Source: Oleisolibacter albus (GTDB taxonomy: Bacteria; Pseudomonadota; Alphaproteobacteria; Azospirillales; Azospirillaceae). Taken from it: a stretch of 64,000 bases of DNA. The stretch covers positions 1 to 64,000 of the forward strand of contig NZ_QGNJ01000009.1 of NCBI RefSeq assembly GCF_003336875.1. The letters run 5' to 3'. Below, one piece after another: positions 1 through 64,000 of the stretch (within the stretch, counting starts at the first letter, position 1; every line of letters begins with the position of its first letter). The notes under the pieces are model-generated. The model was not told the origin of the DNA and searched no databases. It saw only the letters and a program-made list of their open reading frames with translations. A program made the position numbers and the translations under genes.

Positions 1-385
1 CGAAGGGCTCGTTGCCCACGAATTCGCGCGCGCACCAGACGGCATGGCCCAGCCCCAGCGGCTCGGCCTGGCGCACATAGGAGATATAGCCGCTCTGGAT
101 CTGGATCGCCTCCACCAGCGCCAGCAGATCGGTCTTGCCGCGCGTGCGCAGCGTCGCGTTCAGCTCATAGTTCAGGTCAAAATGGTCCTCCAGCGCGCTC
201 TTCCCCCGGCTGGTGACAAAGCAGAACATCTCGATCCCGGCCGCCCGCGCCTCATCCACCGCATGCTGGATCAGCGGACGGTCCGCCAAGGGCAGCATCT
301 CCTTCGGGATCGCCTTGGTCGCAGGCAAAAACCGCGTCCCCAAACCCGCCACCGGAAATACAGCCTTGCGCACTTTTCTGGGCAT
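1..385 (-). CDS. galU: UTP--glucose-1-phosphate uridylyltransferase (N-terminal part, 3' end outside window)
   Basis: Makes UDP-glucose from UTP and glucose-1-phosphate in the cytosol, feeding exopolysaccharide and LPS sugar synthesis. The reverse-strand translation begins [20 protein letters not shown], the nucleotidyltransferase nucleotide-binding loop ([19 protein letters not shown]) placed near residues 14-32. It continues with QHAVDEA, the [14 protein letters not shown] segment and [14 protein letters not shown], all typical of bacterial GalU. About 128 residues of a roughly 290-residue family are inside the window. The rest lies to the left because the gene is read leftwards. The start chosen is the ATG complementary to 383-385; a TTG one codon upstream is possible. 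Identity is secure, but GalU cannot be separated from a close paralogue without the C-terminus. Confidence 0.93.
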
Positions 386-910
386 CAACAACCCCTGAAT
401 TGCTGGTTGGCACCGTCTATGGCCAAGGGGCAGGGCCGGCCGGCACGCGCCGCAGAGCCACCCCCTTGTGCCACGGCCTTAACGCACTGACAACCCGCGC
501 AGATCGGGGTATCCAGCGACACAAACGGCCAGTCCCGGCGCTCGGCCTTCGGCGACGTCTCACCTCCTGACTGGCTTTTCCGGAGCAATCCGGACGCCTT
601 TCACCTGTCGCGGTTGCAGGGACGCACGCGATGAGACCGGCCTGAACCGGCAGCGGAACGGCGTTGAAGCCCGCACCCCTTCGGCGCCAGCGACAAGGGA
701 GGATCAGCCCCCTCCGGCGCAGATGAAGATGGCGATCGGATTAGGCTGCCCCTGCCTTATCCGGGAGGGGTAAGCGCAGCTAATGGCAGACAGGCCGGGA
801 CTTTTGTATTAATAAGAGGCTAATAATGATGCCACGCCGCACCACTACCCCTTTCGGTGCGGCCCCATCGCCCGAATGGCTAAATTGGTCAAGGCCACGT
901 TGCAGGAATC
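386..910. other. Divergent intergenic region between galU and response regulator
   Basis: This 525-base stretch separates the leftward galU from the rightward response regulator, so it should hold both promoters. No convincing gene is visible; the only long reading frame (385-588, minus) has no family resemblance and its stop overlaps the galU start. An unusually AT-rich patch at 800-830 (TTTTGTATTAATAAG followed by TAATAATGAT) is the best candidate promoter for the rightward gene, but no clean -35/-10 pair with 17-base spacing could be assigned. Confidence 0.5.
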
Positions 911-1555
911 ATGATGAATATCCTTATCGGTGACGATCATCTGCTCTTCCGGGAAGGTCTCTGTCGTTTGCTGATGCAACTCGACGAGAAGGCAACGTTC
1001 GTTGAAGCCGGGACGTTCGATGAAGTGCTTCAATTGGCGCAGGGCGACCAGGAATTCGACCTGATCCTGATGGACCTGCAGATGCCAGGCTGGCCAGGCT
1101 TCGCCGGCATCCAGGAAATCTGCGAGATGCAGGCAGGAACCCCGGTGGTCATCGTCTCGGCCTCGGAATCCCAGGCGGATGTCCGTGCGGCCCTGGATGC
1201 CGGTGCCTCCGGCTACATTCCGAAATCCTCCAGCGTCAAGATCATGCTGAGCGCCCTGAACCTGGTCTTCTCCGGTGGCATCTATGTGCCGCCGGCGGCG
1301 ATCCAGGGCGAAGGCGCGGCGGCGGGCGGCACCGCCGCATCCGGCGGCGGCGGCAGTGCCGGCATGCCGGCCCTGACCCAGCGCCAGCGCGATGTGCTGC
1401 GCTGCCTGCGCGAAGGCAAATCGAACAAGCAGATCGCCTATGAGCTGGGCCTGTCCGAAGGCACGGTGAAGATCCATGTCACGGCAGTCATGCGCTCGCT
1501 GGGCGTGCGCAACCGGACCCAGGCGGTTATTGCTTCCACCGATCTGTTGCCCTGA
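911..1555 (+). CDS. LuxR/NarL-family two-component response regulator
   Basis: DNA-binding response regulator of 214 residues. An N-terminal receiver domain (about 1-120) has the acidic pair D8/D9, phospho-acceptor D55 in LILMDLQMPG and conserved K105 in GYIPKSS. A glycine/alanine-rich linker (about 130-148) joins it to a C-terminal LuxR helix-turn-helix (about 152-205; LTQRQRDVLRCL, SNKQIAYELGLSEGTVKIHV). No histidine kinase gene is adjacent, so partner and regulon are unknown. Two ATG codons are in frame at 911 and 914. The purine-rich AGGAA ends only three bases before the first, so the second may be the real start. The following methyltransferase begins 14 bases after the stop and could be co-transcribed. 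Confidence 0.9.
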   Translation: MMNILIGDDHLLFREGLCRLLMQLDEKATFVEAGTFDEVLQLAQGDQEFDLILMDLQMPGWPGFAGIQEICEMQAGTPVVIVSASESQADVRAALDAGASGYIPKSSSVKIMLSALNLVFSGGIYVPPAAIQGEGAAAGGTAASGGGGSAGMPALTQRQRDVLRCLREGKSNKQIAYELGLSEGTVKIHVTAVMRSLGVRNRTQAVIASTDLLP

Positions 1556-1569
1556 CCATCCGGACTGCC

Positions 1570-2511
1570 TTGACTGAAACGACCGCGTTCGTGGCCCCGG
1601 CCGGCACCCCGACCGGGGCCACCGGCTATCTGGCCGCTGAGGAATTCCTGGAGCCGCTGCTGCAGGAGCTTGGGGAGGTGCGTGCCGTCCATGGCCGGCT
1701 GGTGCTGGCCGACGGCCCGCCCCGCCCCGCCGCCTGGGCCCAGAACATCTGGTTCGACCCGGTGCTGCTGCCGGTCCCCTCGATCAAGCAGGGCGCCAGG
1801 GCCCTGCGCGCCATCCAGCGCAACTGGGCGCCCTACGCCTTCGCCCATCACCGGCGGACGGCGCTGATCCAGGAAAACCTGCCCCATGTCTCGGCCAAGC
1901 CGGTGGTGTTCCCCTCACCGCTGCCGACGGCCCCGCTGGGCTCCTGGACGCTGCTGGACGAGGCCACCATCCTGGCGGCGGCCCGCTGCTCCAGCCCCTA
2001 TGTCAATGGCGAGATCACCTTCGTCGAGGACAAGGTGACACCGCCGAACCGGGCCTATCTCAAGCTGTGGGAGAGCTTCACCCGCCTGGGGCTGCGGCCG
2101 CAGCCGGGGGAACTGTGCCTGGATCTGGGCGCCTGCCCCGGTGGCTGGACCTGGGTGCTGCAGAGCGGCGGCGCCCGGGTCATCGCCGTGGACAAGGCCC
2201 CGCTCGACCCGCGCATCGCCCGCCTGCCCGGTGTGACCGAGCGGCGGGAAAGCGCCTTCGGCCTGGACCCGGCCGCCATCGGGCCGGTGGACTGGCTCTG
2301 CTGCGACATCATCTGCTATCCGTCGCGGCTGCTGAGCATGGTGCGGCGCTGGCTGGCGGCGGGGACCGTGCGCAACTTCGTCTGCACCCTGAAGTTCCAG
2401 GGCGAGACCGATCACGAGACGGCGCGGGCCTTCGCCGCCATTCCCGGGTCGCAGCTGTTCCACCTGCACCATAACAAGCACGAGCTGACCTGGGTGCGGC
2501 TGGGCGCCTGA
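1570..2511 (+). CDS. RlmM-like SAM-dependent 2'-O-ribose methyltransferase
   Basis: Resembles RlmM, the FtsJ-fold enzyme that 2'-O-methylates C2498 of 23S rRNA. The Rossmann SAM motif reads LDLGACPGGWTWVL. The K-D-K-E catalytic tetrad of RrmJ/RlmM enzymes can be placed at K165 (YLKLWE), D246 (CCDI), K275 (TLKFQG) and E305 (HELTWV). At 313 residues it is shorter than the enterobacterial enzyme (about 366), mostly at the N-terminus. The start is a TTG at 1570, 14 bases after the response-regulator stop, with no strong Shine-Dalgarno; an internal GTG near 1591 is an alternative. Methyltransferase identity is clear; the exact rRNA target is inferred from family. Confidence 0.8.
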   Translation: MTETTAFVAPAGTPTGATGYLAAEEFLEPLLQELGEVRAVHGRLVLADGPPRPAAWAQNIWFDPVLLPVPSIKQGARALRAIQRNWAPYAFAHHRRTALIQENLPHVSAKPVVFPSPLPTAPLGSWTLLDEATILAAARCSSPYVNGEITFVEDKVTPPNRAYLKLWESFTRLGLRPQPGELCLDLGACPGGWTWVLQSGGARVIAVDKAPLDPRIARLPGVTERRESAFGLDPAAIGPVDWLCCDIICYPSRLLSMVRRWLAAGTVRNFVCTLKFQGETDHETARAFAAIPGSQLFHLHHNKHELTWVRLGA

Positions 2512-2522
2512 GGGCGCCCGCG

Positions 2523-3497
2523 TCAGTAGATCCGGGGATGGATGGCCAGGTCGATGGCCGGGCGCATGGCCATGGTGGCGGTATAGCCCAGCTCGATCAG
2601 CTCCTCGGCCCGGTCGAAATCCAGGATGCCGATATGGCCGATGCGCGGCGTCAGCAGCACGTCCGGCGGTTCCCCGGCCAGGCGCGAGCGGGTGATGCGG
2701 TCCTGCATGATGTCGATGGACCCGGCCAGCACCTCCAGCACATTGGGCGTGGGCTGCTTCGGCGCCAGCAGCTGCGAGGCCAGGAACTTGGTGCGCTCCC
2801 CCACCGTGGCGCCCAGCTTGGCGATGAACTGGGCCAGCGGCTTCGATGGCGGCAGCACGGCATGGTACGGCGGCTCCGGCCCGATGTCGGACGGTTCCTC
2901 CAGGGAGACGTTGACCGGCCCCGGCGCGGCCTTGGACAGGCGCGGCAGACAGGACAGGTCGCCGTTGAGGTTCACGGCGATGACGATCTCCGCCCCCATG
3001 GCCCGGCACAGCGACACCGGCACCGGATTGACCAGGGCGCCGTCCACCAGCCACATGTCCTGATGCCGCACCGCCGGGAACAGGCCGGGCATGGCGGCGG
3101 AGCAGCGCACCACATCCAGCAGATGCCCCTCGCGCAGCCAGACCTCGCGGCCCGTGGCCAGATCGGTGGCGACGGCGGCAAACGGCGTCTCCAGCCCTTC
3201 AATGGCGCGGTCGGTCCGCGGATTGCGGAACTGCTCATAGGCCTTTTCCACCGACACCAGCCCGCCGCGCGACAGGGTGATGTCGATCAGCTTCAGCACC
3301 CCCATCAGGCCGACGCGCTTGGCCCAGTCCTGGAGGTCGTCCAGCTGGTCGGTCAGCCAGGCGCCGCCCACCAGCGCGCCGACCGAGGTGCCGCAGACCA
3401 CGTCCGGGCGGATGCCGATCTCGTTCAGCGCCCGGATGACCCCGATATGGGCCCATCCCCGTGCCGCGCCGCTTCCCAGCGCAAGTCCGATCTTCAT
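2523..3497 (-). CDS. Patatin-like phospholipase, RssA/NTE type
   Basis: Predicted serine lipase/esterase of the patatin family, 324 residues. The oxyanion-hole glycine stretch GSGAARGWAHIGV is at 8-20, the nucleophile elbow GTSVG at 36-40 (S38), and the catalytic aspartate in DGALVNP at D152, forming the Ser-Asp dyad. There is no signal peptide, so it is probably cytosolic or peripheral. It converges with the upstream methyltransferase with 11 bases between stops. RssA-like proteins of this size usually have no assigned physiological substrate; phospholipid or lysophospholipid turnover is the family-level expectation only. Confidence 0.88.
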   Translation of the reverse strand: MKIGLALGSGAARGWAHIGVIRALNEIGIRPDVVCGTSVGALVGGAWLTDQLDDLQDWAKRVGLMGVLKLIDITLSRGGLVSVEKAYEQFRNPRTDRAIEGLETPFAAVATDLATGREVWLREGHLLDVVRCSAAMPGLFPAVRHQDMWLVDGALVNPVPVSLCRAMGAEIVIAVNLNGDLSCLPRLSKAAPGPVNVSLEEPSDIGPEPPYHAVLPPSKPLAQFIAKLGATVGERTKFLASQLLAPKQPTPNVLEVLAGSIDIMQDRITRSRLAGEPPDVLLTPRIGHIGILDFDRAEELIELGYTATMAMRPAIDLAIHPRIY

Positions 3498-3624
3498 GAT
3501 GCCGTCACTCTTCCCCGATACCGTCCACGCGGCGAACCAATGGCCGCCCGAATCCTTCAGGCATCTTGCGGATAGCCGGTGAACTCAGCGATAACACCCT
3601 AGAAACTAGCCGAAAGGATGGCGA

Positions 3625-4500
3625 ATGCGCGGTCTGCTGTCGCGTATCTTGTGGCCGGCCCTGCTGGCGCTGTGTATTGCCGGCTATTGGCTGGGCTGGG
3701 CCTCCGGCCATCCCGTCCTGGCCTACAACGTCACCTATTTCGGCCTGGGCGCCGTGCTGCTGCTGCTGGAACAGCGGATGCCCTATGAGACGGTCTGGCT
3801 GAAAAATGACGGCCAGATCCTCAACGACGTCGCTCACACGGCCCTGAACAAGGGCATCGGCCAGATGCTGGCCACGGTCGGCACCTTCGTCGGGGTCAGC
3901 GCCGTGGCCCCCGCCGCCGCCTCGGGCTGGTGGCCGGCCGACTGGCCGCTGGCGGCCCAGGTGGCCCTGGCCCTGGTCGTGGGCGAGTTCGGCCTCTATT
4001 GGGCGCACCGGCTGGGCCATGAATGGGGTGTCGCCTGGCAGTGGCACGCCATCCATCACAGCGTCACGCGCCTGTGGGTGGTCAATACCGGCCGCTTCCA
4101 CTTCCTCGATTCGCTGTGGAAGGCCGGATTCGCCCTGACCGTGGGGCTGGCCATGGGGGCGCCCAAGGATGTGGTGCTGTGGATGCTGGCCATCACCACC
4201 TATGTCGGGCTGCTGACCCACTGCAACATCGACATGCGCTGCGGCATCCTGAACTGGGTGTTCAGCACGCCGGAACTGCACCGCTGGCACCACAGCCGTG
4301 ACCCGGTCGAAGGCAACACCAATTACGGCGAGAACCTGATCCTCTGGGACATGCTGTTCGGCACGCGCTATCTGCCGGCCGGCCGGCGCCCCCCGGTCGA
4401 TATCGGCACCGACGACACCGTGCCCCACGGCTTCCTGGGCCAGCTGGCCCATCCTTTCCGCTCCTGGAGCAAACCCCCGCTCCGGGGCGAGGCCGACTGA
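3625..4500 (+). CDS. Sterol desaturase / fatty acid hydroxylase family protein
   Basis: Integral-membrane di-iron enzyme of 291 residues. The histidine clusters of the family are present: HRLGH after a membrane helix, HAIHHS, and ELHRWHHSR, with a further HxH-like pair in GRFHFLDS. N-terminal and central hydrophobic helices (about 7-25, 35-50, 110-130, 170-195) predict a multi-pass membrane protein. The family hydroxylates or desaturates lipids using O2; the actual substrate cannot be read from sequence. It ends seven bases before the stop of the convergent flavoprotein gene. Confidence 0.88.
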   Translation: MRGLLSRILWPALLALCIAGYWLGWASGHPVLAYNVTYFGLGAVLLLLEQRMPYETVWLKNDGQILNDVAHTALNKGIGQMLATVGTFVGVSAVAPAAASGWWPADWPLAAQVALALVVGEFGLYWAHRLGHEWGVAWQWHAIHHSVTRLWVVNTGRFHFLDSLWKAGFALTVGLAMGAPKDVVLWMLAITTYVGLLTHCNIDMRCGILNWVFSTPELHRWHHSRDPVEGNTNYGENLILWDMLFGTRYLPAGRRPPVDIGTDDTVPHGFLGQLAHPFRSWSKPPLRGEAD

Positions 4501-4507
4501 GGGACGG

Positions 4508-5710
4508 TCACGCCGCCATGCCGGCGGCGTGGCCGCTGCTCCAGGCCCATTGGAAATTGTAGCCGCCGAGCCAGCCGGTGACGTCCACCGCCTCCCCCAC
4601 CACATAGAGGCCGGGCACCGCCCTGGCCTCCAGCGTCTTGGAGGACAGGCCGGCGGTATCGACGCCGCCCAGCATGACCTCGGCCGTGCGGTAGCCCTCG
4701 GTCCCGGCGGGAACCACGGTCCAGCCGTGCAGCCGCCGCGCCGTCTCGGCCAGGTCGGCATCGCGCAGATCGGCCAGGGGCCGGCTGACCAATTGCTGCT
4801 CCAGCACCGCCGCCTCGAACAGGCGCTCGGCGAACCGGCGGGGCAGCAGCTCGGCCAGCACCGTCTTCAGCTCCACCCGCGGCCGGCTGCGCTTCAGCGC
4901 CTTCAGATGCGCCGCCAGATCGAGGTCCGGCGACAGATCCACCGTCACCCCCATCCCGTCGCGCCAATAGCTGGAGATCTGCAGGATCGAGGGGCCGGAC
5001 AGGCCGCGGTGGGTCAGCAGCAGCGCCTCGCGGAAGCTGGTCCCGGCACAGGAGACGGTCCCGTCGAGGGCGATGCCGGACAGGTCGCGGGTCTTCTCCA
5101 GCGTGGCCGGGTCGAAGGTGAAGGGCACCAGGGCCGGCCGCGGCTCGACGATGGCGAGGCCGAACCGCCGGGCCACATCCAGCGCGAAGCCGGTGGCCCC
5201 CATCTTCGGGATCGACAGGCCGCCGGTGGCCAGGACCAGCGCATCCCCGGTGACGGGGCCGTGGCTGGTGGCCAGGGCGAACCCGCCGCCATCCGGCCGC
5301 TCCACCGCGTCGATGCGGCAGGACAGACGGATCTGCACCCCGGCATCGGCGCATTCGGCCAGCAGCATGGCGACGATGTCGCGGGCCGAGCGGTCGCAGA
5401 AGAGCTGGCCCAGCTTCTTCTCGTGCCAGGGGATGCCGTGCCGTTCCACCAGATCCAGGAACTCGCGCGGCCCGTGGCGGCGCAGGGCCGAGATGGCGAA
5501 ATGCGGGTTGCGCGACAGGAAGCGCTTGGGATCGGTGCCGGTGTTGGTGAAATTGCAGCGCCCGCCGCCGGAGATCAGGATCTTCTTCCCCGCCTCCTCC
5601 GCATGGTCGAGCACCAGCACGCGCCGGCCGCGGCGCCCGGCGGTCATGGCGGCATAGAGCCCGGCGGCGCCGGCCCCGATGATCAGGACATCGTGATGGG
5701 AAGCGGTCAT
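4508..5710 (-). CDS. HI0933/YhiN-type FAD-dependent oxidoreductase
   Basis: Flavoprotein of 400 residues from the chosen ATG. It opens with a dinucleotide-binding motif (DVLIIGAGAAGLYAA), then ARG-LVLDHAEEAGKKILISGGGRCNFTN, a signature of the HI0933/YhiN family, and ends with the second FAD motif VVGEAVDVTGWLGGYNFQWAWSSG, with residues split here by conserved positions. The reaction is not established for the family. An in-frame extension upstream (to about 6241) runs through arfB and is not used: the ATG at 5710 immediately precedes the first beta-strand of the Rossmann fold. It lies 83 bases downstream of arfB on the same strand and may be co-transcribed. Confidence 0.88.
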   Translation of the reverse strand: MTASHHDVLIIGAGAAGLYAAMTAGRRGRRVLVLDHAEEAGKKILISGGGRCNFTNTGTDPKRFLSRNPHFAISALRRHGPREFLDLVERHGIPWHEKKLGQLFCDRSARDIVAMLLAECADAGVQIRLSCRIDAVERPDGGGFALATSHGPVTGDALVLATGGLSIPKMGATGFALDVARRFGLAIVEPRPALVPFTFDPATLEKTRDLSGIALDGTVSCAGTSFREALLLTHRGLSGPSILQISSYWRDGMGVTVDLSPDLDLAAHLKALKRSRPRVELKTVLAELLPRRFAERLFEAAVLEQQLVSRPLADLRDADLAETARRLHGWTVVPAGTEGYRTAEVMLGGVDTAGLSSKTLEARAVPGLYVVGEAVDVTGWLGGYNFQWAWSSGHAAGMAA

Positions 5711-5793
5711 GGCTGGCTTCTGTAGTGGCCGCAGGCGGCGGCAGCAAGGATTTCCGCCGGCCCCGCGCCGCAGCGCCCGGGCCGGTGCGCCCT

Positions 5794-6213
5794 TTAATCC
5801 GGCGTGACCTTGCCGCGCAGGCGCTTGACCTCGGAGCGGCCGCCCTTGGCTTCCAGGCGGCGCTGCTTGCTGGCCAAGGTGGGGCGGGTCGGGCGGCGCG
5901 GCGGCTGGCGCTCGGCCGCCTTCTGGATCAGCTCCACCAGCCGCAGGCGCGCATCCTCGCGGTTGCGCTCCTGACTGCGGTATTTCTGCGCGGTGATGAC
6001 CAGCACGCCCTCGTCCGTCATGCGCCGTCCGGCCAGCGTGCGCAGCTTCTGCTTGACCCAGTCGGGCAGCGCGGGCGAGTTGGCGGCATCGAAGCGCAGC
6101 TGCACCGCCGTCTCCACCTTGTTGACATTCTGCCCGCCCGGCCCCCCGGCCCGCAGGAAGCTCTCCTGCAGTTCGTCCTCGTCCAGGCTGATGAAGGGGG
6201 TGATGGCAAGCAT
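5794..6213 (-). CDS. arfB: Alternative ribosome-rescue factor / peptidyl-tRNA hydrolase ArfB
   Basis: Small RF-1-type hydrolase, 139 residues, that frees peptidyl-tRNA from stalled ribosomes. The catalytic GGQ loop is at 26-28 in AGGPGGQNVNKV, followed by the short release-factor domain. The C-terminus is a basic tail (KQRRLEAKGGRSEVKRLRGK) as used by ArfB/YaeJ to probe the empty mRNA channel. Length matches the family, and the codon-recognition domains of full release factors are absent. It is divergent from nothing; the 460 bases upstream hold phased GGTGAC repeats described separately. Confidence 0.93.
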   Translation of the reverse strand: MLAITPFISLDEDELQESFLRAGGPGGQNVNKVETAVQLRFDAANSPALPDWVKQKLRTLAGRRMTDEGVLVITAQKYRSQERNREDARLRLVELIQKAAERQPPRRPTRPTLASKQRRLEAKGGRSEVKRLRGKVTPD

Positions 6214-6331
6214 GGGGCAGACAGTCGGGAAAGTGCGGCACGGGGCCGGAGACGGCGGATGCTAGCAGAGCGGCGGCGGCGGCGAAACGCGCCGCTGTCC
6301 CGTCCCGCCGCCAGGGCGGTCACCCGGTCAA

Positions 6332-6497
6332 GGTGACATCACCTGCCGTCGCGCGACCAAAGGCGACGCAAAGGCGACATCAAAGCGACAAACGCAACGC
6401 TAAGGTGACGTCAACGTGACGCTCAGCACCGCGGGCGTTAACTTACAAGCCTTTGATTCCGTTGAATACAAGCGCCTTAAGGTGACAAAGGTGACGT
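6332..6497. repeat. Phased GGYGAC direct repeats upstream of arfB
   Basis: The gene-free stretch 6214-6676 holds at least seven copies of a degenerate GG(T/C)GAC unit. The GAC of each falls at 6335, 6355, 6365, 6376, 6387, 6407 and 6418, so steps are 10-11 bases or twice that. Two further GGTGAC copies are at 6481 and 6490. One-helical-turn spacing resembles tandem sites for OmpR/PhoB-type regulators, whose units repeat every 11 bases. No obvious gene is encoded in the stretch. The target promoter is presumably that of arfB (minus strand, start at 6213). Function is inferred. Confidence 0.55.
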
Positions 6498-6676
6498 GTG
6501 AACCGCCCCCCGCCTGTGCGACAGTCACCAATGTGACAGCGGGTGCCGGGCCAGCCCCTTCCCCGTCGGGATCTTCACCATGGACAAGAGCCGCGCATCG
6601 CGCCGATGCGTCGCCGCAGCATAGGGGATAATAGGAATTTTGTCCAATGCCGCACGGGCGGAACCCGGCCCGGTCG

Positions 6677-7078
6677 TCAGCCGGGATGGCTGATGCTGTA
6701 GCGCTCCGCCGCCAGCGTCTCGAAGGAATCGAGGTGGCGGTTCAGCAGCTTCATGTTCTTGGTGTTGGCGCGGTAGGCCACATCGAAGATTGTGCCGATG
6801 ACCGGGATCGAACCCACGGCCCAGTCCAGCCCCACATTGCCGATCATGCGCACCAGCGTCCCCGCCGGCACGCCGATGGAGCGGGCCTGAAGGATGATAT
6901 AGGCGGACACCAGGGCCGTCAGCGTGTCGCCCGCCACCGGCACCAGACTGGCAACCCCATCCAGCCCGAACCGGATGCCGGTGCCAGGAATGCGCCAGCG
7001 CGTGTCCAGCAGGTCGGAGAGCCGGCGCAGATGGGCGATGGTGGCCGGATCGACGGCCCGGGGCCTGTGGCGGGTCAC
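6677..7078 (-). CDS. DUF4112 membrane protein
   Basis: Protein of 133 residues matching the DUF4112 pattern. An N-terminal soluble segment ends in LLDTRWRIPGTGIRFGLD, followed by a hydrophobic helix (about 57-78, ending in TLTALVSAYIILQARSIGV), a conserved MIGNVGLDWAVGSIPVIGTIFD segment split around G-x-x-P, and the basic AYRANTKNMKLL stretch. Function of the family is unknown. It starts 12 bases after the yqaE-like gene on the same strand, so the two small membrane proteins probably form an operon. Confidence 0.82.
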   Translation of the reverse strand: MTRHRPRAVDPATIAHLRRLSDLLDTRWRIPGTGIRFGLDGVASLVPVAGDTLTALVSAYIILQARSIGVPAGTLVRMIGNVGLDWAVGSIPVIGTIFDVAYRANTKNMKLLNRHLDSFETLAAERYSISHPG

Positions 7079-7090
7079 CGCCTCCTCCCG

Positions 7091-7252
7091 CTATTTGTAT
7101 TTCACGATGATATAGACAGCGTGGATGATTCCGGGGATGTAGCCCAGGATCGTCAAGAGCAGATTGAGCCAGAACTGCAACCCCAGACCCACCTGCAGGA
7201 ACACGCCCAGCGGCGGCAACAGGATGGCGATCAGGATGCGCAGAACGTCCAT
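7091..7252 (-). CDS. YqaE/Pmp3-family small membrane protein
   Basis: A 53-residue protein beginning MDVLRILIAILLPPLGVFLQ and ending in YIIVKYK. It shows the two-helix layout and the LPPLGVFLQVG and LTILGYIPGIIHA signatures of the UPF0057/PMP3 family, conserved from bacteria to plants and linked to membrane potential and salt or cold stress. An AGGTTTTCC/GGAAAGG stretch precedes the ATG. It is the first gene of a likely two-gene unit with the DUF4112 gene. Confidence 0.9.
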   Translation of the reverse strand: MDVLRILIAILLPPLGVFLQVGLGLQFWLNLLLTILGYIPGIIHAVYIIVKYK

Positions 7253-7338
7253 GGGAAAACCTTTCCGTGTTTGGACCCGGTCCAGGAATAACCCATCCGG
7301 GCCGGCTTCGTTCCGGCAGCGAACGGGCGCGGCGTTCC

Positions 7339-7395
7339 CCTGGACCCTCCGCGCAGGCGGGCATCCAGGGCCGGCCCCGCCTGCGCGGGCACGAC
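7339..7395. repeat. Dispersed palindromic repeat (GCAGGCGGGCATCCAGG type)
   Basis: Between yqaE and the next gene (7253-7506) lies CCTGGACCCTCCGCGC followed by AGGCGGGCATCCAGGG, then CCCCGCCTGCGCGGGCACGA. It is a back-to-back pair of the same palindromic repeat found at 35.0-35.3 kb and 49.6-50.5 kb. It is extragenic and GC-rich like REP elements. Confidence 0.65.
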
Positions 7396-7506
7396 GCGGT
7401 GGCGGGGTGGGCCGCTTGGTCGCGGGCCGACAACCGCAGGCAGGCAGGGAAATGACGGGTGGCCGGGCGTCCCGGACGTGGCCGCGGCGTGGACGGAGGC
7501 CGGCCC

Positions 7507-8025
7507 CTATTCGCCGGCGGGGGGCGGGCGGAGGGACAGGGGGGCGGCGGTGGCGGCACGGGGATCGGCTGCGGGCGCCGGCTCCGGCGGGGGACTGTCG
7601 GGGCGGGAGCCGGGCTTCAGCGTGGCCCCGCCATGGCCCAGGGGCGGCAGCCGCTCCAGCGTGCCGGGCACGCGGTCGCGGTGCAGCGTCTCGTCCACCG
7701 CCTCCTGGCTTGGCACCAGGGGCGCCGGCGGCGGCACCAGCGCCTGATCCACCCGGCGGGCTTCGCGTTGCAGCTCATGCAGCCGGCGCTGTTCCAGCGG
7801 GTCCAGCTTGCCACGGGCGTCAAGCGTCGCGCCATCGCGCACGGCGGGCGCGAGAGTGTCACGGTAGAGCCGCGCCCGCTCCTGCTCGACCGCCGATTGC
7901 GGCGAGGAGGAGACGGCACCGGGCGACAGCGGCGATGGCCGCAGCAGCGGGTTCTGCTGGGCCACGGCCGGGCCGGCGACGAGCAGAAACAGCATCAGGG
8001 GAAGGAACGGGCGCATGAGCATCAT
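7507..8025 (-). CDS. Hypothetical secreted proline-rich protein
   Basis: About 172 residues from the ATG at 8025; in-frame ATGs at 8022 and 8016 are equally possible, and none has a strong Shine-Dalgarno. The N-terminus (MRPFLPLMLFLLVAGPAVA, then AQQ) is a clear Sec signal peptide. The mature part is a charged alpha-helical segment (VEQERARLYRDTL to LHELQREARRVDQAL) followed by a proline/alanine-rich tail. No domain is recognised. The reading frame extends upstream to 8145, but that would bury the signal peptide, so the shorter form is preferred. Periplasmic location is inferred. Confidence 0.6.
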   Translation of the reverse strand: MMLMRPFLPLMLFLLVAGPAVAQQNPLLRPSPLSPGAVSSSPQSAVEQERARLYRDTLAPAVRDGATLDARGKLDPLEQRRLHELQREARRVDQALVPPPAPLVPSQEAVDETLHRDRVPGTLERLPPLGHGGATLKPGSRPDSPPPEPAPAADPRAATAAPLSLRPPPAGE

Positions 8026-8177
8026 ATGGGGTGCCCGCCCTGCCCCGTCACCCGCCCCGTCGCCGGGGTGAACGGGAAAAGGGGGCAGAGCGGGCCGGCC
8101 GATGGCGCGCAGCCATCGCCCGTCCAGGCAATGGCGCGCAGGCAAGGGGCGCGCCCCGGCGGGATCAGATCCGGGGA

Positions 8178-8765
8178 TCAGGCCGCCGCGTGCCGGCGGC
8201 CGTCATGCCGGCCTTCGCGGAACTCCTCGATCATCTTGGCGCAGAAGGCGGGCAGATCGTCCGGCTTGCGCGACGTGACCAGCCCGTGGTCGGTCACCAC
8301 CTCCCGGTCCACCCACATGGCGCCGGCATTCTCCAGATCCGCCTGCAGCGACGGCCAGGAGGTCATGGTCCTGCCCTTGACCGCCCCGGCATTGATCAGC
8401 GTCCAGGGACCATGGCAGATGGCGGCGATGGGCTTGGCCGTTTCGACGAAATGCCGGATGAAGGTGATGGCCGCCGGCTCCAGCCGCAGCGCATCGGGAT
8501 TGATGACCCCGCCCGGCAGCACCAGCCCTTCGTACTCCTCGGCCTTGGCCTGATCGAGGGTCACGTCCACCGCCACCGTCTCGCCCTTGTCGTGATGGTT
8601 GAAGCCCTGGATGCGGCCGGCGCCCGGCGCCACCACATGGACCGTGGCGCCGGCCTGCTTCAGCGCCTGCACCGGCCCGGTCAGCTCCACCTGCTCGAAT
8701 CCGTCGGTGGCCAGGACGGCATAGCGCTTGCCGCGCAGGTCGCCGGTCATGGTTTCATCGGCCAT
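8178..8765 (-). CDS. PfpI/DJ-1-family class I glutamine amidotransferase-like protein
   Basis: 195 residues with the DJ-1/PfpI fold. The nucleophile elbow AAICHGPW carries C117 followed by H118, the conserved glutamate is in DGFEQVEL (E24 or E27), and the oxyanion segment is LVLPGGVINPD. Members such as YhbO and PH1704-like proteins act as stress-related hydrolases or deglycases. It ends in GRHDGRRHAAA, a short basic tail. Transcribed leftwards with a purine-rich site before the ATG. Reaction is inferred from family. Confidence 0.88.
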   Translation of the reverse strand: MADETMTGDLRGKRYAVLATDGFEQVELTGPVQALKQAGATVHVVAPGAGRIQGFNHHDKGETVAVDVTLDQAKAEEYEGLVLPGGVINPDALRLEPAAITFIRHFVETAKPIAAICHGPWTLINAGAVKGRTMTSWPSLQADLENAGAMWVDREVVTDHGLVTSRKPDDLPAFCAKMIEEFREGRHDGRRHAAA

Positions 8766-9091
8766 GGAAACACTCCTTCACATGTGACAGGCCCCGGCCG
8801 TGCCGGGGGTGCCCTGTCAACCGCAGGGGCCGGCAATGATTGCGGGCCACGGCCCTGTGCCGGGCCGCGGCCGGTCAATCCCACCAGCGTCTGGCCCACC
8901 AGCGTCCGGCCCAGCGGCGTCCGGCCTGTCGCCCCCTGGTCTTACCGCCGGGGCGCCGGCCGGAAAAATCATCCCTCCCCCCATTTTGTACCTGCTTAAA
9001 ATCACATCTCCACGGCAGCATGGTCAGGGCAGTATCCCTGTGTTGTCCGTGACCGTCCGTCCTGCGCACCCTTCTGCCGGAGGCCCCCGCC
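8766..9091. repeat. Gene-free region with 15-base tandem repeat
   Basis: Between two divergent genes. It holds three tandem 15-base units at 8881-8895, 8896-8910 and 8911-8925 (CCACCAGCGTCTGGC, CCACCAGCGTCCGGC, CCAGCGGCGTCCGGC). A palindromic TCACATGTGA near 8779 may be an operator for the PfpI gene, and an AT-richer patch near 8985-9003 may be the rightward promoter. A possible frame through the repeat (8800-9135) has no coding character beyond PPASG repeats and is not called. Confidence 0.5.
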
Positions 9092-9901
9092 ATGTTCCTG
9101 AACGACAGCAAGATCGGGTTCCGGTTCGGCCGTGAACCCAGCCCGGACGCCGATGCGTCCGCCCTGCGCACCGCAAGCACCCAGACGGCCAGCCCCCAGC
9201 AGGCCAATACCCCGTCGGCCAATACCCCGCCGAGCGGCACGGCTGCGGGCCGGACGCCGCCGCCCATGCGGCTGACACCGGCTCCGCTGGACGGGGCGGA
9301 CGGGCAGGCCACGGCGCCGCAGACGGCCTTCCCCCAGACGACGGCCAGGGCCGGCACCCGGCCGGACGAGGCCGGTGCCGGTGACGGCGCCCTGGACGAG
9401 CCCCCCCTGGTCCTGACCCGGCCGGCCCCGGAGCGGGAGACGCCGGCCCTGGACCCGGCCGCCGACCGGACCGGTGACCGGACCGGCGACAAGGCGGGCG
9501 ACAGGCCCGCCGGCGGGGTGGCGACGGCCCAGCCGCTGATCGCCCAGGTGCGGGCCGCCATCACCCAGGCACCATCCGAGGATGAGGCCCGCCTGCTGGA
9601 CAGCGTGCTGCGCACCATCGAGGAGCTGTCGGCCCGCCAGAGCCGCCAGGACCAGGAGGTGGCCGAGGCCCGCGACAGCGTGGCCCGCATGGCCGCCGAC
9701 AAGGCGCGGCTGGTGGAGGAGAAGGCCCGGCTGGCCGAGGAGAATCAGCAGATGCGCGATCTGCTGTCGGCCCTGCTGCGCACGGTGGAGCAGGAGCGCC
9801 GCCGCCGCACCGAGGCGCTGTCGCGCATCAATGCCCGCCTGCATGACATGACCGGCGCGGCGGGGGCCAAGAGCGGCGGCACCGCCGAGCGCGCCGCCTG
9901 A
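9092..9901 (+). CDS. Hypothetical protein with disordered N-terminus and C-terminal coiled coil
   Basis: 269 residues. Residues 1 to about 150 are low-complexity and Thr/Pro/Ala/Asp-rich, including an ANTPSANTP repeat and a DRTGDRTGDKAGD repeat. From about 165 to 250 there is a long charged heptad-like helix (LDSVLRTIEELSARQSRQ, then VARMAADKARLVEEKARL). There is no signal peptide or membrane segment. An AGGCC stretch precedes the ATG. No family recognised; a scaffold or polar-organising role would be a guess. Base composition matches its neighbours. Confidence 0.65.
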   Translation: MFLNDSKIGFRFGREPSPDADASALRTASTQTASPQQANTPSANTPPSGTAAGRTPPPMRLTPAPLDGADGQATAPQTAFPQTTARAGTRPDEAGAGDGALDEPPLVLTRPAPERETPALDPAADRTGDRTGDKAGDRPAGGVATAQPLIAQVRAAITQAPSEDEARLLDSVLRTIEELSARQSRQDQEVAEARDSVARMAADKARLVEEKARLAEENQQMRDLLSALLRTVEQERRRRTEALSRINARLHDMTGAAGAKSGGTAERAA

Positions 9902-10463
9902 TCCGTCGCGGACCGGTGCCGCGGCCACGGTCGCGGCACCGGTCCGCCCTTCCCCTGTCCGTTTCCCCGCTCCGGCCCGGCGGCCGCCCCCGCATAAAAG
10001 TCCCTTGCGCCCGGACGCGAAATGCATAAATAAGGGCACAGACGCACCCGCACGTGCCCCTGGCCCTTGGGCAGGCCGTTGCCCTGGCGAAATGCCAGAC
10101 CAACCGGCCCCATCCGCCCCTGGTGTTTACGCAACGACGTCAGGCGTCCTTTTTGGCAGAACCGGTCGAAAGTGGGCCGGTCCCGAGAGGGAAGTCGATA
10201 TGAACGCCGTTCCGATGTCAGGAAAATGGCACCCTGGGGCCATGACAGCCTGAGCCCCCGTCTGGTCATTCCCCTCGTCAGTTGACGCTTTGCGGCACCC
10301 CTGCCTTCGGCAGGCCAGGCCCGGCAATCACGGCGCGGGACCAGAGTCCCTCCCCCCTCGTCGCCTTCCGGACAGACCGTCCGGTCCGCCCACGTTCGTC
10401 ATTCCGGTCCGGCCGCGTGCCGCCGGGATGCGGGGACCCTGTCCCCGAAGGGAGCCGTTCGCC
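9902..10463 (+). promoter_or_regulatory. Long structured leader upstream of ornithine decarboxylase
   Basis: A 562-base stretch without a normal gene, followed by the decarboxylase. It contains short hairpins CTGGC/GCCAG (10084-10098), GACG/CGTC (10136-10148) followed directly by five T at about 10150-10154, and CCTGCC/GGCAGG (10300-10314), plus a 17-codon reading frame at 10200-10253. Alphaproteobacterial ornithine decarboxylase genes are known to carry a conserved cis-regulatory RNA (the speF motif), and E. coli speF uses a leader peptide. Assignment here is inference from layout; I did not fold the RNA or match a covariance model. Confidence 0.4.
10200..10253 (+). CDS. Possible 17-residue leader peptide
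   Basis: ATG at 10200 is preceded by AGAGGGAAG at good spacing and encodes MNAVPMSGKWHPGAMTA followed by TGA. It sits 210 bases upstream of the ornithine decarboxylase start, in an otherwise non-coding leader. Whether it is translated, and whether it senses ornithine or polyamines, is unknown. Confidence 0.3.
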   Translation: MNAVPMSGKWHPGAMTA

Positions 10464-11753
10464 ATGGCCCAGCCGCGTTTCCGTTCCGCCGTGTCCCCGC
10501 TGCGCCGCAGCTTCACCGCCGCCGCCACCGTGCCCGCCGGCTTGCCCGCCAGCTTGCCCGCCAGCTTGCCCAGCGTCGAGGCGCGGGTCGCCGATCTGCG
10601 CCCGGCCGAGCCGATGCACTGCATCCGCCCGGCGGTGCTGCGCGCCACGGCCCGCCATTTCGTTTCCGGCTTCGCCGCGGCCCTGGGCGGCGATGTGCTC
10701 TATGCCGTGAAGTGCAACCCGGACCCGGCCTTCCTGCGCCAGCTGTGGAAGGGCGGCGTGCGCCATTTCGACTGCGCCTCCCCGGCGGAGATCCGCGTGG
10801 TGCGCCAGATGTTCCCGGATGCCGCCATCCATTACATGCACCCGGTGAAGAACCGCGCCGCCATCCGCCAGGCCTATGGCGAGTACGGGGTGCGCGACTT
10901 CTCGCTGGACTGCGGCGAGGAGCTGGACAAGCTGCTGGCCGAGACGGGGAATGCCGGCGATCTGGGCCTGTTCATCCGGCTGGCCATGCCCAAGGGCACG
11001 GCCGCCATGGACCTGTCCGGCAAGTTCGGCGCCGAGCGCGAGACGGCGGCGGCGCTGCTGCGCCGTGCCCGCGGCATCGGCGCCCGCGTGGGCCTGTGCT
11101 TCCATGTGGGCAGCCAGATGCTGGACCCGGCGGCCTATGAGCGGGCGCTGGCCCTGGCCGGCGAGGTCATCGCCGCCGCCGGCGTCGCCATCGACGTGCT
11201 GGATGTGGGCGGCGGTTTCCCCGTGGCCTATCCCGACATGGACCCGCCCGACCTGTCGCTCTATTTCGAGGCCATCCGCCGCGGCGTGGACAGGCTGGCC
11301 CTGCCGGCCGGCACCCGGATCTGGTGCGAGCCGGGCCGCGCCCTGGTGGCGGCCGGCGGCAGCGTGGTGGTGCAGGTGGAGCGCCGCCGCGGCCGGGAGC
11401 TGTTCATCAATGACGGCGCCTATGGCAGCCTGTCCGATGCCGGCGTGCCCGGCTTCCGCTTTCCCTGCCGGCTGGTGCGGCCGGCGGGGGACAGCGCTGC
11501 GGCCCTGACGGCCTTCAGCTTCTGGGGGCCGACCTGCGACAGCGCCGACCGCATGCAGGGGCCGTTCCTGCTGCCGGACGATATCCGCGAAGGGGACTGG
11601 ATCGAGATCGGCCAGCTGGGCGCCTATGGCGCCACCCTGCGCACCGCCTTCAACGGCTTCGACCAGGCGCGTCTGGTCGAGGTTTCCGACGGCCCGCTGC
11701 TGGAGACGGCGGGCCACGGCATCGCGGCGAGGTTGCCAGCGAGCGCCGGCTAG
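10464..11753 (+). CDS. Ornithine (diaminopimelate-fold, group IV) decarboxylase
   Basis: PLP-dependent fold-type III decarboxylase, 429 residues from the ATG at 10464, which follows GAAGGGAG. PLP lysine K83 is in DVLYAVKCNPDP. HVGSQ, the glycine loop DVGGGFP, EPGRALVA and the active-site cysteine region GPTCDSADRM are all present. It converts ornithine to putrescine; the family also includes lysine/ornithine dual enzymes. Homospermidine synthase follows 141 bases downstream, giving a two-step polyamine route. The N-terminal 40 residues are extra and contain a 12-base tandem repeat (10532-10567; LPAS units). Longer frames upstream of 10464 are not credible. Confidence 0.88.
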   Translation: MAQPRFRSAVSPLRRSFTAAATVPAGLPASLPASLPSVEARVADLRPAEPMHCIRPAVLRATARHFVSGFAAALGGDVLYAVKCNPDPAFLRQLWKGGVRHFDCASPAEIRVVRQMFPDAAIHYMHPVKNRAAIRQAYGEYGVRDFSLDCGEELDKLLAETGNAGDLGLFIRLAMPKGTAAMDLSGKFGAERETAAALLRRARGIGARVGLCFHVGSQMLDPAAYERALALAGEVIAAAGVAIDVLDVGGGFPVAYPDMDPPDLSLYFEAIRRGVDRLALPAGTRIWCEPGRALVAAGGSVVVQVERRRGRELFINDGAYGSLSDAGVPGFRFPCRLVRPAGDSAAALTAFSFWGPTCDSADRMQGPFLLPDDIREGDWIEIGQLGAYGATLRTAFNGFDQARLVEVSDGPLLETAGHGIAARLPASAG

Positions 11754-11788
11754 TCCACTCTCTGTCACAGGTACCCGACAGACCCCGG

Positions 11789-11823
11789 GGCCGCCCCCTA
11801 CAGGGCGGCCTTGGGATCTTTTT
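11789..11823 (+). terminator. Hairpin plus T-run between decarboxylase and homospermidine synthase
   Basis: Stem GGCCGCCC (11789-11796) pairs with GGGCGGCC (11803-11810) across a six-base loop; an extra CCC/GGG pair can extend it. Five T at 11819-11823 follow after eight bases. It sits inside the intercistronic gap, so it may be a terminator of the first gene or a partial attenuator. Confidence 0.55.
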
Positions 11824-11894
11824 GTTCCACTTCAACCCCAAGTCGCAGGTCAAAGGACCTTCTACGCGCGAAACATAGCTCGGAGCGAGAGAGA

Positions 11895-13313
11895 ATGAAC
11901 GATCATGTGAAGCACTGCGCCCTGCCCGGCCGTCTGGTGATGGTGGGCTTCGGCAGCATCGGCCAGGGTGTCCTGCCCCTGATCTTGCGACACATCGACA
12001 TCAAGCCCGAGCAGATCACCATCGTCACCGCCGATGAGCGCGGGCATGACGAGGCCGACTATTACCACATCAAGTTCGTGCGCGAGCCGCTGACGCGCGA
12101 GAACTACCGGCAGATCCTGTCCCCGCTGCTGGGCAAGGGCGATTTCCTGGTGAACCTGTCGGTCGATGTGTCCTCCACCGCCCTGGTGGAGCTGTGCGGC
12201 GCGCTGGGCGCGCTTTACATCGACACCTGCATCGAGCCCTGGGCCGGCGGCTATACCGACCCCGGCCTGTCGCTGTCGCTGCGCTCGAACTACGCCCTGC
12301 GCGAGCAGGCGCTGACCCTGCGCCAGAAGCGGCCGGGCGGCGCCACCGCCGTGCTGACCCACGGTGCCAATCCGGGGCTGGTGTCGCACTTCGTCAAGCG
12401 CGCCCTGCTGAACATCGCCGCCGATACCGGCCGCGACGTGGCCACGCCCGCCGACCGCACCGGCTGGGCCACCCTGGCCCGCGACCTGGGCGTGAAGGTC
12501 ATCCATGTGGCCGAGCGCGACACCCAGATCTCGTCGGTGCCGAAGCGGCGGGGCGAGTTCGTCAACACCTGGTCCATCGACGGCTTCGTCTCGGAAGGCT
12601 CGCAGCCGGCGGAGCTGGGCTGGGGCAGCCATGAGAAGACCTTCCCGCCCGACGGCATCCGCCACGATTTCGGCTGCCAAGCCGGCATCATCCTGGCGCG
12701 CCCCGGCGTGACCCAGCGCGTGCGCACCTGGACGCCGATGGAGGGGCCGTTCCACGGCTTCCTCATCACCCATTCCGAGGCGATCTCCATCCCCGACTAT
12801 CTGACGCTGCGCGAGGGGGAGCGGGTGGTCTACCGGCCCACGGCCCATTACGCCTATCACCCCTGCGACGACGCGGTGAAGTCGATCCACGAGTTCGCCG
12901 GCAAGAACTTCGTGCAGCAGGAGACCCAGCGCCTGCTGATGAAGGAGATCATCGACGGCGTGGACGAGCTGGGCGTGCTGCTGGCCGGGCATGAGAAGGG
13001 CGCCTACTGGTACGGCTCGCAGCTGTCCATCGAGGAGGCCCGCCAGCTGGTGGAGTTCAACAGCGCCACCAGCCTGCAGGTCTGCGTCGCCGTGCTGGCC
13101 GGCATGGTCTGGGCCATCGAGAACCCGGAGCGCGGCATCGTCGAGCCGGACGAGTTGGATTTCGAGCGCTGCCTGGACATCTGCATGCCCTATCTGGGTC
13201 CGGTGGTCGGCGCCTATACCGACTGGACCCCGCTGCAGGGCCGCGGCACGCTGTTCCCGGAAGACCTGGACCACAGCGATCCCTGGCAGTTCAAGAACGT
13301 CCGCGTGGTCTGA
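11895..13313 (+). CDS. hss: Homospermidine synthase
   Basis: 472 residues; builds sym-homospermidine from putrescine with NAD. The N-terminal Rossmann segment reads LVMVGFGSIGQGVLPL. Conserved blocks DTCIEPWAGGY, LTHGANPGLVSHF, HVAERDTQ, NTWSIDGFVSEG and GYxWxH-like WTPMEGPFHGFLITH match the bacterial enzyme throughout, and length is normal. The ATG at 11895 follows GGAGCGAGAG; the frame is open 28 codons further upstream, into the terminator hairpin, which argues for the shorter start. With the upstream decarboxylase it forms the homospermidine pathway common in alphaproteobacteria. Confidence 0.95.
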   Translation: MNDHVKHCALPGRLVMVGFGSIGQGVLPLILRHIDIKPEQITIVTADERGHDEADYYHIKFVREPLTRENYRQILSPLLGKGDFLVNLSVDVSSTALVELCGALGALYIDTCIEPWAGGYTDPGLSLSLRSNYALREQALTLRQKRPGGATAVLTHGANPGLVSHFVKRALLNIAADTGRDVATPADRTGWATLARDLGVKVIHVAERDTQISSVPKRRGEFVNTWSIDGFVSEGSQPAELGWGSHEKTFPPDGIRHDFGCQAGIILARPGVTQRVRTWTPMEGPFHGFLITHSEAISIPDYLTLREGERVVYRPTAHYAYHPCDDAVKSIHEFAGKNFVQQETQRLLMKEIIDGVDELGVLLAGHEKGAYWYGSQLSIEEARQLVEFNSATSLQVCVAVLAGMVWAIENPERGIVEPDELDFERCLDICMPYLGPVVGAYTDWTPLQGRGTLFPEDLDHSDPWQFKNVRVV

Positions 13314-13316
13314 CCC

Positions 13317-13371
13317 GGGCGGGCACGGGACCGGCGCAAGGGCGGACACCGCGGGGTGCCCGCCCTTCTGC
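13317..13371 (+). terminator. Terminator after homospermidine synthase
   Basis: GGGCGGGCAC (13317-13326) pairs perfectly with GTGCCCGCCC (13356-13365) over a 29-base loop and is followed by TTCTGCTTT. It begins just after the hss stop codon. Confidence 0.6.
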
Positions 13372-13456
13372 TTTATCGGGACGGGGAGGATCGGAACGGG
13401 GGAGAGAGTCGACTCCTCCGGCCAATGGCCGTACAGTAGCGGGAAGGAGACAGGCC

Positions 13457-13792
13457 ATGCCGACAGCGACGGAAAAGCAGGCCGCCGGAAAGCGAACGGG
13501 ACACGGCGCCATGACCGCGGGGCGTGCCCGGTCCGAACGGTTGGAAGCGCGGATCAGCGCGGAGCAGAAGCAGCTGATCGAACAGGCGGCCGCCCTGCAG
13601 GGGCGCTCCGTGACCGATTTCGTGCTGTCCAGCCTGCAGGATGCGGCCCGGCAGACCATTGAGGCCCACCATCGCCTGGACCTGTCCCGGCGGGACAGCG
13701 AGGCGTTTGTCGAGGCGCTGCTCAATCCGCCCGCCGTCAGTGAAAGATTGCACGAGACCGTTCGGCGTTATCGCGACGCAACCGGAGCATGA
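13457..13792 (+). CDS. DUF1778 antitoxin (TacA/AtaR type)
   Basis: 111 residues. From about residue 25 it has the ribbon-helix-helix DUF1778 pattern (RLEARISAEQKQLIEQAA, then SVTDFVLSSLQDAA) and a C-terminal toxin-wrapping tail ending in VRRYRDATGA. A basic 20-residue N-terminal extension precedes it. The ATG at 13457 follows AAGGAG at good spacing. It directly precedes a GNAT toxin gene with three bases between stop and the GTG start, the standard order of TacAT-like modules. It should bind and repress its own promoter; the GGCC-AAT-GGCC palindrome near 13420 is a candidate site. Confidence 0.9.
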   Translation: MPTATEKQAAGKRTGHGAMTAGRARSERLEARISAEQKQLIEQAAALQGRSVTDFVLSSLQDAARQTIEAHHRLDLSRRDSEAFVEALLNPPAVSERLHETVRRYRDATGA

Positions 13793-13795
13793 GCG

Positions 13796-14302
13796 GTGCA
13801 TCCCTGGGACGGTCTGCGGGTCGAGCCGCTGGCGCCCCGGCATGATCGCACGCAGTTCCGCTGCGGCGTCGACGCCTTGGACCGGTATTTCCGTCTCCAG
13901 GCCGGGCAGGATGCCCGCAAACATCTGGCGGCCCCCTTCGTCCTGATCGATGACGCTGACCGGATCTGCGGTTTCTACACGTTGTCGGCCTTTTCGGTGT
14001 CGCCCTCGGACCTGCCGCAGGCGCTGATCCGCCGGTTGCCGCGCTATCCGCTGATCCCGGCCACGCTGCTCGGCCGGTTGGCCATTGATGGGCAGTGTCG
14101 GGGCCGTGGTCTGGGCCGGTTCCTGCTGGCAGACGCCCTGCACAGGGTCCTGCGCAGCGAGATCGCCAGTTTTGCCATCATCGTCGATGCCAAGGACGCG
14201 GCGGCCGCCGCCTTTTACCGGCGGGAAGGGTTCCACCCCTTCGCCGACCATCCAGACCGCCTGTTCCTGCCCATGGACAGCATCCGCGCCCTGTTCGCCT
14301 GA
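13796..14302 (+). CDS. GNAT-family toxin (TacT type aminoacyl-tRNA acetyltransferase)
   Basis: 168 residues, GTG start at 13796. GNAT landmarks: LIPATLLGRLAID (beta 4), the acetyl-CoA loop QCRGRGLGRFLL, and the catalytic-tyrosine block AAAAFYRREGF. The N-terminal CGVDALDRYFRLQAGQD is typical of toxins paired with DUF1778 antitoxins. Known members acetylate the amino group of charged tRNA and stop translation; the tRNA specificity is not predictable here. An overlapping ATG at 13789 is out of frame. The ending MDSIRALF is also typical of the group. Confidence 0.88.
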   Translation: MHPWDGLRVEPLAPRHDRTQFRCGVDALDRYFRLQAGQDARKHLAAPFVLIDDADRICGFYTLSAFSVSPSDLPQALIRRLPRYPLIPATLLGRLAIDGQCRGRGLGRFLLADALHRVLRSEIASFAIIVDAKDAAAAAFYRREGFHPFADHPDRLFLPMDSIRALFA

Positions 14303-14414
14303 CAGCCCCCCGGCCAAATCCGTTTGCCAGACGCGGCGGGGGGCGGTACGAAACGGGCGTGCGGACGCCCTGGCGGGCGCCCCCGTCCCTGCCTCTGCCG
14401 TGGCGATGGAGCCC

Positions 14415-15581
14415 ATGACCGACGCCTTCCTTCCCGACCTGCCGGACCAGGATCTGGCCGCCAAGGCCCTGCTGCCGACGGGCTTGCGCGACCTGCTGCC
14501 GCCGGATGCGGAGCATGAGGCAGAGGTGGTGGGCCGGCTGATGGCGGCCTTCGCCGCCCATGGCTATGAGCGGGTCAAGCCGCCGCTGATCGAGTTCGAG
14601 GAGGGGCTGCTGTCCGGCGCCGGCGCCGCCCTGTCCAAGCAGACCTTCCGGCTGATGGACCCGGTCAGCCAGCGCATGATGGGGCTGCGTTCCGACATGA
14701 CACCCCAGGTGGCGCGCATCGCCGCCACCCGCCTGGGCGGTGCCCCGCGGCCGCTGCGCCTGTCCTATGCCGGCCAGATCCTGCGGGTGAAGGGCGGGCA
14801 GCTGCGGCCCGAGCGCCAGTTCGGCCAGGTCGGCATCGAGCTGATCGGCAGCCTGGCGCCGGCCGCCGATGTGGAGGTGGCGCTGCTGGCCCTGTCGGCG
14901 CTGCGCGCCGTGGGCGCGGCCGATGTCAGCATCGATCTGACGGTGCCGACGCTGGTGCCGGCGGTGGCCGCCGCCTTCGGCCTGACGCCGAAGCAGCAGG
15001 CCCAGCTGCGCGCCGCCCTGGACAAGCGCGATGCCGCCGCCGTGGCCGCCGTGGCCGGCCCGGCCGCCGCGGTGCTGACCGACCTGCTGAAGGCCAGCGG
15101 CCCGGCGCCCGCCGCCGTGCAGCGGCTGGCCGCCATCGCCCTGCCGGACGCGGCGGAGCCGGAACGCGCCCGCCTGACCGCGGCCGTCGCCCTGCTGGAG
15201 CAGGCCCTGCCCGACCTGTCCTTCACCATCGATCCCGTGGAACAGCGCGGCTTCGAGTACCAGACGGGGCTGAGCTTCACCCTGTTCGCCCGCGGCGTGC
15301 GTGGCGAGCTGGGCCGCGGCGGCCGCTACCGCACCGAGGCCGACGAGCCGGCCACCGGCTTCACCCTGTTCACCGATACGGTGATCCAGGCCATTCCCGG
15401 ACCCCAGGCCCCCCGCCGTCTGTTCCTGCCCCATGGCACCCCCTATGAATCAGCGGTGCAGTTGCGGGCGGAAGGATGGCAAACCGTCAGCGGGCTGGAG
15501 CCCGCCGGCGATGCGGCGGCCGAGGCGCGGCGCCTGGGCTGCGGCCATGTGCTGGGCGCCAGCGGGCCGACAGCCGTTTAG
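14415..15581 (+). CDS. hisZ: ATP phosphoribosyltransferase regulatory subunit HisZ
   Basis: 388 residues from the ATG at 14415. A class II aminoacyl-tRNA synthetase paralogue lacking the anticodon domain, required with short-form HisG for the first step of histidine synthesis. Visible are the motif-2-like block FRLMDPVSQRMMGLRSDMTPQ, with the arginine of LRSDMT, the REQFGQVGIELIG-like segment (ERQFGQVGIELIG), and GFEYQTGLSFTLFARG. An ATG at 14406 is three codons upstream; the GGAG at 14408 lies between them. The frame is open much farther upstream through the toxin gene and is ignored there. purA follows 117 bases later. hisG is not in the window. Confidence 0.9.
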   Translation: MTDAFLPDLPDQDLAAKALLPTGLRDLLPPDAEHEAEVVGRLMAAFAAHGYERVKPPLIEFEEGLLSGAGAALSKQTFRLMDPVSQRMMGLRSDMTPQVARIAATRLGGAPRPLRLSYAGQILRVKGGQLRPERQFGQVGIELIGSLAPAADVEVALLALSALRAVGAADVSIDLTVPTLVPAVAAAFGLTPKQQAQLRAALDKRDAAAVAAVAGPAAAVLTDLLKASGPAPAAVQRLAAIALPDAAEPERARLTAAVALLEQALPDLSFTIDPVEQRGFEYQTGLSFTLFARGVRGELGRGGRYRTEADEPATGFTLFTDTVIQAIPGPQAPRRLFLPHGTPYESAVQLRAEGWQTVSGLEPAGDAAAEARRLGCGHVLGASGPTAV

Positions 15582-15698
15582 AACGGAGTGCGGGGCATGG
15601 CGGCAGCCGCGCTCCGGCAGCACCATCCCAAGCCATCCTTTGCCGGGGCCGGCCACCATGGCCCGCCCCGGCCGACTTGAGAAAGCAGGAGCAGCATC

Positions 15699-16991
<1,293 letters not shown>

Positions 16992-17123
16992 GACCGGCCG
17001 GCCGCCGGCCGGCCTATGCCGGACGGACAGGCCGCAGGGTCCGAAGTCCGCCCGGGTTGTACAAAGCCCCCCGCTTTGCCATGATCCCGGCGGGCGGCAG
17101 GGGCCGCGGCGGCGACACGGACG

Positions 17124-19166
17124 ATGATGGCAAGCGCGGCCAGAACCAGGGATGCGGGCGGGATCGACACCACGCCCGTCGATCTGGGCGGACGCTGGGA
17201 AGTTATGCCCGGCGCGCCTTTGGCCGAGCTGGATTCGCCCGGCGCCAGCGCCTATGTCTGCCGCGGCCTGAAGGACCGTCGCAGCGAACTGTTCGCCCTG
17301 GTCTGCGAGGCGCCGGTGCCGCCGCGCCTGGATGTGCTGCAGGCCTTCCGCGGCATGGACAATCCGGCGGTGCTGCGCCTGCTGGACTGGGGCACGATCG
17401 ACTGGCCCGGCGGCGGGCGCCGCTTCGCCCTGGTGCTGGACCGGCCGGGCGGGCGCCGGCTGATGACGTCGCTGGGCGACAGCCGCGATCCGTTCAGCGA
17501 CGACCATATCGTGCGCGTGCTGATGCCGTCGCTGCTGCTGGCCCTGCGCGAGATGACGGTGCGCGGCGTCACCTGCGGCGGGCTGCGCCCCACCAACCTG
17601 TTCCTGAAGGACGCCACCAGCACGGCTCTGGTCATCGGCGACTGCGTCTCCACCCCCGCCGGCTATAGCCAGCCACTGCTGCTGGAGACCATCGAGCGGG
17701 GCATGGCCCAGCCCTCCGGCCGCGGGCCGGGCACCATCGCCGACGATCTCTACGCCCTGGGCGTCACGCTGCTGATCCTGCATCTGGGGCGCAATCCCCT
17801 GCGCGACCTGGACGACGAGGCCATCCTGCGGCTGAAGATGGACCGCGGCACCTATCCGGCCCTGACCAGCGCCGTGCGGCTGCCCCAGGGCCTGATCGAA
17901 CCGCTGCGCGGGCTGATGACCGACGATCCGCGCCAGCGCTGGACCCTGGCCGATCTCGATCTGTGGCTGCAGGGCCGCCGCCTGTCGCCGAAGCAGCCGC
18001 AGGTGCCGCGGCGCGGCGTGCGCCCGTTCGAGCTGAAGGGCGAGGAACTCTGGCACTGCCGCGCGCTGGCCCGGGCCATGACCCGCGCCCCCACCACCGC
18101 GGCCCCGCTGATCGACAAGGGCGATGTGGACCGCTGGGTCCGCCGCAGCGTCGGTGACGAGCACCGGGCCAATGTGCTGCAGACGGCGATCGAGTCCGCC
18201 GGCATCGGCGCCCGCAGCGCCAGCCAGGAGGAACGGCTGGTGGCCCGCGCCGCCATCGCCCTGGACCCGCCAGCCCCCATCCGCTACCGCGGCATCGCCG
18301 TGCTGCCCGACGGCTTCGGTCCCGCCCTGGCCGAGGCCATGGCCGCCGGCGGCAGCGTCCAGCCCCATGCCGAGATGATCCTGGCCCAGCTGCCGCTGTT
18401 CTGGGTCAATTGCCAGACCGAATTCCGGGCCGAGCTGGTGCCGCTGATCCAGCTGTTCGACACCCAGCGCGTGCTGCTGGAGCATACCGGCCCCGGCTTC
18501 GGCATCGAGCGGGTGCTGTACGAGCTGAACCCCGGCTGCCCCTGCCTGAGCCCGCTGGTGCGCGGGCAGCATCCGCTGACGCTGCCGGACCTGCTGCAGG
18601 CCCTGGACACGGTCGGCGCCTCCACCAACCGCGCCCGCGACCCGGTGGACCGGCATGTGCTGGCCTTCATCGCCGCCCGCAACAAGAAGCTGAACGAGGC
18701 CCTGCTGGGTCCGCTGGCCAGCGGCACGCCCGATCCGGCCCGGCGCGCCATCGCCATGGCCGCCATCCTGGCCGATGCGCAGCAGCGCTACGGCCCCGCC
18801 CGCCTGCCCAATCTGTGCGGCTGGATGATCACGCTGCTGGAGCCGGCCTTCAAACGCTTCAAGAACCGCGAGGTGCGCACACGGCTGAAGACGGAGGCGC
18901 TGGGGCTGGCGCGGGCCGGGGTGCTGGACGATGTGCTGCGGCTGGTGGACGATGCCGAGGCCATCCGCCGCGACGACAAGGGCTTTCTGACCGCCATGCG
19001 CCGTTACGAGGGGCTGACCCGGCAGATCGACACGCTGAAGGCCGGGCTGGATGACCGGCGCAGCATGGCCGAGGGCAGCGGGCGCCAGATGGCGGCCGTG
19101 ATCTCCAGCGTCGTCTCGGGTATGATCCTGATCCTGACCATCATCGTCATGTTGAGGCCGTCGTGA
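17124..19166 (+). CDS. Predicted membrane-anchored pseudokinase
   Basis: 680 residues. Residues about 25-285 follow a protein-kinase plan, but the catalytic residues are gone. The catalytic loop reads CGGLRPTN (151-158) where HRDLKPxN is expected, so Asp becomes Gly153 while Asn158 stays. The DFG position reads GDCV, and no VAIK-like lysine is seen. The structural aspartate in ADDLYALGVTLL and the arginine in RQRWTL survive. A long helical region follows, and one membrane helix ends the protein (about 655-677, VISSVVSGMILILTIIVML). ATG codons at 17124 and 17127; no strong ribosome site. It is followed by a small membrane-protein gene and probably shares a transcript with it. Role unknown. Confidence 0.75.
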   Translation: MMASAARTRDAGGIDTTPVDLGGRWEVMPGAPLAELDSPGASAYVCRGLKDRRSELFALVCEAPVPPRLDVLQAFRGMDNPAVLRLLDWGTIDWPGGGRRFALVLDRPGGRRLMTSLGDSRDPFSDDHIVRVLMPSLLLALREMTVRGVTCGGLRPTNLFLKDATSTALVIGDCVSTPAGYSQPLLLETIERGMAQPSGRGPGTIADDLYALGVTLLILHLGRNPLRDLDDEAILRLKMDRGTYPALTSAVRLPQGLIEPLRGLMTDDPRQRWTLADLDLWLQGRRLSPKQPQVPRRGVRPFELKGEELWHCRALARAMTRAPTTAAPLIDKGDVDRWVRRSVGDEHRANVLQTAIESAGIGARSASQEERLVARAAIALDPPAPIRYRGIAVLPDGFGPALAEAMAAGGSVQPHAEMILAQLPLFWVNCQTEFRAELVPLIQLFDTQRVLLEHTGPGFGIERVLYELNPGCPCLSPLVRGQHPLTLPDLLQALDTVGASTNRARDPVDRHVLAFIAARNKKLNEALLGPLASGTPDPARRAIAMAAILADAQQRYGPARLPNLCGWMITLLEPAFKRFKNREVRTRLKTEALGLARAGVLDDVLRLVDDAEAIRRDDKGFLTAMRRYEGLTRQIDTLKAGLDDRRSMAEGSGRQMAAVISSVVSGMILILTIIVMLRPS

Positions 19167-19197
19167 TGCCGGGGCCATCCGTGATGCCGAGGCCGGC

Positions 19198-19812
19198 ATG
19201 AGCATGAGCCAGGTCGCGCCCAAGCGCCGTCCGGGACAGGGCGGCCTGCTGGTCCTGCTGCTGGTGCTGCTGCCGCTGGGGCTGTTCGTGCTGCCCACCA
19301 GTGTGCTGCTGATGGTAGGGCTGCTGCCGACCGTGGTGGCCTGGATCGTCGACCGCGACAGCGAAAAATCGGCCGCCCTGACCGTGGGCGCCATGAATCT
19401 CTGCGGCATCGCCCCCTATGTCATCCTGCTCTGGCAGGGTGGACACAGCATGGAGCGCGCCATGCGCTTCCTGGCCGACCCGTCCACCTGGCTGGTGATG
19501 TACGGAGCGGCGGCTGTGGGCTGGGTCATCTATTTCCTGGTGCCGCAGTTCGTGGCGGCCGGCATCGCCATGCGCAACGAAAGCCGCATCCGCACGCTGG
19601 AGGCCCAGCGCGCCACCCTGGTGGCGGAATGGGGCACGGCCATCCTGGGCAAGGATGCGGAGGCGGCCGAACCCCAGGGGCTGCTGGAGGGTCAGGGCGG
19701 GGCGGATGCCCCGGCGGCCCAACCGGTCCAGACCACGCCCGCCCCGGCGACACGGCCCCCGGCGGACCGGGACGGTGTCAGGCCAGACGCTGCTCCAGCG
19801 CCGCGGCCTTGA
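19198..19812 (+). CDS. Hypothetical multi-pass membrane protein, partner of the pseudokinase gene
   Basis: 204 residues with three or four membrane helices (about 15-48 as a long hydrophobic pair, 62-80 and 99-120) and a soluble C-terminal tail starting with MRNESRIRTLEAQRATL and ending in a Pro/Ala/Asp-rich stretch. No family recognised. It starts 31 bases after the pseudokinase stop; the gap is an imperfect duplication of CGTGATGCCGGGGCCATC. The last 35 bases overlap the 3' end of rpoH, which is read in the opposite direction. ATG codons at 19198 and 19204 are both possible. Confidence 0.7.
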   Translation: MSMSQVAPKRRPGQGGLLVLLLVLLPLGLFVLPTSVLLMVGLLPTVVAWIVDRDSEKSAALTVGAMNLCGIAPYVILLWQGGHSMERAMRFLADPSTWLVMYGAAAVGWVIYFLVPQFVAAGIAMRNESRIRTLEAQRATLVAEWGTAILGKDAEAAEPQGLLEGQGGADAPAAQPVQTTPAPATRPPADRDGVRPDAAPAPRP

Positions 19813-20659
19813 TGGCCTTCTGCAGCTTCTCGAAGGCGCGCACCTCGATCTGACGCACGCGCTCGCGGCTGATGCCGTATTGCTGGGACAGATCCTCCAG
19901 CGTGGTCGGCTCGTCGCGCAGGCGGCGCTCGACCAGGATGTGGCGCTCACGCTCGTTCAGCGTCTTCATGGCCTGGGCCAGAAGCGCCTTGCGCTTGCCC
20001 ATCTCCTCCTGCTCGCCCAGGCGGATCTCCTGGCTGTCCTGCTCGTCCACCAGCCAGTCCTGCCACTCGCCTTCCCCGTCGACGCGCAGGGGCGCGTTGA
20101 GGCTGTGGTCGGGCTGGGACAGGCGCTGGTTCATGGAGACGACGTCGGCCTCCGGCACCTCCAGCGTCTGGGCGATCTTCGTCACCGTCTCCGGGGCCAG
20201 ATCGCCATCCTCGATGGCCTGCATCTGTCCCTTCAGCCGGCGCAGATTGAAGAACAGCTTCTTCTGCGCCGCCGTGGTGCCCATCTTCACCAGCGACCAG
20301 CTGTGCAGGATGTATTCCTGGATGGCGGCCCTGATCCACCACATGGCGTAGGTGGCCAGGCGGAAGCCACGCTCGGGATCGAAGCGCTTGACCGCCTGCA
20401 TCATGCCGACATTGCCTTCCGAGATCAGCTCGGACAGGGGCAGGCCGTAGCCGCGATAGCCCATGGCGATCTTCGCCACCAGACGCAGATGGCTGGTGAC
20501 CAGCCGGTGTGCGGCGACGCTGTCCTCATGCTCCTGCCAGCGCTTGGCCAGCATGTACTCCTCATCCGGTTCCAGCATGGGGAACTTGCGGATCTCCTGG
20601 AGATACCGGGACAGGTTGCTTTCGGAATTGATGACCGGGACCGCGGGTACCGATGCCAT
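19778..20659 (-). CDS. rpoH: RNA polymerase heat-shock sigma factor RpoH
   Basis: 293 residues. Region 2 reads HLRLVAKIAMGYRGYGLPLSEL with ATYAMWWIRAAIQEYIL, the RpoH-specific box QKKLFFNLRR follows, and region 4 ends in EDLSQQYGISRERVRQIEVRAFEKL. Directs core polymerase to heat-shock promoters. Alphaproteobacteria often carry more than one copy; this one is a full-length canonical form. A GGGGGTG stretch lies upstream of the ATG. lon and the hsp20 gene at 32-35 kb are plausible targets. The 3' end overlaps the convergent membrane-protein gene by 35 bases. Confidence 0.96.
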   Translation of the reverse strand: MASVPAVPVINSESNLSRYLQEIRKFPMLEPDEEYMLAKRWQEHEDSVAAHRLVTSHLRLVAKIAMGYRGYGLPLSELISEGNVGMMQAVKRFDPERGFRLATYAMWWIRAAIQEYILHSWSLVKMGTTAAQKKLFFNLRRLKGQMQAIEDGDLAPETVTKIAQTLEVPEADVVSMNQRLSQPDHSLNAPLRVDGEGEWQDWLVDEQDSQEIRLGEQEEMGKRKALLAQAMKTLNERERHILVERRLRDEPTTLEDLSQQYGISRERVRQIEVRAFEKLQKAIKAAALEQRLA

Positions 20660-20790
20660 GTTTCACCCCCTGATGGGCCTTGATGACCCGCCCCGGCCCG
20701 TTACGGCACCGGAGGCGCGGCCGGCTGGCGTGGAGCCATTTGGCGTGGACAGGTGTCGCTCTGACCACCTGCCGAACTCGGGATCGGCCA

Positions 20791-21903
20791 TTATACCGAG
20801 TCCAGCGTTGCAAGTAAGGTTTCAATGTCGGCGGGCAGTCGGGACTGGAACCGCATCCTTTCCTGCCGCACGGGATGGAGGAACTCGATGGCGCCGGCAT
20901 GCAGGGCCTGCCGCGGGAAGGCGGCCAGCCCGGCGCGGACCGGCTCCGGCAGCAGCCTGGCCCGTGCCGGCCGTCCGCGCCCGTAGACGGGATCGCCCAC
21001 CAGCGGATGGCCCACATGGGTCATGTGCACCCGGATCTGATGTGTACGCCCGGTCAGCAGTTTGCATTCCACCAGCGCGGCACCCGCACCGAAACTTTTC
21101 AGCGTGCGGTAGAGGGTGATGGCGGGCTTGCCGCCGCGCTCCAGCACGGCCATGCGTTTGCGGTCGGTGGCGGAGCGGCCGATATTACCCTCGATCCGCC
21201 CCTCCTTCGGCGACGGCGCCCCCCAGACCACGGCCTGGTAGGTGCGCGACAGCGAGCGGTCGGCGAACTGGGCCGCCAGCCCCTGATGGGCCCGGTCGGT
21301 CTTGGCCACCACCATCAGCCCGCTGGTATCCTTGTCCAGCCGGTGGACGATGCCGGGCCGGCGCACCCCGCCGATGCCCGACAGGCGCTCCCCGCAATGG
21401 AACAGCAGCGCATTGACCAGGGTGCCGTCGGCGTTGCCCGCCGCCGGATGCACCACCAGCCCGGCCGGCTTGTCCACCACCAGCAGGTCCTCATCCTCGA
21501 AGATGATGGTCAGGGGGATGTCCTGGGGCTGCGGCAGGGCCGGAGCCGCGCCCGGCACCCGCACGGTGAAGGCCTGGCCCGGTTTGACCCTGCGGGAGGC
21601 GTCGTCTATGGTCAGGCCGCCGGTCGCCACGCATCCCTGCTCGATCAGGGCGCGGACGCGGGACCGCGACAGGCCCGCTGCCGCCAGCAGGTCCGCCAGC
21701 ACCCGGTCGAGCCGCTCGCCGGCGGCCGTTCCGGGCACGGCGACACTGTGCAGGACCTCGGCGTGCAGGACCTCGGCCGCCGCCGCGGCAAGCGCCTCCT
21801 CCCCGCCCTCCTCCGGCAGGAGGTCGTCATCCAGATCGTCGAGGATCGCCGCGGGCAGGGCGCGGTCGGCCTCAAGCGAAGGGACAACTTTCCGTGCGGG
21901 CAC
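20791..21903 (-). CDS. rluD: RluD-type 23S rRNA pseudouridine synthase
   Basis: 370 residues, GTG start at 21903. An acidic 50-residue N-terminal extension precedes an S4 RNA-binding domain (about 60-118, GERLDRVLADLLAAAGLSRS) and the RluA-type catalytic domain with GIVHRLDKDTSGLMVVAK, catalytic D190. The C-terminal RTHQIRVHMTHVGHPLVGDP is conserved. Modifies helix 69 or related 23S uridines by family inference. Its 5' end overlaps the divergent membrane-protein gene by ten bases, so the two start regions cannot both have ordinary upstream leaders within the gap. Confidence 0.9.
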   Translation of the reverse strand: MPARKVVPSLEADRALPAAILDDLDDDLLPEEGGEEALAAAAAEVLHAEVLHSVAVPGTAAGERLDRVLADLLAAAGLSRSRVRALIEQGCVATGGLTIDDASRRVKPGQAFTVRVPGAAPALPQPQDIPLTIIFEDEDLLVVDKPAGLVVHPAAGNADGTLVNALLFHCGERLSGIGGVRRPGIVHRLDKDTSGLMVVAKTDRAHQGLAAQFADRSLSRTYQAVVWGAPSPKEGRIEGNIGRSATDRKRMAVLERGGKPAITLYRTLKSFGAGAALVECKLLTGRTHQIRVHMTHVGHPLVGDPVYGRGRPARARLLPEPVRAGLAAFPRQALHAGAIEFLHPVRQERMRFQSRLPADIETLLATLDSV

Positions 21904-22295
21904 TCAAAGCACTCCTGATCGTCATGGGCGCCATCATCGTCGCCGGTTTCGCATTCATCGGCTGGGAGGTGTACCAGCGCGCCACCAATCCCGACCACCC
22001 CCGCAGCTTCGCCCGCCGCGAGGCACCGGCCGCGGCGGCTGTTGCTTCGCCCGCCGCCACGGCAACTCTGTCCACGGGAACCGCCGCCGCGGTGTCCGCC
22101 CTCCCCCTTGGCAGCCGGATCGGCGCCATGGTCGAAGCCGGTGGACGGGTCGTGTTCCATGTGACCCTGCCGGACGGGCGGGAGGAGCTGCGCATCCTCG
22201 ATCCCCGCAGCGGCAGCAGCCAGACAGCGGTCTCCACCGCCGCCGCCTCTGCCACGGCGCCGACCCTAGCGCAGCCGCAGGCTGCAACGCCGTGA
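21894..22295 (+). CDS. Small single-pass membrane protein divergent from rluD
   Basis: 133 residues. Starts at GTG 21894 after GAAGGGAC. The N-terminus is one membrane helix (LKALLIVMGAIIVAGFAFIGW), then an Ala/Thr-rich linker and a short conserved-looking beta patch (GGRVVFHVTLPDGREELRILDP). The layout and position beside rluD fit the DUF6476 family of alphaproteobacteria, but I cannot confirm that. The start overlaps the rluD start codon region on the other strand by ten bases, a tight divergent arrangement. Confidence 0.7.
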   Translation: MRALKALLIVMGAIIVAGFAFIGWEVYQRATNPDHPRSFARREAPAAAAVASPAATATLSTGTAAAVSALPLGSRIGAMVEAGGRVVFHVTLPDGREELRILDPRSGSSQTAVSTAAASATAPTLAQPQAATP

Positions 22296-22347
22296 CCCGC
22301 GTCACAGAAACGACGTCATTCCGCCCCAGTGCGCAAGGACCTTTCGC

Positions 22348-23376
22348 ATGAACTTCATGAGCGACAATGTCAGCGGTGCCGCCCCGGAGATCCTGGCGGC
22401 GCTGGCGCGGGCCAATGAGGGCAGCGTCCCCTCCTACGGGGCCGACCCGCATACCGCGGCGGTGGAGCGGCGGCTGGCCGCGCTGTTCGGCACCGAGGTG
22501 GCCGTGTTCCCCGTGGCCACCGGCACCGCGGCCAACGCCCTGGCCCTGTCGGTCATGACGCCGCCGCATGGCGCCGTCTATTGCCATGCCGATGGCCATA
22601 TCAATGTGGATGAATGCGGGGCGCCGGAGCTGTTCACCGCCGGGGCCAAGCTGATCGGGCTGCCCGGCGCCGGCGGCAAGCTGAGCGCAGCCACACTGGA
22701 GCAGACCCTGGCCCGGGCGCATTTCGGCTTCGTCCATGCGGCGCAGCCGGCGGCGCTGTCGCTGAGCCAGGCCAGCGAGGCCGGCACGGTCTACAGCCCG
22801 GCGGAGGTGGCGGCCCTGTGCGATACGGCCAAGAAGTACGGGCTGCGCGTGCATATGGACGGCGCCCGCTTCGCCAACGCCGTGGCCGGGCTGGGCTGCC
22901 ACCCGGCCGAGGTGACCTGGAAGGCCGGGATTGACGCCCTGTCCTTCGGCGCCACCAAGAACGGCGCCCTGGCGGCCGAGGCCGTGGTCTTCTTCGACAA
23001 GACCCTGGCGGCCGAGTTCGGCTATCGCCGCAAGCGCGGCGGCCATCTGTTCAGCAAGATGCGGTTCCTGTCGGCCCAGCTGGACGCCTATCTGACCGAC
23101 GGGCTGTGGCTGCGGCTGGCGGGCCACGCCAATGCCATGGCCCGGCGCCTGGCCGACGGGCTGGCGGCGCTGCCGGGGGCGTCCCTGCGCCATCCCGTGC
23201 AGGCCAACGAGGTGTTCGTGACCCTGCCGGAAGCGGTGGTGGCCGGGCTGGAGGCCCGCGGCTTCGGCTTTTACCGCTGGGACGGCACGCTGATCCGGCT
23301 GGTGGCGGCCTGGAACACGGCGGAGGCCGATGTGGAGGCGCTGCTGGCGGCGGCGCGGGAGCTGGCCGGGGACTGA
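22348..23376 (+). CDS. ltaE: Low-specificity L-threonine aldolase
   Basis: 342 residues, PLP fold-type I. Splits threonine/allo-threonine to glycine and acetaldehyde. Landmarks are FMSDNVSGAAPEIL, the TGTAANALAL cofactor pocket, HMDGARFANA, the PLP lysine in SFGATKNGALAAEAV, and the KRGGHLFSKMRFLSAQ block. AAGGACC precedes the ATG. The aspartate of DGARF and the lysine of TKNG are intact, so the enzyme should be active. Followed by tRNA-Glu. Confidence 0.93.
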   Translation: MNFMSDNVSGAAPEILAALARANEGSVPSYGADPHTAAVERRLAALFGTEVAVFPVATGTAANALALSVMTPPHGAVYCHADGHINVDECGAPELFTAGAKLIGLPGAGGKLSAATLEQTLARAHFGFVHAAQPAALSLSQASEAGTVYSPAEVAALCDTAKKYGLRVHMDGARFANAVAGLGCHPAEVTWKAGIDALSFGATKNGALAAEAVVFFDKTLAAEFGYRRKRGGHLFSKMRFLSAQLDAYLTDGLWLRLAGHANAMARRLADGLAALPGASLRHPVQANEVFVTLPEAVVAGLEARGFGFYRWDGTLIRLVAAWNTAEADVEALLAAARELAGD

Positions 23377-23501
23377 CGCGCCGCGCTGCATCGGGCCGTC
23401 TGGGACGGCGCGATAGGGCCGGCAAGAAAATTCACAAAGCTGCAAAAAAGAGCTTGATCGGCCGGAGCGCTTCGCCTAAATACGCCTCCACCGACGGCCC
23501 A

Positions 23502-23577
23502 GTCCCCATCGTCTAGAGGCCTAGGACGACGCCCTCTCACGGCGTAAACTGGGGTTCGAATCCCCATGGGGACGCCA
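23502..23577 (+). tRNA. tRNA-Glu (anticodon CTC)
   Basis: Cloverleaf read by eye. Acceptor GTCCCCA (23502-23508) pairs with TGGGGAC (23567-23573), then discriminator G and encoded CCA to 23577. Anticodon stem ACGCC/GGCGT (23529-23533 with 23541-23545) encloses loop CTCTCAC, giving anticodon CTC at 23536-23538. The T arm contains GGTTCGAATCC. Confidence 0.97.
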
Positions 23578-23588
23578 TCGTCTTCAAA

Positions 23589-23617
23589 AGCCCTGCAGCT
23601 TCGGCTGCGGGGCTTTT
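23589..23617 (+). terminator. Terminator after tRNA-Glu
   Basis: AGCCCTGCAGC (23589-23599) pairs with GCTGCGGGGCT (23604-23614), one T-G wobble, TTCG loop, followed by a TTTTT run. A classic intrinsic terminator. Confidence 0.92.
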
Positions 23618-23802
23618 TGCTGTTTGCTTGCCGACACGGCGCTTCATTGGGCGCGGGGCACATCAACTCTAACGGGCAGGCGGCAGGCGCTGCGTCATCC
23701 TGCCGCGGTGCAAACCGTTTTCCCGGCCGCTACATGCTGCGGCGCAATGAATGGGTCGCCGCATCGTCGGGCGCCCGACGCAATCCTTGAGGAGTTGGTC
23801 TG

Positions 23803-24009
23803 ATGCAGGCTCTGTTCGGTAACGGGCGCGATTGGCTGATCGCCCTGAAGCTGCTGGTCATCTTCGGCGGCGGTCTGGGGCTGTTCCTGTCCGCCATCTA
23901 CTTCCATCCGACCTGGCTGCCGCTCCTGGCCGTGATCGCCACCTTCGTCAATCTGGCCCTGATCATCCGCGTGACCATGGTGCCGGCCGGCTCGCCCGAG
24001 GCGCACTGA
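23803..24009 (+). CDS. Small two-helix membrane protein
   Basis: 68 residues with two predicted membrane helices (about 12-33 and 38-58; LLVIFGGGLGLFLSAIYF and LLAVIATFVNLALIIRVTM). GAGGAG sits at good distance before the ATG and a strong terminator follows, so this is a real monocistronic gene. No function is recognised. Confidence 0.78.
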   Translation: MQALFGNGRDWLIALKLLVIFGGGLGLFLSAIYFHPTWLPLLAVIATFVNLALIIRVTMVPAGSPEAH

Positions 24010-24032
24010 GCGGCAACGCCGCGCCCAAGAAA

Positions 24033-24062
24033 AAAGCCCCGCCGGCGACGGCGGGGCTTTTT
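24033..24062. terminator. Terminator, probably bidirectional
   Basis: AAAGCCCCGCCG (24033-24044) pairs with CGGCGGGGCTTT (24049-24060) around GCGA. T-runs exist in both directions, so it can serve the rightward small membrane protein and the leftward secreted protein that ends at 24088. Confidence 0.92.
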
Positions 24063-24087
24063 CTGTCCGGGGATCTGCGTCCGACCG

Positions 24088-24411
24088 TCACCGGGCCGTG
24101 CTGGTGGCCGTCGAGGTGGAGGTGGAGGTCACCGTGACGGTACCGGCATCGTCACCACCGGCGGCAACGGCCACCAGACCGCCGACGACGGCGACGGCAG
24201 CCACACCGGCCGTGGTGGTCAGTCCCCCCAGCGCGAAGCCGGACGCGGCCTGACCGGCAGCACCGCCGCTGGCCGCACCGGCGGCAGCCGGCTTCGCGCC
24301 ACCAGCGGAACCGGGCACGGTCGGCTGCGCAGCAGATCCCTGCTGCGCCAGCGCCAAGCTGGGCGCGGCCGCCAGCAGGCCCGCCAGCATCAGAACCGAA
24401 CTCTTGCGCAT
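24088..24411 (-). CDS. Hypothetical secreted Ala/Gly/Thr-rich protein
   Basis: 107 residues with a Sec signal peptide (KSSVLMLAGLLAAAPSLALA, then QQG). The mature part is Ala/Gly-rich, has a hydrophobic segment (VAAVAVVGGLVAVAAGGDD) and ends in a VTVTSTSTSTATST tail. The layout recalls the small YjbE-like secreted proteins of exopolysaccharide operons, but sequence similarity is only compositional. An upstream frame extension to 24627 overlaps the desaturase and is rejected. Confidence 0.6.
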   Translation of the reverse strand: MRKSSVLMLAGLLAAAPSLALAQQGSAAQPTVPGSAGGAKPAAAGAASGGAAGQAASGFALGGLTTTAGVAAVAVVGGLVAVAAGGDDAGTVTVTSTSTSTATSTAR

Positions 24412-24586
24412 GTCGTTCACTTTCCTTGATCGATCTATTGCCCCAGTGCCCGTGATACGCCCGCCCCGGTCAAAACGAAAGAGACAACGGTAGGACTTCG
24501 GCTGGACCGACACACACAGGGGGGTATGCAGCCTCGGGCGGCCGCCGGCCGCCCCGCATACCCCGGAGGCACCCCGGAGGGCGGCC

Positions 24587-25777
24587 TCAGGCCCCGGTCG
24601 GCGCCAGCTCCAGCCGGGCGCAGACACGCTCGATCAGGATCTGGCGGGCGCGCTCCACGATCTCGTCCATGCTGGGCGTGCGCACGAACATGGAGGCGGC
24701 GCGCTGGCGCAGCTCGTCCGCCGTGGGGATCTGCGGCAGGTGCAGGCCGGCCACGGCCGCCTCCGCCCGCTGACGGGCGCTGCGCAGCCGCTGCTCCAGC
24801 TCGGCCAGGGTCGGCGCCAGCGACGGCGTGTGGGCCAGCGCCTCGCGCACCTGGGCGGCGATGCGGTCGATCTGGAAGCTGGCCGCCAGCTGGGCCGCCG
24901 CCGTCTCGATGACCTTGGTGCCCAGGCGCTGCTCGTTGCGGATCACCGCCTTGGGCGGCTCATGCACGTCCCAGACGATGCCGGCCAGGGCCAGGCCGCG
25001 CAGGATGTAATAGGTCGGGTCCAGCTCCCACCAGCGGAAGCCCTGGCGGGCGCTGGACTGGTAGGCATGGTGGTTGTTGTGCCAGCCCTCGCCCATGGTC
25101 GCCAGCGCCAGCGCCCAGTTGTTGCGGCTGTCATCGCCGGTCAGATAGCGGCGGCGGCCATGCACATGGGCCAGGCTGTTGATGCAGAAGGTGGCGTGAT
25201 AGACGGCCACCGTGGACCAGAAGAAGCCCACCACCAGACCCGACCAGCCCGCCAGCAGCCAGACCGCGAATCCCAGGATGGCCGGCGGGACGTAGTAATG
25301 GCGGTCGAGCCAGACCAGTTCGGGATACTTCGTCAGATCGCCGATGCTGCGGTAATCGGCGGCGTCGTGGCGCGGTGTGAAGATCCAGCCGAGATGGGCA
25401 TAGAAGAAGCCCTTCTGCCGCGGCGAATGCACGTCGATCTCGGTGTCGGAGTATTTGTGGTGGTGACGGTGCTTGGCCGCCCACCACAGGGCCCCCTTCT
25501 GCGCCGTGCTCTGGGCCAGGACGGCGAGAGCGAACTGGAACCAGCGGCTGGTCTTGAAGGCGCGGTGGGAGAAATAGCGGTGATAGCCGGCGCCGATGCC
25601 GAAGATGCGGGCGACATAGAGCGCCACGGCGATGGCCAGATCCTGCCAGTGGACACCGGTCCAGATGGCGCCCAGGCAGGCAACATGAACCAGCAGGAAC
25701 GGGATCATGGAGGGATAGACGATATCGTCGGACAGCTGCGTGTGCTGCGCCAGCTCGGAAGGGGACGGGGACGTCAC
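24587..25777 (-). CDS. Acyl-CoA / acyl-lipid delta-9-type fatty acid desaturase
   Basis: 396 residues, membrane di-iron desaturase. Three histidine boxes are in order: HRYFSH, HRHHHKYSD and HNNHHAYQ. Hydrophobic helix pairs flank them (FLLVHVACLGAIWTGV, FALAVLAQ, then AILGFAVWLLAGWSGLVV). It introduces a double bond into saturated acyl chains. Start chosen is the GTG at 25777, preceded by AGGAG at ten bases; the open frame continues to 25939 without a ribosome site. A helical C-terminal tail of about 110 residues beyond the desaturase core is longer than usual. Confidence 0.9.
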   Translation of the reverse strand: MTSPSPSELAQHTQLSDDIVYPSMIPFLLVHVACLGAIWTGVHWQDLAIAVALYVARIFGIGAGYHRYFSHRAFKTSRWFQFALAVLAQSTAQKGALWWAAKHRHHHKYSDTEIDVHSPRQKGFFYAHLGWIFTPRHDAADYRSIGDLTKYPELVWLDRHYYVPPAILGFAVWLLAGWSGLVVGFFWSTVAVYHATFCINSLAHVHGRRRYLTGDDSRNNWALALATMGEGWHNNHHAYQSSARQGFRWWELDPTYYILRGLALAGIVWDVHEPPKAVIRNEQRLGTKVIETAAAQLAASFQIDRIAAQVREALAHTPSLAPTLAELEQRLRSARQRAEAAVAGLHLPQIPTADELRQRAASMFVRTPSMDEIVERARQILIERVCARLELAPTGA

Positions 25778-25992
25778 GGAGGCGTTGCTCCTGCATAAGG
25801 CACGGGGAAAGGCCGTCGCCGGCCAATGATGAGGACAGGAAACTACAGGCGCCGGTCCGGGGCAAGCGTCCCCGGGCCGCGATTCGGCATAGTCGGCGGC
25901 CTTACCCCTGGATGCGCCGCCATCCCGGGCCGGGCACAAAAAGGGCGTCGCCTACGTTGGCGCAGCAGGCACGCAGACACGGGAGGCACAGG

Positions 25993-26247
25993 ATGGCGCA
26001 GGACAACGACCATGCGCGGGCGCTGGGCGAACAGGCGGGCGAGGCCTCGCGCGGGCTGCTGCCGGTGCTCGGCGACGCCATCGAAGGGCTGTGGGACGGG
26101 CTGTGGCTGAACACACCCGACGGGGCCGGCCCTGGCGACAGCGGCGAGGTCTACCGCACGGCCTATGAGATCGGCTCGGCCGTCCCGGACCTGCTCATGA
26201 CGGTCTGGGACTTCCTGACCGGGTTCGTGGCCGGACTGTTCGGCTGA
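25993..26247 (+). CDS. Hypothetical small acidic protein
   Basis: 84 residues, ATG at 25993 preceded by GGAGG. Sequence is acidic and amphipathic (LLPVLGDAIEGLWDGLWL and AVPDLLMTVWDFLTGFVAGLFG), perhaps membrane-associated at the C-terminus. No family recognised; the good ribosome site and codon usage support a real gene. Confidence 0.6.
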   Translation: MAQDNDHARALGEQAGEASRGLLPVLGDAIEGLWDGLWLNTPDGAGPGDSGEVYRTAYEIGSAVPDLLMTVWDFLTGFVAGLFG

Positions 26248-26413
26248 ACCGTCCGGACCATGCCGGCATCGGCGCGGAGATGGCCGCCGCACAGTCCCGG
26301 CGCTGCGGAAAATTGCAGACACATGCCGCGAAACAGACCATCCTTGCGATAGATCGGCACGAGCGGTTGCGCACACCGCCCGAAGCCGGCAGCCGGCCGC
26401 GCCTGCGCGGCCG

Positions 26414-26451
26414 GACGGAAACGATCGTTGACGGAAACGATCGTTCACGAT
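26414..26451. promoter_or_regulatory. Operator-like tandem palindromes upstream of TRAP operon
   Basis: Two head-to-tail copies of GACGGAAACGATCGTT (26414-26429, 26430-26445), each containing the palindrome AACGATCGTT, overlap a third palindrome ATCGTTCACGAT (26440-26451). They end 24 bases before the ATG of the binding-protein gene, where a repressor would block transcription or initiation. The regulator is not encoded nearby. Confidence 0.65.
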
Positions 26452-26475
26452 CACCGATCAGGGAGAAGACGCAGC

Positions 26476-27618
26476 ATGACGCCCGAAATCACGCCCCCCG
26501 CCGATATCGTTCCCAATGAAACAAAAACGCCGGCCCGCCGCCGCTTCCTGAAGGCCGCGGCCGGCACCGGTCTGGCCACGGCCGCCATCGCCATGCCGAA
26601 CGTGGCCCGCGCCCAGACCACGACCCTGCGCTTCCAGAGCACCTGGCCCGCCCGCGACATCTTCCATGAGTTCGCCCAGGACTATGCCGCCACCGTCAAC
26701 ACCCTGTCGGGCGGACGGCTGAAGATCGACCTTCTGCCCTCCGGCGCCGTGGTCGGGGCCTTGCAGCTGCAGGATGCCGTCATCGCCGGCGCCCTGGATG
26801 GCGGCCACGGCGTCACCGCCTATTGGTACGGCAAGAATCCCGCCTTCTCCCTGTTCGGCACGCCGCCGGCCTGGGGCTGGAAGGCCAACCACATGCTGGG
26901 CTGGATCAAATATGGCGGTGGCCAGGCCCTGTATGACGAGCTGGTGCAGGGCATCCTGAAGCTGGATCTGGTGGGGTTCCTGACCGGCCCCATGCCCAGC
27001 CAGCCGCTGGGCTGGTTCAAGAAGGAGATCGACAGCATCGAGGCCATGAAGGGGCTGAAGTACCGCACCGTGGGTCTGGCCGCCGACCTGTACAAGGAGC
27101 TGGGCGTGGCCGTGACCATCATGGGGGCCGGCGACATCGTGCCGGCGCTGGACCGCGGGCTACTGGACGGGGCGGAGTTCAACAACCCCTCCTCCGACCG
27201 GGCGCTGGGCTTCCAGGACGTGACCAAGGTCTACATGGTCGGCAGCTACCACCAGTCGGCCGAATGTTTCGAGGTGCTCTGGAACCGCACGAAGTTCAAC
27301 AAGCTGCCGAAGGAGCTGCAGGAGGTGCTGCGCCTGGGTGCCGAGGCGGCCTCCGCCGACATGAGCTGGAAGGCCATGGACCGCTATTCCAAGGACCTGG
27401 AGGCGCTGAAACAGGCGGGCGTCAAGGTGGTGAAGACGCCGGACAGCGTGCTGACGGCCCAGTTGCAGGCCTGGGACAAGGTCATCGCCGCCAAGTCCCA
27501 GGACCCCTTCTTCAAGAAGGTGCTGGACAGCCAGCGCGCCTGGGCCAGGCGCATCATCGGCTTCGAGCAGGAATACGAGGTGCGCACCGATCTGGCGTTC
27601 AAGCACTTCTTCGGCTGA
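26476..27618 (+). CDS. TRAP transporter substrate-binding protein (DctP family)
   Basis: 380 residues. Captures an organic acid in the periplasm for the DctQM permease. The N-terminus has a twin-arginine-like signal (ARRRFLKAAAGTGLATAAIA, cleavage after NVARA). The mature fold follows DctP: FQSTWPARDIFHEF, LSGGRLKIDLLPSGAVVG and the ligand arginine R197 in LKYRTVG. The WGWKANHM and MPSQPLGWF segments resemble keto-acid/TakP-like binding proteins, so an alpha-keto or hydroxy acid is plausible but not proven. GGGAGAAG precedes the ATG at 26476. First gene of a three-gene operon. Confidence 0.92.
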   Translation: MTPEITPPADIVPNETKTPARRRFLKAAAGTGLATAAIAMPNVARAQTTTLRFQSTWPARDIFHEFAQDYAATVNTLSGGRLKIDLLPSGAVVGALQLQDAVIAGALDGGHGVTAYWYGKNPAFSLFGTPPAWGWKANHMLGWIKYGGGQALYDELVQGILKLDLVGFLTGPMPSQPLGWFKKEIDSIEAMKGLKYRTVGLAADLYKELGVAVTIMGAGDIVPALDRGLLDGAEFNNPSSDRALGFQDVTKVYMVGSYHQSAECFEVLWNRTKFNKLPKELQEVLRLGAEAASADMSWKAMDRYSKDLEALKQAGVKVVKTPDSVLTAQLQAWDKVIAAKSQDPFFKKVLDSQRAWARRIIGFEQEYEVRTDLAFKHFFG

Positions 27619-27625
27619 GCGCGCT

Positions 27626-27656
27626 CCGGTGGTCCGCGCGCCCCGCGGACCACCGG
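27626..27656 (+). other. Strong intercistronic hairpin after the binding-protein gene
   Basis: A perfect 13-base stem, CCGGTGGTCCGCG (27626-27638) with CGCGGACCACCGG (27644-27656), loop CGCCC, seven bases after the stop codon and with no T-run. Such hairpins commonly protect the 5' part of a transporter mRNA so that the binding protein is made in excess of the permease. Confidence 0.7.
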
Positions 27657-27718
27657 CTGGCCACCGGCACGGGGGCGGAACCGCCCGTGCCGCCCCTCCC
27701 CGCTCGCGGAGACGCTGC

Positions 27719-28339
27719 ATGCGCCGTTCCCTGTTCCTGATCGATGCCATCAGCACCGGGGTGGGCAAGGCCTTCTCCTGGTGCATCCTGGGCCTGACCC
27801 TGGTGGTCTGCACCGAAGTGTTCATGCGCTATGTGCTGGGATCGCCCACCAGCTGGGCCTACGACACCAGCACCATGCTCTATGGCGCCCTGTTCATGAT
27901 GTGCGGCGCCTATCTGCTGGCGCGCAACGGCCATGTGCGCGGCGATTTCCTGTACAAGCAATGGCGGCCGCGCACCCAGGCGGCGGTGGATCTGGCCCTG
28001 TACCTGCTGTTCTTCTTCCCGGCGGCACTGACGCTGGTCTATTCCGGCTACGGCTTCGCCAAGCTGTCCTGGATGATGAACGAGCACAGCGCCTTCACGC
28101 CCGACGGCCCGCCGGTCTATCCGTTCAAGACGCTGATCCCGCTGGCCGGGCTGCTGCTGCTGGTGCAGGGCCTGGCCGAGACGGCGCGCTGTGTGCTGTG
28201 CCTGCGCGACGGGCACTGGCCGCCGCGCCGCCATGATGTGGAGGAACTGGAACAGCTGATGCTGCGCCAGCACAGCCCCGGCAGCCCCGACGAGCAGCTG
28301 GCGCATGACCATGCCGAGACCTCGGGAGGCCTGCGATGA
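27719..28339 (+). CDS. TRAP transporter small permease (DctQ family)
   Basis: 206 residues, four membrane helices (about 15-35, 48-65, 88-108, 133-155). Family blocks are TEVFMRYVLGSPTSWAYDTS and GAYLLARNGHVRGDFLY. ATG at 27719 follows CGGAGA. The last four bases overlap the start of the large permease gene (ATGA), indicating translational coupling. The C-terminal 45 residues are an acidic cytosolic tail. Works with the DctP and DctM partners as a sodium-coupled importer. Confidence 0.9.
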   Translation: MRRSLFLIDAISTGVGKAFSWCILGLTLVVCTEVFMRYVLGSPTSWAYDTSTMLYGALFMMCGAYLLARNGHVRGDFLYKQWRPRTQAAVDLALYLLFFFPAALTLVYSGYGFAKLSWMMNEHSAFTPDGPPVYPFKTLIPLAGLLLLVQGLAETARCVLCLRDGHWPPRRHDVEELEQLMLRQHSPGSPDEQLAHDHAETSGGLR

Positions 28340-29658
28340 GCGATCCCGCCGTCGGTATGCTGATGCTGGTGGTGTTCATCTTCACCATCCTGCTGGGCTT
28401 CCCCATCGCCTTCACCCTGATCGCCCTGTCGGTGATGTTCGGCTTCTATGCCGTGGGCGACACCATCTTCCCGCTGCTGGTGCAGCGGGCCTATGGGGTG
28501 ATGGCCAATGACGTGCTGATCTCCGTGCCCCTGTTCCTGTTCATGGGCTACATGATCGAGCGGGCCAACATCCTGGACCGGCTGTTCTATTCCATCCAGC
28601 TGGCCCTGCGCCGGGTGCCCGGCTCGCTGGGCGTGGCCACGCTGGCCACCTGCGCCCTGTTCGCCACCGCCACCGGCATTGTCGGCGCCGTGGTGACGCT
28701 GATGGGGGTGCTGGCCCTGCCGGCCATGCTGAAGGCCGGCTATGACAAGCGGCTGGCCACCGGGCTGATCGCCGCCGGCGGCTGTCTGGGCATCCTGATC
28801 CCGCCCTCGATCATGCTGATCCTCTATGCCGCCATGGCCGGGGAGTCGGTGGTCCGGCTCTATGCCGCGGCCCTGTTTCCGGGGCTGCTGCTGGCCGGAC
28901 TCTATATCGTCTATGTCATGATCCGGGCCATGCTGCGGCCGCAGGATGCGCCGCCGCTGCCGCCGGAGCACGGGGCCGACATCCCCGCAGGGCGGGTGCT
29001 GCTGCTGCTGCTGACCTCGTTCGTGCCGCTGACCGCACTGGTGCTGGCGGTTCTGGGCGCCATCCTGTTCGGGCTGGCCACCCCGCACGAGGCCGCCGGC
29101 ATCGGCGCCCTGGGTGCCATCCTGCTGGCGGTCGCCTACCGCTCCATGAGCTGGGCCAAGCTGAAGGAGGCGGTGTTCCTGACCGGCCGGGCCACGGCCA
29201 TGGTCTGCTGGCTGTTCGTGGGCAGCTGGATCTTCGCCTCGGTCTTCTCGCTGCTGGGCGGACACCATGTGGTGGAGGGCTGGTTCCGCAGCATGGACCT
29301 CACCGGCTGGCAGTTCCTGCTGCTGACGCAGATCCTGATCTTCCTGCTGGGCTGGCCGCTGGAATGGACGGAGATCATCGTCATCTTCGTGCCGATCTTC
29401 CTGCCGCTGCTGGACAGTTTCGGTATCGATCCGGTGTTCTTCGGCGTGCTGGTGGCGCTAAACATCCAGACCAGCTTCCTGACCCCGCCCATGGCCATGT
29501 CGGCCTTCTATCTCAAGGGCGTGGCCCCGCCGGGGGTGGAGCTGCGCCACATCTTCAGCGGCATGCTGCCCTTCATGACCATCGTGCTGATCTCGCTGGC
29601 CATCCTCTACATCTTCCCGCAGCTGGCCCTGTGGCTGCCCAGCGCCATCTATGGCTGA
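28336..29658 (+). CDS. TRAP transporter large permease (DctM family)
   Basis: 440 residues, about twelve membrane helices, the normal DctM size. Typical blocks: ILLGFPIAFTLIALSVMFG, LISVPLFLFMGYMIERANI, AAGGCLGILIPPSIMLILYA, FLLGWPLEWTEIIVIFVPIFLP split around conserved W/E, and LTPPMAMSAFYLKGV. Carries out ion-driven transport with DctQ and the periplasmic binding protein. Overlaps dctQ by four bases. Confidence 0.93.
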   Translation: MSDPAVGMLMLVVFIFTILLGFPIAFTLIALSVMFGFYAVGDTIFPLLVQRAYGVMANDVLISVPLFLFMGYMIERANILDRLFYSIQLALRRVPGSLGVATLATCALFATATGIVGAVVTLMGVLALPAMLKAGYDKRLATGLIAAGGCLGILIPPSIMLILYAAMAGESVVRLYAAALFPGLLLAGLYIVYVMIRAMLRPQDAPPLPPEHGADIPAGRVLLLLLTSFVPLTALVLAVLGAILFGLATPHEAAGIGALGAILLAVAYRSMSWAKLKEAVFLTGRATAMVCWLFVGSWIFASVFSLLGGHHVVEGWFRSMDLTGWQFLLLTQILIFLLGWPLEWTEIIVIFVPIFLPLLDSFGIDPVFFGVLVALNIQTSFLTPPMAMSAFYLKGVAPPGVELRHIFSGMLPFMTIVLISLAILYIFPQLALWLPSAIYG

Positions 29659-29661
29659 GCG

Positions 29662-30144
29662 TCAGCGCGCCTCCGGCTCCGTCGGGGGCGCGCCAGCGGA
29701 TCGCCGCGGGGCCGGGCGGGTCAGGATGAACAGGCCGGTGGCGCAGAGGGTGAGGCCGACGATCCAGGGCACCATCGGCCGGCTGGCGCTGGTCACATAG
29801 ACCAGCCCCCAGGAGGCCGCCATCAGGCTGATGGCCATGATCTTGGCCCGGGTGGGAATGGCCCCCTGCTCCCGCCAGTCGCGCAGCAGCGGGCCGAAGC
29901 GGGGATGGTTCAACAGCCGCTGCGCCCGCTGCGGGTGGCTGCGCATATAGGCCCAGACGGCGACGAGCAGGAACGGTGTCGTCGGCAGCACCGGCAGCAC
30001 GGCCCCGGCGATGGCCAGCCCGACGCAGACATAGCCCAGCGCCAGATAGAACCAGCGCCAGCGGCGCGCGGCCAGCGCCGGCGCGGCCGGATGATCGGCG
30101 GCCGGCCCGTCCATCGGCGGGGAGGAGGCGGGGTTGCTGTCCAT
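29662..30144 (-). CDS. DUF454/YbaN-family inner-membrane protein
   Basis: 160 residues from the ATG at 30144. The family block GYVCVGLAIAGAVLPVLPTT is followed by PFLLVAVWAYMRS, LLNHPRFGPLLRDWREQGAI and KIMAISLMAASWGLVY, with three or four membrane helices. Function unknown. A GTG at 30204 would add 20 residues but has no ribosome site and would include the AATCGTTCACGATT palindrome, so the shorter form is preferred. Convergent with dctM (three bases apart). Confidence 0.85.
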   Translation of the reverse strand: MDSNPASSPPMDGPAADHPAAPALAARRWRWFYLALGYVCVGLAIAGAVLPVLPTTPFLLVAVWAYMRSHPQRAQRLLNHPRFGPLLRDWREQGAIPTRAKIMAISLMAASWGLVYVTSASRPMVPWIVGLTLCATGLFILTRPAPRRSAGAPPTEPEAR

Positions 30145-30194
30145 GGCCGCAGTCTGGGGCCGGCGGCGGCCGGGCGCAAGAGCCAGCGAATGAT

Positions 30195-30208
30195 AATCGT
30201 TCACGATT
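30195..30208. promoter_or_regulatory. Palindrome AATCGTTCACGATT shared with the TRAP promoter
   Basis: A perfect 6+2+6 palindrome upstream of both the leftward DUF454 gene and the rightward Nudix pair. Its core ATCGTTCACGAT is identical to 26440-26451 in front of the TRAP operon, suggesting the same regulator. Confidence 0.5.
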
Positions 30209-30326
30209 GCTGGAAGGGATGTCGCAGCCTCGGGCGGCGGCTTTTCCCGCTGCCGTCCGTCACAGCGGCCCCGCTGCGCCGTCTAACCGGAGGACAGGCC
30301 CCCCGGCACCGCAGCGGAGACTCCCC

Positions 30327-31121
30327 ATGGTCAGCACCTATGTCTGTTTCTACGAGATCCTGCCCGACCTCGGCCCCTGCGTGCTGCTGGCACGGCGGAA
30401 CTTCACGATCGGCCGCATCGCCGGCCAGGAGGTGGCCAACCCCGCCGCCGCCGACCATGCCGGACAGTGGGTGCTGCCCGGCGGTCCGGTGCTGAATGCC
30501 GGGGCGGTCCGGACACTGGACCGGCCGGACTTCCTGGCTGTCTGCCTGACCGCGGCGGCCGGCGCCATCGCCGGCGGGCTGGGCGTGGCGCTGGAGGGCG
30601 GCTATTTCTTCCAGCCGCCGGCAGCGGACGGTGTCGCCCATCTCATCCCGGAGAACCGGGACTATTGCATCTTCTACCTGCCCACGGTCGGGCTGCTGCC
30701 GATGTCGGTGGAGATCAACGACCGGCTGGTGAGCAAGGGGACGCCGGATGCCGGCTACTACGCCACCGGCCTGTTCCCGTTGGCCGACGCCCGGGCCCGG
30801 CTGGGGCGGGTGCGCCTGCCCATGACCCTGCGCAACAAGGATGCCGTCGCGCTGATGGGCTTCGGGCCGCCGCAGGTGCAGGCGCTGCGCCAGCACACGC
30901 CGGAGCCGCTGCTGCAGCAGTGCCCCGGCCTGGACCCCATCCTGGATGCCCTCAACGACCCGAAACCGGAAAAGCGGCAGCAGAACTATGCGACGGCAAC
31001 GGAGAAGCTGTGGGCGTCCGCGCCCGGCCTTACCCTCTATTCTTCAATTTATGAAAAGGCTCTGCAGCCTTTCGACCGCTTCACCCAGGCGCTCCTGCAC
31101 CTGCCCCGCATCGCCCTGTAA
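30327..31121 (+). CDS. Degenerate Nudix-fold protein (pseudo-Nudix paralogue)
   Basis: 264 residues, ATG at 30327 after CGGAGA. Clearly paralogous to the next gene over most of its length: shared blocks are AGQWVLPGG (45-53), the YCIFY-x2-TVG block and the LRQHTPEPLLQQCPGL-type C-terminal segment. Where the sister has KKEIHEELGI, this protein has AGAIAGGLGV (78-87), so all three metal-binding glutamates of the Nudix box become A80, G83 and G84. It is therefore predicted to be catalytically dead but intact as a fold. Possible roles are nucleotide sensing or partner binding. The frame upstream of 30327 is ignored. Confidence 0.7.
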   Translation: MVSTYVCFYEILPDLGPCVLLARRNFTIGRIAGQEVANPAAADHAGQWVLPGGPVLNAGAVRTLDRPDFLAVCLTAAAGAIAGGLGVALEGGYFFQPPAADGVAHLIPENRDYCIFYLPTVGLLPMSVEINDRLVSKGTPDAGYYATGLFPLADARARLGRVRLPMTLRNKDAVALMGFGPPQVQALRQHTPEPLLQQCPGLDPILDALNDPKPEKRQQNYATATEKLWASAPGLTLYSSIYEKALQPFDRFTQALLHLPRIAL

Positions 31122-31155
31122 GGCACGGCCAACACCCGAGACAGGAGAGCCGACA

Positions 31156-31926
31156 ATGACCAGCGTCTATGCCTGCTTCGCCGAACCCAGCCTGGACGTG
31201 CAGCTGAAGGTGCTGCTGGGCCAGAAGAACTTCCTCATCACCCGCGTCGATGGAAAGACGCTGTCCAAGCCGCTCGCCAACAACAATGCCGGCCAGTGGG
31301 TACTGCCGGGCGGCCATGTCGAGGAAGACAAGCAGATGGAACCGGAGGCTGAGTTCCTGACGGCCTGCCTGAAGCAGGTGAAGAAGGAGATCCACGAGGA
31401 GCTGGGCATCGATCCGGAAGCCGGGGAGTATTTCGAGCCGCCCACACTGGAGTCCACACGCCAGTATTTTCCCGAGGATCGCTCCTTCTGCATTTTCTAC
31501 ATCTATACGGTCGGCATCGGCACGCTCTGCGCCCAGATTAACACCAACATCCAGGCCAACGATGTTGAGGACAATGAACTGAACCAGGTCGCCGTCTTTC
31601 CCATCGGTGAAGCCATCGGAAAATTCCGTACCTTCCAGCTGCCCTTTCCGCTGGCGACGTACTTCACCAAAACCCAGGAAATCTTCCCCTATGAGAATGC
31701 CGAGATCATCCAGGCCTGCATTCCCGAGAATGTCCGCCGGCAATGTCCGCAGCTGGAACAGATGATCAGCGCCAGGATGGCCGACAATGCGGATGACATG
31801 CGGACCTGCGTCACGACGTTGTATAAAAAGAAGGAAACCAACCTGTTCAACTGGATCCGCACCAAGGCCAACGGCCCCTGCGACTGGTTCGTCACCGCCC
31901 TCAACAAGGCCCCGCTGATCCCCTGA
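31156..31926 (+). CDS. Nudix hydrolase family protein
   Basis: 256 residues. Nudix elements: AGQWVLPGGHVEED at 45-58 and KKEIHEELGI at 76-85 (K in place of the usual R before the first Glu; E78, E81 and E82 kept), with a few more residues between them than the standard 23-residue box. C-terminal region YFTKTQEIFPYENAEII to NWIRTKANGPCDWF is not a known domain. It lies 34 bases after its degenerate sister, preceded by GGAGAGCC. Base composition is visibly less GC-rich than flanking genes. Substrate unknown. Confidence 0.8.
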   Translation: MTSVYACFAEPSLDVQLKVLLGQKNFLITRVDGKTLSKPLANNNAGQWVLPGGHVEEDKQMEPEAEFLTACLKQVKKEIHEELGIDPEAGEYFEPPTLESTRQYFPEDRSFCIFYIYTVGIGTLCAQINTNIQANDVEDNELNQVAVFPIGEAIGKFRTFQLPFPLATYFTKTQEIFPYENAEIIQACIPENVRRQCPQLEQMISARMADNADDMRTCVTTLYKKKETNLFNWIRTKANGPCDWFVTALNKAPLIP

Positions 31927-31953
31927 TCCGGCGGCGCCTGGCACCGGACATGC

Positions 31954-31986
31954 CCCCCTGTCCCGGCGGGTGACCGGGACAGGGGG
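31954..31986. terminator. Hairpin between convergent Nudix gene and lon
   Basis: Perfect 13-base stem CCCCCTGTCCCGG (31954-31966) with CCGGGACAGGGGG (31974-31986), loop CGGGTGA. No T-run, so it may act as a bidirectional mRNA 3' end or block rather than a classical terminator. Confidence 0.6.
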
Positions 31987-31993
31987 CGCCCGG

Positions 31994-34480
31994 CTACTCC
32001 GCCGCGGCGGCGTGCCGGCACTGCTGGCCGAGATCCTCGCCCAGGGCGCTGGCGATGGCCTGGTCCACCGTCTCCAGCCAGACGAAGGTCAGCAGCTTGC
32101 GCACATCCTCGGGGATGTCGTCATAGTCCCGGCGGTTGCGCGCCGGCAGCATGACGGTCTTGACCCCGGCCAGGGCCGCGGCCGTGACCTTCTCCTTGAT
32201 GCCGCCCACCGGCAGCACCAGCCCGCGCAGCGAGATCTCGCCGGTCATGGCCGTGTCGTGCCGCACCGGCCGGCCCGTCAGCAGGCTGACCAGGGCGGTG
32301 AACATGGCGACACCGGCCGACGGCCCGTCCTTGGGCGTGGCCCCGGCCGGGACATGGACATGGATGTCCTGCTTGTCCAGCTCCTCGGCCCGGATGCCCA
32401 GGGCGGCGGCCCGGCTCTTCACCAGGGACAGGGCCGCCTGCACGCTTTCCTTCATCACGTCGCCCAGCTGTCCCGTGAGGATCAGCTTGCCGCTGCCGGG
32501 ATAGCGGCTGGCCTCGATGAACAGGATGTCGCCGCCCACCGGGGTCCAGGCCAGACCGGTCGCCACGCCCGGCAGGCCGGTGCGCAGCGCCACCTCGTTC
32601 TCGAAGCGGCGTCCGCCCAGGATGGGCTGGAGATCGTCCGGCCCGATCTCCACCCGCTCGGCCTCGCCGCTGGCGATGCGCACGGCGATGGTACGCAGCA
32701 CCGCCGCGATCTGCCGTTCCAACGAGCGCACGCCGGCCTCGCGGGTATAGCCCTGGATGATGGCGCGCAGGGCCTCGTCGCCGAGGCTGGCCTGCCCGGC
32801 CGTCAGCCCGTTGGCCTTGAGCTGCCGCTCGACCAGATAGCGCCGGGCGATCTGGAGCTTCTCCTCCTCGGTGTAGCCGGCCAGGCTGATGATCTCCATG
32901 CGGTCGCGCAACGGGCCGGGGATGCTGTCCAGCATGTTGGCGGTGGCGATGAACATCACCTTCGACAGGTCGAAGGGCTGGCCCAGATAGGTGTCGCGGA
33001 AGGTGCTGTTCTGCTCGGGGTCCAGCACCTCCAGCAGGGCGGCGAACGGGTCGCCGTGGAAGCCCTGGCCCAGCTTGTCCACCTCGTCCAGCATCAGCAC
33101 GCAGTCGCGGCTGCCGGCCTTCTTCAGGGCCTGGATGATGACGCCGGGCAGCGCCCCCACATAGGTGCGGCGGTGGCCGCGGATCTCGCTCTCGTCATGG
33201 ACGCCGCCCAGGGCCACGCGCTGGAACTTGCGGCCCGTGGCGCGGGCGATGCTCTGGCCCAGCGAGGTCTTGCCGACGCCGGGCGGACCGACGAAACAGA
33301 GGATGGGGCTCTTGCCCTCCGGGTTCAGCTTGCGCACCGCCAGGAACTCCAGGATGCGCTTCTTGATCTTCTCCAGGCCGAAATGCTCGGCATCCAGGAC
33401 GGTACGCGCCTCCTTGAGGTCGATGGGCTGAGCCGTCTCCACGCTCCAGGGCAGCTCGGTCAGCCACTCCAGATAGGTGCGGACCATGGAATATTCGGCC
33501 GCGGCCTCGGACATGCGCTCCAGCCGCTTCAGCTCCTTGCGTGCATGGGCCTCCACCTCGGCGGGCATCCCGGCCTTGTCGATGGCCTGGGACAGCTCCT
33601 CGATCTCGGCGGCCTTGTCGTCCGCCTCGCCCAGCTCCTTCTGGATGGTGCGCAGCTGCTCGCGCAGCAGATATTCGCGCTGGCGCTTGTCCACGCTCTC
33701 CTTGGTCTGCTGGCTGATCTCGCGGGTCAGGCGCATGACCTCGATGCGGCTGTTCAGTTGCTGCGTCACCCGGTCCAGCCGCGTGCGCAGGTCCAGCGTC
33801 TCCAGCAGGGCCTGCTTCTCCGCCGGGGCGATGTCCAGATAGGTGGCCACCATGTCGGCCAGCTGGCCGGGCGCGGTCACTGACTGGATGGCGGCCGACA
33901 GCTCGGCCGGGGCCTGGGGCAGCAGCCCCACCGCCTCCAGCGCCCGGTCGCGCAGCAGGATGAAGCGGGCCTGGATCTCGGCATCCTGGTCACCGGCCTC
34001 GGCCAGCCGCTCGATGCGGGCGACCATGAAGGGCCAGCCCTCCAGCCATTCCTTGACGCGGAAGCGCTGGTCGCCCTGGGCCACCAGATGGTGCGTCCCG
34101 TCCGGGGCCGTCAGGTAGCGCAGCAGGTTGGCGGCGGTGCCGACCTCGTACAGGTCCGCGCCGCCCGGCTCCTCCATCTCCTCCTGCCGTTGCAGCAGCA
34201 GGCCCAGCGGCTTGCCGCTGCGGGCCGCCTCCTGGGCGGCGGCGATGGAGCGCTTGCGGCCGATGGCGACGGGCAGCACCACGCCGGGGAACAGCACGAT
34301 GTTGCGGGCCGGCAGCACGATGATGGCATCGTCCGGCAGCGGGGCGAATTTCGTCTCCGGCCCCGCCGATGCGGCCGGGGACGCCATGTCGGCCGCCATC
34401 TGGGCTGCCATCTCTGCCGCCATCTGGGCCGCCATCTGGGCCGTCCTCCGGACCGGTGTCTGATTCTGTGTGGTGTCCAT
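31994..34480 (-). CDS. lon: ATP-dependent protease Lon
   Basis: 828 residues. N-terminal substrate domain, then AAA+ ATPase with Walker [16 protein letters not shown] and Walker [13 protein letters not shown], then the Ser-Lys protease domain with [13 protein letters not shown] and [10 protein letters not shown]. Degrades misfolded and regulatory proteins; in alphaproteobacteria it also acts on cell-cycle regulators such as CcrM. An unusual N-terminus of about 38 residues contains an AQMA-type four-residue repeat from 12-base tandem units at 34392-34439, before the normal start of the Lon domain ([11 protein letters not shown]). It is preceded on the same strand by the hsp20 gene, nine bases away, so the two likely share heat-shock control. 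Confidence 0.97.
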
Positions 34481-34489
34481 GATCCCACC

Positions 34490-34897
34490 TCAACCCTTGT
34501 GCAGCACGACCAGCAGGCAGCCATCGGTGAATTCGCGATGGCCGATGCCCGCCACCGTCGGCGGCAGATCGATGCGGCGCTCGAAGCGCCCATAGGGAAG
34601 TTCAAGCCGGTGGACCAGCGCCTCCTCGCCCTGGGCCACGGGGAAGGAGCGCTCGCCGCCGATCACCAGGGTGCGGCCGTCCAGCAGCACCTGGAGCTGA
34701 TCGCCGCGCACGCCCGGCAGGGCGACGCAGATGCGGTACTCGCCCGCGGTCTCGAACACATCGACGGGGGGTTCCCAGCTCGGCCGGCTGTGGCCGGCGG
34801 CGGGGCGGAAGGTCTGGTGGCGGTGCTGGCGCTCGACCTGGTCGAGCAGCTCAACCGCCTGGGCCCACATGAAGATGCGGGGGTCGCGGTGGGACAT
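34490..34897 (-). CDS. Hsp20/alpha-crystallin small heat-shock protein
   Basis: 135 residues. The alpha-crystallin domain is visible: PPVDVFETAGEYRICVALPG, then LQVLLDGRTLVIGGER, RLELPYGRFERRIDLPP and FTDGCLLVVLHKG. Holds unfolding proteins in the cytosol. AAGGAAG precedes the ATG. The short C-terminus lacks the usual IxI tail motif seen in oligomer-forming members, which could affect assembly. First gene of a likely hsp20-lon operon. Confidence 0.9.
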   Translation of the reverse strand: MSHRDPRIFMWAQAVELLDQVERQHRHQTFRPAAGHSRPSWEPPVDVFETAGEYRICVALPGVRGDQLQVLLDGRTLVIGGERSFPVAQGEEALVHRLELPYGRFERRIDLPPTVAGIGHREFTDGCLLVVLHKG

Positions 34898-34976
34898 CAA
34901 TGGCTTCCTTGGCAACGGAACACCGGCCGGGGTCCCTCCCCTCAACAGGCGAAGGGGCTCCGGCGTGACAGGGTGG

Positions 34977-35005
34977 ATGTGGGGCGTCGGCCCGCCCTTG
35001 TGAAG
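34977..35005 (-). promoter_or_regulatory. Possible RpoH-type heat-shock promoter for hsp20-lon
   Basis: Read on the minus strand, CTTCACA (35005-34999) and CCCCACAT (34984-34977) are spaced by 14 bases. They resemble the sigma-32 consensus CTTGAAA and CCCCATNT. The site lies 80 bases before the hsp20 start. Inference by eye. Confidence 0.35.
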
Positions 35006-35049
35006 GGGGCGGCGGCGGGCGGCGGTGATCTGGCCGCACCCCTCCCGCG

Positions 35050-35316
35050 TCGTGCCCGCCTGCGCAGGCACCCAGGACCCAGAGGGCGACGCCTGGAAGC
35101 GCGTTCATGCCGTGGTGGAGGGGGGGCGAAGGCCGGTGGGCGGTGCCCGATCCGGGGCCTGCCGGTGCAGGCATGGCCCCCCGGTCCCCGCCGGCGCGGG
35201 GACGATTTCGCGCGACGCGATTGGGGATATGTCGCCGGACCCGGGTCCCCGCCGGCGCGGGGACAATTGTTGCCCCTGCTGGTTAGGAACCAGCGGGTCC
35301 CCGCCTGCGCGGGGAC
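35050..35316. repeat. Cluster of palindromic GTCCCCGCC repeats
   Basis: The gene-free stretch 34898-35391 holds one imperfect copy at about 35050-35076 and three near-identical palindromes: 35183-35203 and 35244-35264 (GTCCCCGCCGGCGCGGGGAC) and 35296-35316 (GTCCCCGCCTGCGCGGGGAC), 61 and 52 bases apart start to start. Same family as the copies at 7.3 kb and 49.6-50.5 kb. Nothing else is visible in the stretch except the possible hsp20 promoter. Confidence 0.75.
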
Positions 35317-35391
35317 AATGCGAAAGGATGCGGGGACGGCGCGGGTGGGGCCGGAATGGAGCGGCGGGGCCTGCGGTGCAGGCCCGCCCCC

Positions 35392-36057
35392 TCAGCGCAG
35401 GGCGGCGGCCTTGCGGGCCAGGGCTTCGACAGCAGCCCAGTCACCGGCCTTGACCAGGGATTTGGGCGTCAGCCAGCTGCCGCCGACACAGACCACGTTC
35501 GGCAGGGCCAGGAACTCCGGCGCATTCTCCGGCGTGATGCCGCCGGTGGGGCAGAAGCGGATCGACGACAGCGGGCCGGCCACCGCCTTCAGCATGGCCG
35601 TGCCGCCCACCACCGTGGCCGGGAACAGCTTCTGGTGACGGATGCCGCGGGCCAGCAGCGCCATCATCTCCGCCGGGGTGGCCCCGCCGGGCAGGAAGGG
35701 CAGGCCGCTGTCCAGCAGCGTGTCCATCAGCGCGGGATAGGCCCCGGGGGTGACGGCGAAGCGGGCGCCGGCGGCCTTGACCCGCTCCACCTGGGACGGA
35801 TCGACCACGGTGCCGGCCCCGACCACGGCGCCGGGCACGGCGGCCATGGCGGCGATGGCCTCCAGGGCGGCGTCGGAGCGCAGGGTCACTTCCAGTACCG
35901 GCAGCCCGCCCGCGACCAGGGCGCGGGCCATGGGCACGGCGTCTTCGACCCGGTCGATGGTGATGACCGGGATCACAGGGGCAAGGGCACAGATGCGGCC
36001 GATCTCGGCCTGCATGGCGGCACTATCGGACAGGACGGTCTTCAGGGCGATGGACAT
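35392..36057 (-). CDS. eda: KDPG/KHG aldolase
   Basis: 221 residues. Cleaves 2-keto-3-deoxy-6-phosphogluconate to pyruvate and glyceraldehyde-3-phosphate, the last Entner-Doudoroff step. Schiff-base lysine K143 in RHQKLFPA, catalytic E56 and R60 in LEVTLRS, and phosphate-binding FCPTGGI are all present. The ATG overlaps the edd stop codon by one base, so the two are translationally coupled. Last gene of the zwf-pgl-edd-eda operon. Confidence 0.96.
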
Positions 36058-37892
36058 CAGAGGCTCCCCGGCAGGCTGAAGCTGCTGGCGCCCTGTTCGG
36101 CGCCGGATACGGCCGCGCGGAAGGCGGCGAAGAGGTTGCGGCCCGTGCCCCAGCCATTGGCGCTGAGGTCGGGGTGCTGGACCGGGCGGGCCTGGAACCC
36201 GGCCGCGTCCACCAGCACGTCGAGCGTGCCGGCTTCGGCGTCGAGGCGGATCAGATCGCCGTCACGCACCCGGGCCAGCGGCCCGTCGGCCAGGCATTCG
36301 GGCGTGACATGGATGGCGGCCGGCACCTTGCCGCTGGCCCCGGACATGCGGCCGTCGGTGACCAGGGCCACATGGAAGCCCTTGTCCTGGAGCACGCCCA
36401 GCGACGGCGTCAGCTTGTGCAGCTCGGGCATGCCATTGGCCCGCGGCCCCTGGTAGCGCACCACCACCACCACGTCGCGGTTCAGCTGCCCGGCCTTGAA
36501 GGCGGCCAGCATGTCCTCCTGGCTGTGGAACACGGCGGCCGGCGCCTCCACCACCCGGTGCTGCGGCTGCACCGCCGACACCTTGATGACGGAGCGGCCC
36601 AGATTGCCGGTCAAGAGACGCAGGCCGCCCGTGCTGTCGAAGGGCGCGTCCACGCCGCGCAGCACGGCGGTATCGGCGCTGACGGTGGGGACCGGGCGCC
36701 AGGTGGCGCGGCCCTGCCCGTCCAGCACGGCTTCGGCACGATAGGCCTCCAGCCCGCCGGGTCCGGCCACGGTCTTGACATCGCCATGCAGCAGCCCGGC
36801 ATCCAGCAGCGCGCCGATCATGACCTGCAGGCCGCCGGCGGCATGGAAATGGTTCACGTCGGCCGACCCGTTGGGATAGACGCGGGCCAGCAGCGGCACG
36901 GCCTGGCTGAGATCGCTGAAATCCTGCCAGTCGATGCTGATGCCGGCGGCGGCGGCCATGGCCACCAGATGGATGGTGTGGTTGGTGGAACCGCCGGTGG
37001 CCAGCAGGCCGACCATGGCGTTCACGACAGCCTTCTCGTCCACCACCTCGGCGATGGGGGTGTATTCGTCGCCCAGCGCGGTGATGCGGACGGCCCGCTC
37101 GGCCGCGGCCACGGTCAGCGCATCGCGCAGCGGCGTGTTGGGGTTGATGAAGGAGGCGCCGGGCAGGTGCAGCCCCATGATCTCCATCATCATCTGGTTG
37201 GAATTGGCCGTGCCGTAGAAGGTGCAGGTGCCGGGGCCGTGATAGCTCTGCGACTCCGCCTCCAGCAGTTCGGCGCGGCCGACCTTGCCCTCAGCATAGA
37301 GCTGGCGGATGCGCGACTTCTCGGCATTGGGCAGGCCCGAGGTCATGGGGCCGGCCGGAACGAAGATGGCCGGCAGATGCCCGAAGGACAGGGCGCCGAT
37401 CAGCAGGCCCGGCACGATCTTGTCGCAGACACCGAGATAGAGGGCGGCGTCGAACATGTTGTGCGACAGGGCCACCGCCGTCGACATGGCGATGACATCG
37501 CGGGAGAACAGCGACAGTTCCATGCCCGTCTGGCCCTGGGTGACACCGTCGCACATGGCGGGCACGCCGCCGGCGAACTGGGCCACGGCCCCGGCGGCAC
37601 GGGCCGCCTCCTTGATCAGGGCGGGGAAGCGCTCCAGCGGCTGGTGGGCCGAGAGCATGTCGTTGTAGGCGGAGACGATGGCGATGTTGGCCTCCGCCCC
37701 CGTCTTCAGCCGGTCCTTGTCGCTGCCGGCACAGGCGGCGAAACCATGGGCCAGGTTGCCGCAGGCCAGGACGCGGCGGTGCGGCCCCTGCCCGCGGGCG
37801 GCCGCGGTCTGCTCCAGATAGCGCGCACGGCCGGCGGCGCTGCGCGCGATGATCCGGTCGGTCACGCGGCGGATGGTGTCATGGGTGGGCAT
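36057..37892 (-). CDS. edd: 6-phosphogluconate dehydratase
   Basis: 611 residues of the IlvD/Edd family. Dehydrates 6-phosphogluconate to KDPG. Iron-sulfur ligand regions are [14 protein letters not shown] and [22 protein letters not shown] and [17 protein letters not shown] match Edd rather than IlvD. The C-terminal [20 protein letters not shown] is conserved. Length is standard. Runs straight into eda. Confidence 0.96.
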
Positions 37893-37971
37893 GGTGTCCC
37901 CTCCTTGGCCAATGGAAAAGATGGGGCGGATGGGAAGCGGGCGGCGCTGTCGTCGGTGCGGACGCCCCGGC

Positions 37972-38733
37972 TCAGGGCGTCCACCAGACGGTCAGGGGGA
38001 CCCGGGTCTGCCGCAGCACGGCCCGCACCGGCATCTCCTCCACCGGTCCGGGCTGCAAGGCCTGTTCCAGCACCCGGCGCTTGGCGGCACCGGTGATCAG
38101 CAGCACGATCTCCCGCGCCTCCAGCAGGGTCGGCAGCGTCATGGAGATGCGGGCCGGGCCGGGAATGGCCGGCACCACGGCGGCGACGCTGCGCCCGGTC
38201 ACCGGCGCCAGCCCTTCGGCCAGCCCCTGTCCGCCCGGGAACAGGCTGGCGGTGTGGCCATCCTCGCCCATGCCCAGCAGCAGCAGGTCGAAGGGACGGT
38301 CCAGATCCAGCAGGCGGCGGTTGGTCTCCGGCACACCGGCGGCGGGACAATCGCCGCCGCTCTTCAGCCCCACCAGCGTGGCCCCGGCGGCCAGGGCCGG
38401 GGCCAGGGTCCGCCGCAGCATGGCTTCATTGCTGGCGGCATCGTCCACGGGGACCCAGCGCTCGTCGGACAGGGTCAGGGTAACCCGCGGCCAGGGCACA
38501 TCGGCACGGAGACCGAGCCGCTCGAACGCCCGGACGGGGGAGCTGCCGCCGGACAGGACCAGGGTGCCCCGGCCACGGGATTGCACGGCCGCCCGGGCGA
38601 TGGCGGCCAGATGGTCGGCCAACGCCTCCGCCAGCGCGGCGGCATCGGAAAAGCTGCGCCAGGAGCCGGACGGGAGGCCGGACGGCGCCCCCGCCGGTGC
38701 GCCGGCGGCGGCGGTCTCATTCGTCGCCATCAT
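37972..38733 (-). CDS. pgl: 6-phosphogluconolactonase
   Basis: 253 residues. Hydrolyses 6-phosphoglucono-lactone. Typical DevB/Pgl blocks: [42 protein letters not shown] with the conserved N, and [17 protein letters not shown]. The start is the first of two adjacent ATG codons (38733), preceded by GGAGG; it overlaps the end of zwf by 17 bases (14 from the second ATG). The longer open frame upstream is inside zwf. Confidence 0.95.
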
Positions 38734-40201
38734 GCCACCTCCGTCCATCGCGGGCCAGGAGCAGGGCCGAGCTGATCGGACCCCAGCTGCCGGCGGCATA
38801 GGGTTCGGGCCGCATGTCCAGCTGGTCCCAGCCGGTCTGGATGGTGTCGATCCAGGACCAGGCGGCGTCGACCTCGTCCCGGCGCATGAACAGCGAGGGG
38901 TTGCCGCGCACCACATCCATCAGCAGACGCTCATAGGCGTCGGGCGAGCGGTCCTTGAAGGTCTCGGCATAGGACAGGTTCAGCGGCACCGAGCGCAGAC
39001 GCAGGCCCCCCGGCCCCGGCACCTTGGTCATGATCGACAGCTTCACCCCCTCATCCGGCTGCAGGCGGATGATCAGCCGGTTGGCCAGCACCTCGCCGGC
39101 ATCGCGGCCGAAGACGTTGTGGGGGATCGACTTGAACTGGATGACGATCTCGGAGCCGCGGGTCGGCATGCGCTTGCCGGTGCGCAGATAGAAGGGCACC
39201 CCGCCCCAGCGCCAATTGTCCACCTCGGCCCGGATGGCCACCAGCGTCTCGGTGTTGGATCGGCGGCCGTTCAGCTCCTGGATGTAGCCCGGCACCGGCT
39301 TGCCGTTGATGGCGCCGGCCGTGTACTGGCCGCGCACGGTGTTGCGCTTGATCTCCGCCAGCTCGATCGGGCGCAGGGCGCGCAGGACCTTGATCTTCTC
39401 GTTGCGGATCTGGTCCTCGTTGAGGCTGCCCGGCGGCTCCATGGCCATCAGGCAGAGCAGCTGGACGAAGTGGTTCTGCACCATGTCGCGCAGCGCGCCG
39501 GCCCGGTCGTAATAATCGCCGCGCCCTTCCACGCCCACCGTCTCGGCCACGGTGATCTGCACATGATCGACCCAGCCGGAATTCCACAGCGGCTCGAACA
39601 GGGCGTTGCCGAAGCGGAGAACCATCAGATTCTGCACCGACTCCTTGCCCAGATAATGGTCGATGCGGAAGATCCGCTCTTCCGGGAAGACGGCGCCGAC
39701 CTCGTCATTGACCGCCTTGGCCGAGGCGCGGTCGTGGCCGATGGGCTTTTCCAGCACCACGCGGCTGGTGTCGGTCAGCACGCCGGCATCGCGGATGCTG
39801 CGGCAGATGGCCCCGAACAGGGCCGGCGAGGTGGCGAGATAGAACACCCGCACCTTGCCCGGCGTCTGGTCCAGGCAGGCGTTCAGCGCGGCCCAGCCTT
39901 CCGAGGCCGGCTGGGTGGCATCGACGGCGGCATAGTCGATGCGGCGCAGGAAACGGTCGATCACTGCCGGCTGGCGTTCCGCCGCCGGGATATAGCGCTC
40001 CAGCGCTTCGATGATCTGCTGGCGGAACTGGTCCGCCGACTGCTCCGTGCGGGACACGCCGATGATGCGGCTGTCCTCCGTCATCTGGCCGTCGGCTTCC
40101 CGGTAGTACAGGGCGGGCATCAGCTTGCGCAGGGCCAGATCGCCCGTGCCACCGAAGACGACGAAATCGAAGGGTTGTACCTGCTGCATGCGCTCACCCA
40201 T
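38717..40201 (-). CDS. zwf: Glucose-6-phosphate 1-dehydrogenase
   Basis: 494 residues. Oxidises glucose-6-phosphate with NADP/NAD. The nucleotide motif FGGTGDLALRKLMPAL is near the N-terminus, the substrate signature RIDHYLGKE includes the catalytic region, and EKPIGHD and FLRTGKRMP-like YLRTGKRMP follow. Start is the ATG at 40201 after GGAGGAAAG; an 18-residue upstream extension is not used. First gene of the Entner-Doudoroff operon; a HexR-like box lies 69 bases upstream. Confidence 0.97.
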   Translation of the reverse strand: MGERMQQVQPFDFVVFGGTGDLALRKLMPALYYREADGQMTEDSRIIGVSRTEQSADQFRQQIIEALERYIPAAERQPAVIDRFLRRIDYAAVDATQPASEGWAALNACLDQTPGKVRVFYLATSPALFGAICRSIRDAGVLTDTSRVVLEKPIGHDRASAKAVNDEVGAVFPEERIFRIDHYLGKESVQNLMVLRFGNALFEPLWNSGWVDHVQITVAETVGVEGRGDYYDRAGALRDMVQNHFVQLLCLMAMEPPGSLNEDQIRNEKIKVLRALRPIELAEIKRNTVRGQYTAGAINGKPVPGYIQELNGRRSNTETLVAIRAEVDNWRWGGVPFYLRTGKRMPTRGSEIVIQFKSIPHNVFGRDAGEVLANRLIIRLQPDEGVKLSIMTKVPGPGGLRLRSVPLNLSYAETFKDRSPDAYERLLMDVVRGNPSLFMRRDEVDAAWSWIDTIQTGWDQLDMRPEPYAAGSWGPISSALLLARDGRRWHDGDE

Positions 40202-40269
40202 GAGCTTTCCTCCGCGGGTGTGCGGTCCCGGCCCCGCCATAGGGCGGTTCGGCACCCCGCGATTGGCAA

Positions 40270-40284
40270 TGTAGCAGAATTACA
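40270..40284 (-). promoter_or_regulatory. HexR-like operator upstream of zwf
   Basis: TGTAGCAGAATTACA, a TGTAR-N5-TTACA palindrome like the published HexR site TGTAATTAAATTACA. It lies in the 212-base gap between malG and zwf, in an AT-rich patch suited to a promoter. hexR itself is 6 kb away in the window. Confidence 0.75.
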
Positions 40285-40413
40285 AAACAGCGCAATAGCG
40301 CTAGTAAATTCATTACCGGCGCTGTTTGTCGCGCCCACGGATTCCGGTAATTCCGCTACGCACGCGGCGGCGGACGCGGGGCCGCAGCCGCCGGCCCTGC
40401 GTGGCCCGGAGCA

Positions 40414-41343
40414 TCAGCCCTTGACGCCGCCGGCCGTCAGGCCGCTGACCAGATATTTCTGCAGATACAGGAACAGGACGATCACCGGCAGCGACACGAT
40501 GATCGAGCCGGCGGCGAAATAGCCCCATTGGGCGCTGAAGCCGCCGACGAAGAAGCGCAGGCCCACCGGCGCGGTGTAGCGCGCCTCCTCCGTCATGAAG
40601 ACGGAGGCCAGGATGAATTCGTTCCAGCCGGTCATGAAGCTGAACAGCGCGGTCACGGCCACCGCCGGCTTGGCCAGCGGCAGGATGATGCGGAAGAAGA
40701 TCATGGAGCGCGAGGCGCCGTCCATGATGGCGCTTTCCTCGATCTCCAGCGGGATGGTGTCGAAATAGCCCTTCAGCATCCAGACGCAGAAGGGGATCGA
40801 GGTCACGGCATAGACGATGACCAGGCCGAAGTACGAATTCCCCAGCCCCAGCCAGCTGACGATGATGATGTAGAGCGGGATCATCATCAGCGTGCCCGGG
40901 AACATCTGGCTGACCAGGAAGGCCATCATGCCGGCCTGCCGCCCGGGGAAGCGGAAGCGGGAAAAGGCGTAGGCCGCGGTGCAGGCCAGGAAGACGCCGA
41001 CGATGGTGGTCAGCCCGGCGACGATGGCACTGTTCATCAGCCAGTGCAGGAAGGGCTGTTCGGTCAGCACGTCCCGGAAATTCGACAGGCTGACCTGCTG
41101 CGGCCAGGGGGTGATGATGCGCAGCCGGTCCCAGACATCGGCATCGGCCGGCAGCGCCGCGATGGCCAGACTCTGCTGGCCGGAAAAGGCCAGGCTGATG
41201 ACCCAGAGGATGGGATAGCAGGACAGCAGCGTGAACAGGGCCAGGAACAGGTGCAGCAGCAGATGGCGCGGCGGCGCCGGCCTGGTCCGGCGGGCCGTGC
41301 TGGCGGGGGCGGGCAGTGCGGTGGTGGTCGTCATGCGGCTCAT
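40414..41343 (-). CDS. malG: Maltose/alpha-glucoside ABC transporter permease (MalG type)
   Basis: 309 residues, six membrane helices. The EAA loop that contacts the ATPase reads IEESAIMDGASRSMIFFRII. N-terminal SCYPILWVISLAFSG and C-terminal AGSIIVSLPVIVLFLYLQKYLVSGLTAGGVKG (split by conserved G) match MalG closely. Second membrane subunit of the importer encoded by malK-malE-malF-malG. ATG at 41343, nine bases after malF. A second in-frame ATG three codons later is possible. Sugar specificity among maltose, maltodextrin and other alpha-glucosides is not certain. Confidence 0.9.
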   Translation of the reverse strand: MSRMTTTTALPAPASTARRTRPAPPRHLLLHLFLALFTLLSCYPILWVISLAFSGQQSLAIAALPADADVWDRLRIITPWPQQVSLSNFRDVLTEQPFLHWLMNSAIVAGLTTIVGVFLACTAAYAFSRFRFPGRQAGMMAFLVSQMFPGTLMMIPLYIIIVSWLGLGNSYFGLVIVYAVTSIPFCVWMLKGYFDTIPLEIEESAIMDGASRSMIFFRIILPLAKPAVAVTALFSFMTGWNEFILASVFMTEEARYTAPVGLRFFVGGFSAQWGYFAAGSIIVSLPVIVLFLYLQKYLVSGLTAGGVKG

Positions 41344-41352
41344 GCCCCCTGC

Positions 41353-43323
41353 TTATGCGACCCGTTCCGTGGCGCGGGAGACGCGGTTCTGGAACACGCC
41401 ATAGGCCAGCAGGATCACGAAGATCACCAGCGAATAGGCGGCGGCGTAGGCGTACTGGTAGCGCTCGAAGGCGATCTTGTAGGCCTTGGTGATCAGGATC
41501 TCGGTGGCGCCCGCGGGGTCGCCGCCCGACACCAGATAGATCACGTTGAACATGTTGAAGGTCCACACCACCGACAGGATGATGGCGGGCACCAGCGCCG
41601 GCTTCAACAGCGGCAGGGTGATGCCCCAGAACTGCTGCCATTTGCTGGCACCGTCCAGTTCCGCCGCCTCGTACATGTCGGTGGGGATCGATTGCAGCGC
41701 CCCCAGGCTGACCACCATCATGAACGGGAAGCTCAGCCAGCCATTGGTGATGACGCCGGTCATGAAGCTGCTGAACACGCTGTCGAACCAAGCGACGGGT
41801 TCGCCGCCGAACAGCATGATGGCCTGGTTGATGACGCCGAACTGCTGGTGGAACATCCCCTTCCAGGTCAGCGCCGTGATGTAGTTGGGAATGGCCCAGG
41901 GCAGGATCAGCAGCACCCGGTAGATGGCGCGGCCGCGCAGTCCCTCGGTGTTCAGCGCCAGCGCCAGGATCAGCCCCAGCGTCACGCCGATGGCGACATT
42001 GATGATGGTCCAGCAGATGGTGATGAACAGGGTCCAGTAGAAACTCTCGTAATTGACGACCCAGCCGTCCGGCGTGCTGCGCAGCACATCCACATCGCCC
42101 AGGATACGGACGAAATTGTCCAGCCCGACCCACAGCTCGGTCAGCGGCACCGACTGGTTGAACAGGGTCCGGTCGGTGAAGGCCAGGGCCACGCCATAGG
42201 CGAAGGGGAAGAACACCAGCAGCAGCATGCCGACGATGGCCGGCGCCACATAGGCGTAGGCCTGCCGGTGCTCCGTCAGGGTGTGCGCCAGCCGGCCCAT
42301 GGCCCCCAGGGCGAAGGCGGCCAGCAGCAGGACCGACAGGCCGGCCGTGATCCAGAGCTGCCGCGCCACACCGCCCACATGGGCGGACAGGGCCGCCGCC
42401 ACCGACGCGGGATCGATGCCGCCGGCCGCGGTGATCTGGCCCAGCGGACGCTGATAGGCGTCGACATCCCAGACCTGTTCGGCCAGGGGCGGCAGCCCGG
42501 CGGCAGCCAGGACCGGTGTCGCCGCCTGACGCAGATCGCTTTGCACCTGGCCGATGCCGGCGACCACGCTCTGGGTGCCGTCGGCCAGATCGGCCAGCGC
42601 CGCGCGGCCGACGAAACCGGCGGCGGCGGCGAACAGCAGCAGCGCCGCCAGGAACAGGACCCAGCGGCGGGACCGGGCGGCCAGGCCCGAACGGGCCACG
42701 GCCAGCAGGATGGGAATGAACAGCGCCAGCGCCAGCACACCCGGCAGCAGCGCCGTGGCCCCGTGGCCGGCGGGGTCCGCCGGCGCCATGGCGCGCCGCA
42801 CCTCGGCCATGCCCCAGTAGCTGCCGCCGACCAGCACCGGGGCCGTCACCGCCAACACGCCCGGCCCGGCCGGGGCCACCTCGATCTCGGGCAGGCGCTT
42901 CACGCCTTCGGCCGCGTTGCCTTCGGCATTGGCGCGCAGGCGGGCGGCCTGATCGAACAGGGATTTCTCGTCCCGGACCAGCCGGCGCGGAACCGCGCCG
43001 GCTGCCAGGTCGGAGTCGATGTCGGAAAAGATGAGCTGGGCGCCGGACTGGCGGACCAGCCGCACGGCCCGGATGGACGGATCCGCCTGTTTCCAGGCGG
43101 CGACCGCCGCCGCCACCGTCTCCGGGGACGGCTCGGTGGCCTCAAGCGCCCCGGCCAGCGCGGCGAAGCCGGCACTGGCAACGGTGGCCTTGCGCACCTC
43201 CACATCCTGTCGGGCGGCGCGCTCGGCCCCGCCGACGAACCAGAGGCCCGCCGCCAGGAACAGCACCAGCCCGGCCAGCAGGCCGAGGAGCGCCGATACG
43301 CCGGAAAGCCGCCGCTCGCCCAT
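41353..43323 (-). CDS. malF: MalF-type ABC permease with long N-terminal sensor-like extension
   Basis: 656 residues, about 350 more than a typical MalF-family permease. Residues about 350-656 are the canonical subunit (YVAPAIVGMLLLVFFPFAYG, and the EAA loop MYEAAELDGASKWQQFWGI). Ahead lie a helix (10-30), a soluble domain (about 35-185) resembling extracellular Cache-type sensors (PSIRAVRLVRQSGAQLIFSD, then LAVTAPVLVGGSYWGM), helices at about 189-210 and 221-240, a second soluble segment (245-320) and a helix (323-343). Start is the ATG at 43323, 16 bases after the malE stop. E. coli MalF also has a large periplasmic loop, but elsewhere in the chain. The extension is the odd feature. Confidence 0.85.
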   Translation of the reverse strand: MGERRLSGVSALLGLLAGLVLFLAAGLWFVGGAERAARQDVEVRKATVASAGFAALAGALEATEPSPETVAAAVAAWKQADPSIRAVRLVRQSGAQLIFSDIDSDLAAGAVPRRLVRDEKSLFDQAARLRANAEGNAAEGVKRLPEIEVAPAGPGVLAVTAPVLVGGSYWGMAEVRRAMAPADPAGHGATALLPGVLALALFIPILLAVARSGLAARSRRWVLFLAALLLFAAAAGFVGRAALADLADGTQSVVAGIGQVQSDLRQAATPVLAAAGLPPLAEQVWDVDAYQRPLGQITAAGGIDPASVAAALSAHVGGVARQLWITAGLSVLLLAAFALGAMGRLAHTLTEHRQAYAYVAPAIVGMLLLVFFPFAYGVALAFTDRTLFNQSVPLTELWVGLDNFVRILGDVDVLRSTPDGWVVNYESFYWTLFITICWTIINVAIGVTLGLILALALNTEGLRGRAIYRVLLILPWAIPNYITALTWKGMFHQQFGVINQAIMLFGGEPVAWFDSVFSSFMTGVITNGWLSFPFMMVVSLGALQSIPTDMYEAAELDGASKWQQFWGITLPLLKPALVPAIILSVVWTFNMFNVIYLVSGGDPAGATEILITKAYKIAFERYQYAYAAAYSLVIFVILLAYGVFQNRVSRATERVA

Positions 43324-43339
43324 CTCGTCCCCCACCGGC

Positions 43340-44602
43340 TCAGCGGCCCTTGCGCAGGGCGTCGACATCCGCGCTGATCTTGGCCTGCGCCTCATCCAGC
43401 GCCTGCTTCGGAGTCGCGGCCCCCTTGACGATCTTGTTCATGGCCATGGTCATGGGCGACCACATGGCGGTCATGACGGCATAGTTCGGCATGGGGGTGG
43501 CCCGCTCCGCCTGCTGGCGGAAGCCGGTCAGCACCGGATCGTTGGCGATCTCCGGCACGGCGTAGACGGCCTTGTTGGTCGGCTGCTGCCGGCCTTCCAG
43601 GGCCATGATCTTGGCCGCCGGTTCGGAGGTGGCGAACTTGGCGAAGTCGTAGGCCGCTTCCTTGTTCTTGCTCTTGGCCGAGATGTACAGGCCCTCGATG
43701 GTCATCCAGGGCGTCATCGGCTTGCCGCCGGCGCCGTCCACCGTGGGCAGCGGGGCGATGCCCACCTGGATGGACTTGTCCACCTCGCCCAGGAACCACG
43801 GGCCGGAGAAGACGATATCCGTCTTGCCCTGGTTGAACAGCGAGGTGATCAGGGCCGAGGTCGGGTCCGCCGGCAGGATCTTGTCGGTCTTGAACCAGGT
43901 CATGACCTGCTCGACCGCCTTGACGTTCTCCGGCGAGTTCACGGTCGGCTTCGGCAGGCCGGACTTGGCGCTGTCGTCGAAGACCTTGCCGCCGAAGGCG
44001 TTCATGACGCCGGCATGGAAGTAGAAATCGCTGTAGGCGTAGGCCCAGCCATAGGTGCCGGTGGCGGCGTTGGTGTTCTTCTTGGCCCAGGCCACCAGCT
44101 CGCCCGTGGTCTTCGGCGGCTCCTTGACCTTGGCCTTGTTGTAGATCAGGGCGATGGACTTGTAGTTCAGCGGCAGGCCGTAGATGGAGCCGCGATAGCT
44201 CAGGCCATCGACCATGTTCGGCAGGAACTGCGCCTTGGTGGCGTCGTCCAGATAGAAGTCGATAGGCTCGACGATGTTGCCGGCCTCGATCCAGCCGCCG
44301 AGGCGGTCCTGGGCGAAGATGAAGGCATCCGGGCCGCTGCCCTGGGGCACGGCGGCGGAGATCTTGTCGGCATAGGCGTCATAGGGGACGGCCAGGGCGG
44401 ACACCATGACCTTGCCCTTGTGCGCGTCGTTGTAGAGCGAAACCACCTTCTCGAAGGCGGCCTTTTCCTCACCGCGGTAACCGTGCCAGACGGTGACGTT
44501 GGTGGCCTGGGCCCAGGCGGTGGCGGTCAGACCGCCCAGCAGCGTGGTGCCCAGCAGGGCGACACCGGACAGGCGGAACACAGTTCTACGGGACAGTTCC
44601 AT
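43340..44602 (-). CDS. malE: Maltose/alpha-glucoside-binding periplasmic protein (MalE type)
   Basis: 420 residues, extracellular solute-binding protein family 1. Signal sequence MELSRRTVFRLSGVALLGTT has a possible twin-arginine pair; cleavage near TAWAQA. Mature protein opens with VTVWHGYRGEEKAAFEKV and contains DAFIFAQDRLGGW, LPLNYKSIALIYNKA, FSGPWFLGEV and APLPTVDGAGGKPMTPW, all typical of MalE-like proteins. Second gene of the malKEFG cluster, 67 bases after malK. Confidence 0.92.
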   Translation of the reverse strand: MELSRRTVFRLSGVALLGTTLLGGLTATAWAQATNVTVWHGYRGEEKAAFEKVVSLYNDAHKGKVMVSALAVPYDAYADKISAAVPQGSGPDAFIFAQDRLGGWIEAGNIVEPIDFYLDDATKAQFLPNMVDGLSYRGSIYGLPLNYKSIALIYNKAKVKEPPKTTGELVAWAKKNTNAATGTYGWAYAYSDFYFHAGVMNAFGGKVFDDSAKSGLPKPTVNSPENVKAVEQVMTWFKTDKILPADPTSALITSLFNQGKTDIVFSGPWFLGEVDKSIQVGIAPLPTVDGAGGKPMTPWMTIEGLYISAKSKNKEAAYDFAKFATSEPAAKIMALEGRQQPTNKAVYAVPEIANDPVLTGFRQQAERATPMPNYAVMTAMWSPMTMAMNKIVKGAATPKQALDEAQAKISADVDALRKGR

Positions 44603-44669
44603 GAGGTTTTCCTTCCTCCCAACGACCGCCCGTCCGGGGCGGCCTTCACAAAGCGGACCCCGGCGAGCC

Positions 44670-45791
44670 TCAGGCCTCGGGTAGGCGCTTCTCCGACTGC
44701 GGATCGAACAGGTGCAGGCCGTCGGCCTTGATCACCAGTTCGACGGTTTCGCCCGGGCGGGGCAGCGTCAGCCCATGGCCGCGGATCTTGCCGATCAGCA
44801 TGTGCTCACCCAGGCGGAAATGGATCATGGCCTCGTGACCGAGCGTCTCCACGATCTCCACCGCGCCGCGGATGGGCGCGACACTGGTCCATTGATGCTC
44901 CTCGGCATGGCCCACATGCTCGGGACGGAAACCGACCGACACGGTACGCCCGTGGTAATTGCCGATCCCGGCGCGGAAGGACGCAGGCACGGGCAGCACC
45001 AGATCCTGGTGCCGCAGCTGCGTGCCGGAGGCATCCACCTCCATCGGCACCACATTCATGGACGGCGTGCCGATGAAGCGGGCCACGAACAGGTTCTGCG
45101 GCCGGTCATACAGCTCCAGCGGCGTCCCCACCTGCATCAGATTGCCGGCGGGATGGCGCTTCAGCGGCGCCAGCACGGCGATGCGGTCGCCCATGGTCAT
45201 GGCCTCCACCTGATCGTGGGTGACATAGACCGTGGTGATCTTCAGCCGGCGCTGCAGCCTGGCGATCTCCGCCCGCATGACCACGCGCAGCTCGGCATCC
45301 AGGTTGGACAGCGGCTCGTCGAACAGGAAGACCTTGGGCTTGCGCACGATGGCGCGGCCCAGGGCCACGCGCTGGCGCTGGCCGCCCGACAGGGCGCGCG
45401 GCTTGCGGTCCAGGAACTCGGTCAGGCCCAGCATCGAGGCCGCGTCATTGACCAGCGCGTCGATCTCGGCCGGCGGCAGTTTGCGGATCTTCAGGCCGAA
45501 GGCGATGTTGTCGCGCACCGACATGTGCGGATAGAGCGCGTAGCTCTGGAACACCATGGCCACGTCGCGGTCCTTGGGGTGGACGTCGTTGACCACGCGG
45601 TCGCCGATGCTCAGCGTGCCGGCGCTGATCTCCTCCAGGCCCGCGATCATGCGCAGCGCCGTGGACTTGCCGCAGCCGGACGGCCCGACGAAGACCATGA
45701 ACTCCTGGTCCCGGATGTGCAGGGACAGGTTCTCGATGACGGGGACGTCGTTGAACCGCTTGGAGACGGCATCGAAGATGATCTGGGCCAT
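44670..45791 (-). CDS. malK: Sugar ABC transporter ATPase (MalK/UgpC type)
   Basis: 373 residues. Walker A GPSGCGKST (36-44), signature LSGGQRQRVALGRA, Walker B VFLFDEPLSNLDAELR and the switch histidine in VYVTHDQVEAM. The C-terminal TOBE/regulatory domain (from about 240; SVGFRPEHVG) is the MalK type. Drives the importer. GGAAGG precedes the ATG. First gene of the leftward operon, divergent from hexR across 608 bases. Confidence 0.95.
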   Translation of the reverse strand: MAQIIFDAVSKRFNDVPVIENLSLHIRDQEFMVFVGPSGCGKSTALRMIAGLEEISAGTLSIGDRVVNDVHPKDRDVAMVFQSYALYPHMSVRDNIAFGLKIRKLPPAEIDALVNDAASMLGLTEFLDRKPRALSGGQRQRVALGRAIVRKPKVFLFDEPLSNLDAELRVVMRAEIARLQRRLKITTVYVTHDQVEAMTMGDRIAVLAPLKRHPAGNLMQVGTPLELYDRPQNLFVARFIGTPSMNVVPMEVDASGTQLRHQDLVLPVPASFRAGIGNYHGRTVSVGFRPEHVGHAEEHQWTSVAPIRGAVEIVETLGHEAMIHFRLGEHMLIGKIRGHGLTLPRPGETVELVIKADGLHLFDPQSEKRLPEA

Positions 45792-46038
45792 TGCCTTCCG
45801 CCGATGTCAGGAGGTCAGGACGCGATGCGGATACGGGCGCCACGCGGTGGCGCCCGGCGGATGCATGGCCCGGCGTCCGCCGGGCGGCGGAGCGGGCGCA
45901 TCGGACTGGCTGTGATGGCGCCGGATAGAGTGGCAGCAGGCAAGACTTCCTCCCAGGCAGATGACCTTGTCCCGGCCCCGTTCCGCGGGTCCTGGCGGAC
46001 CTGCGGCCGGAGACCAGCCGGCATCACGTTACAACCGG

Positions 46039-46053
46039 TGTAGTATCATTACA
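46039..46053. promoter_or_regulatory. HexR-like operator 1 in malK/hexR region
   Basis: TGTAGTATCATTACA, arms TGTAG and TTACA with a five-base spacer; matches the HexR pattern except for the central C. It is 248 bases before the malK start. Confidence 0.75.
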
Positions 46054-46268
46054 GGCCGGCCGCAACCATCCCGCAAACGCATTCGAACCATCAGACGGGC
46101 CAATGGCCCTACCCCAGGCTTGCAGCGACTGTGTATCGCGTTGCAGCAAGCATTTACCGTCAACAACCCCGGCCCGCATTATCCCAGATCAAAGCAGAGG
46201 CATCTTTCCCCTGTCATTCTGCCCACGGGAGTTCTATCGGCAGGCTTGCAAAAGCCGGTTGATCGGCG

Positions 46269-46283
46269 TGTAATTCCTTTACA
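46269..46283. promoter_or_regulatory. HexR-like operator 2 in malK/hexR region
   Basis: TGTAATTCCTTTACA, arms TGTAA and TTACA, perfectly symmetric. It lies 117 bases before the hexR start, consistent with autoregulation. Confidence 0.78.
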
Positions 46284-46399
46284 GGCTGGTGAAACCCGTT
46301 TCATTAGACCCCTTGACCGGGGCCGAATTGCTGGCAGTGCGGTCGAAAACCGGCATCCGGCCGGCACGACGCCCCCATGATCACGAAAGGAAGACCCAG

Positions 46400-47245
46400 G
46401 TGCTGGACCGGATTCGCGGAATGATGACGGGACTGCGACGGTCCGAGCAGAAGATCGCGGAAGTGGTGCTGAAGCAACCCCATTCCGTCGTCAATGCCTC
46501 CGTCTCCGAAGTGGCCCGCGATGCCGGGGTGAGCCAGCCCACGGTGGTGCGCTTCTGCCGCTCGGTCGGCTGTGGCGGCTTCCAGGATTTCAAGCTGCGG
46601 CTGGCCCAGGACCTGGCCACCGGCACACCCTATGTGCATGAGGATGTGCGGCCGGAAGATCCGGTGGCCGATGTGGCGGCCAAGGTGCTGAACCGCAGCA
46701 TCGCCTCGCTGACCCGCGTGCGCAACCAGATGAATTCCGACGCGCTGGAACAGGCGGTGGAGATCATGGCCGCGGCCGGCCGTCTGGAATTCTACGGATT
46801 CGGCGCCTCCGGCATCGTCGCCATGGATGCGCAGAACAAATTCTTCCGCCTGGGCATCCCCTGCGCCGCCCATATCGACTATCACGTCCAGGCCATGTCG
46901 GCGGCGATTCTCGGCCCCACCGGGGCGGTGGTGGCCATCTCCCACACCGGGCGCACGCGCGAGCTGCTGCGCAGCGTGGATCTGGCCCTGGAAAGCGGAT
47001 CGAAGGTCATCGCCCTGACCAGCGGCGGCTCCCCCCTGGCCGACCGGGCCACGGTCAGCCTGATCGTCGATGTGCCGGAAGACACCAGCATGTATACCCC
47101 GATGACCTCGCGCATCGCCCATCTGGCAATGATGGACGTGCTGCAGGTGGGCGTGGCCTTGCGCCGGGGCATGAACCTGACGGAAAGTCTGGCCCGCGCC
47201 AAACGCTCGATCCGGGAACGACGGCTCCAGACCGTCAAGCCCTGA
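46400..47245 (+). CDS. hexR: HexR, RpiR-family repressor of central sugar metabolism
   Basis: 281 residues. N-terminal HTH_6 domain (SEQKIAEVVLKQPHSVVNAS, then VSQPTVVRFCRSVGCGGFQDFKL) and C-terminal SIS sugar-phosphate domain (LEFYGFGASGIVAMDAQNKF, ISHTGRTRELL, ITS-like LTSGGSPLADRA). DFKLRLAQDLATGTPYVHEDV and DAQNKFFRLGIP match HexR specifically, whose effector is KDPG. Start is GTG 46400 after AAGGAAG. Encoded opposite malK and upstream of glgB; likely binds the TGTAR-N5-TTACA sites found here. Confidence 0.88.
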   Translation: MLDRIRGMMTGLRRSEQKIAEVVLKQPHSVVNASVSEVARDAGVSQPTVVRFCRSVGCGGFQDFKLRLAQDLATGTPYVHEDVRPEDPVADVAAKVLNRSIASLTRVRNQMNSDALEQAVEIMAAAGRLEFYGFGASGIVAMDAQNKFFRLGIPCAAHIDYHVQAMSAAILGPTGAVVAISHTGRTRELLRSVDLALESGSKVIALTSGGSPLADRATVSLIVDVPEDTSMYTPMTSRIAHLAMMDVLQVGVALRRGMNLTESLARAKRSIRERRLQTVKP

Positions 47246-47299
47246 CGGCCCATCCTCGGCCGCAGCGCCCGGCCATCGTGGAAGTCTGAAGGAGCAGCC

Positions 47300-49549
47300 A
47301 TGTCCCCCGACACCATTGCCCTGATCGTCAGCGGCAATCACGCCGACCCCTTCGCCGTCCTGGGGCCGCATCGGGCAGCAGGGGATGCCGACGCGCCGGA
47401 CGCCGATTCAGCCGATGGCGCACAGGGCGGTGACGGGCCGACGGATCTGCGGGTGTTCCGCCCCGACGCCGACCGTGTGGAGATCCTGGACGGCAGCGGC
47501 GCCGTGCTGGCCGAGATGCGGCGGCGGCATGAAGGCGGCTTCTTCGAGCATCGGTTCGACGGGCCGGCGCCCGCGGGCTACCGGCTGCGGCTGCACCGCG
47601 GCGCCGCGGCCTGGGAGATCGACGATCCCTACCGGTTCCCGCCGCTGCTGGGCGATCTCGACCTGCATCTGCTGGGCGAGGGCCGGCACTGGCGGGCCTA
47701 TGAACAGCTGGGCGCCCATCCCGTCCGCATCGACGGGGTGGATGGGGTCCGATTCGCGGTCTGGGCCCCCAATGCCCGCCGCGTCTCGGTGGTGGGGGAG
47801 TTCAATGGCTGGGACGGGCGGGTGCATGTCATGCGCAACCGGCCCGGCGTCGGCGTGTGGGAGATCTTCCTGCCGGGCCTGGGCGAAGGCACGCTCTACA
47901 AGTACGAGCTGCTGGGACCGCGGGGCGAGCTGCTGCCGCTGAAGGCCGATCCCTTCGCCTTCGCCGCGGAGAACCGGCCGCACACGGCCTCCATCGTCCG
48001 CCGCATCGACCGCCAGCCCTGGCAGGACCGGGACTGGCTGCAGAAGCGGGCCGCCCGCAACGCCCGCACCGCCCCCATCAGCATCTACGAGGTGCATCTG
48101 GGCTCGTGGAAGCGGGGCGAGGGCAACCGGTTCCTGACCTACCGCGAGCTGGCCGACGATCTGGTCCCTTATGCCAAGGAGATGGGCTTCACCCATATCG
48201 AGGTGCTGCCCGTGCATGAGCATCCGTTCGACGGCAGCTGGGGCTACCAGTCCCTGGGGCTGTACGCCCCCACCAGCCGCTTCGGCACGCCGGCCGATTT
48301 CCAGGCCTTCGTCGAGGCCTGCCACGCGGCGGAGCTGGGGCTGATCATCGACTGGGTGCCCGGCCATTTCCCCAGCGACGCCCATGGGCTGGCCTGGTTC
48401 GACGGCACCCACCTCTATGAGCATGCCGATCCGCGCCAGGGCTTCCACCAGGACTGGAACACGCTGATCTATAATTTCGGCCGCAACGAGATCAGCAACT
48501 TCCTGATCGCCAATGCCCTGTTCTGGCTGCGCCACTATCATGTGGACGGGCTGCGCGTCGATGCCGTGGCCTCCATGCTGTATCTGGATTACAGCCGCAA
48601 GGCGGGCGAGTGGGTGCCCAACCGTTTCGGCGGGCGGGAGAACCTGGAGGCCATCGACCTGCTGCGCCGCATGAACGAGCTGGTCTATGGCGAGGAGGAA
48701 GGCCAGGGCGGCGGCGCCATCACCATCGCCGAGGAAAGCACGGCCTGGCCGGGCGTCTCCCGACCCGCCTATGTGGGCGGTCTGGGCTTCGGCTATAAAT
48801 GGAACATGGGCTGGATGCATGACACGTTGCGCTACATGCGCAACGATCCGGTACACCGGCGCTATCACCACAACGACCTGACCTTCGGCCTGCTCTACGC
48901 CTTCACCGAAAATTTCATCCTGCCGCTGTCCCATGACGAGGTGGTCCACGGCAAGGGCAGCATCCTGGCCCGCATGCCCGGCGACACCTGGCAGCAATTC
49001 GCCAATCTGCGCGCCTATTACGGCTTCATGTGGACCCATCCCGGCAAGAAGCTGCTGTTCATGGGCGGCGAGTTCGCCCAGGGCCGCGAATGGAACCACG
49101 ATGCCAGCCTGGACTGGCATCTGCTGGACCCGGACCAGGGCGGCCCCTGGCACGTCGGCGTGCAGCGGCTGGTGCGCGACCTCAACGCCCTCTACCGCAA
49201 TACGCCGGCCCTGTCCGAGCTGGACTGCGAGGCCGAGGGCTTCCGCTGGATCAAGGGCAACGCCGCTGAGGAATCGGTGCTGGCCTACAGCCGCCACGGC
49301 AGCACGCCGGGATCGGTGGCCGTGGCCGTGGTGAACTTCACGCCGGTGCCGCGCCAGGACTATCGCGTCGGCCTGCCGGAGGGCGGTTTCTGGCGCGAGG
49401 CGCTGAACAGCGACGCCGCGCTCTATGGCGGCTCCAATCTGGGCAATGGCGGCGGCGTCACCGCCGAGGCGGTCCCCTGGGACGGCCAGCCCTTCAGCGC
49501 CCCCCTCACCCTGCCGCCGCTGGCCGCCCTGGTGCTGGTGAAGGGCTGA
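47300..49549 (+). CDS. glgB: 1,4-alpha-glucan branching enzyme
   Basis: 749 residues. Forms alpha-1,6 branches in glycogen. Two N-terminal beta-domains (the second, from about 135, is CBM48: [20 protein letters not shown]) precede the GH13 barrel. Catalytic nucleophile D421 in GLRVDAVAS, acid E478/E479 in [11 protein letters not shown], and the conserved HD in [19 protein letters not shown] precedes the ATG. It follows hexR by 54 bases and may be co-transcribed. An acidic insertion (about 27-46, [13 protein letters not shown]) in the first domain is not usual. Other glg genes are not in the window. Confidence 0.96.
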
Positions 49550-49557
49550 GCGCGTCC

Positions 49558-50458
49558 GCCCGGATGCCCGCCCGCGCGGGTGTGGTGCGGGGAGGCGCAA
49601 GGAGAACGTCCCCGTCCGCCCCCCCTTCCCGCATCATCCCTTCCCCACCGCCGCCCCACTTCCGGCGTCGTGCCCCGCGCAGACGGGGCCCCAAGGCCAG
49701 GCGCACAGTCAGTGCAGCGTGCCATAGAGATCGAGCCATTGTGGATTGCGCTCTTCGATCAGCCGGATCTTCCAGGCCCGATTCCATTTCTTCAGTTGCT
49801 TTTCCCGCCCGATGGCATGGAACGCCGTGTCGAAGATCTCGTAATAGACCAGAAGGTTCACACCATAGATCCGGGTGAAACCATCCGTCCGTGCGCATTT
49901 ATGTTCATAGACGCGACGCGCAAGATCATTGGTCACGCCGATATACAGCGTCCCGTTCCGCTGGCTGGCCAAAATATAGACGAAGTAGGACCGCATGGGT
50001 TGGCTTGGGATCCTGGGTCCCCGCCTGCGCGGGGACGACGCCGCGGCAATTCATAGAATTAGTGTGATTTATCGATTTCATCAATCAAAAAGGGAAATGG
50101 TGCCGCCATTCCCTGCTCAACCATCCCCGTTCCCGCATCATCCCTTCGCCACCGCCGTCCCATCTCCGGCGTCGTCCCTTCCCCGCCGCCGCCCCACGCC
50201 CGGCGTCGTCCCCGCGCAGGCGGGGACCCAGGGCCACGCGCACACCACCTCCCCTGGATGCCCGCCTGCGCGGGGCATGACGCGGGGAGACGCAAGGGGA
50301 ACGTCCCCGCCCGCCACCACCGCCCCACCTCCGGCACCATCCCTTCCCCGCCGCCGCCCCACGCCCGGCGTCGTCCCCGCGAAGGCGGGGACCCAGGCCA
50401 CGCGCGCACCACCTCCCCTGGATGCCCGCCTGCGCGGGGCATGACGCGGGGAGACGCG
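49558..50458. repeat. Repeat island around the GIY-YIG gene
   Basis: Copies of the palindromic family occur at about 49558-49592, 49667-49700, 50017-50041 (GTCCCCGCCTGCGCGGGGAC), 50206-50232, 50252-50282, 50369-50397 and 50416-50446. In addition about 118 bases from 50175 to 50293 are repeated, with small indels, at 50340 to 50456, a period near 164. Parts of the same longer unit (CGCATCATCCCTTCC, CGCAAGGRGAACGTCCCC) lie on both sides of the GIY-YIG gene. The stretch 49997-50565 has no gene. Confidence 0.8.
49709..49996 (-). CDS. GIY-YIG nuclease-domain protein (UPF0213 type)
   Basis: 95 residues, almost all one GIY-YIG domain: YFVYILASQRNGTLYIGVTN (residues 4-23), the conserved arginine in LARRVYEHK, and the metal-binding glutamate in IGREKQLKKWNR. 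Small proteins of this group are often present in several copies per alphaproteobacterial genome and have no settled role; DNA nicking or cleavage is the domain-level expectation. The gene sits inside a palindromic repeat island, with one palindrome about 20 bases upstream of its start. Confidence 0.88.
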   Translation of the reverse strand: MRSYFVYILASQRNGTLYIGVTNDLARRVYEHKCARTDGFTRIYGVNLLVYYEIFDTAFHAIGREKQLKKWNRAWKIRLIEERNPQWLDLYGTLH

Positions 50459-50565
50459 GGGGCGGCAGAGGGAGGCGGATCGGTCGCGGCGGCGGGTTCT
50501 ACCCAAGGCCGGCCCCGGCGCGTTACCGTGCCGCCCAGCCCGATCCCCACACCCAAGGAAACGCC

Positions 50566-51438
50566 ATGCTCCCCCTTTCCCCGATCACCGTCGGCTTCAT
50601 GCGCATGGGCCAATGGGGCCTGAACCGCGCGGCCTTGCGGGACTGGATCGGCACCGTGCTCGACCTGGGCATCACCAGTTTCGACCATGCCGACGTCTAT
50701 GGCGATTACGGCGTCGAGGACGCCTTCGGCGAGGCCCTGGCGCTGCAGCCCGCCCAGCGGGACCGCATGCAGCTGATCAGCAAGGTGGGCGTGCAGCGGG
50801 TCAGTCCCGGCAATCCCGGCGTCTGGCACATGCATTACGACCTGTCCGGCGCCCATATCCTGGCCACGGTCGAGGCGTCCCTGCGCAAGCTGCGCACCGA
50901 CCGGCTGGACCTGCTGCTGCTGCACCGGCCCGACCCGCTGATGCGGGCGGAGGAGGTGGCCGACGCCTTCGACCGGTTGCAGGCGGCCGGCAAGGTGCTG
51001 CATTTCGGCGTGTCGAACTTCGCGGCCTCGCGGGTGCGGGCCCTGCAGCGGGTCCTGGCCCAGCCGCTGCTGGTCAACCAGGTGGAGATCAGCCTGGAAC
51101 GGCCGGACGCCATCTGGGACGGCACGCTGGACAGCTGCCAGGAGCTGGGGCTGACACCCATGGCCTGGTCACCGCTGGGCGGCGGCGGGCTGTTCCGCGA
51201 CGATCCCGCCCGGGCCGGGCTGCGTCAGGCCTTGCGTGAGGTGGCCGACGCCTATGGTGCCGCCCCGGACCAGATCGCCCTGGCCTGGCTGCTGGCGCAT
51301 CCGGCCGGCATCCGCTGTGTCGTCGGCACCGGGCGGCTGGACCGGCTGCGTGGGGCCGTCCATGCCCAGTCCATCCAGCTCGACCGGCAGAACTGGTACA
51401 AGCTGCTGGCCGCGGCCGAAGGCCGGCAAGTGCCCTGA
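50566..51438 (+). CDS. Aldo/keto reductase (YdhF-like)
   Basis: 290 residues, NADPH-dependent TIM-barrel oxidoreductase. The catalytic tetrad region is visible: DHADVYGDYGVE (D and Y), ISKVGVQ (K) and LLLLHRPDPL (H). Cofactor region SNFAASRVRAL and the C-terminal GTGRLDRLRGAV block follow. ATG at 50566 after AAGGAA; upstream frame extension runs into repeats. Substrate unknown; the position between glgB and malQ does not by itself suggest a sugar. Confidence 0.9.
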   Translation: MLPLSPITVGFMRMGQWGLNRAALRDWIGTVLDLGITSFDHADVYGDYGVEDAFGEALALQPAQRDRMQLISKVGVQRVSPGNPGVWHMHYDLSGAHILATVEASLRKLRTDRLDLLLLHRPDPLMRAEEVADAFDRLQAAGKVLHFGVSNFAASRVRALQRVLAQPLLVNQVEISLERPDAIWDGTLDSCQELGLTPMAWSPLGGGGLFRDDPARAGLRQALREVADAYGAAPDQIALAWLLAHPAGIRCVVGTGRLDRLRGAVHAQSIQLDRQNWYKLLAAAEGRQVP

Positions 51439-51818
51439 GCGGGCGTGGGTGTCGCCCTCCGGTGGCGATCGGCCGGGACCAGGGGGCGACGATGCCGCGG
51501 ACAGCCCCCAGGCCTGGGCGTCGTGGCCATGGACCGTGACCGCCGTGCTGGCGCGGGGCGGATCTGTAGCAATCTGCCCGTCCATACCGGTGGATTACTG
51601 TAATCGAGTTACCAAGCGGCGTTAAACGGCGCCAGTGGAGGAGTATCCTCTTTCCCCGACATTCCTCGATCCGGCCCCGGACGCGGTGGGAACCGGTGTT
51701 ATATCAATGCGCACACTGCGGAAATGGACCAGATCTACCTGCGGAATGTGGTTTGATTGCAAAGCCGGGGTCGCAACCATCGCCCCCGGCCCCCTCCCCC
51801 CTCTTCCCAGCGGCTTCC
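51439..51818. other. Intergenic region upstream of malQ
   Basis: 380 bases with no gene. The left half is GC-rich; from about 51560 it becomes AT-richer and contains the HexR-like site at 51599-51613 and GTTATATCAATG near 51700, a possible -10 region. No ribosome site is obvious just before the malQ ATG. Confidence 0.5.
51599..51613 (+). promoter_or_regulatory. HexR-like operator upstream of malQ
   Basis: TGTAATCGAGTTACC, one mismatch in the last base from TGTAR-N5-TTACA. It is 206 bases before the malQ ATG. Weaker than the other three sites. Confidence 0.6.
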
Positions 51819-53360
51819 ATGAACGACCTGCGCGCCAGCGGCATCCTGCTCCATCCCACCTCGCTGCCCGGCGGGCACGGCATCGGGGACCTGGGTCCCG
51901 AGGCGCGCGCCTTCCTGGAGCGGCTGGCCGAAGCCGGGCAGAGCCTGTGGCAGATCCTGCCCCTGTCGCCGACCGGGGTGGGGGCCTCCCCCTATTCCTC
52001 CCTATCCAGCTTCGCCGGCAATCCGCTGCTGATCAGCTTCGATGATCTGGCCGCCGAGGGGCTGGCCGACGCCGCCCTGCTGGAGACGCTGCCGGGCAAT
52101 GGGCCGGGCAACGGGCCGGGCAACGGAAGCGGGCGCGTGGATTTCGCCGCCGTCCTGGCCGGCAAGCTGACGGCGCTGGACCGGGTCTGCGCCGATTTCC
52201 TGCGCCGCCCCGCCGACGACGAGCTGTGGATCGACTACGAGCTGTTCCTGGCCAAGCACGAGGCCGACTGGCTGGACGATTACGCGCTCTACATCGTGCT
52301 GAAGGACCGGCATGGCGGCCGGGCCTGGCAGGACTGGAACGCCGCCTATGTGTCGCGGGAGAGCGTGGCCCTGGACGAGGCGCGGCAGACGCTGGCCCAG
52401 GAGATCCGCAAGATCAAGGTGCAGCAGTTCCTGTTCTTCCGGCAGTGGCAGCGGCTGCACGACCAGGCCGCCCGGCTGGGCGTGCGCATCATGGGCGACA
52501 TCCCCATCTTCGTCGCCGGCGACAGCGCCGATGTCTGGGCTAATCCCGAGCTGTTCGAACTGGACCGCGGCGGCCAGCCGCTGCTGGTGGCCGGCGTGCC
52601 GCCCGACTATTTCAGCGCCACCGGCCAGCGCTGGGGCAATCCGCTGTTCCGCTGGGACGCCCACCGCGCCCAGGGCTTTGCCTGGTGGCACAAGCGCGTG
52701 GCCAAGACGCTGGAGATGGTGGATCTGGTCCGCATCGACCATTTCCGCGGGTTCGAGAGCTATTGGGAGATCCCGGCCAGCGAACCCACGGCCATCCATG
52801 GCCGCTGGGTCCCCGCCCCCGGCTACGAGCTGTTCCAGTCCATGCGCGACCGCTTCGGCAGCCTGCCGATCATCGCCGAGGATCTGGGCATCATCACGCC
52901 CGAGGTGGAGCGGCTGCGCGACCATTTCGGCTTCCCCGGCATGCGCGTCCTGCCCTTCGAGTGGGGGGAGGATTTCAAGCCCTGGGACTATGATCCCAAC
53001 CGCTTCCCGGCCAACAGCGTGTTCTATACCGGGACCCACGACAACGACACCATCCTGGGCTGGTTCAACGCCCTGGGCGGTGCGGACTCGGAGATCGGCC
53101 GGCGCATGCTGGACTATCTCGGCAGCGACCGCAGCGCCATCCATTGGGACTTCGTGCGCTTCGCCCTGAACAGCAACAGCCGCATCGCCATCTGCCCGGT
53201 GCAGGACATTCTGGGACTGGGAACCGAGGCGCGCATGAACGTGCCGGGCAAGGCCGACGGCAACTGGTCCTGGCGCCTGCAGCCCGGCCAGTTCGACGGT
53301 GCGGCGGCGCGGCAGCTGCGCGGCCTGACCGAGGCTGCCGGCCGCCTGCCCGCGGCCTGA
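51819..53360 (+). CDS. malQ: 4-alpha-glucanotransferase (amylomaltase)
   Basis: 513 residues, GH77. Transfers glucan chains between malto-oligosaccharides, releasing glucose. Opens with SGILLHPTSLPGGHGIGDLG; later VDLVRIDHFRGFESYW holds the nucleophile Asp, IIAEDLGIITPEV the acid Glu, and TGTHDNDTILGW the third carboxylate. The bacterial GH77 250s segment DSADVWANPELF is also intact. A GNGP repeat (about 93-104) comes from three 12-base units at 52092-52127. Start is the ATG at 51819 without a clear Shine-Dalgarno. With malKEFG it provides uptake and processing of maltodextrins. Confidence 0.95.
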   Translation: MNDLRASGILLHPTSLPGGHGIGDLGPEARAFLERLAEAGQSLWQILPLSPTGVGASPYSSLSSFAGNPLLISFDDLAAEGLADAALLETLPGNGPGNGPGNGSGRVDFAAVLAGKLTALDRVCADFLRRPADDELWIDYELFLAKHEADWLDDYALYIVLKDRHGGRAWQDWNAAYVSRESVALDEARQTLAQEIRKIKVQQFLFFRQWQRLHDQAARLGVRIMGDIPIFVAGDSADVWANPELFELDRGGQPLLVAGVPPDYFSATGQRWGNPLFRWDAHRAQGFAWWHKRVAKTLEMVDLVRIDHFRGFESYWEIPASEPTAIHGRWVPAPGYELFQSMRDRFGSLPIIAEDLGIITPEVERLRDHFGFPGMRVLPFEWGEDFKPWDYDPNRFPANSVFYTGTHDNDTILGWFNALGGADSEIGRRMLDYLGSDRSAIHWDFVRFALNSNSRIAICPVQDILGLGTEARMNVPGKADGNWSWRLQPGQFDGAAARQLRGLTEAAGRLPAA

Positions 53361-53495
53361 CGGCCCCAGCAGCCTGACGGACCAGTTCCCGACGGTAACG
53401 GTTCCATCGCGCCCCCGTGCTAGCATCGCCGGGCGCAGGGCTGGGCCGGATGGTCGGACCGCCCGATCGACGGGACTGAGCGAAGGGAACACGCG

Positions 53496-54758
53496 GTGCG
53501 CATCAAGCTCGCAGCCCCTGCCAGCTTCTCCTTCGGCGTCGCCCTGCCCTGGGGCGTGCCGCTGGAGCAATGGCCGGACGATGTGGTGGTGCAGATGCCC
53601 CGGGGCATCAGCCGCAACGTCGTGCGCTTCGTGCGCGACGACCGCGGCACCGTCTTCGCCCTGAAGGAGCTGCCGCAGCGGGTGGCGGAGAAGGAATACG
53701 ATCTGCTGCGCTGCCTGCGCGAGCGCGGCCTGCCGTCGGTCGAGGCGGTGGGCCTGGTCAGCGAGCGGGCGGACGCCGGCGGTGCCCCGCTGCTGACGGT
53801 GCTGGTCACCCGGTATCTCGAACGGGCCATGCCCTACCGCCTGCTGTTCGAGCGGGGGGAGAGTCTGGCCGACCGCGAGCGGCTGCTGGATGCGCTGGTG
53901 GATCTGCTGATCCGGCTGCACCTGTCCGGCTTCTATTGGGGCGACTGTTCCCTGTCCAATACCCTGTTCCGCCGCGATGCCGGCCGCCTGGCCGCCTATC
54001 TGGTGGATGCGGAGACGGGCGAGCTGCATGAGGAGCTGTCGGACGGGCTGCGCGGCTATGATGTGGAACTGGCGCGCGACAATGTGGCCGGCGAACTGAT
54101 GGATCTGGCCGCCGGCCCCGGCCTGCCCGACGGGCTGGACCCGGTGGACACGGCCATGGAGCTTCAGGCCCGCTATCACCGGCTCTGGCACGAACTGACC
54201 CGCGACGAGCTGTTCAGCCCCGACGAACAGTTCCGGGTGCAGAGCCGCATCCGCACCCTGAACGACTATGGCTTCGACGTGGACGAGCTGGAGCTGATCA
54301 CCGCCGGCGAGGCGGGCGACGGCGCCGCCCGCACCGGTGCGCGGCTGCTGATGCGGCCCAAGGTGGTGGAGACCGGCCATCACAAGCGCCGGCTGACCCA
54401 GCTGACCGGGCTGGTGGCGGAGGAGAACCAGAGCCGCCAGCTGCTGAACGATATCCGCCGCTACAAGGCCCAGCTGGAGCTGGAGGAAGGCCATCCGCTG
54501 TCGGAGCTGATGGCGGCGCACCGCTGGGTCCACGAGGTCTATGCCCCGCTGCTGGACGCAGTACCCGAGGATCTGCGCCACAAGCTGGACGATCCGGAGC
54601 TGTACTTCCAGGTGCTGGAGCACCGCTGGTACCTGTCCGAGGCGCAGGGCCGCGATGTGGGCACCGATGCCGCCCTGGCCGACTATCTCGACACGGTCCT
54701 GCCCACCCTGCCGGACCGGCCGCTGATGGCCGACGGGGAGGTCTGGCCGGAGCCGTGA
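53496..54758 (+). CDS. DUF4032 protein with lipopolysaccharide-kinase-like domain
   Basis: 420 residues, GTG start after GAAGGGA. Residues 35-180 follow a small-molecule/LPS kinase plan with all key positions kept: K57 in FALKEL, D150 and N155 in GFYWGDCSLSNTLF, and metal Asp D171 in YLVDAETGE. The rest (about 210-400; RRLTQLTGLVAEENQSRQLL, ALLDAVPEDLRHKLDDPELY-like) matches the DUF4032 pattern. Substrate unknown. It lies 135 bases downstream of malQ and ends four bases before the convergent fliJ stop. Confidence 0.78.
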   Translation: MRIKLAAPASFSFGVALPWGVPLEQWPDDVVVQMPRGISRNVVRFVRDDRGTVFALKELPQRVAEKEYDLLRCLRERGLPSVEAVGLVSERADAGGAPLLTVLVTRYLERAMPYRLLFERGESLADRERLLDALVDLLIRLHLSGFYWGDCSLSNTLFRRDAGRLAAYLVDAETGELHEELSDGLRGYDVELARDNVAGELMDLAAGPGLPDGLDPVDTAMELQARYHRLWHELTRDELFSPDEQFRVQSRIRTLNDYGFDVDELELITAGEAGDGAARTGARLLMRPKVVETGHHKRRLTQLTGLVAEENQSRQLLNDIRRYKAQLELEEGHPLSELMAAHRWVHEVYAPLLDAVPEDLRHKLDDPELYFQVLEHRWYLSEAQGRDVGTDAALADYLDTVLPTLPDRPLMADGEVWPEP

Positions 54759-54762
54759 GGGG

Positions 54763-55188
54763 CTACTCCTCCCCGTCCCGCGCCCGCTGGAAGCGGATGC
54801 TGGCCACCTCGTCGAACATCTGGGTCTCGCGGTGGCGGCGGGCCTCCTTGGCGGCCTGATCGCGCAGCTCCTGCACCTGTTCGTACTTCTTCAGCTCGCG
54901 GAAGGCCTCGGCCACGGCCTCCTCGGCCTGGGCCACCTCCTGCCGCAGCAGGTCGATGGCGCGGGCCATCTGTTCGCGCACGCGGATCACCTGCTTGGCG
55001 AAGCTGTGATAGGTCAGGCCGGCATTGAAATCCCCGGCCGCCACCTGCTTCTCGCGCACCACCTGCGCCTCGAAGGCGGTCTGCTGGGCCAGCGCCTGCT
55101 CCAGCGCGGCCAGACGCTCGCCCAGGGCCCGGCGGCGCTCGTCCACCGTGCGCTGGTGCAGCCGGATCAGCGGCTTCAGATCCTTCAT
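54763..55188 (-). CDS. fliJ: Flagellar export protein FliJ
   Basis: 141 residues, almost entirely a two-stranded coiled coil ([47 protein letters not shown]), as in FliJ, the stalk of the flagellar ATPase FliI. Sequence is too variable for motif proof, but the position immediately after fliI with a four-base overlap makes it near certain. The tail [14 protein letters not shown] is typical of alphaproteobacterial members. Confidence 0.9.
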
Positions 55189-56513
55189 GCGGCACCGCCC
55201 AGGATGGCCGCCAGCTCGGCATAGCCGGTCGCAAGGTCGCTGCGCTCATCCTTGCCCTGGCGCAGGAAGCTCTCCAGCGCCGGGTTGAAATGGATGGCCT
55301 CGTCCACCTGCGGGTCGGCACCGCGGCGGTAGGCGCCCAGCCGGATCATCTCCTCCATGTCGGCATAGGTGGCCATGAGCCGGCGGGCCTTGGTCACCAG
55401 GGCGTTCTGCTCCGCCGTGTTGCAGCCCGGCATGGTGCGGCTGACCGAGCGCAGGATGTTGATGGCGGGATAGCGCCCGCGTTCGCCGATGCGGCGCTCC
55501 ATGACGATGTGCCCGTCGAGGATGCCGCGCACGGCGTCAGCGATGGGTTCCTCCATGTCGCCGCCCTCGACCAGCACGGTAAAGATGGCGGAGATGCTGC
55601 CGCGGCCGGTGCCCGGCCCCGCCCGCTCCAGCAGGCGCGGCAATTCGGCGAACACCGTGGGCGGATAGCCCTTGGTGGTCGGCGGCTCGCCGGCCGACAG
55701 GCCGATCTCGCGCTGGGCCATGGCGAAGCGGGTGACGCTGTCCATCAGGCAGAGCACATCCTGGTCCTGCTCGCGGAAATATTCGGCCACAGCCATGGTC
55801 ATGTAGGCGGCCTGCTTGCGCATCAGCGGCGGCTCGTCGCTGGTGGCGACGACGACGATGCTGCGGGCCAGACCGTCGGCGCCCAGATCATTCTCCAGGA
55901 ACTCCTGCACCTCGCGCCCGCGCTCGCCGATCAGGCCGATGACGCTGACATCGGCGGCGGTGTAGCGGGCCAGCATCGACATCAGCACCGACTTGCCGAC
56001 GCCGGAGCCGGCGAAGATGCCCATGCGCTGGCCGCGGCACAGGGTCAGGAAGGTGTTCAGCGCCCGCACGCCCATGTCGATCTTGCCGCCCACGCGGTCG
56101 CGGGCATGGGCCGGCGGCGGATTGGCCCGGATCAGCATGGGCTGTTCGCCCTGGGGCAGCGGCCCCTTGCCGTCGATGGGCTCGCCCAGGGCGTTGATGA
56201 CGCGGCCCAGCCAGGCCGGCGTGGGATGGATGGCCGCCTGCCCCTCCGCCACCTCGGCCCGGCAGCCCAGGCCGATGTCGTCAAGGGTTCCGAAGGGCAT
56301 CAGCACCGCTCTTCCGGAGCGGAATCCCACCACTTCGCAGGGGACAATCCTGCCCCCGCGGGATATGACCCGGCAGCGCCCGCCGACGGAAAGCTGGCGC
56401 TCCACCCCGCCCGCTTCCACCATCATGCCGAGCACCGAGGTGACACGGCCGAACATGCGGTAGGCCGGCAAGGCGGCGATGTCCTGGAGGATGCGTTCGG
56501 GATCGGCGACCAT
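55185..56513 (-). CDS. fliI: Flagellum-specific ATPase FliI
   Basis: 442 residues. Energises type III export of flagellar subunits. Walker [12 protein letters not shown] (168-178), Walker [22 protein letters not shown] (split by conserved D), [14 protein letters not shown] and [22 protein letters not shown] (split at G). The start chosen is ATG 56513 after AGGGGAATTC; another six residues are open upstream. Overlaps fliJ by four bases. It is divergent from ctrA. Confidence 0.95.
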
Positions 56514-56595
56514 GAATTCCCCTGCCCGCAATGGGCGACCCGGTTAGCAGCCCGGTTAGCGGCCCGGCTCAGCGGCCCAGGACTCGGCCAGATTC

Positions 56596-56664
56596 TTAAT
56601 CCGGCCGGGTTAATCAGCCGTAACGACGTCGGCTGATAGCATATTCGTTCGTGCTCTGTTAACC
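56596..56664. promoter_or_regulatory. Control elements between fliI and ctrA
   Basis: In the 221-base divergent gap: a near-perfect 18-base palindrome TTAATCCGGCCGGGTTAA (56596-56613), a hairpin TCAGCCG/CGGCTGA (56614-56620 with 56630-56636), and GTTAACC (56658-56664). TTAA and GTTAACC elements resemble CtrA half sites, whose full site is TTAA-N7-TTAA; the spacing here is ten, so autoregulation or fli control by CtrA is only suggested. Confidence 0.45.
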
Positions 56665-56734
56665 TAGTGCCGTCGAGCGCCAGATTCGCCGTTCCTCCGG
56701 CACCGTCTGCGGGACCTAACCCAAAGGATGTGCA

Positions 56735-57445
56735 ATGCGAGTTCTGCTGGTTGAAGACGATCCGATGATGCTGAAGAGCATCGAGCTGATGCTGGGGAGC
56801 GAGGCCGGTTACATCGTCGACAGCACCTCCCTGGGGGAGGATGGGCTGGAGATCGGCAAGATCTATGATTACGACATCATCATCCTCGATCTGATGCTGC
56901 CGGACATCGACGGGTACGAGGTGCTGCGCCGGCTGCGCGCGGCGCGGGTGACCACGCCGATCCTGATCCTGTCGGGCCTGTCCGACCTGGACGCCAAGAT
57001 CAAGGGGCTGGGCTTCGGCGCCGACGATTATCTGACCAAGCCGTTCGACCGGCGCGAGCTGCTGGCCCGCATCCAGGCCATCATCCGCCGCAGCAAGGGC
57101 CATTCGGAAAGCGTCATCCGCACCGGCAAGCTGACGGTGAACCTGGACGCCAAGACCGTGCAGGTGGACGGCGCCCCGCTGCACCTGACCGGCAAGGAAT
57201 ACGGCATCCTGGAGCTGCTGTCCCTGCGCAAGGGCACGACGCTGACCAAGGAGATGTTCCTGAACCATCTCTATGGCGGCATGGACGAGCCGGAACTGAA
57301 GATCATCGACGTCTTCGTCTGCAAGCTGCGCAAGAAGCTGACCACGGCCACCCGGGGCGAGAACTATATCGAGACGGTCTGGGGCCGTGGCTATGTGCTG
57401 CGCGACCCGCCGGAGGCGGTGGCCTCGCAGAAGGCCGTGGGCTGA
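56735..57445 (+). CDS. ctrA: Cell-cycle / motility response regulator CtrA
   Basis: 236 residues, OmpR family. Receiver with D8/D9 acidic pair, phospho-acceptor D52 in [13 protein letters not shown] and K in [12 protein letters not shown]. Winged-helix output domain: [44 protein letters not shown] and [10 protein letters not shown]. These are CtrA-specific. In Rhodospirillales CtrA is non-essential and controls motility and chemotaxis genes, in keeping with the fli and che genes on either side. Confidence 0.95.
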
Positions 57446-57581
57446 GCGTCCTATGAGGCTGAGCGCCCGCATGGGCTGAGCGCCGGGGCGCTCAACCTGC
57501 CCGTACCGGCCGCGCCGGCCACGGAACCATTGGTGCCCCCTCCTGTTCGACAGGGCCTGACCGAAGGCCTGGAGGACAAGG

Positions 57582-58778
57582 ATGCGCGCGCTGTGCTGGC
57601 ACGGAAAAGGGGATATCCGCTACGACACGGTCCCCGATCCGCGGATCGAGGACCCCAAGGACGCCATCATCCAGGTCAGCAGCTGCGCCATCTGCGGCTC
57701 CGACCTGCATCTCATGGACGGCTACATCCCCTTCATGGAGCACGGCGATGTGCTGGGCCATGAGAGCATGGGCGAGGTGGTCGAGGTCGGCGCCGAGGTC
57801 CGGGACCTGAAGGTGGGCGACCGGGTGGTGGTGCCCTTCACCATCACCTGCGGCCAGTGCGAGCAATGCCGGCGCGGCAATTATTCCGTCTGCGAAAACA
57901 CCAACCGCAACGCCGCCCTGGCCAGCAAGATGTTCGGCCATCCCACCGCCGGCCTGTTCGGCTATTCCCACATCACCGGCGGCTATGCCGGCGGTCAGGC
58001 CGAGTATCTGCGGGTCCCGTTCGCCGACACCACGGTCATCAAAGTGCCGAAGACCGGCCTGAGCGACGATCAGTTGCTGTTCCTCAGCGATATCCTGCCC
58101 ACCGGCTGGCAGGCCGCAATTCATTGCGATATCGAACCGACCGATGTGGTGGCTGTCTGGGGCTGTGGCCCGGTGGCCCAGTTCTGCATCCGCAGCGCCC
58201 GCCTGCTGGGCGCCCACAGCGTCATCGCCATCGACTGCGTGCCGGAACGGCTGGCCATGGCCCGCGAGGCCGGCGCCGTCACCATCGATTTCAGACAGGA
58301 ACCGGTGCTGCAACGGCTGGCCGAACTGACCGGTGGCCGCGGCCCCGACAAATGCATCGAGGCCGTGGGCATGGAGGCCCATGCCGGGCTGGACTCGCTC
58401 CAGGGGCTGGGCGGGCTGATGGACAAGGCCAAGGCCGCCCTGATGCTGGAGACGGAACGGCCCATGGCCGTGCGTGAAGCCATCTATGCCTGCCGTCCCG
58501 GCGGCATCGTCTCCATCGCCGGCGTGTTCGGCGGGCTGGCCGACAAGATCCCGCTGGGGGCGATGATGAACAAGGGCCTGACCATCCGCACCGGCCAGAC
58601 CCATGTGCGCCGCTTCGCCACTGACCTGCTGCGCCGGATCGAGGAGGGGCAGATCGATCCCACGGTGGTCATCACCCACCGGCTGCCGCTGGAGCGGGGT
58701 CCGGAGGCCTATCACACCTTCCGCGACAAGCGGGATGGCTGCATCAAGGTGGTGCTGTCGCCCCAGGCCGCGTTCTGA
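57582..58778 (+). CDS. Zinc-dependent alcohol/formaldehyde dehydrogenase family protein
   Basis: 398 residues, medium-chain dehydrogenase. Catalytic zinc ligands C38 (CAICGSDLH) and H60-E61 (VLGHES); structural zinc cysteines C90, C93, C96 and C104 in [19 protein letters not shown] motif [10 protein letters not shown]. The inserted [20 protein letters not shown] and the [10 protein letters not shown] region place it with the FdhA-like glutathione-independent branch. GGAGG precedes the ATG. Substrate not determined. It stands alone between ctrA and the chemotaxis operon. Confidence 0.9.
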
Positions 58779-58806
58779 TCCGGCGTCCGGGGCCGACCCC
58801 GCACGG

Positions 58807-58838
58807 CAAAAGGGGCGGACGCACAGGCGCCCGCCCCG
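58807..58838 (-). terminator. Terminator of the chemotaxis operon
   Basis: Read on the minus strand, GGGGCGG (58837-58831) pairs with CCGCCCC (58818-58812) over a 12-base loop, then TTTT (58811-58808). It lies 42 bases beyond the cheR stop. Confidence 0.7.
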
Positions 58839-58879
58839 TTCGCCCCGCCCCGTTCGCATCGCCCGATGGACGGGGAACG

Positions 58880-59707
58880 TCAGACCTTGGCCGGCACCCC
58901 GGACAGGGTATAGAGACCGCGTTGCCCATCCATGGGCTTGAACTTCTCGGTGATGCCCAACACCGTCTCCGCCCCGCCCAGATACAGCACGCCGTCGGGC
59001 GGCAGCATCTTGGCCATGGCTTCCAGAACCTTGGTCTTGGTCGGCTGATCGAAATAGATCAGCACATTGCGGCAGAAGATGACGTCGAACTGACCCAGCG
59101 GGCTGAGGTCCGACAGCAGATTGTATTCGCGGAACTGGGCACGGCTGCGGAACTCGTCCTTCAGCTGCCACTTGTCGCCCATCTGATTGAAGTACTTGAC
59201 CAGATAGGTGATGGGCAGGCCGCGCTGGACCTCGAACTGGGTATAGACGCCGGCCTTGGCCTTGGCCACCATCTCGCTGGACAGGTCGGTGCCGATGATC
59301 TCGATGCGCCAGCCGGCCAGCCGTGCGCCCTCTTCATTGAGGACCATGGCCAGGCTGTAGGCCTCCTGCCCCGAGGAGCAGGCGGCGGACCAGATGCGGA
59401 TGTGCTTTTTGTTCTGCCGGGTGGCCAGCAGCGCCGGCAGCACCACCGCCTTGAACTGGTCGAACGGCTTCTGGTCACGGAAGAAGGACGATTCGTTGGT
59501 CGTCATGGCTTCCGTGATGTCGCGCAGCAGCTCCTCGTCCTTGCGGGTGCGCACCACCTGGGCCAGCTCGTCCAAGCCCTTCAGGTTCCATTTGCGGGCC
59601 ACCGGCATCAGCCGGGATTCCAGCAGATAGGCCTTGTCCTTGGTCAGCACCAGTCCAGACCGCTGCTTCAGCAGGGTGCAGAACATATCGAAGTCTTCGA
59701 CCTTCAT
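58880..59707 (-). CDS. cheR: Chemotaxis protein methyltransferase CheR
   Basis: 275 residues. Methylates glutamates of chemoreceptors with SAM. N-terminal helical domain (FCTLLKQRSGLVLTKDKAYL) and Rossmann methyltransferase with IWSAACSSGQEAYSLAM, IIGTDLSSEMVAKAKAGVY, and FDVIFCRNVLIYFD. Start is ATG 59707, overlapping the cheB stop by four bases. TNESSFFRD is the conserved active-site arginine block. Last gene of the operon. Confidence 0.97.
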   Translation of the reverse strand: MKVEDFDMFCTLLKQRSGLVLTKDKAYLLESRLMPVARKWNLKGLDELAQVVRTRKDEELLRDITEAMTTNESSFFRDQKPFDQFKAVVLPALLATRQNKKHIRIWSAACSSGQEAYSLAMVLNEEGARLAGWRIEIIGTDLSSEMVAKAKAGVYTQFEVQRGLPITYLVKYFNQMGDKWQLKDEFRSRAQFREYNLLSDLSPLGQFDVIFCRNVLIYFDQPTKTKVLEAMAKMLPPDGVLYLGGAETVLGITEKFKPMDGQRGLYTLSGVPAKV

Positions 59708-60903
59708 GCTGCCTGCCTCAATGCGATCTTGCGGAGAAACGGCCCGATTTCCTTCAGCGGCAGCACGGCGCTGCACAAGCCGGCGGTGGCCACGGCCCCC
59801 GGCATGCCCCAGACCACGCTGGACGCTTCGTCCTGCCCGACGACGGCGCCGCCCGACTGGACCACCTGGTCACTGCCCTTCTGGCCGTCATGGCCCATGC
59901 CGGTCAGGATGCAGACCAGCACGCGGCGGCCATAGGCCTTGACGATGCTGCGCAGCATGGGATCGACGGCCGGACGGCAGAAATTCTCCGGCGCGTCCTT
60001 GCTGAGCGCAATCATGTTCATGCCGGGCGCCTTCTGGTTGACCAGCATGTGGAAATCGCCCGGCGCCACATAGGCGTGGCGGCCTACGATCGGCTCGCCA
60101 TCCTTGGCCTCGGTGGTCGGCACGCCGCACTGGCGGGTGATGTGCTCGGCCAGGATGGTGGTGAAGGTCGCCGGCATGTGCTGGGTGATCAGGATCGGCT
60201 GCGGCAGATCCTTGAGATGGCTCATCACCTCGAACAGGGCCTGCGGACCGCCGGTGGAGCTGCCGATGGCGATCAGGTCGGGACGCAGATCCAGCGGCAT
60301 CGGGCGCAGCTGGATCGGCTGCGGCTCCGGCTTGACGCGCACCGGGGTCGGCAGGGTGAAGCCGGTGGAGGGCTGCACCGGCGCCGTCACCGACGCCGGA
60401 CGGGCCGGTGCCGCGGCGCTGGCCGCCTTCTTCGGATCGGCCCGGCGCGCGGCGGCACCCCAGGCCTTCACCTTCTCGGTCAGCTCGCGCTTGAAATTGT
60501 CGGCCCCGGTCAGTTCCCGCGTCGAAGACGGCTTCGGCACGTAATCCGCCGCACCGGCGCGCAAGGCCCGCAGCGACACATCGGCGCCCTTGGCCGTCAG
60601 CGTCGAGGCCATGACGACCTTGACGTTGGGATCGACCTGCAACAGGTGCGGCAGAGCCGACAGCCCGTCCAGCACCGGCATCTCGATGTCGAGCACGATG
60701 ACATCAAGGATCTGGCGCTGGAGCGTGTTGATGGCCATCTGACCGTTGGCGACCGAGGCGATCACCTTGATCTCCGGGTCCGTTTCCAGGGCCCGGCTGA
60801 TCAGACCGCGGATCACCGCGGAGTCGTCGACCACCATCACCCGAAATGGTTCGGGTACGCCCTGTTCTGCCGGCCCTGGGGGTTTTCCGGAAAATTCGGT
60901 CAT
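59704..60903 (-). CDS. cheB: Chemotaxis response regulator / protein-glutamate methylesterase CheB
   Basis: 399 residues. Receiver (about 20-140) with phospho-acceptor D72 in VIVLDIEMPVLDG, a Pro/Ala-rich linker (about 155-205), and the methylesterase domain with the catalytic serine in AIGSSTGGPQAL, histidine in ITQHMPATFT and aspartate in LTGMGHDG. Resets receptor methylation opposite to CheR. Overlaps cheR by four bases; 19 bases after cheY. Confidence 0.97.
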   Translation of the reverse strand: MTEFSGKPPGPAEQGVPEPFRVMVVDDSAVIRGLISRALETDPEIKVIASVANGQMAINTLQRQILDVIVLDIEMPVLDGLSALPHLLQVDPNVKVVMASTLTAKGADVSLRALRAGAADYVPKPSSTRELTGADNFKRELTEKVKAWGAAARRADPKKAASAAAPARPASVTAPVQPSTGFTLPTPVRVKPEPQPIQLRPMPLDLRPDLIAIGSSTGGPQALFEVMSHLKDLPQPILITQHMPATFTTILAEHITRQCGVPTTEAKDGEPIVGRHAYVAPGDFHMLVNQKAPGMNMIALSKDAPENFCRPAVDPMLRSIVKAYGRRVLVCILTGMGHDGQKGSDQVVQSGGAVVGQDEASSVVWGMPGAVATAGLCSAVLPLKEIGPFLRKIALRQAA

Positions 60904-60922
60904 GTGGAGTCCCTGGCCGGGC

Positions 60923-61288
60923 TTAGAGAAGCCCGACCTGCTCGAACTTGGTCTGGATGATTTCGCTGTCGAAGGGCTTCATGATGTATTCGTTGGCCCC
61001 GGCCGTCAGCGCTTCCTGGATGTGGGCCAGGTCGTTCTCGGTGGTGCAGAACACCACCTTGGGTTCCTGGCCGCCGGTCATCTTGCGCAGGCGCCGCAGG
61101 AACTCGATGCCGGTCATCACCGGCATGTTCCAGTCCAGCAGGATACCATCCGGCATGGCCTTGGCGCACTGCTCCATGGCCTGCTTGCCGTCCTCGGCTT
61201 CGGCGCAGGAGAAGCCAAGCTCTTCCAGGATCTTACGCGCCACCTTGCGGACGACGCGGCTGTCATCGACGACGAGACAGGTCTTCAT
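60923..61288 (-). CDS. cheY: Chemotaxis response regulator CheY
   Basis: 121 residues, a single receiver domain. Acidic pair D8/D9, phospho-acceptor D52 in ILLDWNMPVMTG, T in VVFCTTEND and K in YIMKPFDSE. Signals to the flagellar motor or to other pathways. Lies between cheW and cheB in the operon. Confidence 0.95.
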   Translation of the reverse strand: MKTCLVVDDSRVVRKVARKILEELGFSCAEAEDGKQAMEQCAKAMPDGILLDWNMPVMTGIEFLRRLRKMTGGQEPKVVFCTTENDLAHIQEALTAGANEYIMKPFDSEIIQTKFEQVGLL

Positions 61289-61310
61289 GAAGGACCTCGG
61301 GAGTCGGGGG

Positions 61311-61802
61311 TCAAGCCGCTTCGATGCTGGCGAAATTCAACAGGCGGGACACGTCCAGAACGACCAACAGGGTATTCTGGAGACGGTAAATGCCCGTCGA
61401 AACCTCGCGCCACCGCTGATCCATGGTGGCCGGGTGCCGCTCGAAATCGTCGGCGGAGAGGCTCAGCACCTCACCCACATTGTCGACCATCAGCGAGTAC
61501 AGCTCGCCCTTATGGTCGACCACGATGCTCATGCCGCGGCTGGCCTGGGTCGGCTTGTCCAAGCCCAGGCGCAGACGCACATCGATGGCGGTGACGATGC
61601 GGCCGCGCAGATTGAGGCTGCCGGCAACCTCGGGCGGGGCCAGAGGGATACGGGTGATCTTCTGCGGACCCAGCACGTCACGGACCTGCAGCACGGGGAT
61701 GCCGAAGAGCTGGTCCGCGATGGTCGCCGTCACGAAATCCTCGTTCTTGGCGGCGGAGATTTCCGTGGACTGGGTCCTCTTGGCGGGAAGACGGGCACTC
61801 AT
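61311..61802 (-). CDS. cheW: Chemotaxis coupling protein CheW
   Basis: 163 residues; links receptors to CheA. CheW fold markers: DFVTATIADQLFGIPVLQV, RVTRIPLAPPEVAGSLNLRG-like (ITRIPLAPPEVAGSLNLRG), MSIVVDHKGELYSLMVDNVG and VLDVSRLL. A basic 18-residue N-terminal extension is present. ATG overlaps the cheA stop by four bases. Confidence 0.95.
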   Translation of the reverse strand: MSARLPAKRTQSTEISAAKNEDFVTATIADQLFGIPVLQVRDVLGPQKITRIPLAPPEVAGSLNLRGRIVTAIDVRLRLGLDKPTQASRGMSIVVDHKGELYSLMVDNVGEVLSLSADDFERHPATMDQRWREVSTGIYRLQNTLLVVLDVSRLLNFASIEAA

Positions 61803-64000
61803 GCGGCACCTTTCTCGGCAAGCGTCTGCTGCAACGTGAAGAGCAGCGCGTCACGATCGAACTTAGCGACGTAATCGTTAAAGCCTGCCTGACGGCCGCG
61901 ATCGAGATCGCGCGGCGTGGCATGGCTCGACAGGGCGACCAGCGGGACATTGGCCCAGCGGGCGCTGGCGCGCACCGCCTCGGCGAACTCCAGGCCGCTC
62001 ATGCCCGGCATCTCGATGTCGGAGATGATGACATCGAACTGCTCGCCGGACTCCTGCAGCGCCATGGCCTCGTCGCCGCTCTCGACAGCGGTGACATCGT
62101 AGCCGGACACCGACAGCATCGGGGTCAGCAGGTTGCGGAAGAAGGGGCTGTCGTCCACCAGCAGGATGCGGTGCTGCCGCTCCTCCTCGAAGGCGCCGTC
62201 GCGGCCATTGCCGAACCAGTCCTTGAAGGCCCGGGTCAGATAGAAGCCGGCATCGATGACGTCGGTGGCCTTGCCGGCGATGATGGCGCTGCCCAGGAAG
62301 CCCGGACGCTCCGTCCCCAGCTCGACCGCCAGCTTGTCCTCGACGATGTCGACGATCTCATCCACCACCAGACCCATGGAGCGGTCGCCATCGGCGAACA
62401 CCACCACCGGCTGGCGCTTGTCGCGGACGATGCTCCAGTTGGCATCGATGGGGACCAGCGGCATCAGCTTGCCGCGGTACTGCACCACCGGCTCGCCGTT
62501 GGACAGCTCGACCTGGTTGAGATCGACATCCTCCAGGCGGGCGACCAGCGACAGCGGCACCGCCTTCGGGCTGCCGGCACCGGCGGAGAAGATGAGCAGG
62601 GCCATCTTGTCGTCCTCGCGCCGGGTCTGCTTGGCCACCTCGGTGGTGGCGATGGAGGTGTCCTGCACCGTCATCGTGCCCGACGCCGTGGCGATGCCGT
62701 TCGGGTCGAGGATCATGATGACCGAACCGTCACCCAGGATGGTGTTGCCCGAGAACAGCTCGATGTTGCGCAGGATCGGCGCCACCGGCTTCACCACGAT
62801 TTCCTCGGTGTCGAACACGCGGTCGACGATGATGCCGAAGGTGTAGTTGCCGACCTGGGTGACGACGATGAAGTTCTCGCGCTTGTCCTCGTCCTGATGG
62901 CCCAGCTTCAGCAGGCGCTGCAGGCTGACCAGCGGCAGCAGGCGGTTGCGCAGGCGCAGCACCGGCGACCCGTTGATGCGCTCGATCTTGTGCTCGCTGT
63001 CGTCGGCGGCGCGGACCAGCTCCACCACGCTGATCTGCGGGATGGCGAAGCGCTCGCCGCCGCATTCGACGATGAGGGCGGACACGATGGCCAGGGTCAG
63101 CGGGATCTTGATGGTGAAGGTCGTGCCGCGACCTTCCAGCGACTTCATCTCGATGGTGCCGCCGATCTTCTCGATGTTGGTCTTGACCACGTCCATGCCG
63201 ACGCCGCGGCCGGAGACGCTGGTGACCTTGGCCGCGGTCGAGAAGCCGGGCTTCATGATGAACTGCTGGATCTGCTGATCCGACATGCCGGCCAGTTCGG
63301 CCTCGGTCACCATGCCGTTCTGCAGGGCCTTGCGCTTGATGGCCTCCAGGTTCAGGCCGCGGCCGTCATCGCTGATCTCGATGATGATGTGGCCACCCTC
63401 GTGATAGGCGTTGAGGGTGACGCGGCCGGCCTCCGGCTTGCCCTTGGCCACGCGCTCGGCGGGGCCTTCCAGCCCGTGGTCGCCGGAGTTGCGGACCATG
63501 TGGGTCAGCGGGTCCTTGATCAGTTCCAGCACCTGGCGGTCGAGTTCGGTCTCGGCGCCCAGCATCTGGAGATCGATCTTTTTGTGCAGTTCGTGCGCCA
63601 GATCGCGCACCAGACGCGGCAGCTTGGCCCAGGCATTGCCGATGGGCTGCATGCGCGTCTTCATCACGCCTTCCTGCAGCTCCGACGTCACATGGTTCAG
63701 GCGCTGCAGAGGGGCCGCGAACTCGCTCTCCTTCTGGGAGCGCAGGATCTGCAGCAGCTGGTTGCGGGTCAGCACCAGCTCCGAGACCATGGTCATCAGG
63801 TTTTCCAGCAGATCCACATTGACGCGGATGGTCTGCTGGGCCACGGCGGACTCACCGCCCTTGTCGGCGGCAGCGGCGGGGCCGGCATCGGCCGCCTCGG
63901 CGCGGTGCTGCGGCTCGGGCACGGGGGCGGGCGGCGGCGCCTCGGTGATGGGGGCGACCTCCCGGGTCTGCACCACCTCCGGCGGACGCGGCGGCTCAAC
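61799..64000 (-). CDS. cheA: Hybrid histidine kinase CheA with two CheW-like domains and a receiver (5' end outside window)
   Basis: About 733 residues are inside the window; the N-terminal phosphotransfer domain lies beyond the right edge, as the frame is open to base 64000. After a Pro-rich linker come the dimerisation helices (NVDLLENLMTMVSELVLTRN), the ATPase domain (HMVRNSGDHGLEG, EISDDGRGLNLEAI, GRGVGMDVVKTNIEKIGG), a CheW-like domain (FAIPQISVVELVRAA), a second CheW-like domain (PLSLVARLEDVDLNQVELS, VVDEIVDIVEDKL) and a C-terminal receiver (ILLVDDSPFFRNLL, DVIISDIEMPGMSGLEF). First visible gene of the operon; stop overlaps cheW. Confidence 0.96.
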   Translation of the reverse strand, partial: VEPPRPPEVVQTREVAPITEAPPPAPVPEPQHRAEAADAGPAAAADKGGESAVAQQTIRVNVDLLENLMTMVSELVLTRNQLLQILRSQKESEFAAPLQRLNHVTSELQEGVMKTRMQPIGNAWAKLPRLVRDLAHELHKKIDLQMLGAETELDRQVLELIKDPLTHMVRNSGDHGLEGPAERVAKGKPEAGRVTLNAYHEGGHIIIEISDDGRGLNLEAIKRKALQNGMVTEAELAGMSDQQIQQFIMKPGFSTAAKVTSVSGRGVGMDVVKTNIEKIGGTIEMKSLEGRGTTFTIKIPLTLAIVSALIVECGGERFAIPQISVVELVRAADDSEHKIERINGSPVLRLRNRLLPLVSLQRLLKLGHQDEDKRENFIVVTQVGNYTFGIIVDRVFDTEEIVVKPVAPILRNIELFSGNTILGDGSVIMILDPNGIATASGTMTVQDTSIATTEVAKQTRREDDKMALLIFSAGAGSPKAVPLSLVARLEDVDLNQVELSNGEPVVQYRGKLMPLVPIDANWSIVRDKRQPVVVFADGDRSMGLVVDEIVDIVEDKLAVELGTERPGFLGSAIIAGKATDVIDAGFYLTRAFKDWFGNGRDGAFEEERQHRILLVDDSPFFRNLLTPMLSVSGYDVTAVESGDEAMALQESGEQFDVIISDIEMPGMSGLEFAEAVRASARWANVPLVALSSHATPRDLDRGRQAGFNDYVAKFDRDALLFTLQQTLAEKGAA

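Follow-up and report, generated by a model that had tools for sequence, protein, structure and literature searches.

A tandem pair of Nudix-homologous genes in Oleisolibacter albus, one of which lacks the three catalytic glutamates

Why would a bacterium carry, directly beside the gene for an apparently active Nudix protein, a paralogue in which all three catalytic glutamates have been replaced? The locus that raises this question lies in a stretch of 64,000 nucleotides from Oleisolibacter albus (NZ_QGNJ01000009.1, positions 1 to 64,000), referred to below as the window. The upstream gene (gene 1) encodes the protein without the glutamates and the downstream gene (gene 2) its presumed active relative. 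We tentatively favour, at somewhat less than even confidence, the reading that gene 1 has been kept as a non-catalytic Nudix paralogue which binds to, pairs with or senses for the active one, and that the two are an old duplicate and probable cargo of their site.

The two genes and their relationship

We found both genes at exactly the coordinates given in the original prediction, which had described a tandem pair. They lie on the same strand with an intergenic gap of 34 nt, and this spacing makes a two-gene operon plausible. A search of 30000-32200 revealed neither a promoter nor a terminator-like site. The features of the pair are as follows.

30316..30319, + strand: GGAG, ribosome-binding-like site upstream of gene 1 (by eye)
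30327..31121, + strand: gene 1, 264-aa Nudix-homologous protein without all three catalytic Nudix-helix glutamates (open reading frame, translation, 31% identity to gene 2, coding signature)
30459..30485, + strand: gene 1 AGQWVLPGG, residues 45-53, identical in gene 2 (alignment)
30561..30587, + strand: gene 1 Nudix-helix remnant GAIAGGLGV, residues 79-87 (alignment; codons GCC/GGC/GGG at the Glu positions)
30666..30692, + strand: gene 1 CIFYLPTVG, residues 114-122, second strongly shared motif (10/15 identical around gene 2 residues 106-120)
30813..31118, + strand: gene 1 C-terminal part, residues 163-264 (no Pfam family over cut-off, no PDB sequence at E<=1)
31143..31147, + strand: AGGAG, ribosome-binding-like site 8 nt upstream of the gene 2 ATG (by eye)
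31156..31926, + strand: gene 2, 256-aa Nudix protein with a KEIHEELGI helix, probable pyrophosphohydrolase (Pfam PF00293, hhalign)
31288..31314, + strand: gene 2 AGQWVLPGG, residues 45-53 (alignment)
31384..31410, + strand: gene 2 Nudix helix KEIHEELGI, residues 77-85, Lys for canonical Arg (alignment, codons)
31489..31515, + strand: gene 2 CIFYIYTVG, residues 112-120 (alignment)
31636..31923, + strand: gene 2 C-terminal part, residues 161-256 (no Pfam family over cut-off, no PDB sequence at E<=1)

In a single BLASTP comparison the two proteins aligned end to end with 81 of 263 residues identical (31%, E=9e-41). The earlier proposal of an alignment over most of their length with a common AGQWVLPGG was borne out, and judged from their sequences the two are full-length paralogues. 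Conservation was patchy along the length. All nine residues of AGQWVLPGG were identical, as were 10/15 at gene 2 residues 106-120, while the Nudix helix (gene 2 residues 73-85) kept 3/13 and residues 164-256 kept 22/93, with 79/256 overall. When the identity vector was shuffled 100,000 times, an uninterrupted run of at least nine identities arose in 321 cases. The coding similarity of the two genes also accounts for a direct repeat of 104 nt (71%) around the pair.

At the helix, K77 E78 I79 H80 E81 E82 L83 G84 I85 of gene 2 were aligned with G79 A80 I81 A82 G83 G84 L85 G86 V87 of gene 1. Alignment and codons agree on the predicted replacement of E78/E81/E82 by A80/G83/G84, the three positions being GAG/GAG/GAG in gene 2 and GCC/GGC/GGG in gene 1. 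Assuming three Glu codons in the ancestor, a minimum of five base changes is needed to arrive at gene 1, so that the loss does not go back to one recent point mutation.

Gene 2 passed the Pfam NUDIX (PF00293) threshold at residues 42-157 (29.6 bits, cut-off 21.1). The genome contains 17 NUDIX matches, and only that of gene 2 lies on its contig. When gene 2 was compared by hhalign with eight further Nudix domains from its own genome (17 found in all), a probability of 88.8 over 40 columns was obtained; the corresponding comparison of gene 1 with eight of these domains gave 52.6 over 20 columns. Gene 1 alone had no Pfam NUDIX match, and the family search of its own genome lists gene 2 and not gene 1, but its Nudix homology is clear through the alignment with gene 2. 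The fold around the altered helix may be kept in gene 1, as was originally proposed from the sequence.

Measured against the Nudix box GX5EX7REUXEEXGU, gene 2 has E78, E81, E82 and G84 in place and contains ten extra residues. The distance from the second G of LPGG to the box arginine position is 24 residues in gene 2 (to K77) and 26 in gene 1, compared with 14 in the canonical box, so the longer gap ascribed to gene 2 is real. Gene 2 also has lysine at the arginine position, a feature that the original prediction had not mentioned. It thus resembles the Nudix pyrophosphohydrolases of PF00293 in having AGQWVLPGG followed by KEIHEELGI and in scoring over the Pfam cut-off, and differs from them in the spacing and in the lysine. 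According to the accessible text of a structural survey, deviant boxes are common: the canonical box occurs in 40 of 78 structurally aligned clan members, the other 38 having substitutions, deletions or insertions (PMC5389931). In view of the lysine and the ten extra residues, we regard gene 2 only as a probable active enzyme, which would probably hydrolyse a substrate of the nucleoside-diphosphate type.

A separate history had also been suggested for gene 2 on the basis of its lower GC content. Its GC content is indeed lower (58.0%, compared with 68.9% in gene 1), but the difference lies mostly at codon positions 1 and 2 (0.55/0.37 in gene 2 vs 0.71/0.47 in gene 1) and therefore mainly reflects amino-acid content. 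GC3 was 0.82 in gene 2, 0.88 in gene 1 and 0.88-0.94 in five neighbouring genes. The lower GC of gene 2 alone is weak evidence for a separate history.

Maintenance or decay of gene 1

A gene that has lost its catalytic residues may simply be on its way out. Such a relaxed duplicate, in which the active-site constraint has gone and the remainder is slowly eroding, would be rich in residues favoured by a GC-rich genome, and gene 1 has a Gly/Ala/Arg/Pro content of 37.5% vs 22.7% in gene 2, which fits what is expected from relaxed constraint in a GC-rich genome. The failure of Pfam to recognise gene 1 points the same way, as does the observation that the helix has diverged little more than the whole protein, its change being roughly proportional to the overall divergence. 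Loss of the glutamates may for this reason have been passive. The same proportion can be read as loss of the catalytic constraint and not of the protein.

To set gene 1 against drift, neutral decay was simulated from gene 2 down to 31% identity, with 400 runs each at an equilibrium GC of 0.7 and 0.8. These simulations start from gene 2 and not from the ancestor, omit insertions and deletions, and are blind to a recent loss of constraint. We found that GC3-GC2 of gene 1 was 0.411, above the maxima of 0.309 (GC 0.7) and 0.281 (GC 0.8) reached in the 800 neutral decays. Only 30 of the 800 decays kept zero stops, 4/400 at GC 0.7 and 26/400 at GC 0.8. Together these results indicate that for most of the time since the two genes diverged gene 1 was under constraint as a coding gene, though a late loss of constraint is possible.

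The claim that gene 1 is not a long-decayed pseudogene therefore held: there is no internal stop, and GC3-GC2 is 0.41 vs at most 0.31 in the simulations. Against slow erosion we further count the reading frame, open over 264 codons with a GC3 of 0.88 and a GC2 of 0.47, and the exact retention of the nine-residue AGQWVLPGG. The codon signature lies beyond 800/800 simulations, which speaks against drift over the whole divergence and not against late loss of constraint. On balance we consider the relaxed duplicate unlikely.

The favoured reading, a maintained pseudoenzyme, would instead have gene 1 keep AGQWVLPGG and the C-terminal part while losing the residues that bind the catalytic metals in Nudix enzymes. 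Both genes would derive from an old tandem duplication within a rare Nudix-fold family made up of a Nudix domain and a C-terminal part of about 95 residues. Gene 1 would most likely act as a binding protein, which either tunes gene 2 by pairing with it or serves as a sensor of the same ligand. A hetero-oligomer of the two proteins, and regulation through it, are the further steps that we infer.

The C-terminal part and known degenerate Nudix proteins

The C-terminal domain had been described as unrecognised, and it matched no Pfam family over the cut-off and no PDB sequence at E<=1 in either protein. The best match of helix-turn-helix type, seen for the C-terminal part of gene 2 only, was to the winged-helix model RNase_H2-Ydr279 (E=0.093, below the cut-off). 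We also ran AlphaFold2 on two-row alignments, and the mean pLDDT of 35.1 and 36.7 for the two proteins was too low for a reading of the beta-grasp Nudix fold. In the low-confidence model of gene 2 the C-terminal part is helical (block pLDDT 28-56), and both models are without strands in this part, at a confidence too low to count. A profile of the C-terminal part (A5) matched 4 of 385 genomes, namely the source genome and three others at E 0.002-0.01. These three matches, two of which have in-frame stops, were taken as chance.

Pairing of a dead with an active Nudix protein is of a known kind, while the present family looks undescribed. In the accessible text of one report, human Syndesmos (NUDT16L1, TIRR) is a probable duplicate of NUDT16 that has glycine or leucine for the catalytic glutamates and binds RNA and proteins, so that, as in the present pair, the two are paralogues likely to have arisen by duplication with the glutamates replaced in one of them (PMC6294507). 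By analogy this would be the closest precedent in its logic. The present pair differs from these human proteins in its unmatched C-terminal part and longer Nudix box. The genes of NUDT16 and Syndesmos are not known to form a tandem operon.

The second precedent is bacterial. As far as the accessible text of the source goes, the regulators NrtR and AraR have an N-terminal Nudix-like domain in which two or three Glu are substituted, followed by a C-terminal winged helix-turn-helix (residues 149-225 in BtAraR), and they show that a bacterial Nudix domain can turn into a ligand sensor once the glutamates are gone (PMC4666351). Gene 1 resembles them in combining a degenerate N-terminal Nudix domain with a C-terminal part, and it could accordingly be imagined as a stand-alone regulator of the NrtR kind, its Nudix domain sensing a nucleotide or sugar and its C-terminal part acting on DNA or a partner, with gene 2 as the enzyme for the same ligand. 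The shared order of domains and the shared loss of two or three Glu, as far as PMC4666351 is accessible, speak for this, and so does the C-terminal part of about 100 residues in gene 1, whose counterpart in gene 2 touches the winged-helix model named above. Two observations weigh against it. The same C-terminal part is also present in gene 2, the presumed active member, and no NrtR-type or other DNA-binding family was found for the whole proteins in Pfam and NCBIfam up to E=1, libraries in which the presence of the NrtR winged-helix model is unconfirmed. We rate such a regulator as improbable, on a par with the eroding duplicate.

For the pseudoenzyme reading that we prefer, the regulatory step of gene 1 would be modelled on these analogies. 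If a complex forms, we would have in this pair a compact case, from bacteria, of an active Nudix enzyme regulated by its pseudoenzyme paralogue, to be set beside a human paralogue pair (NUDT16/NUDT16L1) and fused bacterial regulators (NrtR/AraR), both as described in the accessible parts of their sources. No title in the literature on inactive or paired Nudix proteins, which was covered in part and with few subscription papers, named a bacterial tandem of an active and a dead Nudix protein. The pair is at present without comparative support for pairing.

Distribution and genomic site

Relatives of the pair were sought in several genome samples, which overlap. Gene 1 and gene 2 each matched only their own genome among 59 related genomes (own included), and of the 11 genomes of the genus one, again the source, has the pair. 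Among 82 genomes of the order, a two-row profile picked out 2, the source and a member of the same family (G059, E=2.6e-4), and in the phylum sample 1 of 398, the source itself; for samples of this size scoring was limited to the best candidates in each genome, and weak relatives could be missed. The same profile matched 0 of 369 genomes of another class of the phylum, a sample that held no genome known to match, and 0/1 in one further genome search. With a four-row profile (A2), 57 of 385 genomes of the class sample matched, own included. In the source genome, the best candidates scored were 6/10 for the two-row profile and 7/48 for A2. Among the A2 matches listed outside the source genome, all fell around the Nudix box, within profile positions 13-120 of 256, and we rejected them as family members, reading them as generic Nudix similarity.

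Further scans agreed with these results. A pattern scan of genome contigs, which finds only what fits the pattern, returned 141 stretches and no relative, and a degenerate motif-pair pattern returned 8 stretches, none with an open reading frame of at least 80 aa matching either protein (BLASTP E<=1). Pair-based searches of plasmids and phages found none. Three of four scans of viral contigs gave no relative; the fourth gave one contig (L094), with a match confined to residues 45-85. Records very near the source genome may be missing from what was searched. In what was searched, the full-length family thus appears absent outside its own genome and the pair an orphan. With almost no detectable relatives, the role of the pair is not readable from comparison.

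Two distant relatives were recovered. G059 encodes a Nudix-like protein of 183 aa (L013, 1465-2016) with 36 of 163 residues identical to gene 2 (22%), and with this protein as the query we found a plasmid protein of Eleftheria terrae (WP_301260626.1). Both share AGQWA(L/V)PGG and a later IN with the pair. They differ from it in being shorter after the Nudix domain in the A2 alignment, and no second Nudix gene was seen beside either. By eye, the box is canonical in the Eleftheria protein (RREFAEETG), and one Glu of three is left in L013 (QRLFHEQTG). Catalytic residues may thus have been lost more than once around this family, as judged from four sequences, too few for more. Matches of the Eleftheria protein to plasmids, other than itself, were 22 of 23 records, with a coverage of 9-28% around the Nudix box.

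We then compared the genomic surroundings. Upstream of the pair and divergent from it is a DUF454 gene (29662-30204), beyond which lies a TRAP transporter (DctP, DctQ, DctM). On the downstream side a convergent gene encodes a second Lon protease (31994-34480, 828 aa) and is followed by an Hsp20 gene (Lon and Hsp20 together 31994-35071); the Lon assignment comes from a Pfam run on the 84% identical relative in another genome of the genus (G004). Among the 11 genomes of the genus, the source and G004 (84%) share the second Lon at high identity, the other matches being 47-48% identical. The gene order in G004 (L108:13307-17682) is Hsp20, Lon, PIN toxin, Phd-type antitoxin, GST, DUF454, while here it is Hsp20, Lon, Nudix pair, DUF454 (slot 29662-31994). 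Since the contents between Lon and DUF454 differ, the comparison with this one relative supports a variable slot, with the pair either acquired here or lost in G004, and the pair is probably acquired cargo. Short direct repeats flank the pair, one of 27 nt at 70% (30267-30293 and 31908-31934) and one of 19 nt at 84% (29998-30016 and 32042-32060). We did not accept them as borders of an element, short two-copy families often being due to chance.

The PIN, Phd-type antitoxin and GST genes at the same site in G004 raise the question of whether the pair is itself cargo of a toxin-antitoxin or defence type, with gene 2 as an effector on the nucleotide pool and gene 1 as its cognate partner. Its occurrence in a single genome of the genus (1/11, own included) would suit this, and gene 2 weakly matched PADLOC PDC-S07 (E=0.0014). 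PDC-S07, however, also matched the Eleftheria Nudix protein, and both matches lie around the Nudix box, pointing to generic similarity. The plasmid and phage searches, which did not find the pair, and the viral scans, three of four without a relative and the fourth limited to residues 45-85, further count against it. We therefore hold this to be very unlikely. Scarcely more probable, in our view, is the most far-reaching conjecture, an undescribed bacterial two-protein module in which an active Nudix hydrolase and an obligate glutamate-less partner share a C-terminal assembly part and are moved as cargo at a site of the toxin-antitoxin type, serving as a nucleotide-sensing effector/immunity or enzyme/regulator pair. 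The preferred reading would likewise place the pair as probable cargo at the variable site between the second lon and the DUF454 gene, with gene 1 as a maintained pseudoenzyme.

The neighbourhood of the Eleftheria gene is of a different kind. WP_301260626.1 (335 aa; NZ_CP106952.1, L014:7509-8516) has some 100 additional residues ahead of the Nudix box, and six RebB R-body genes are found three genes upstream of its gene, which adjoins a gene with a glycoside-hydrolase domain. It is a possible accessory of the R-body cluster. RebB is also found in G059. We rejected an R-body link of the Oleisolibacter pair, as RebB occurs in 32 of the 82 genomes sampled from the order and the RebB genes of the source genome lie about 131 kb from the pair. 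These comprise three RebB matches (163373-164499, outside the window), with a sigma-factor-like open reading frame seen nearby by eye.
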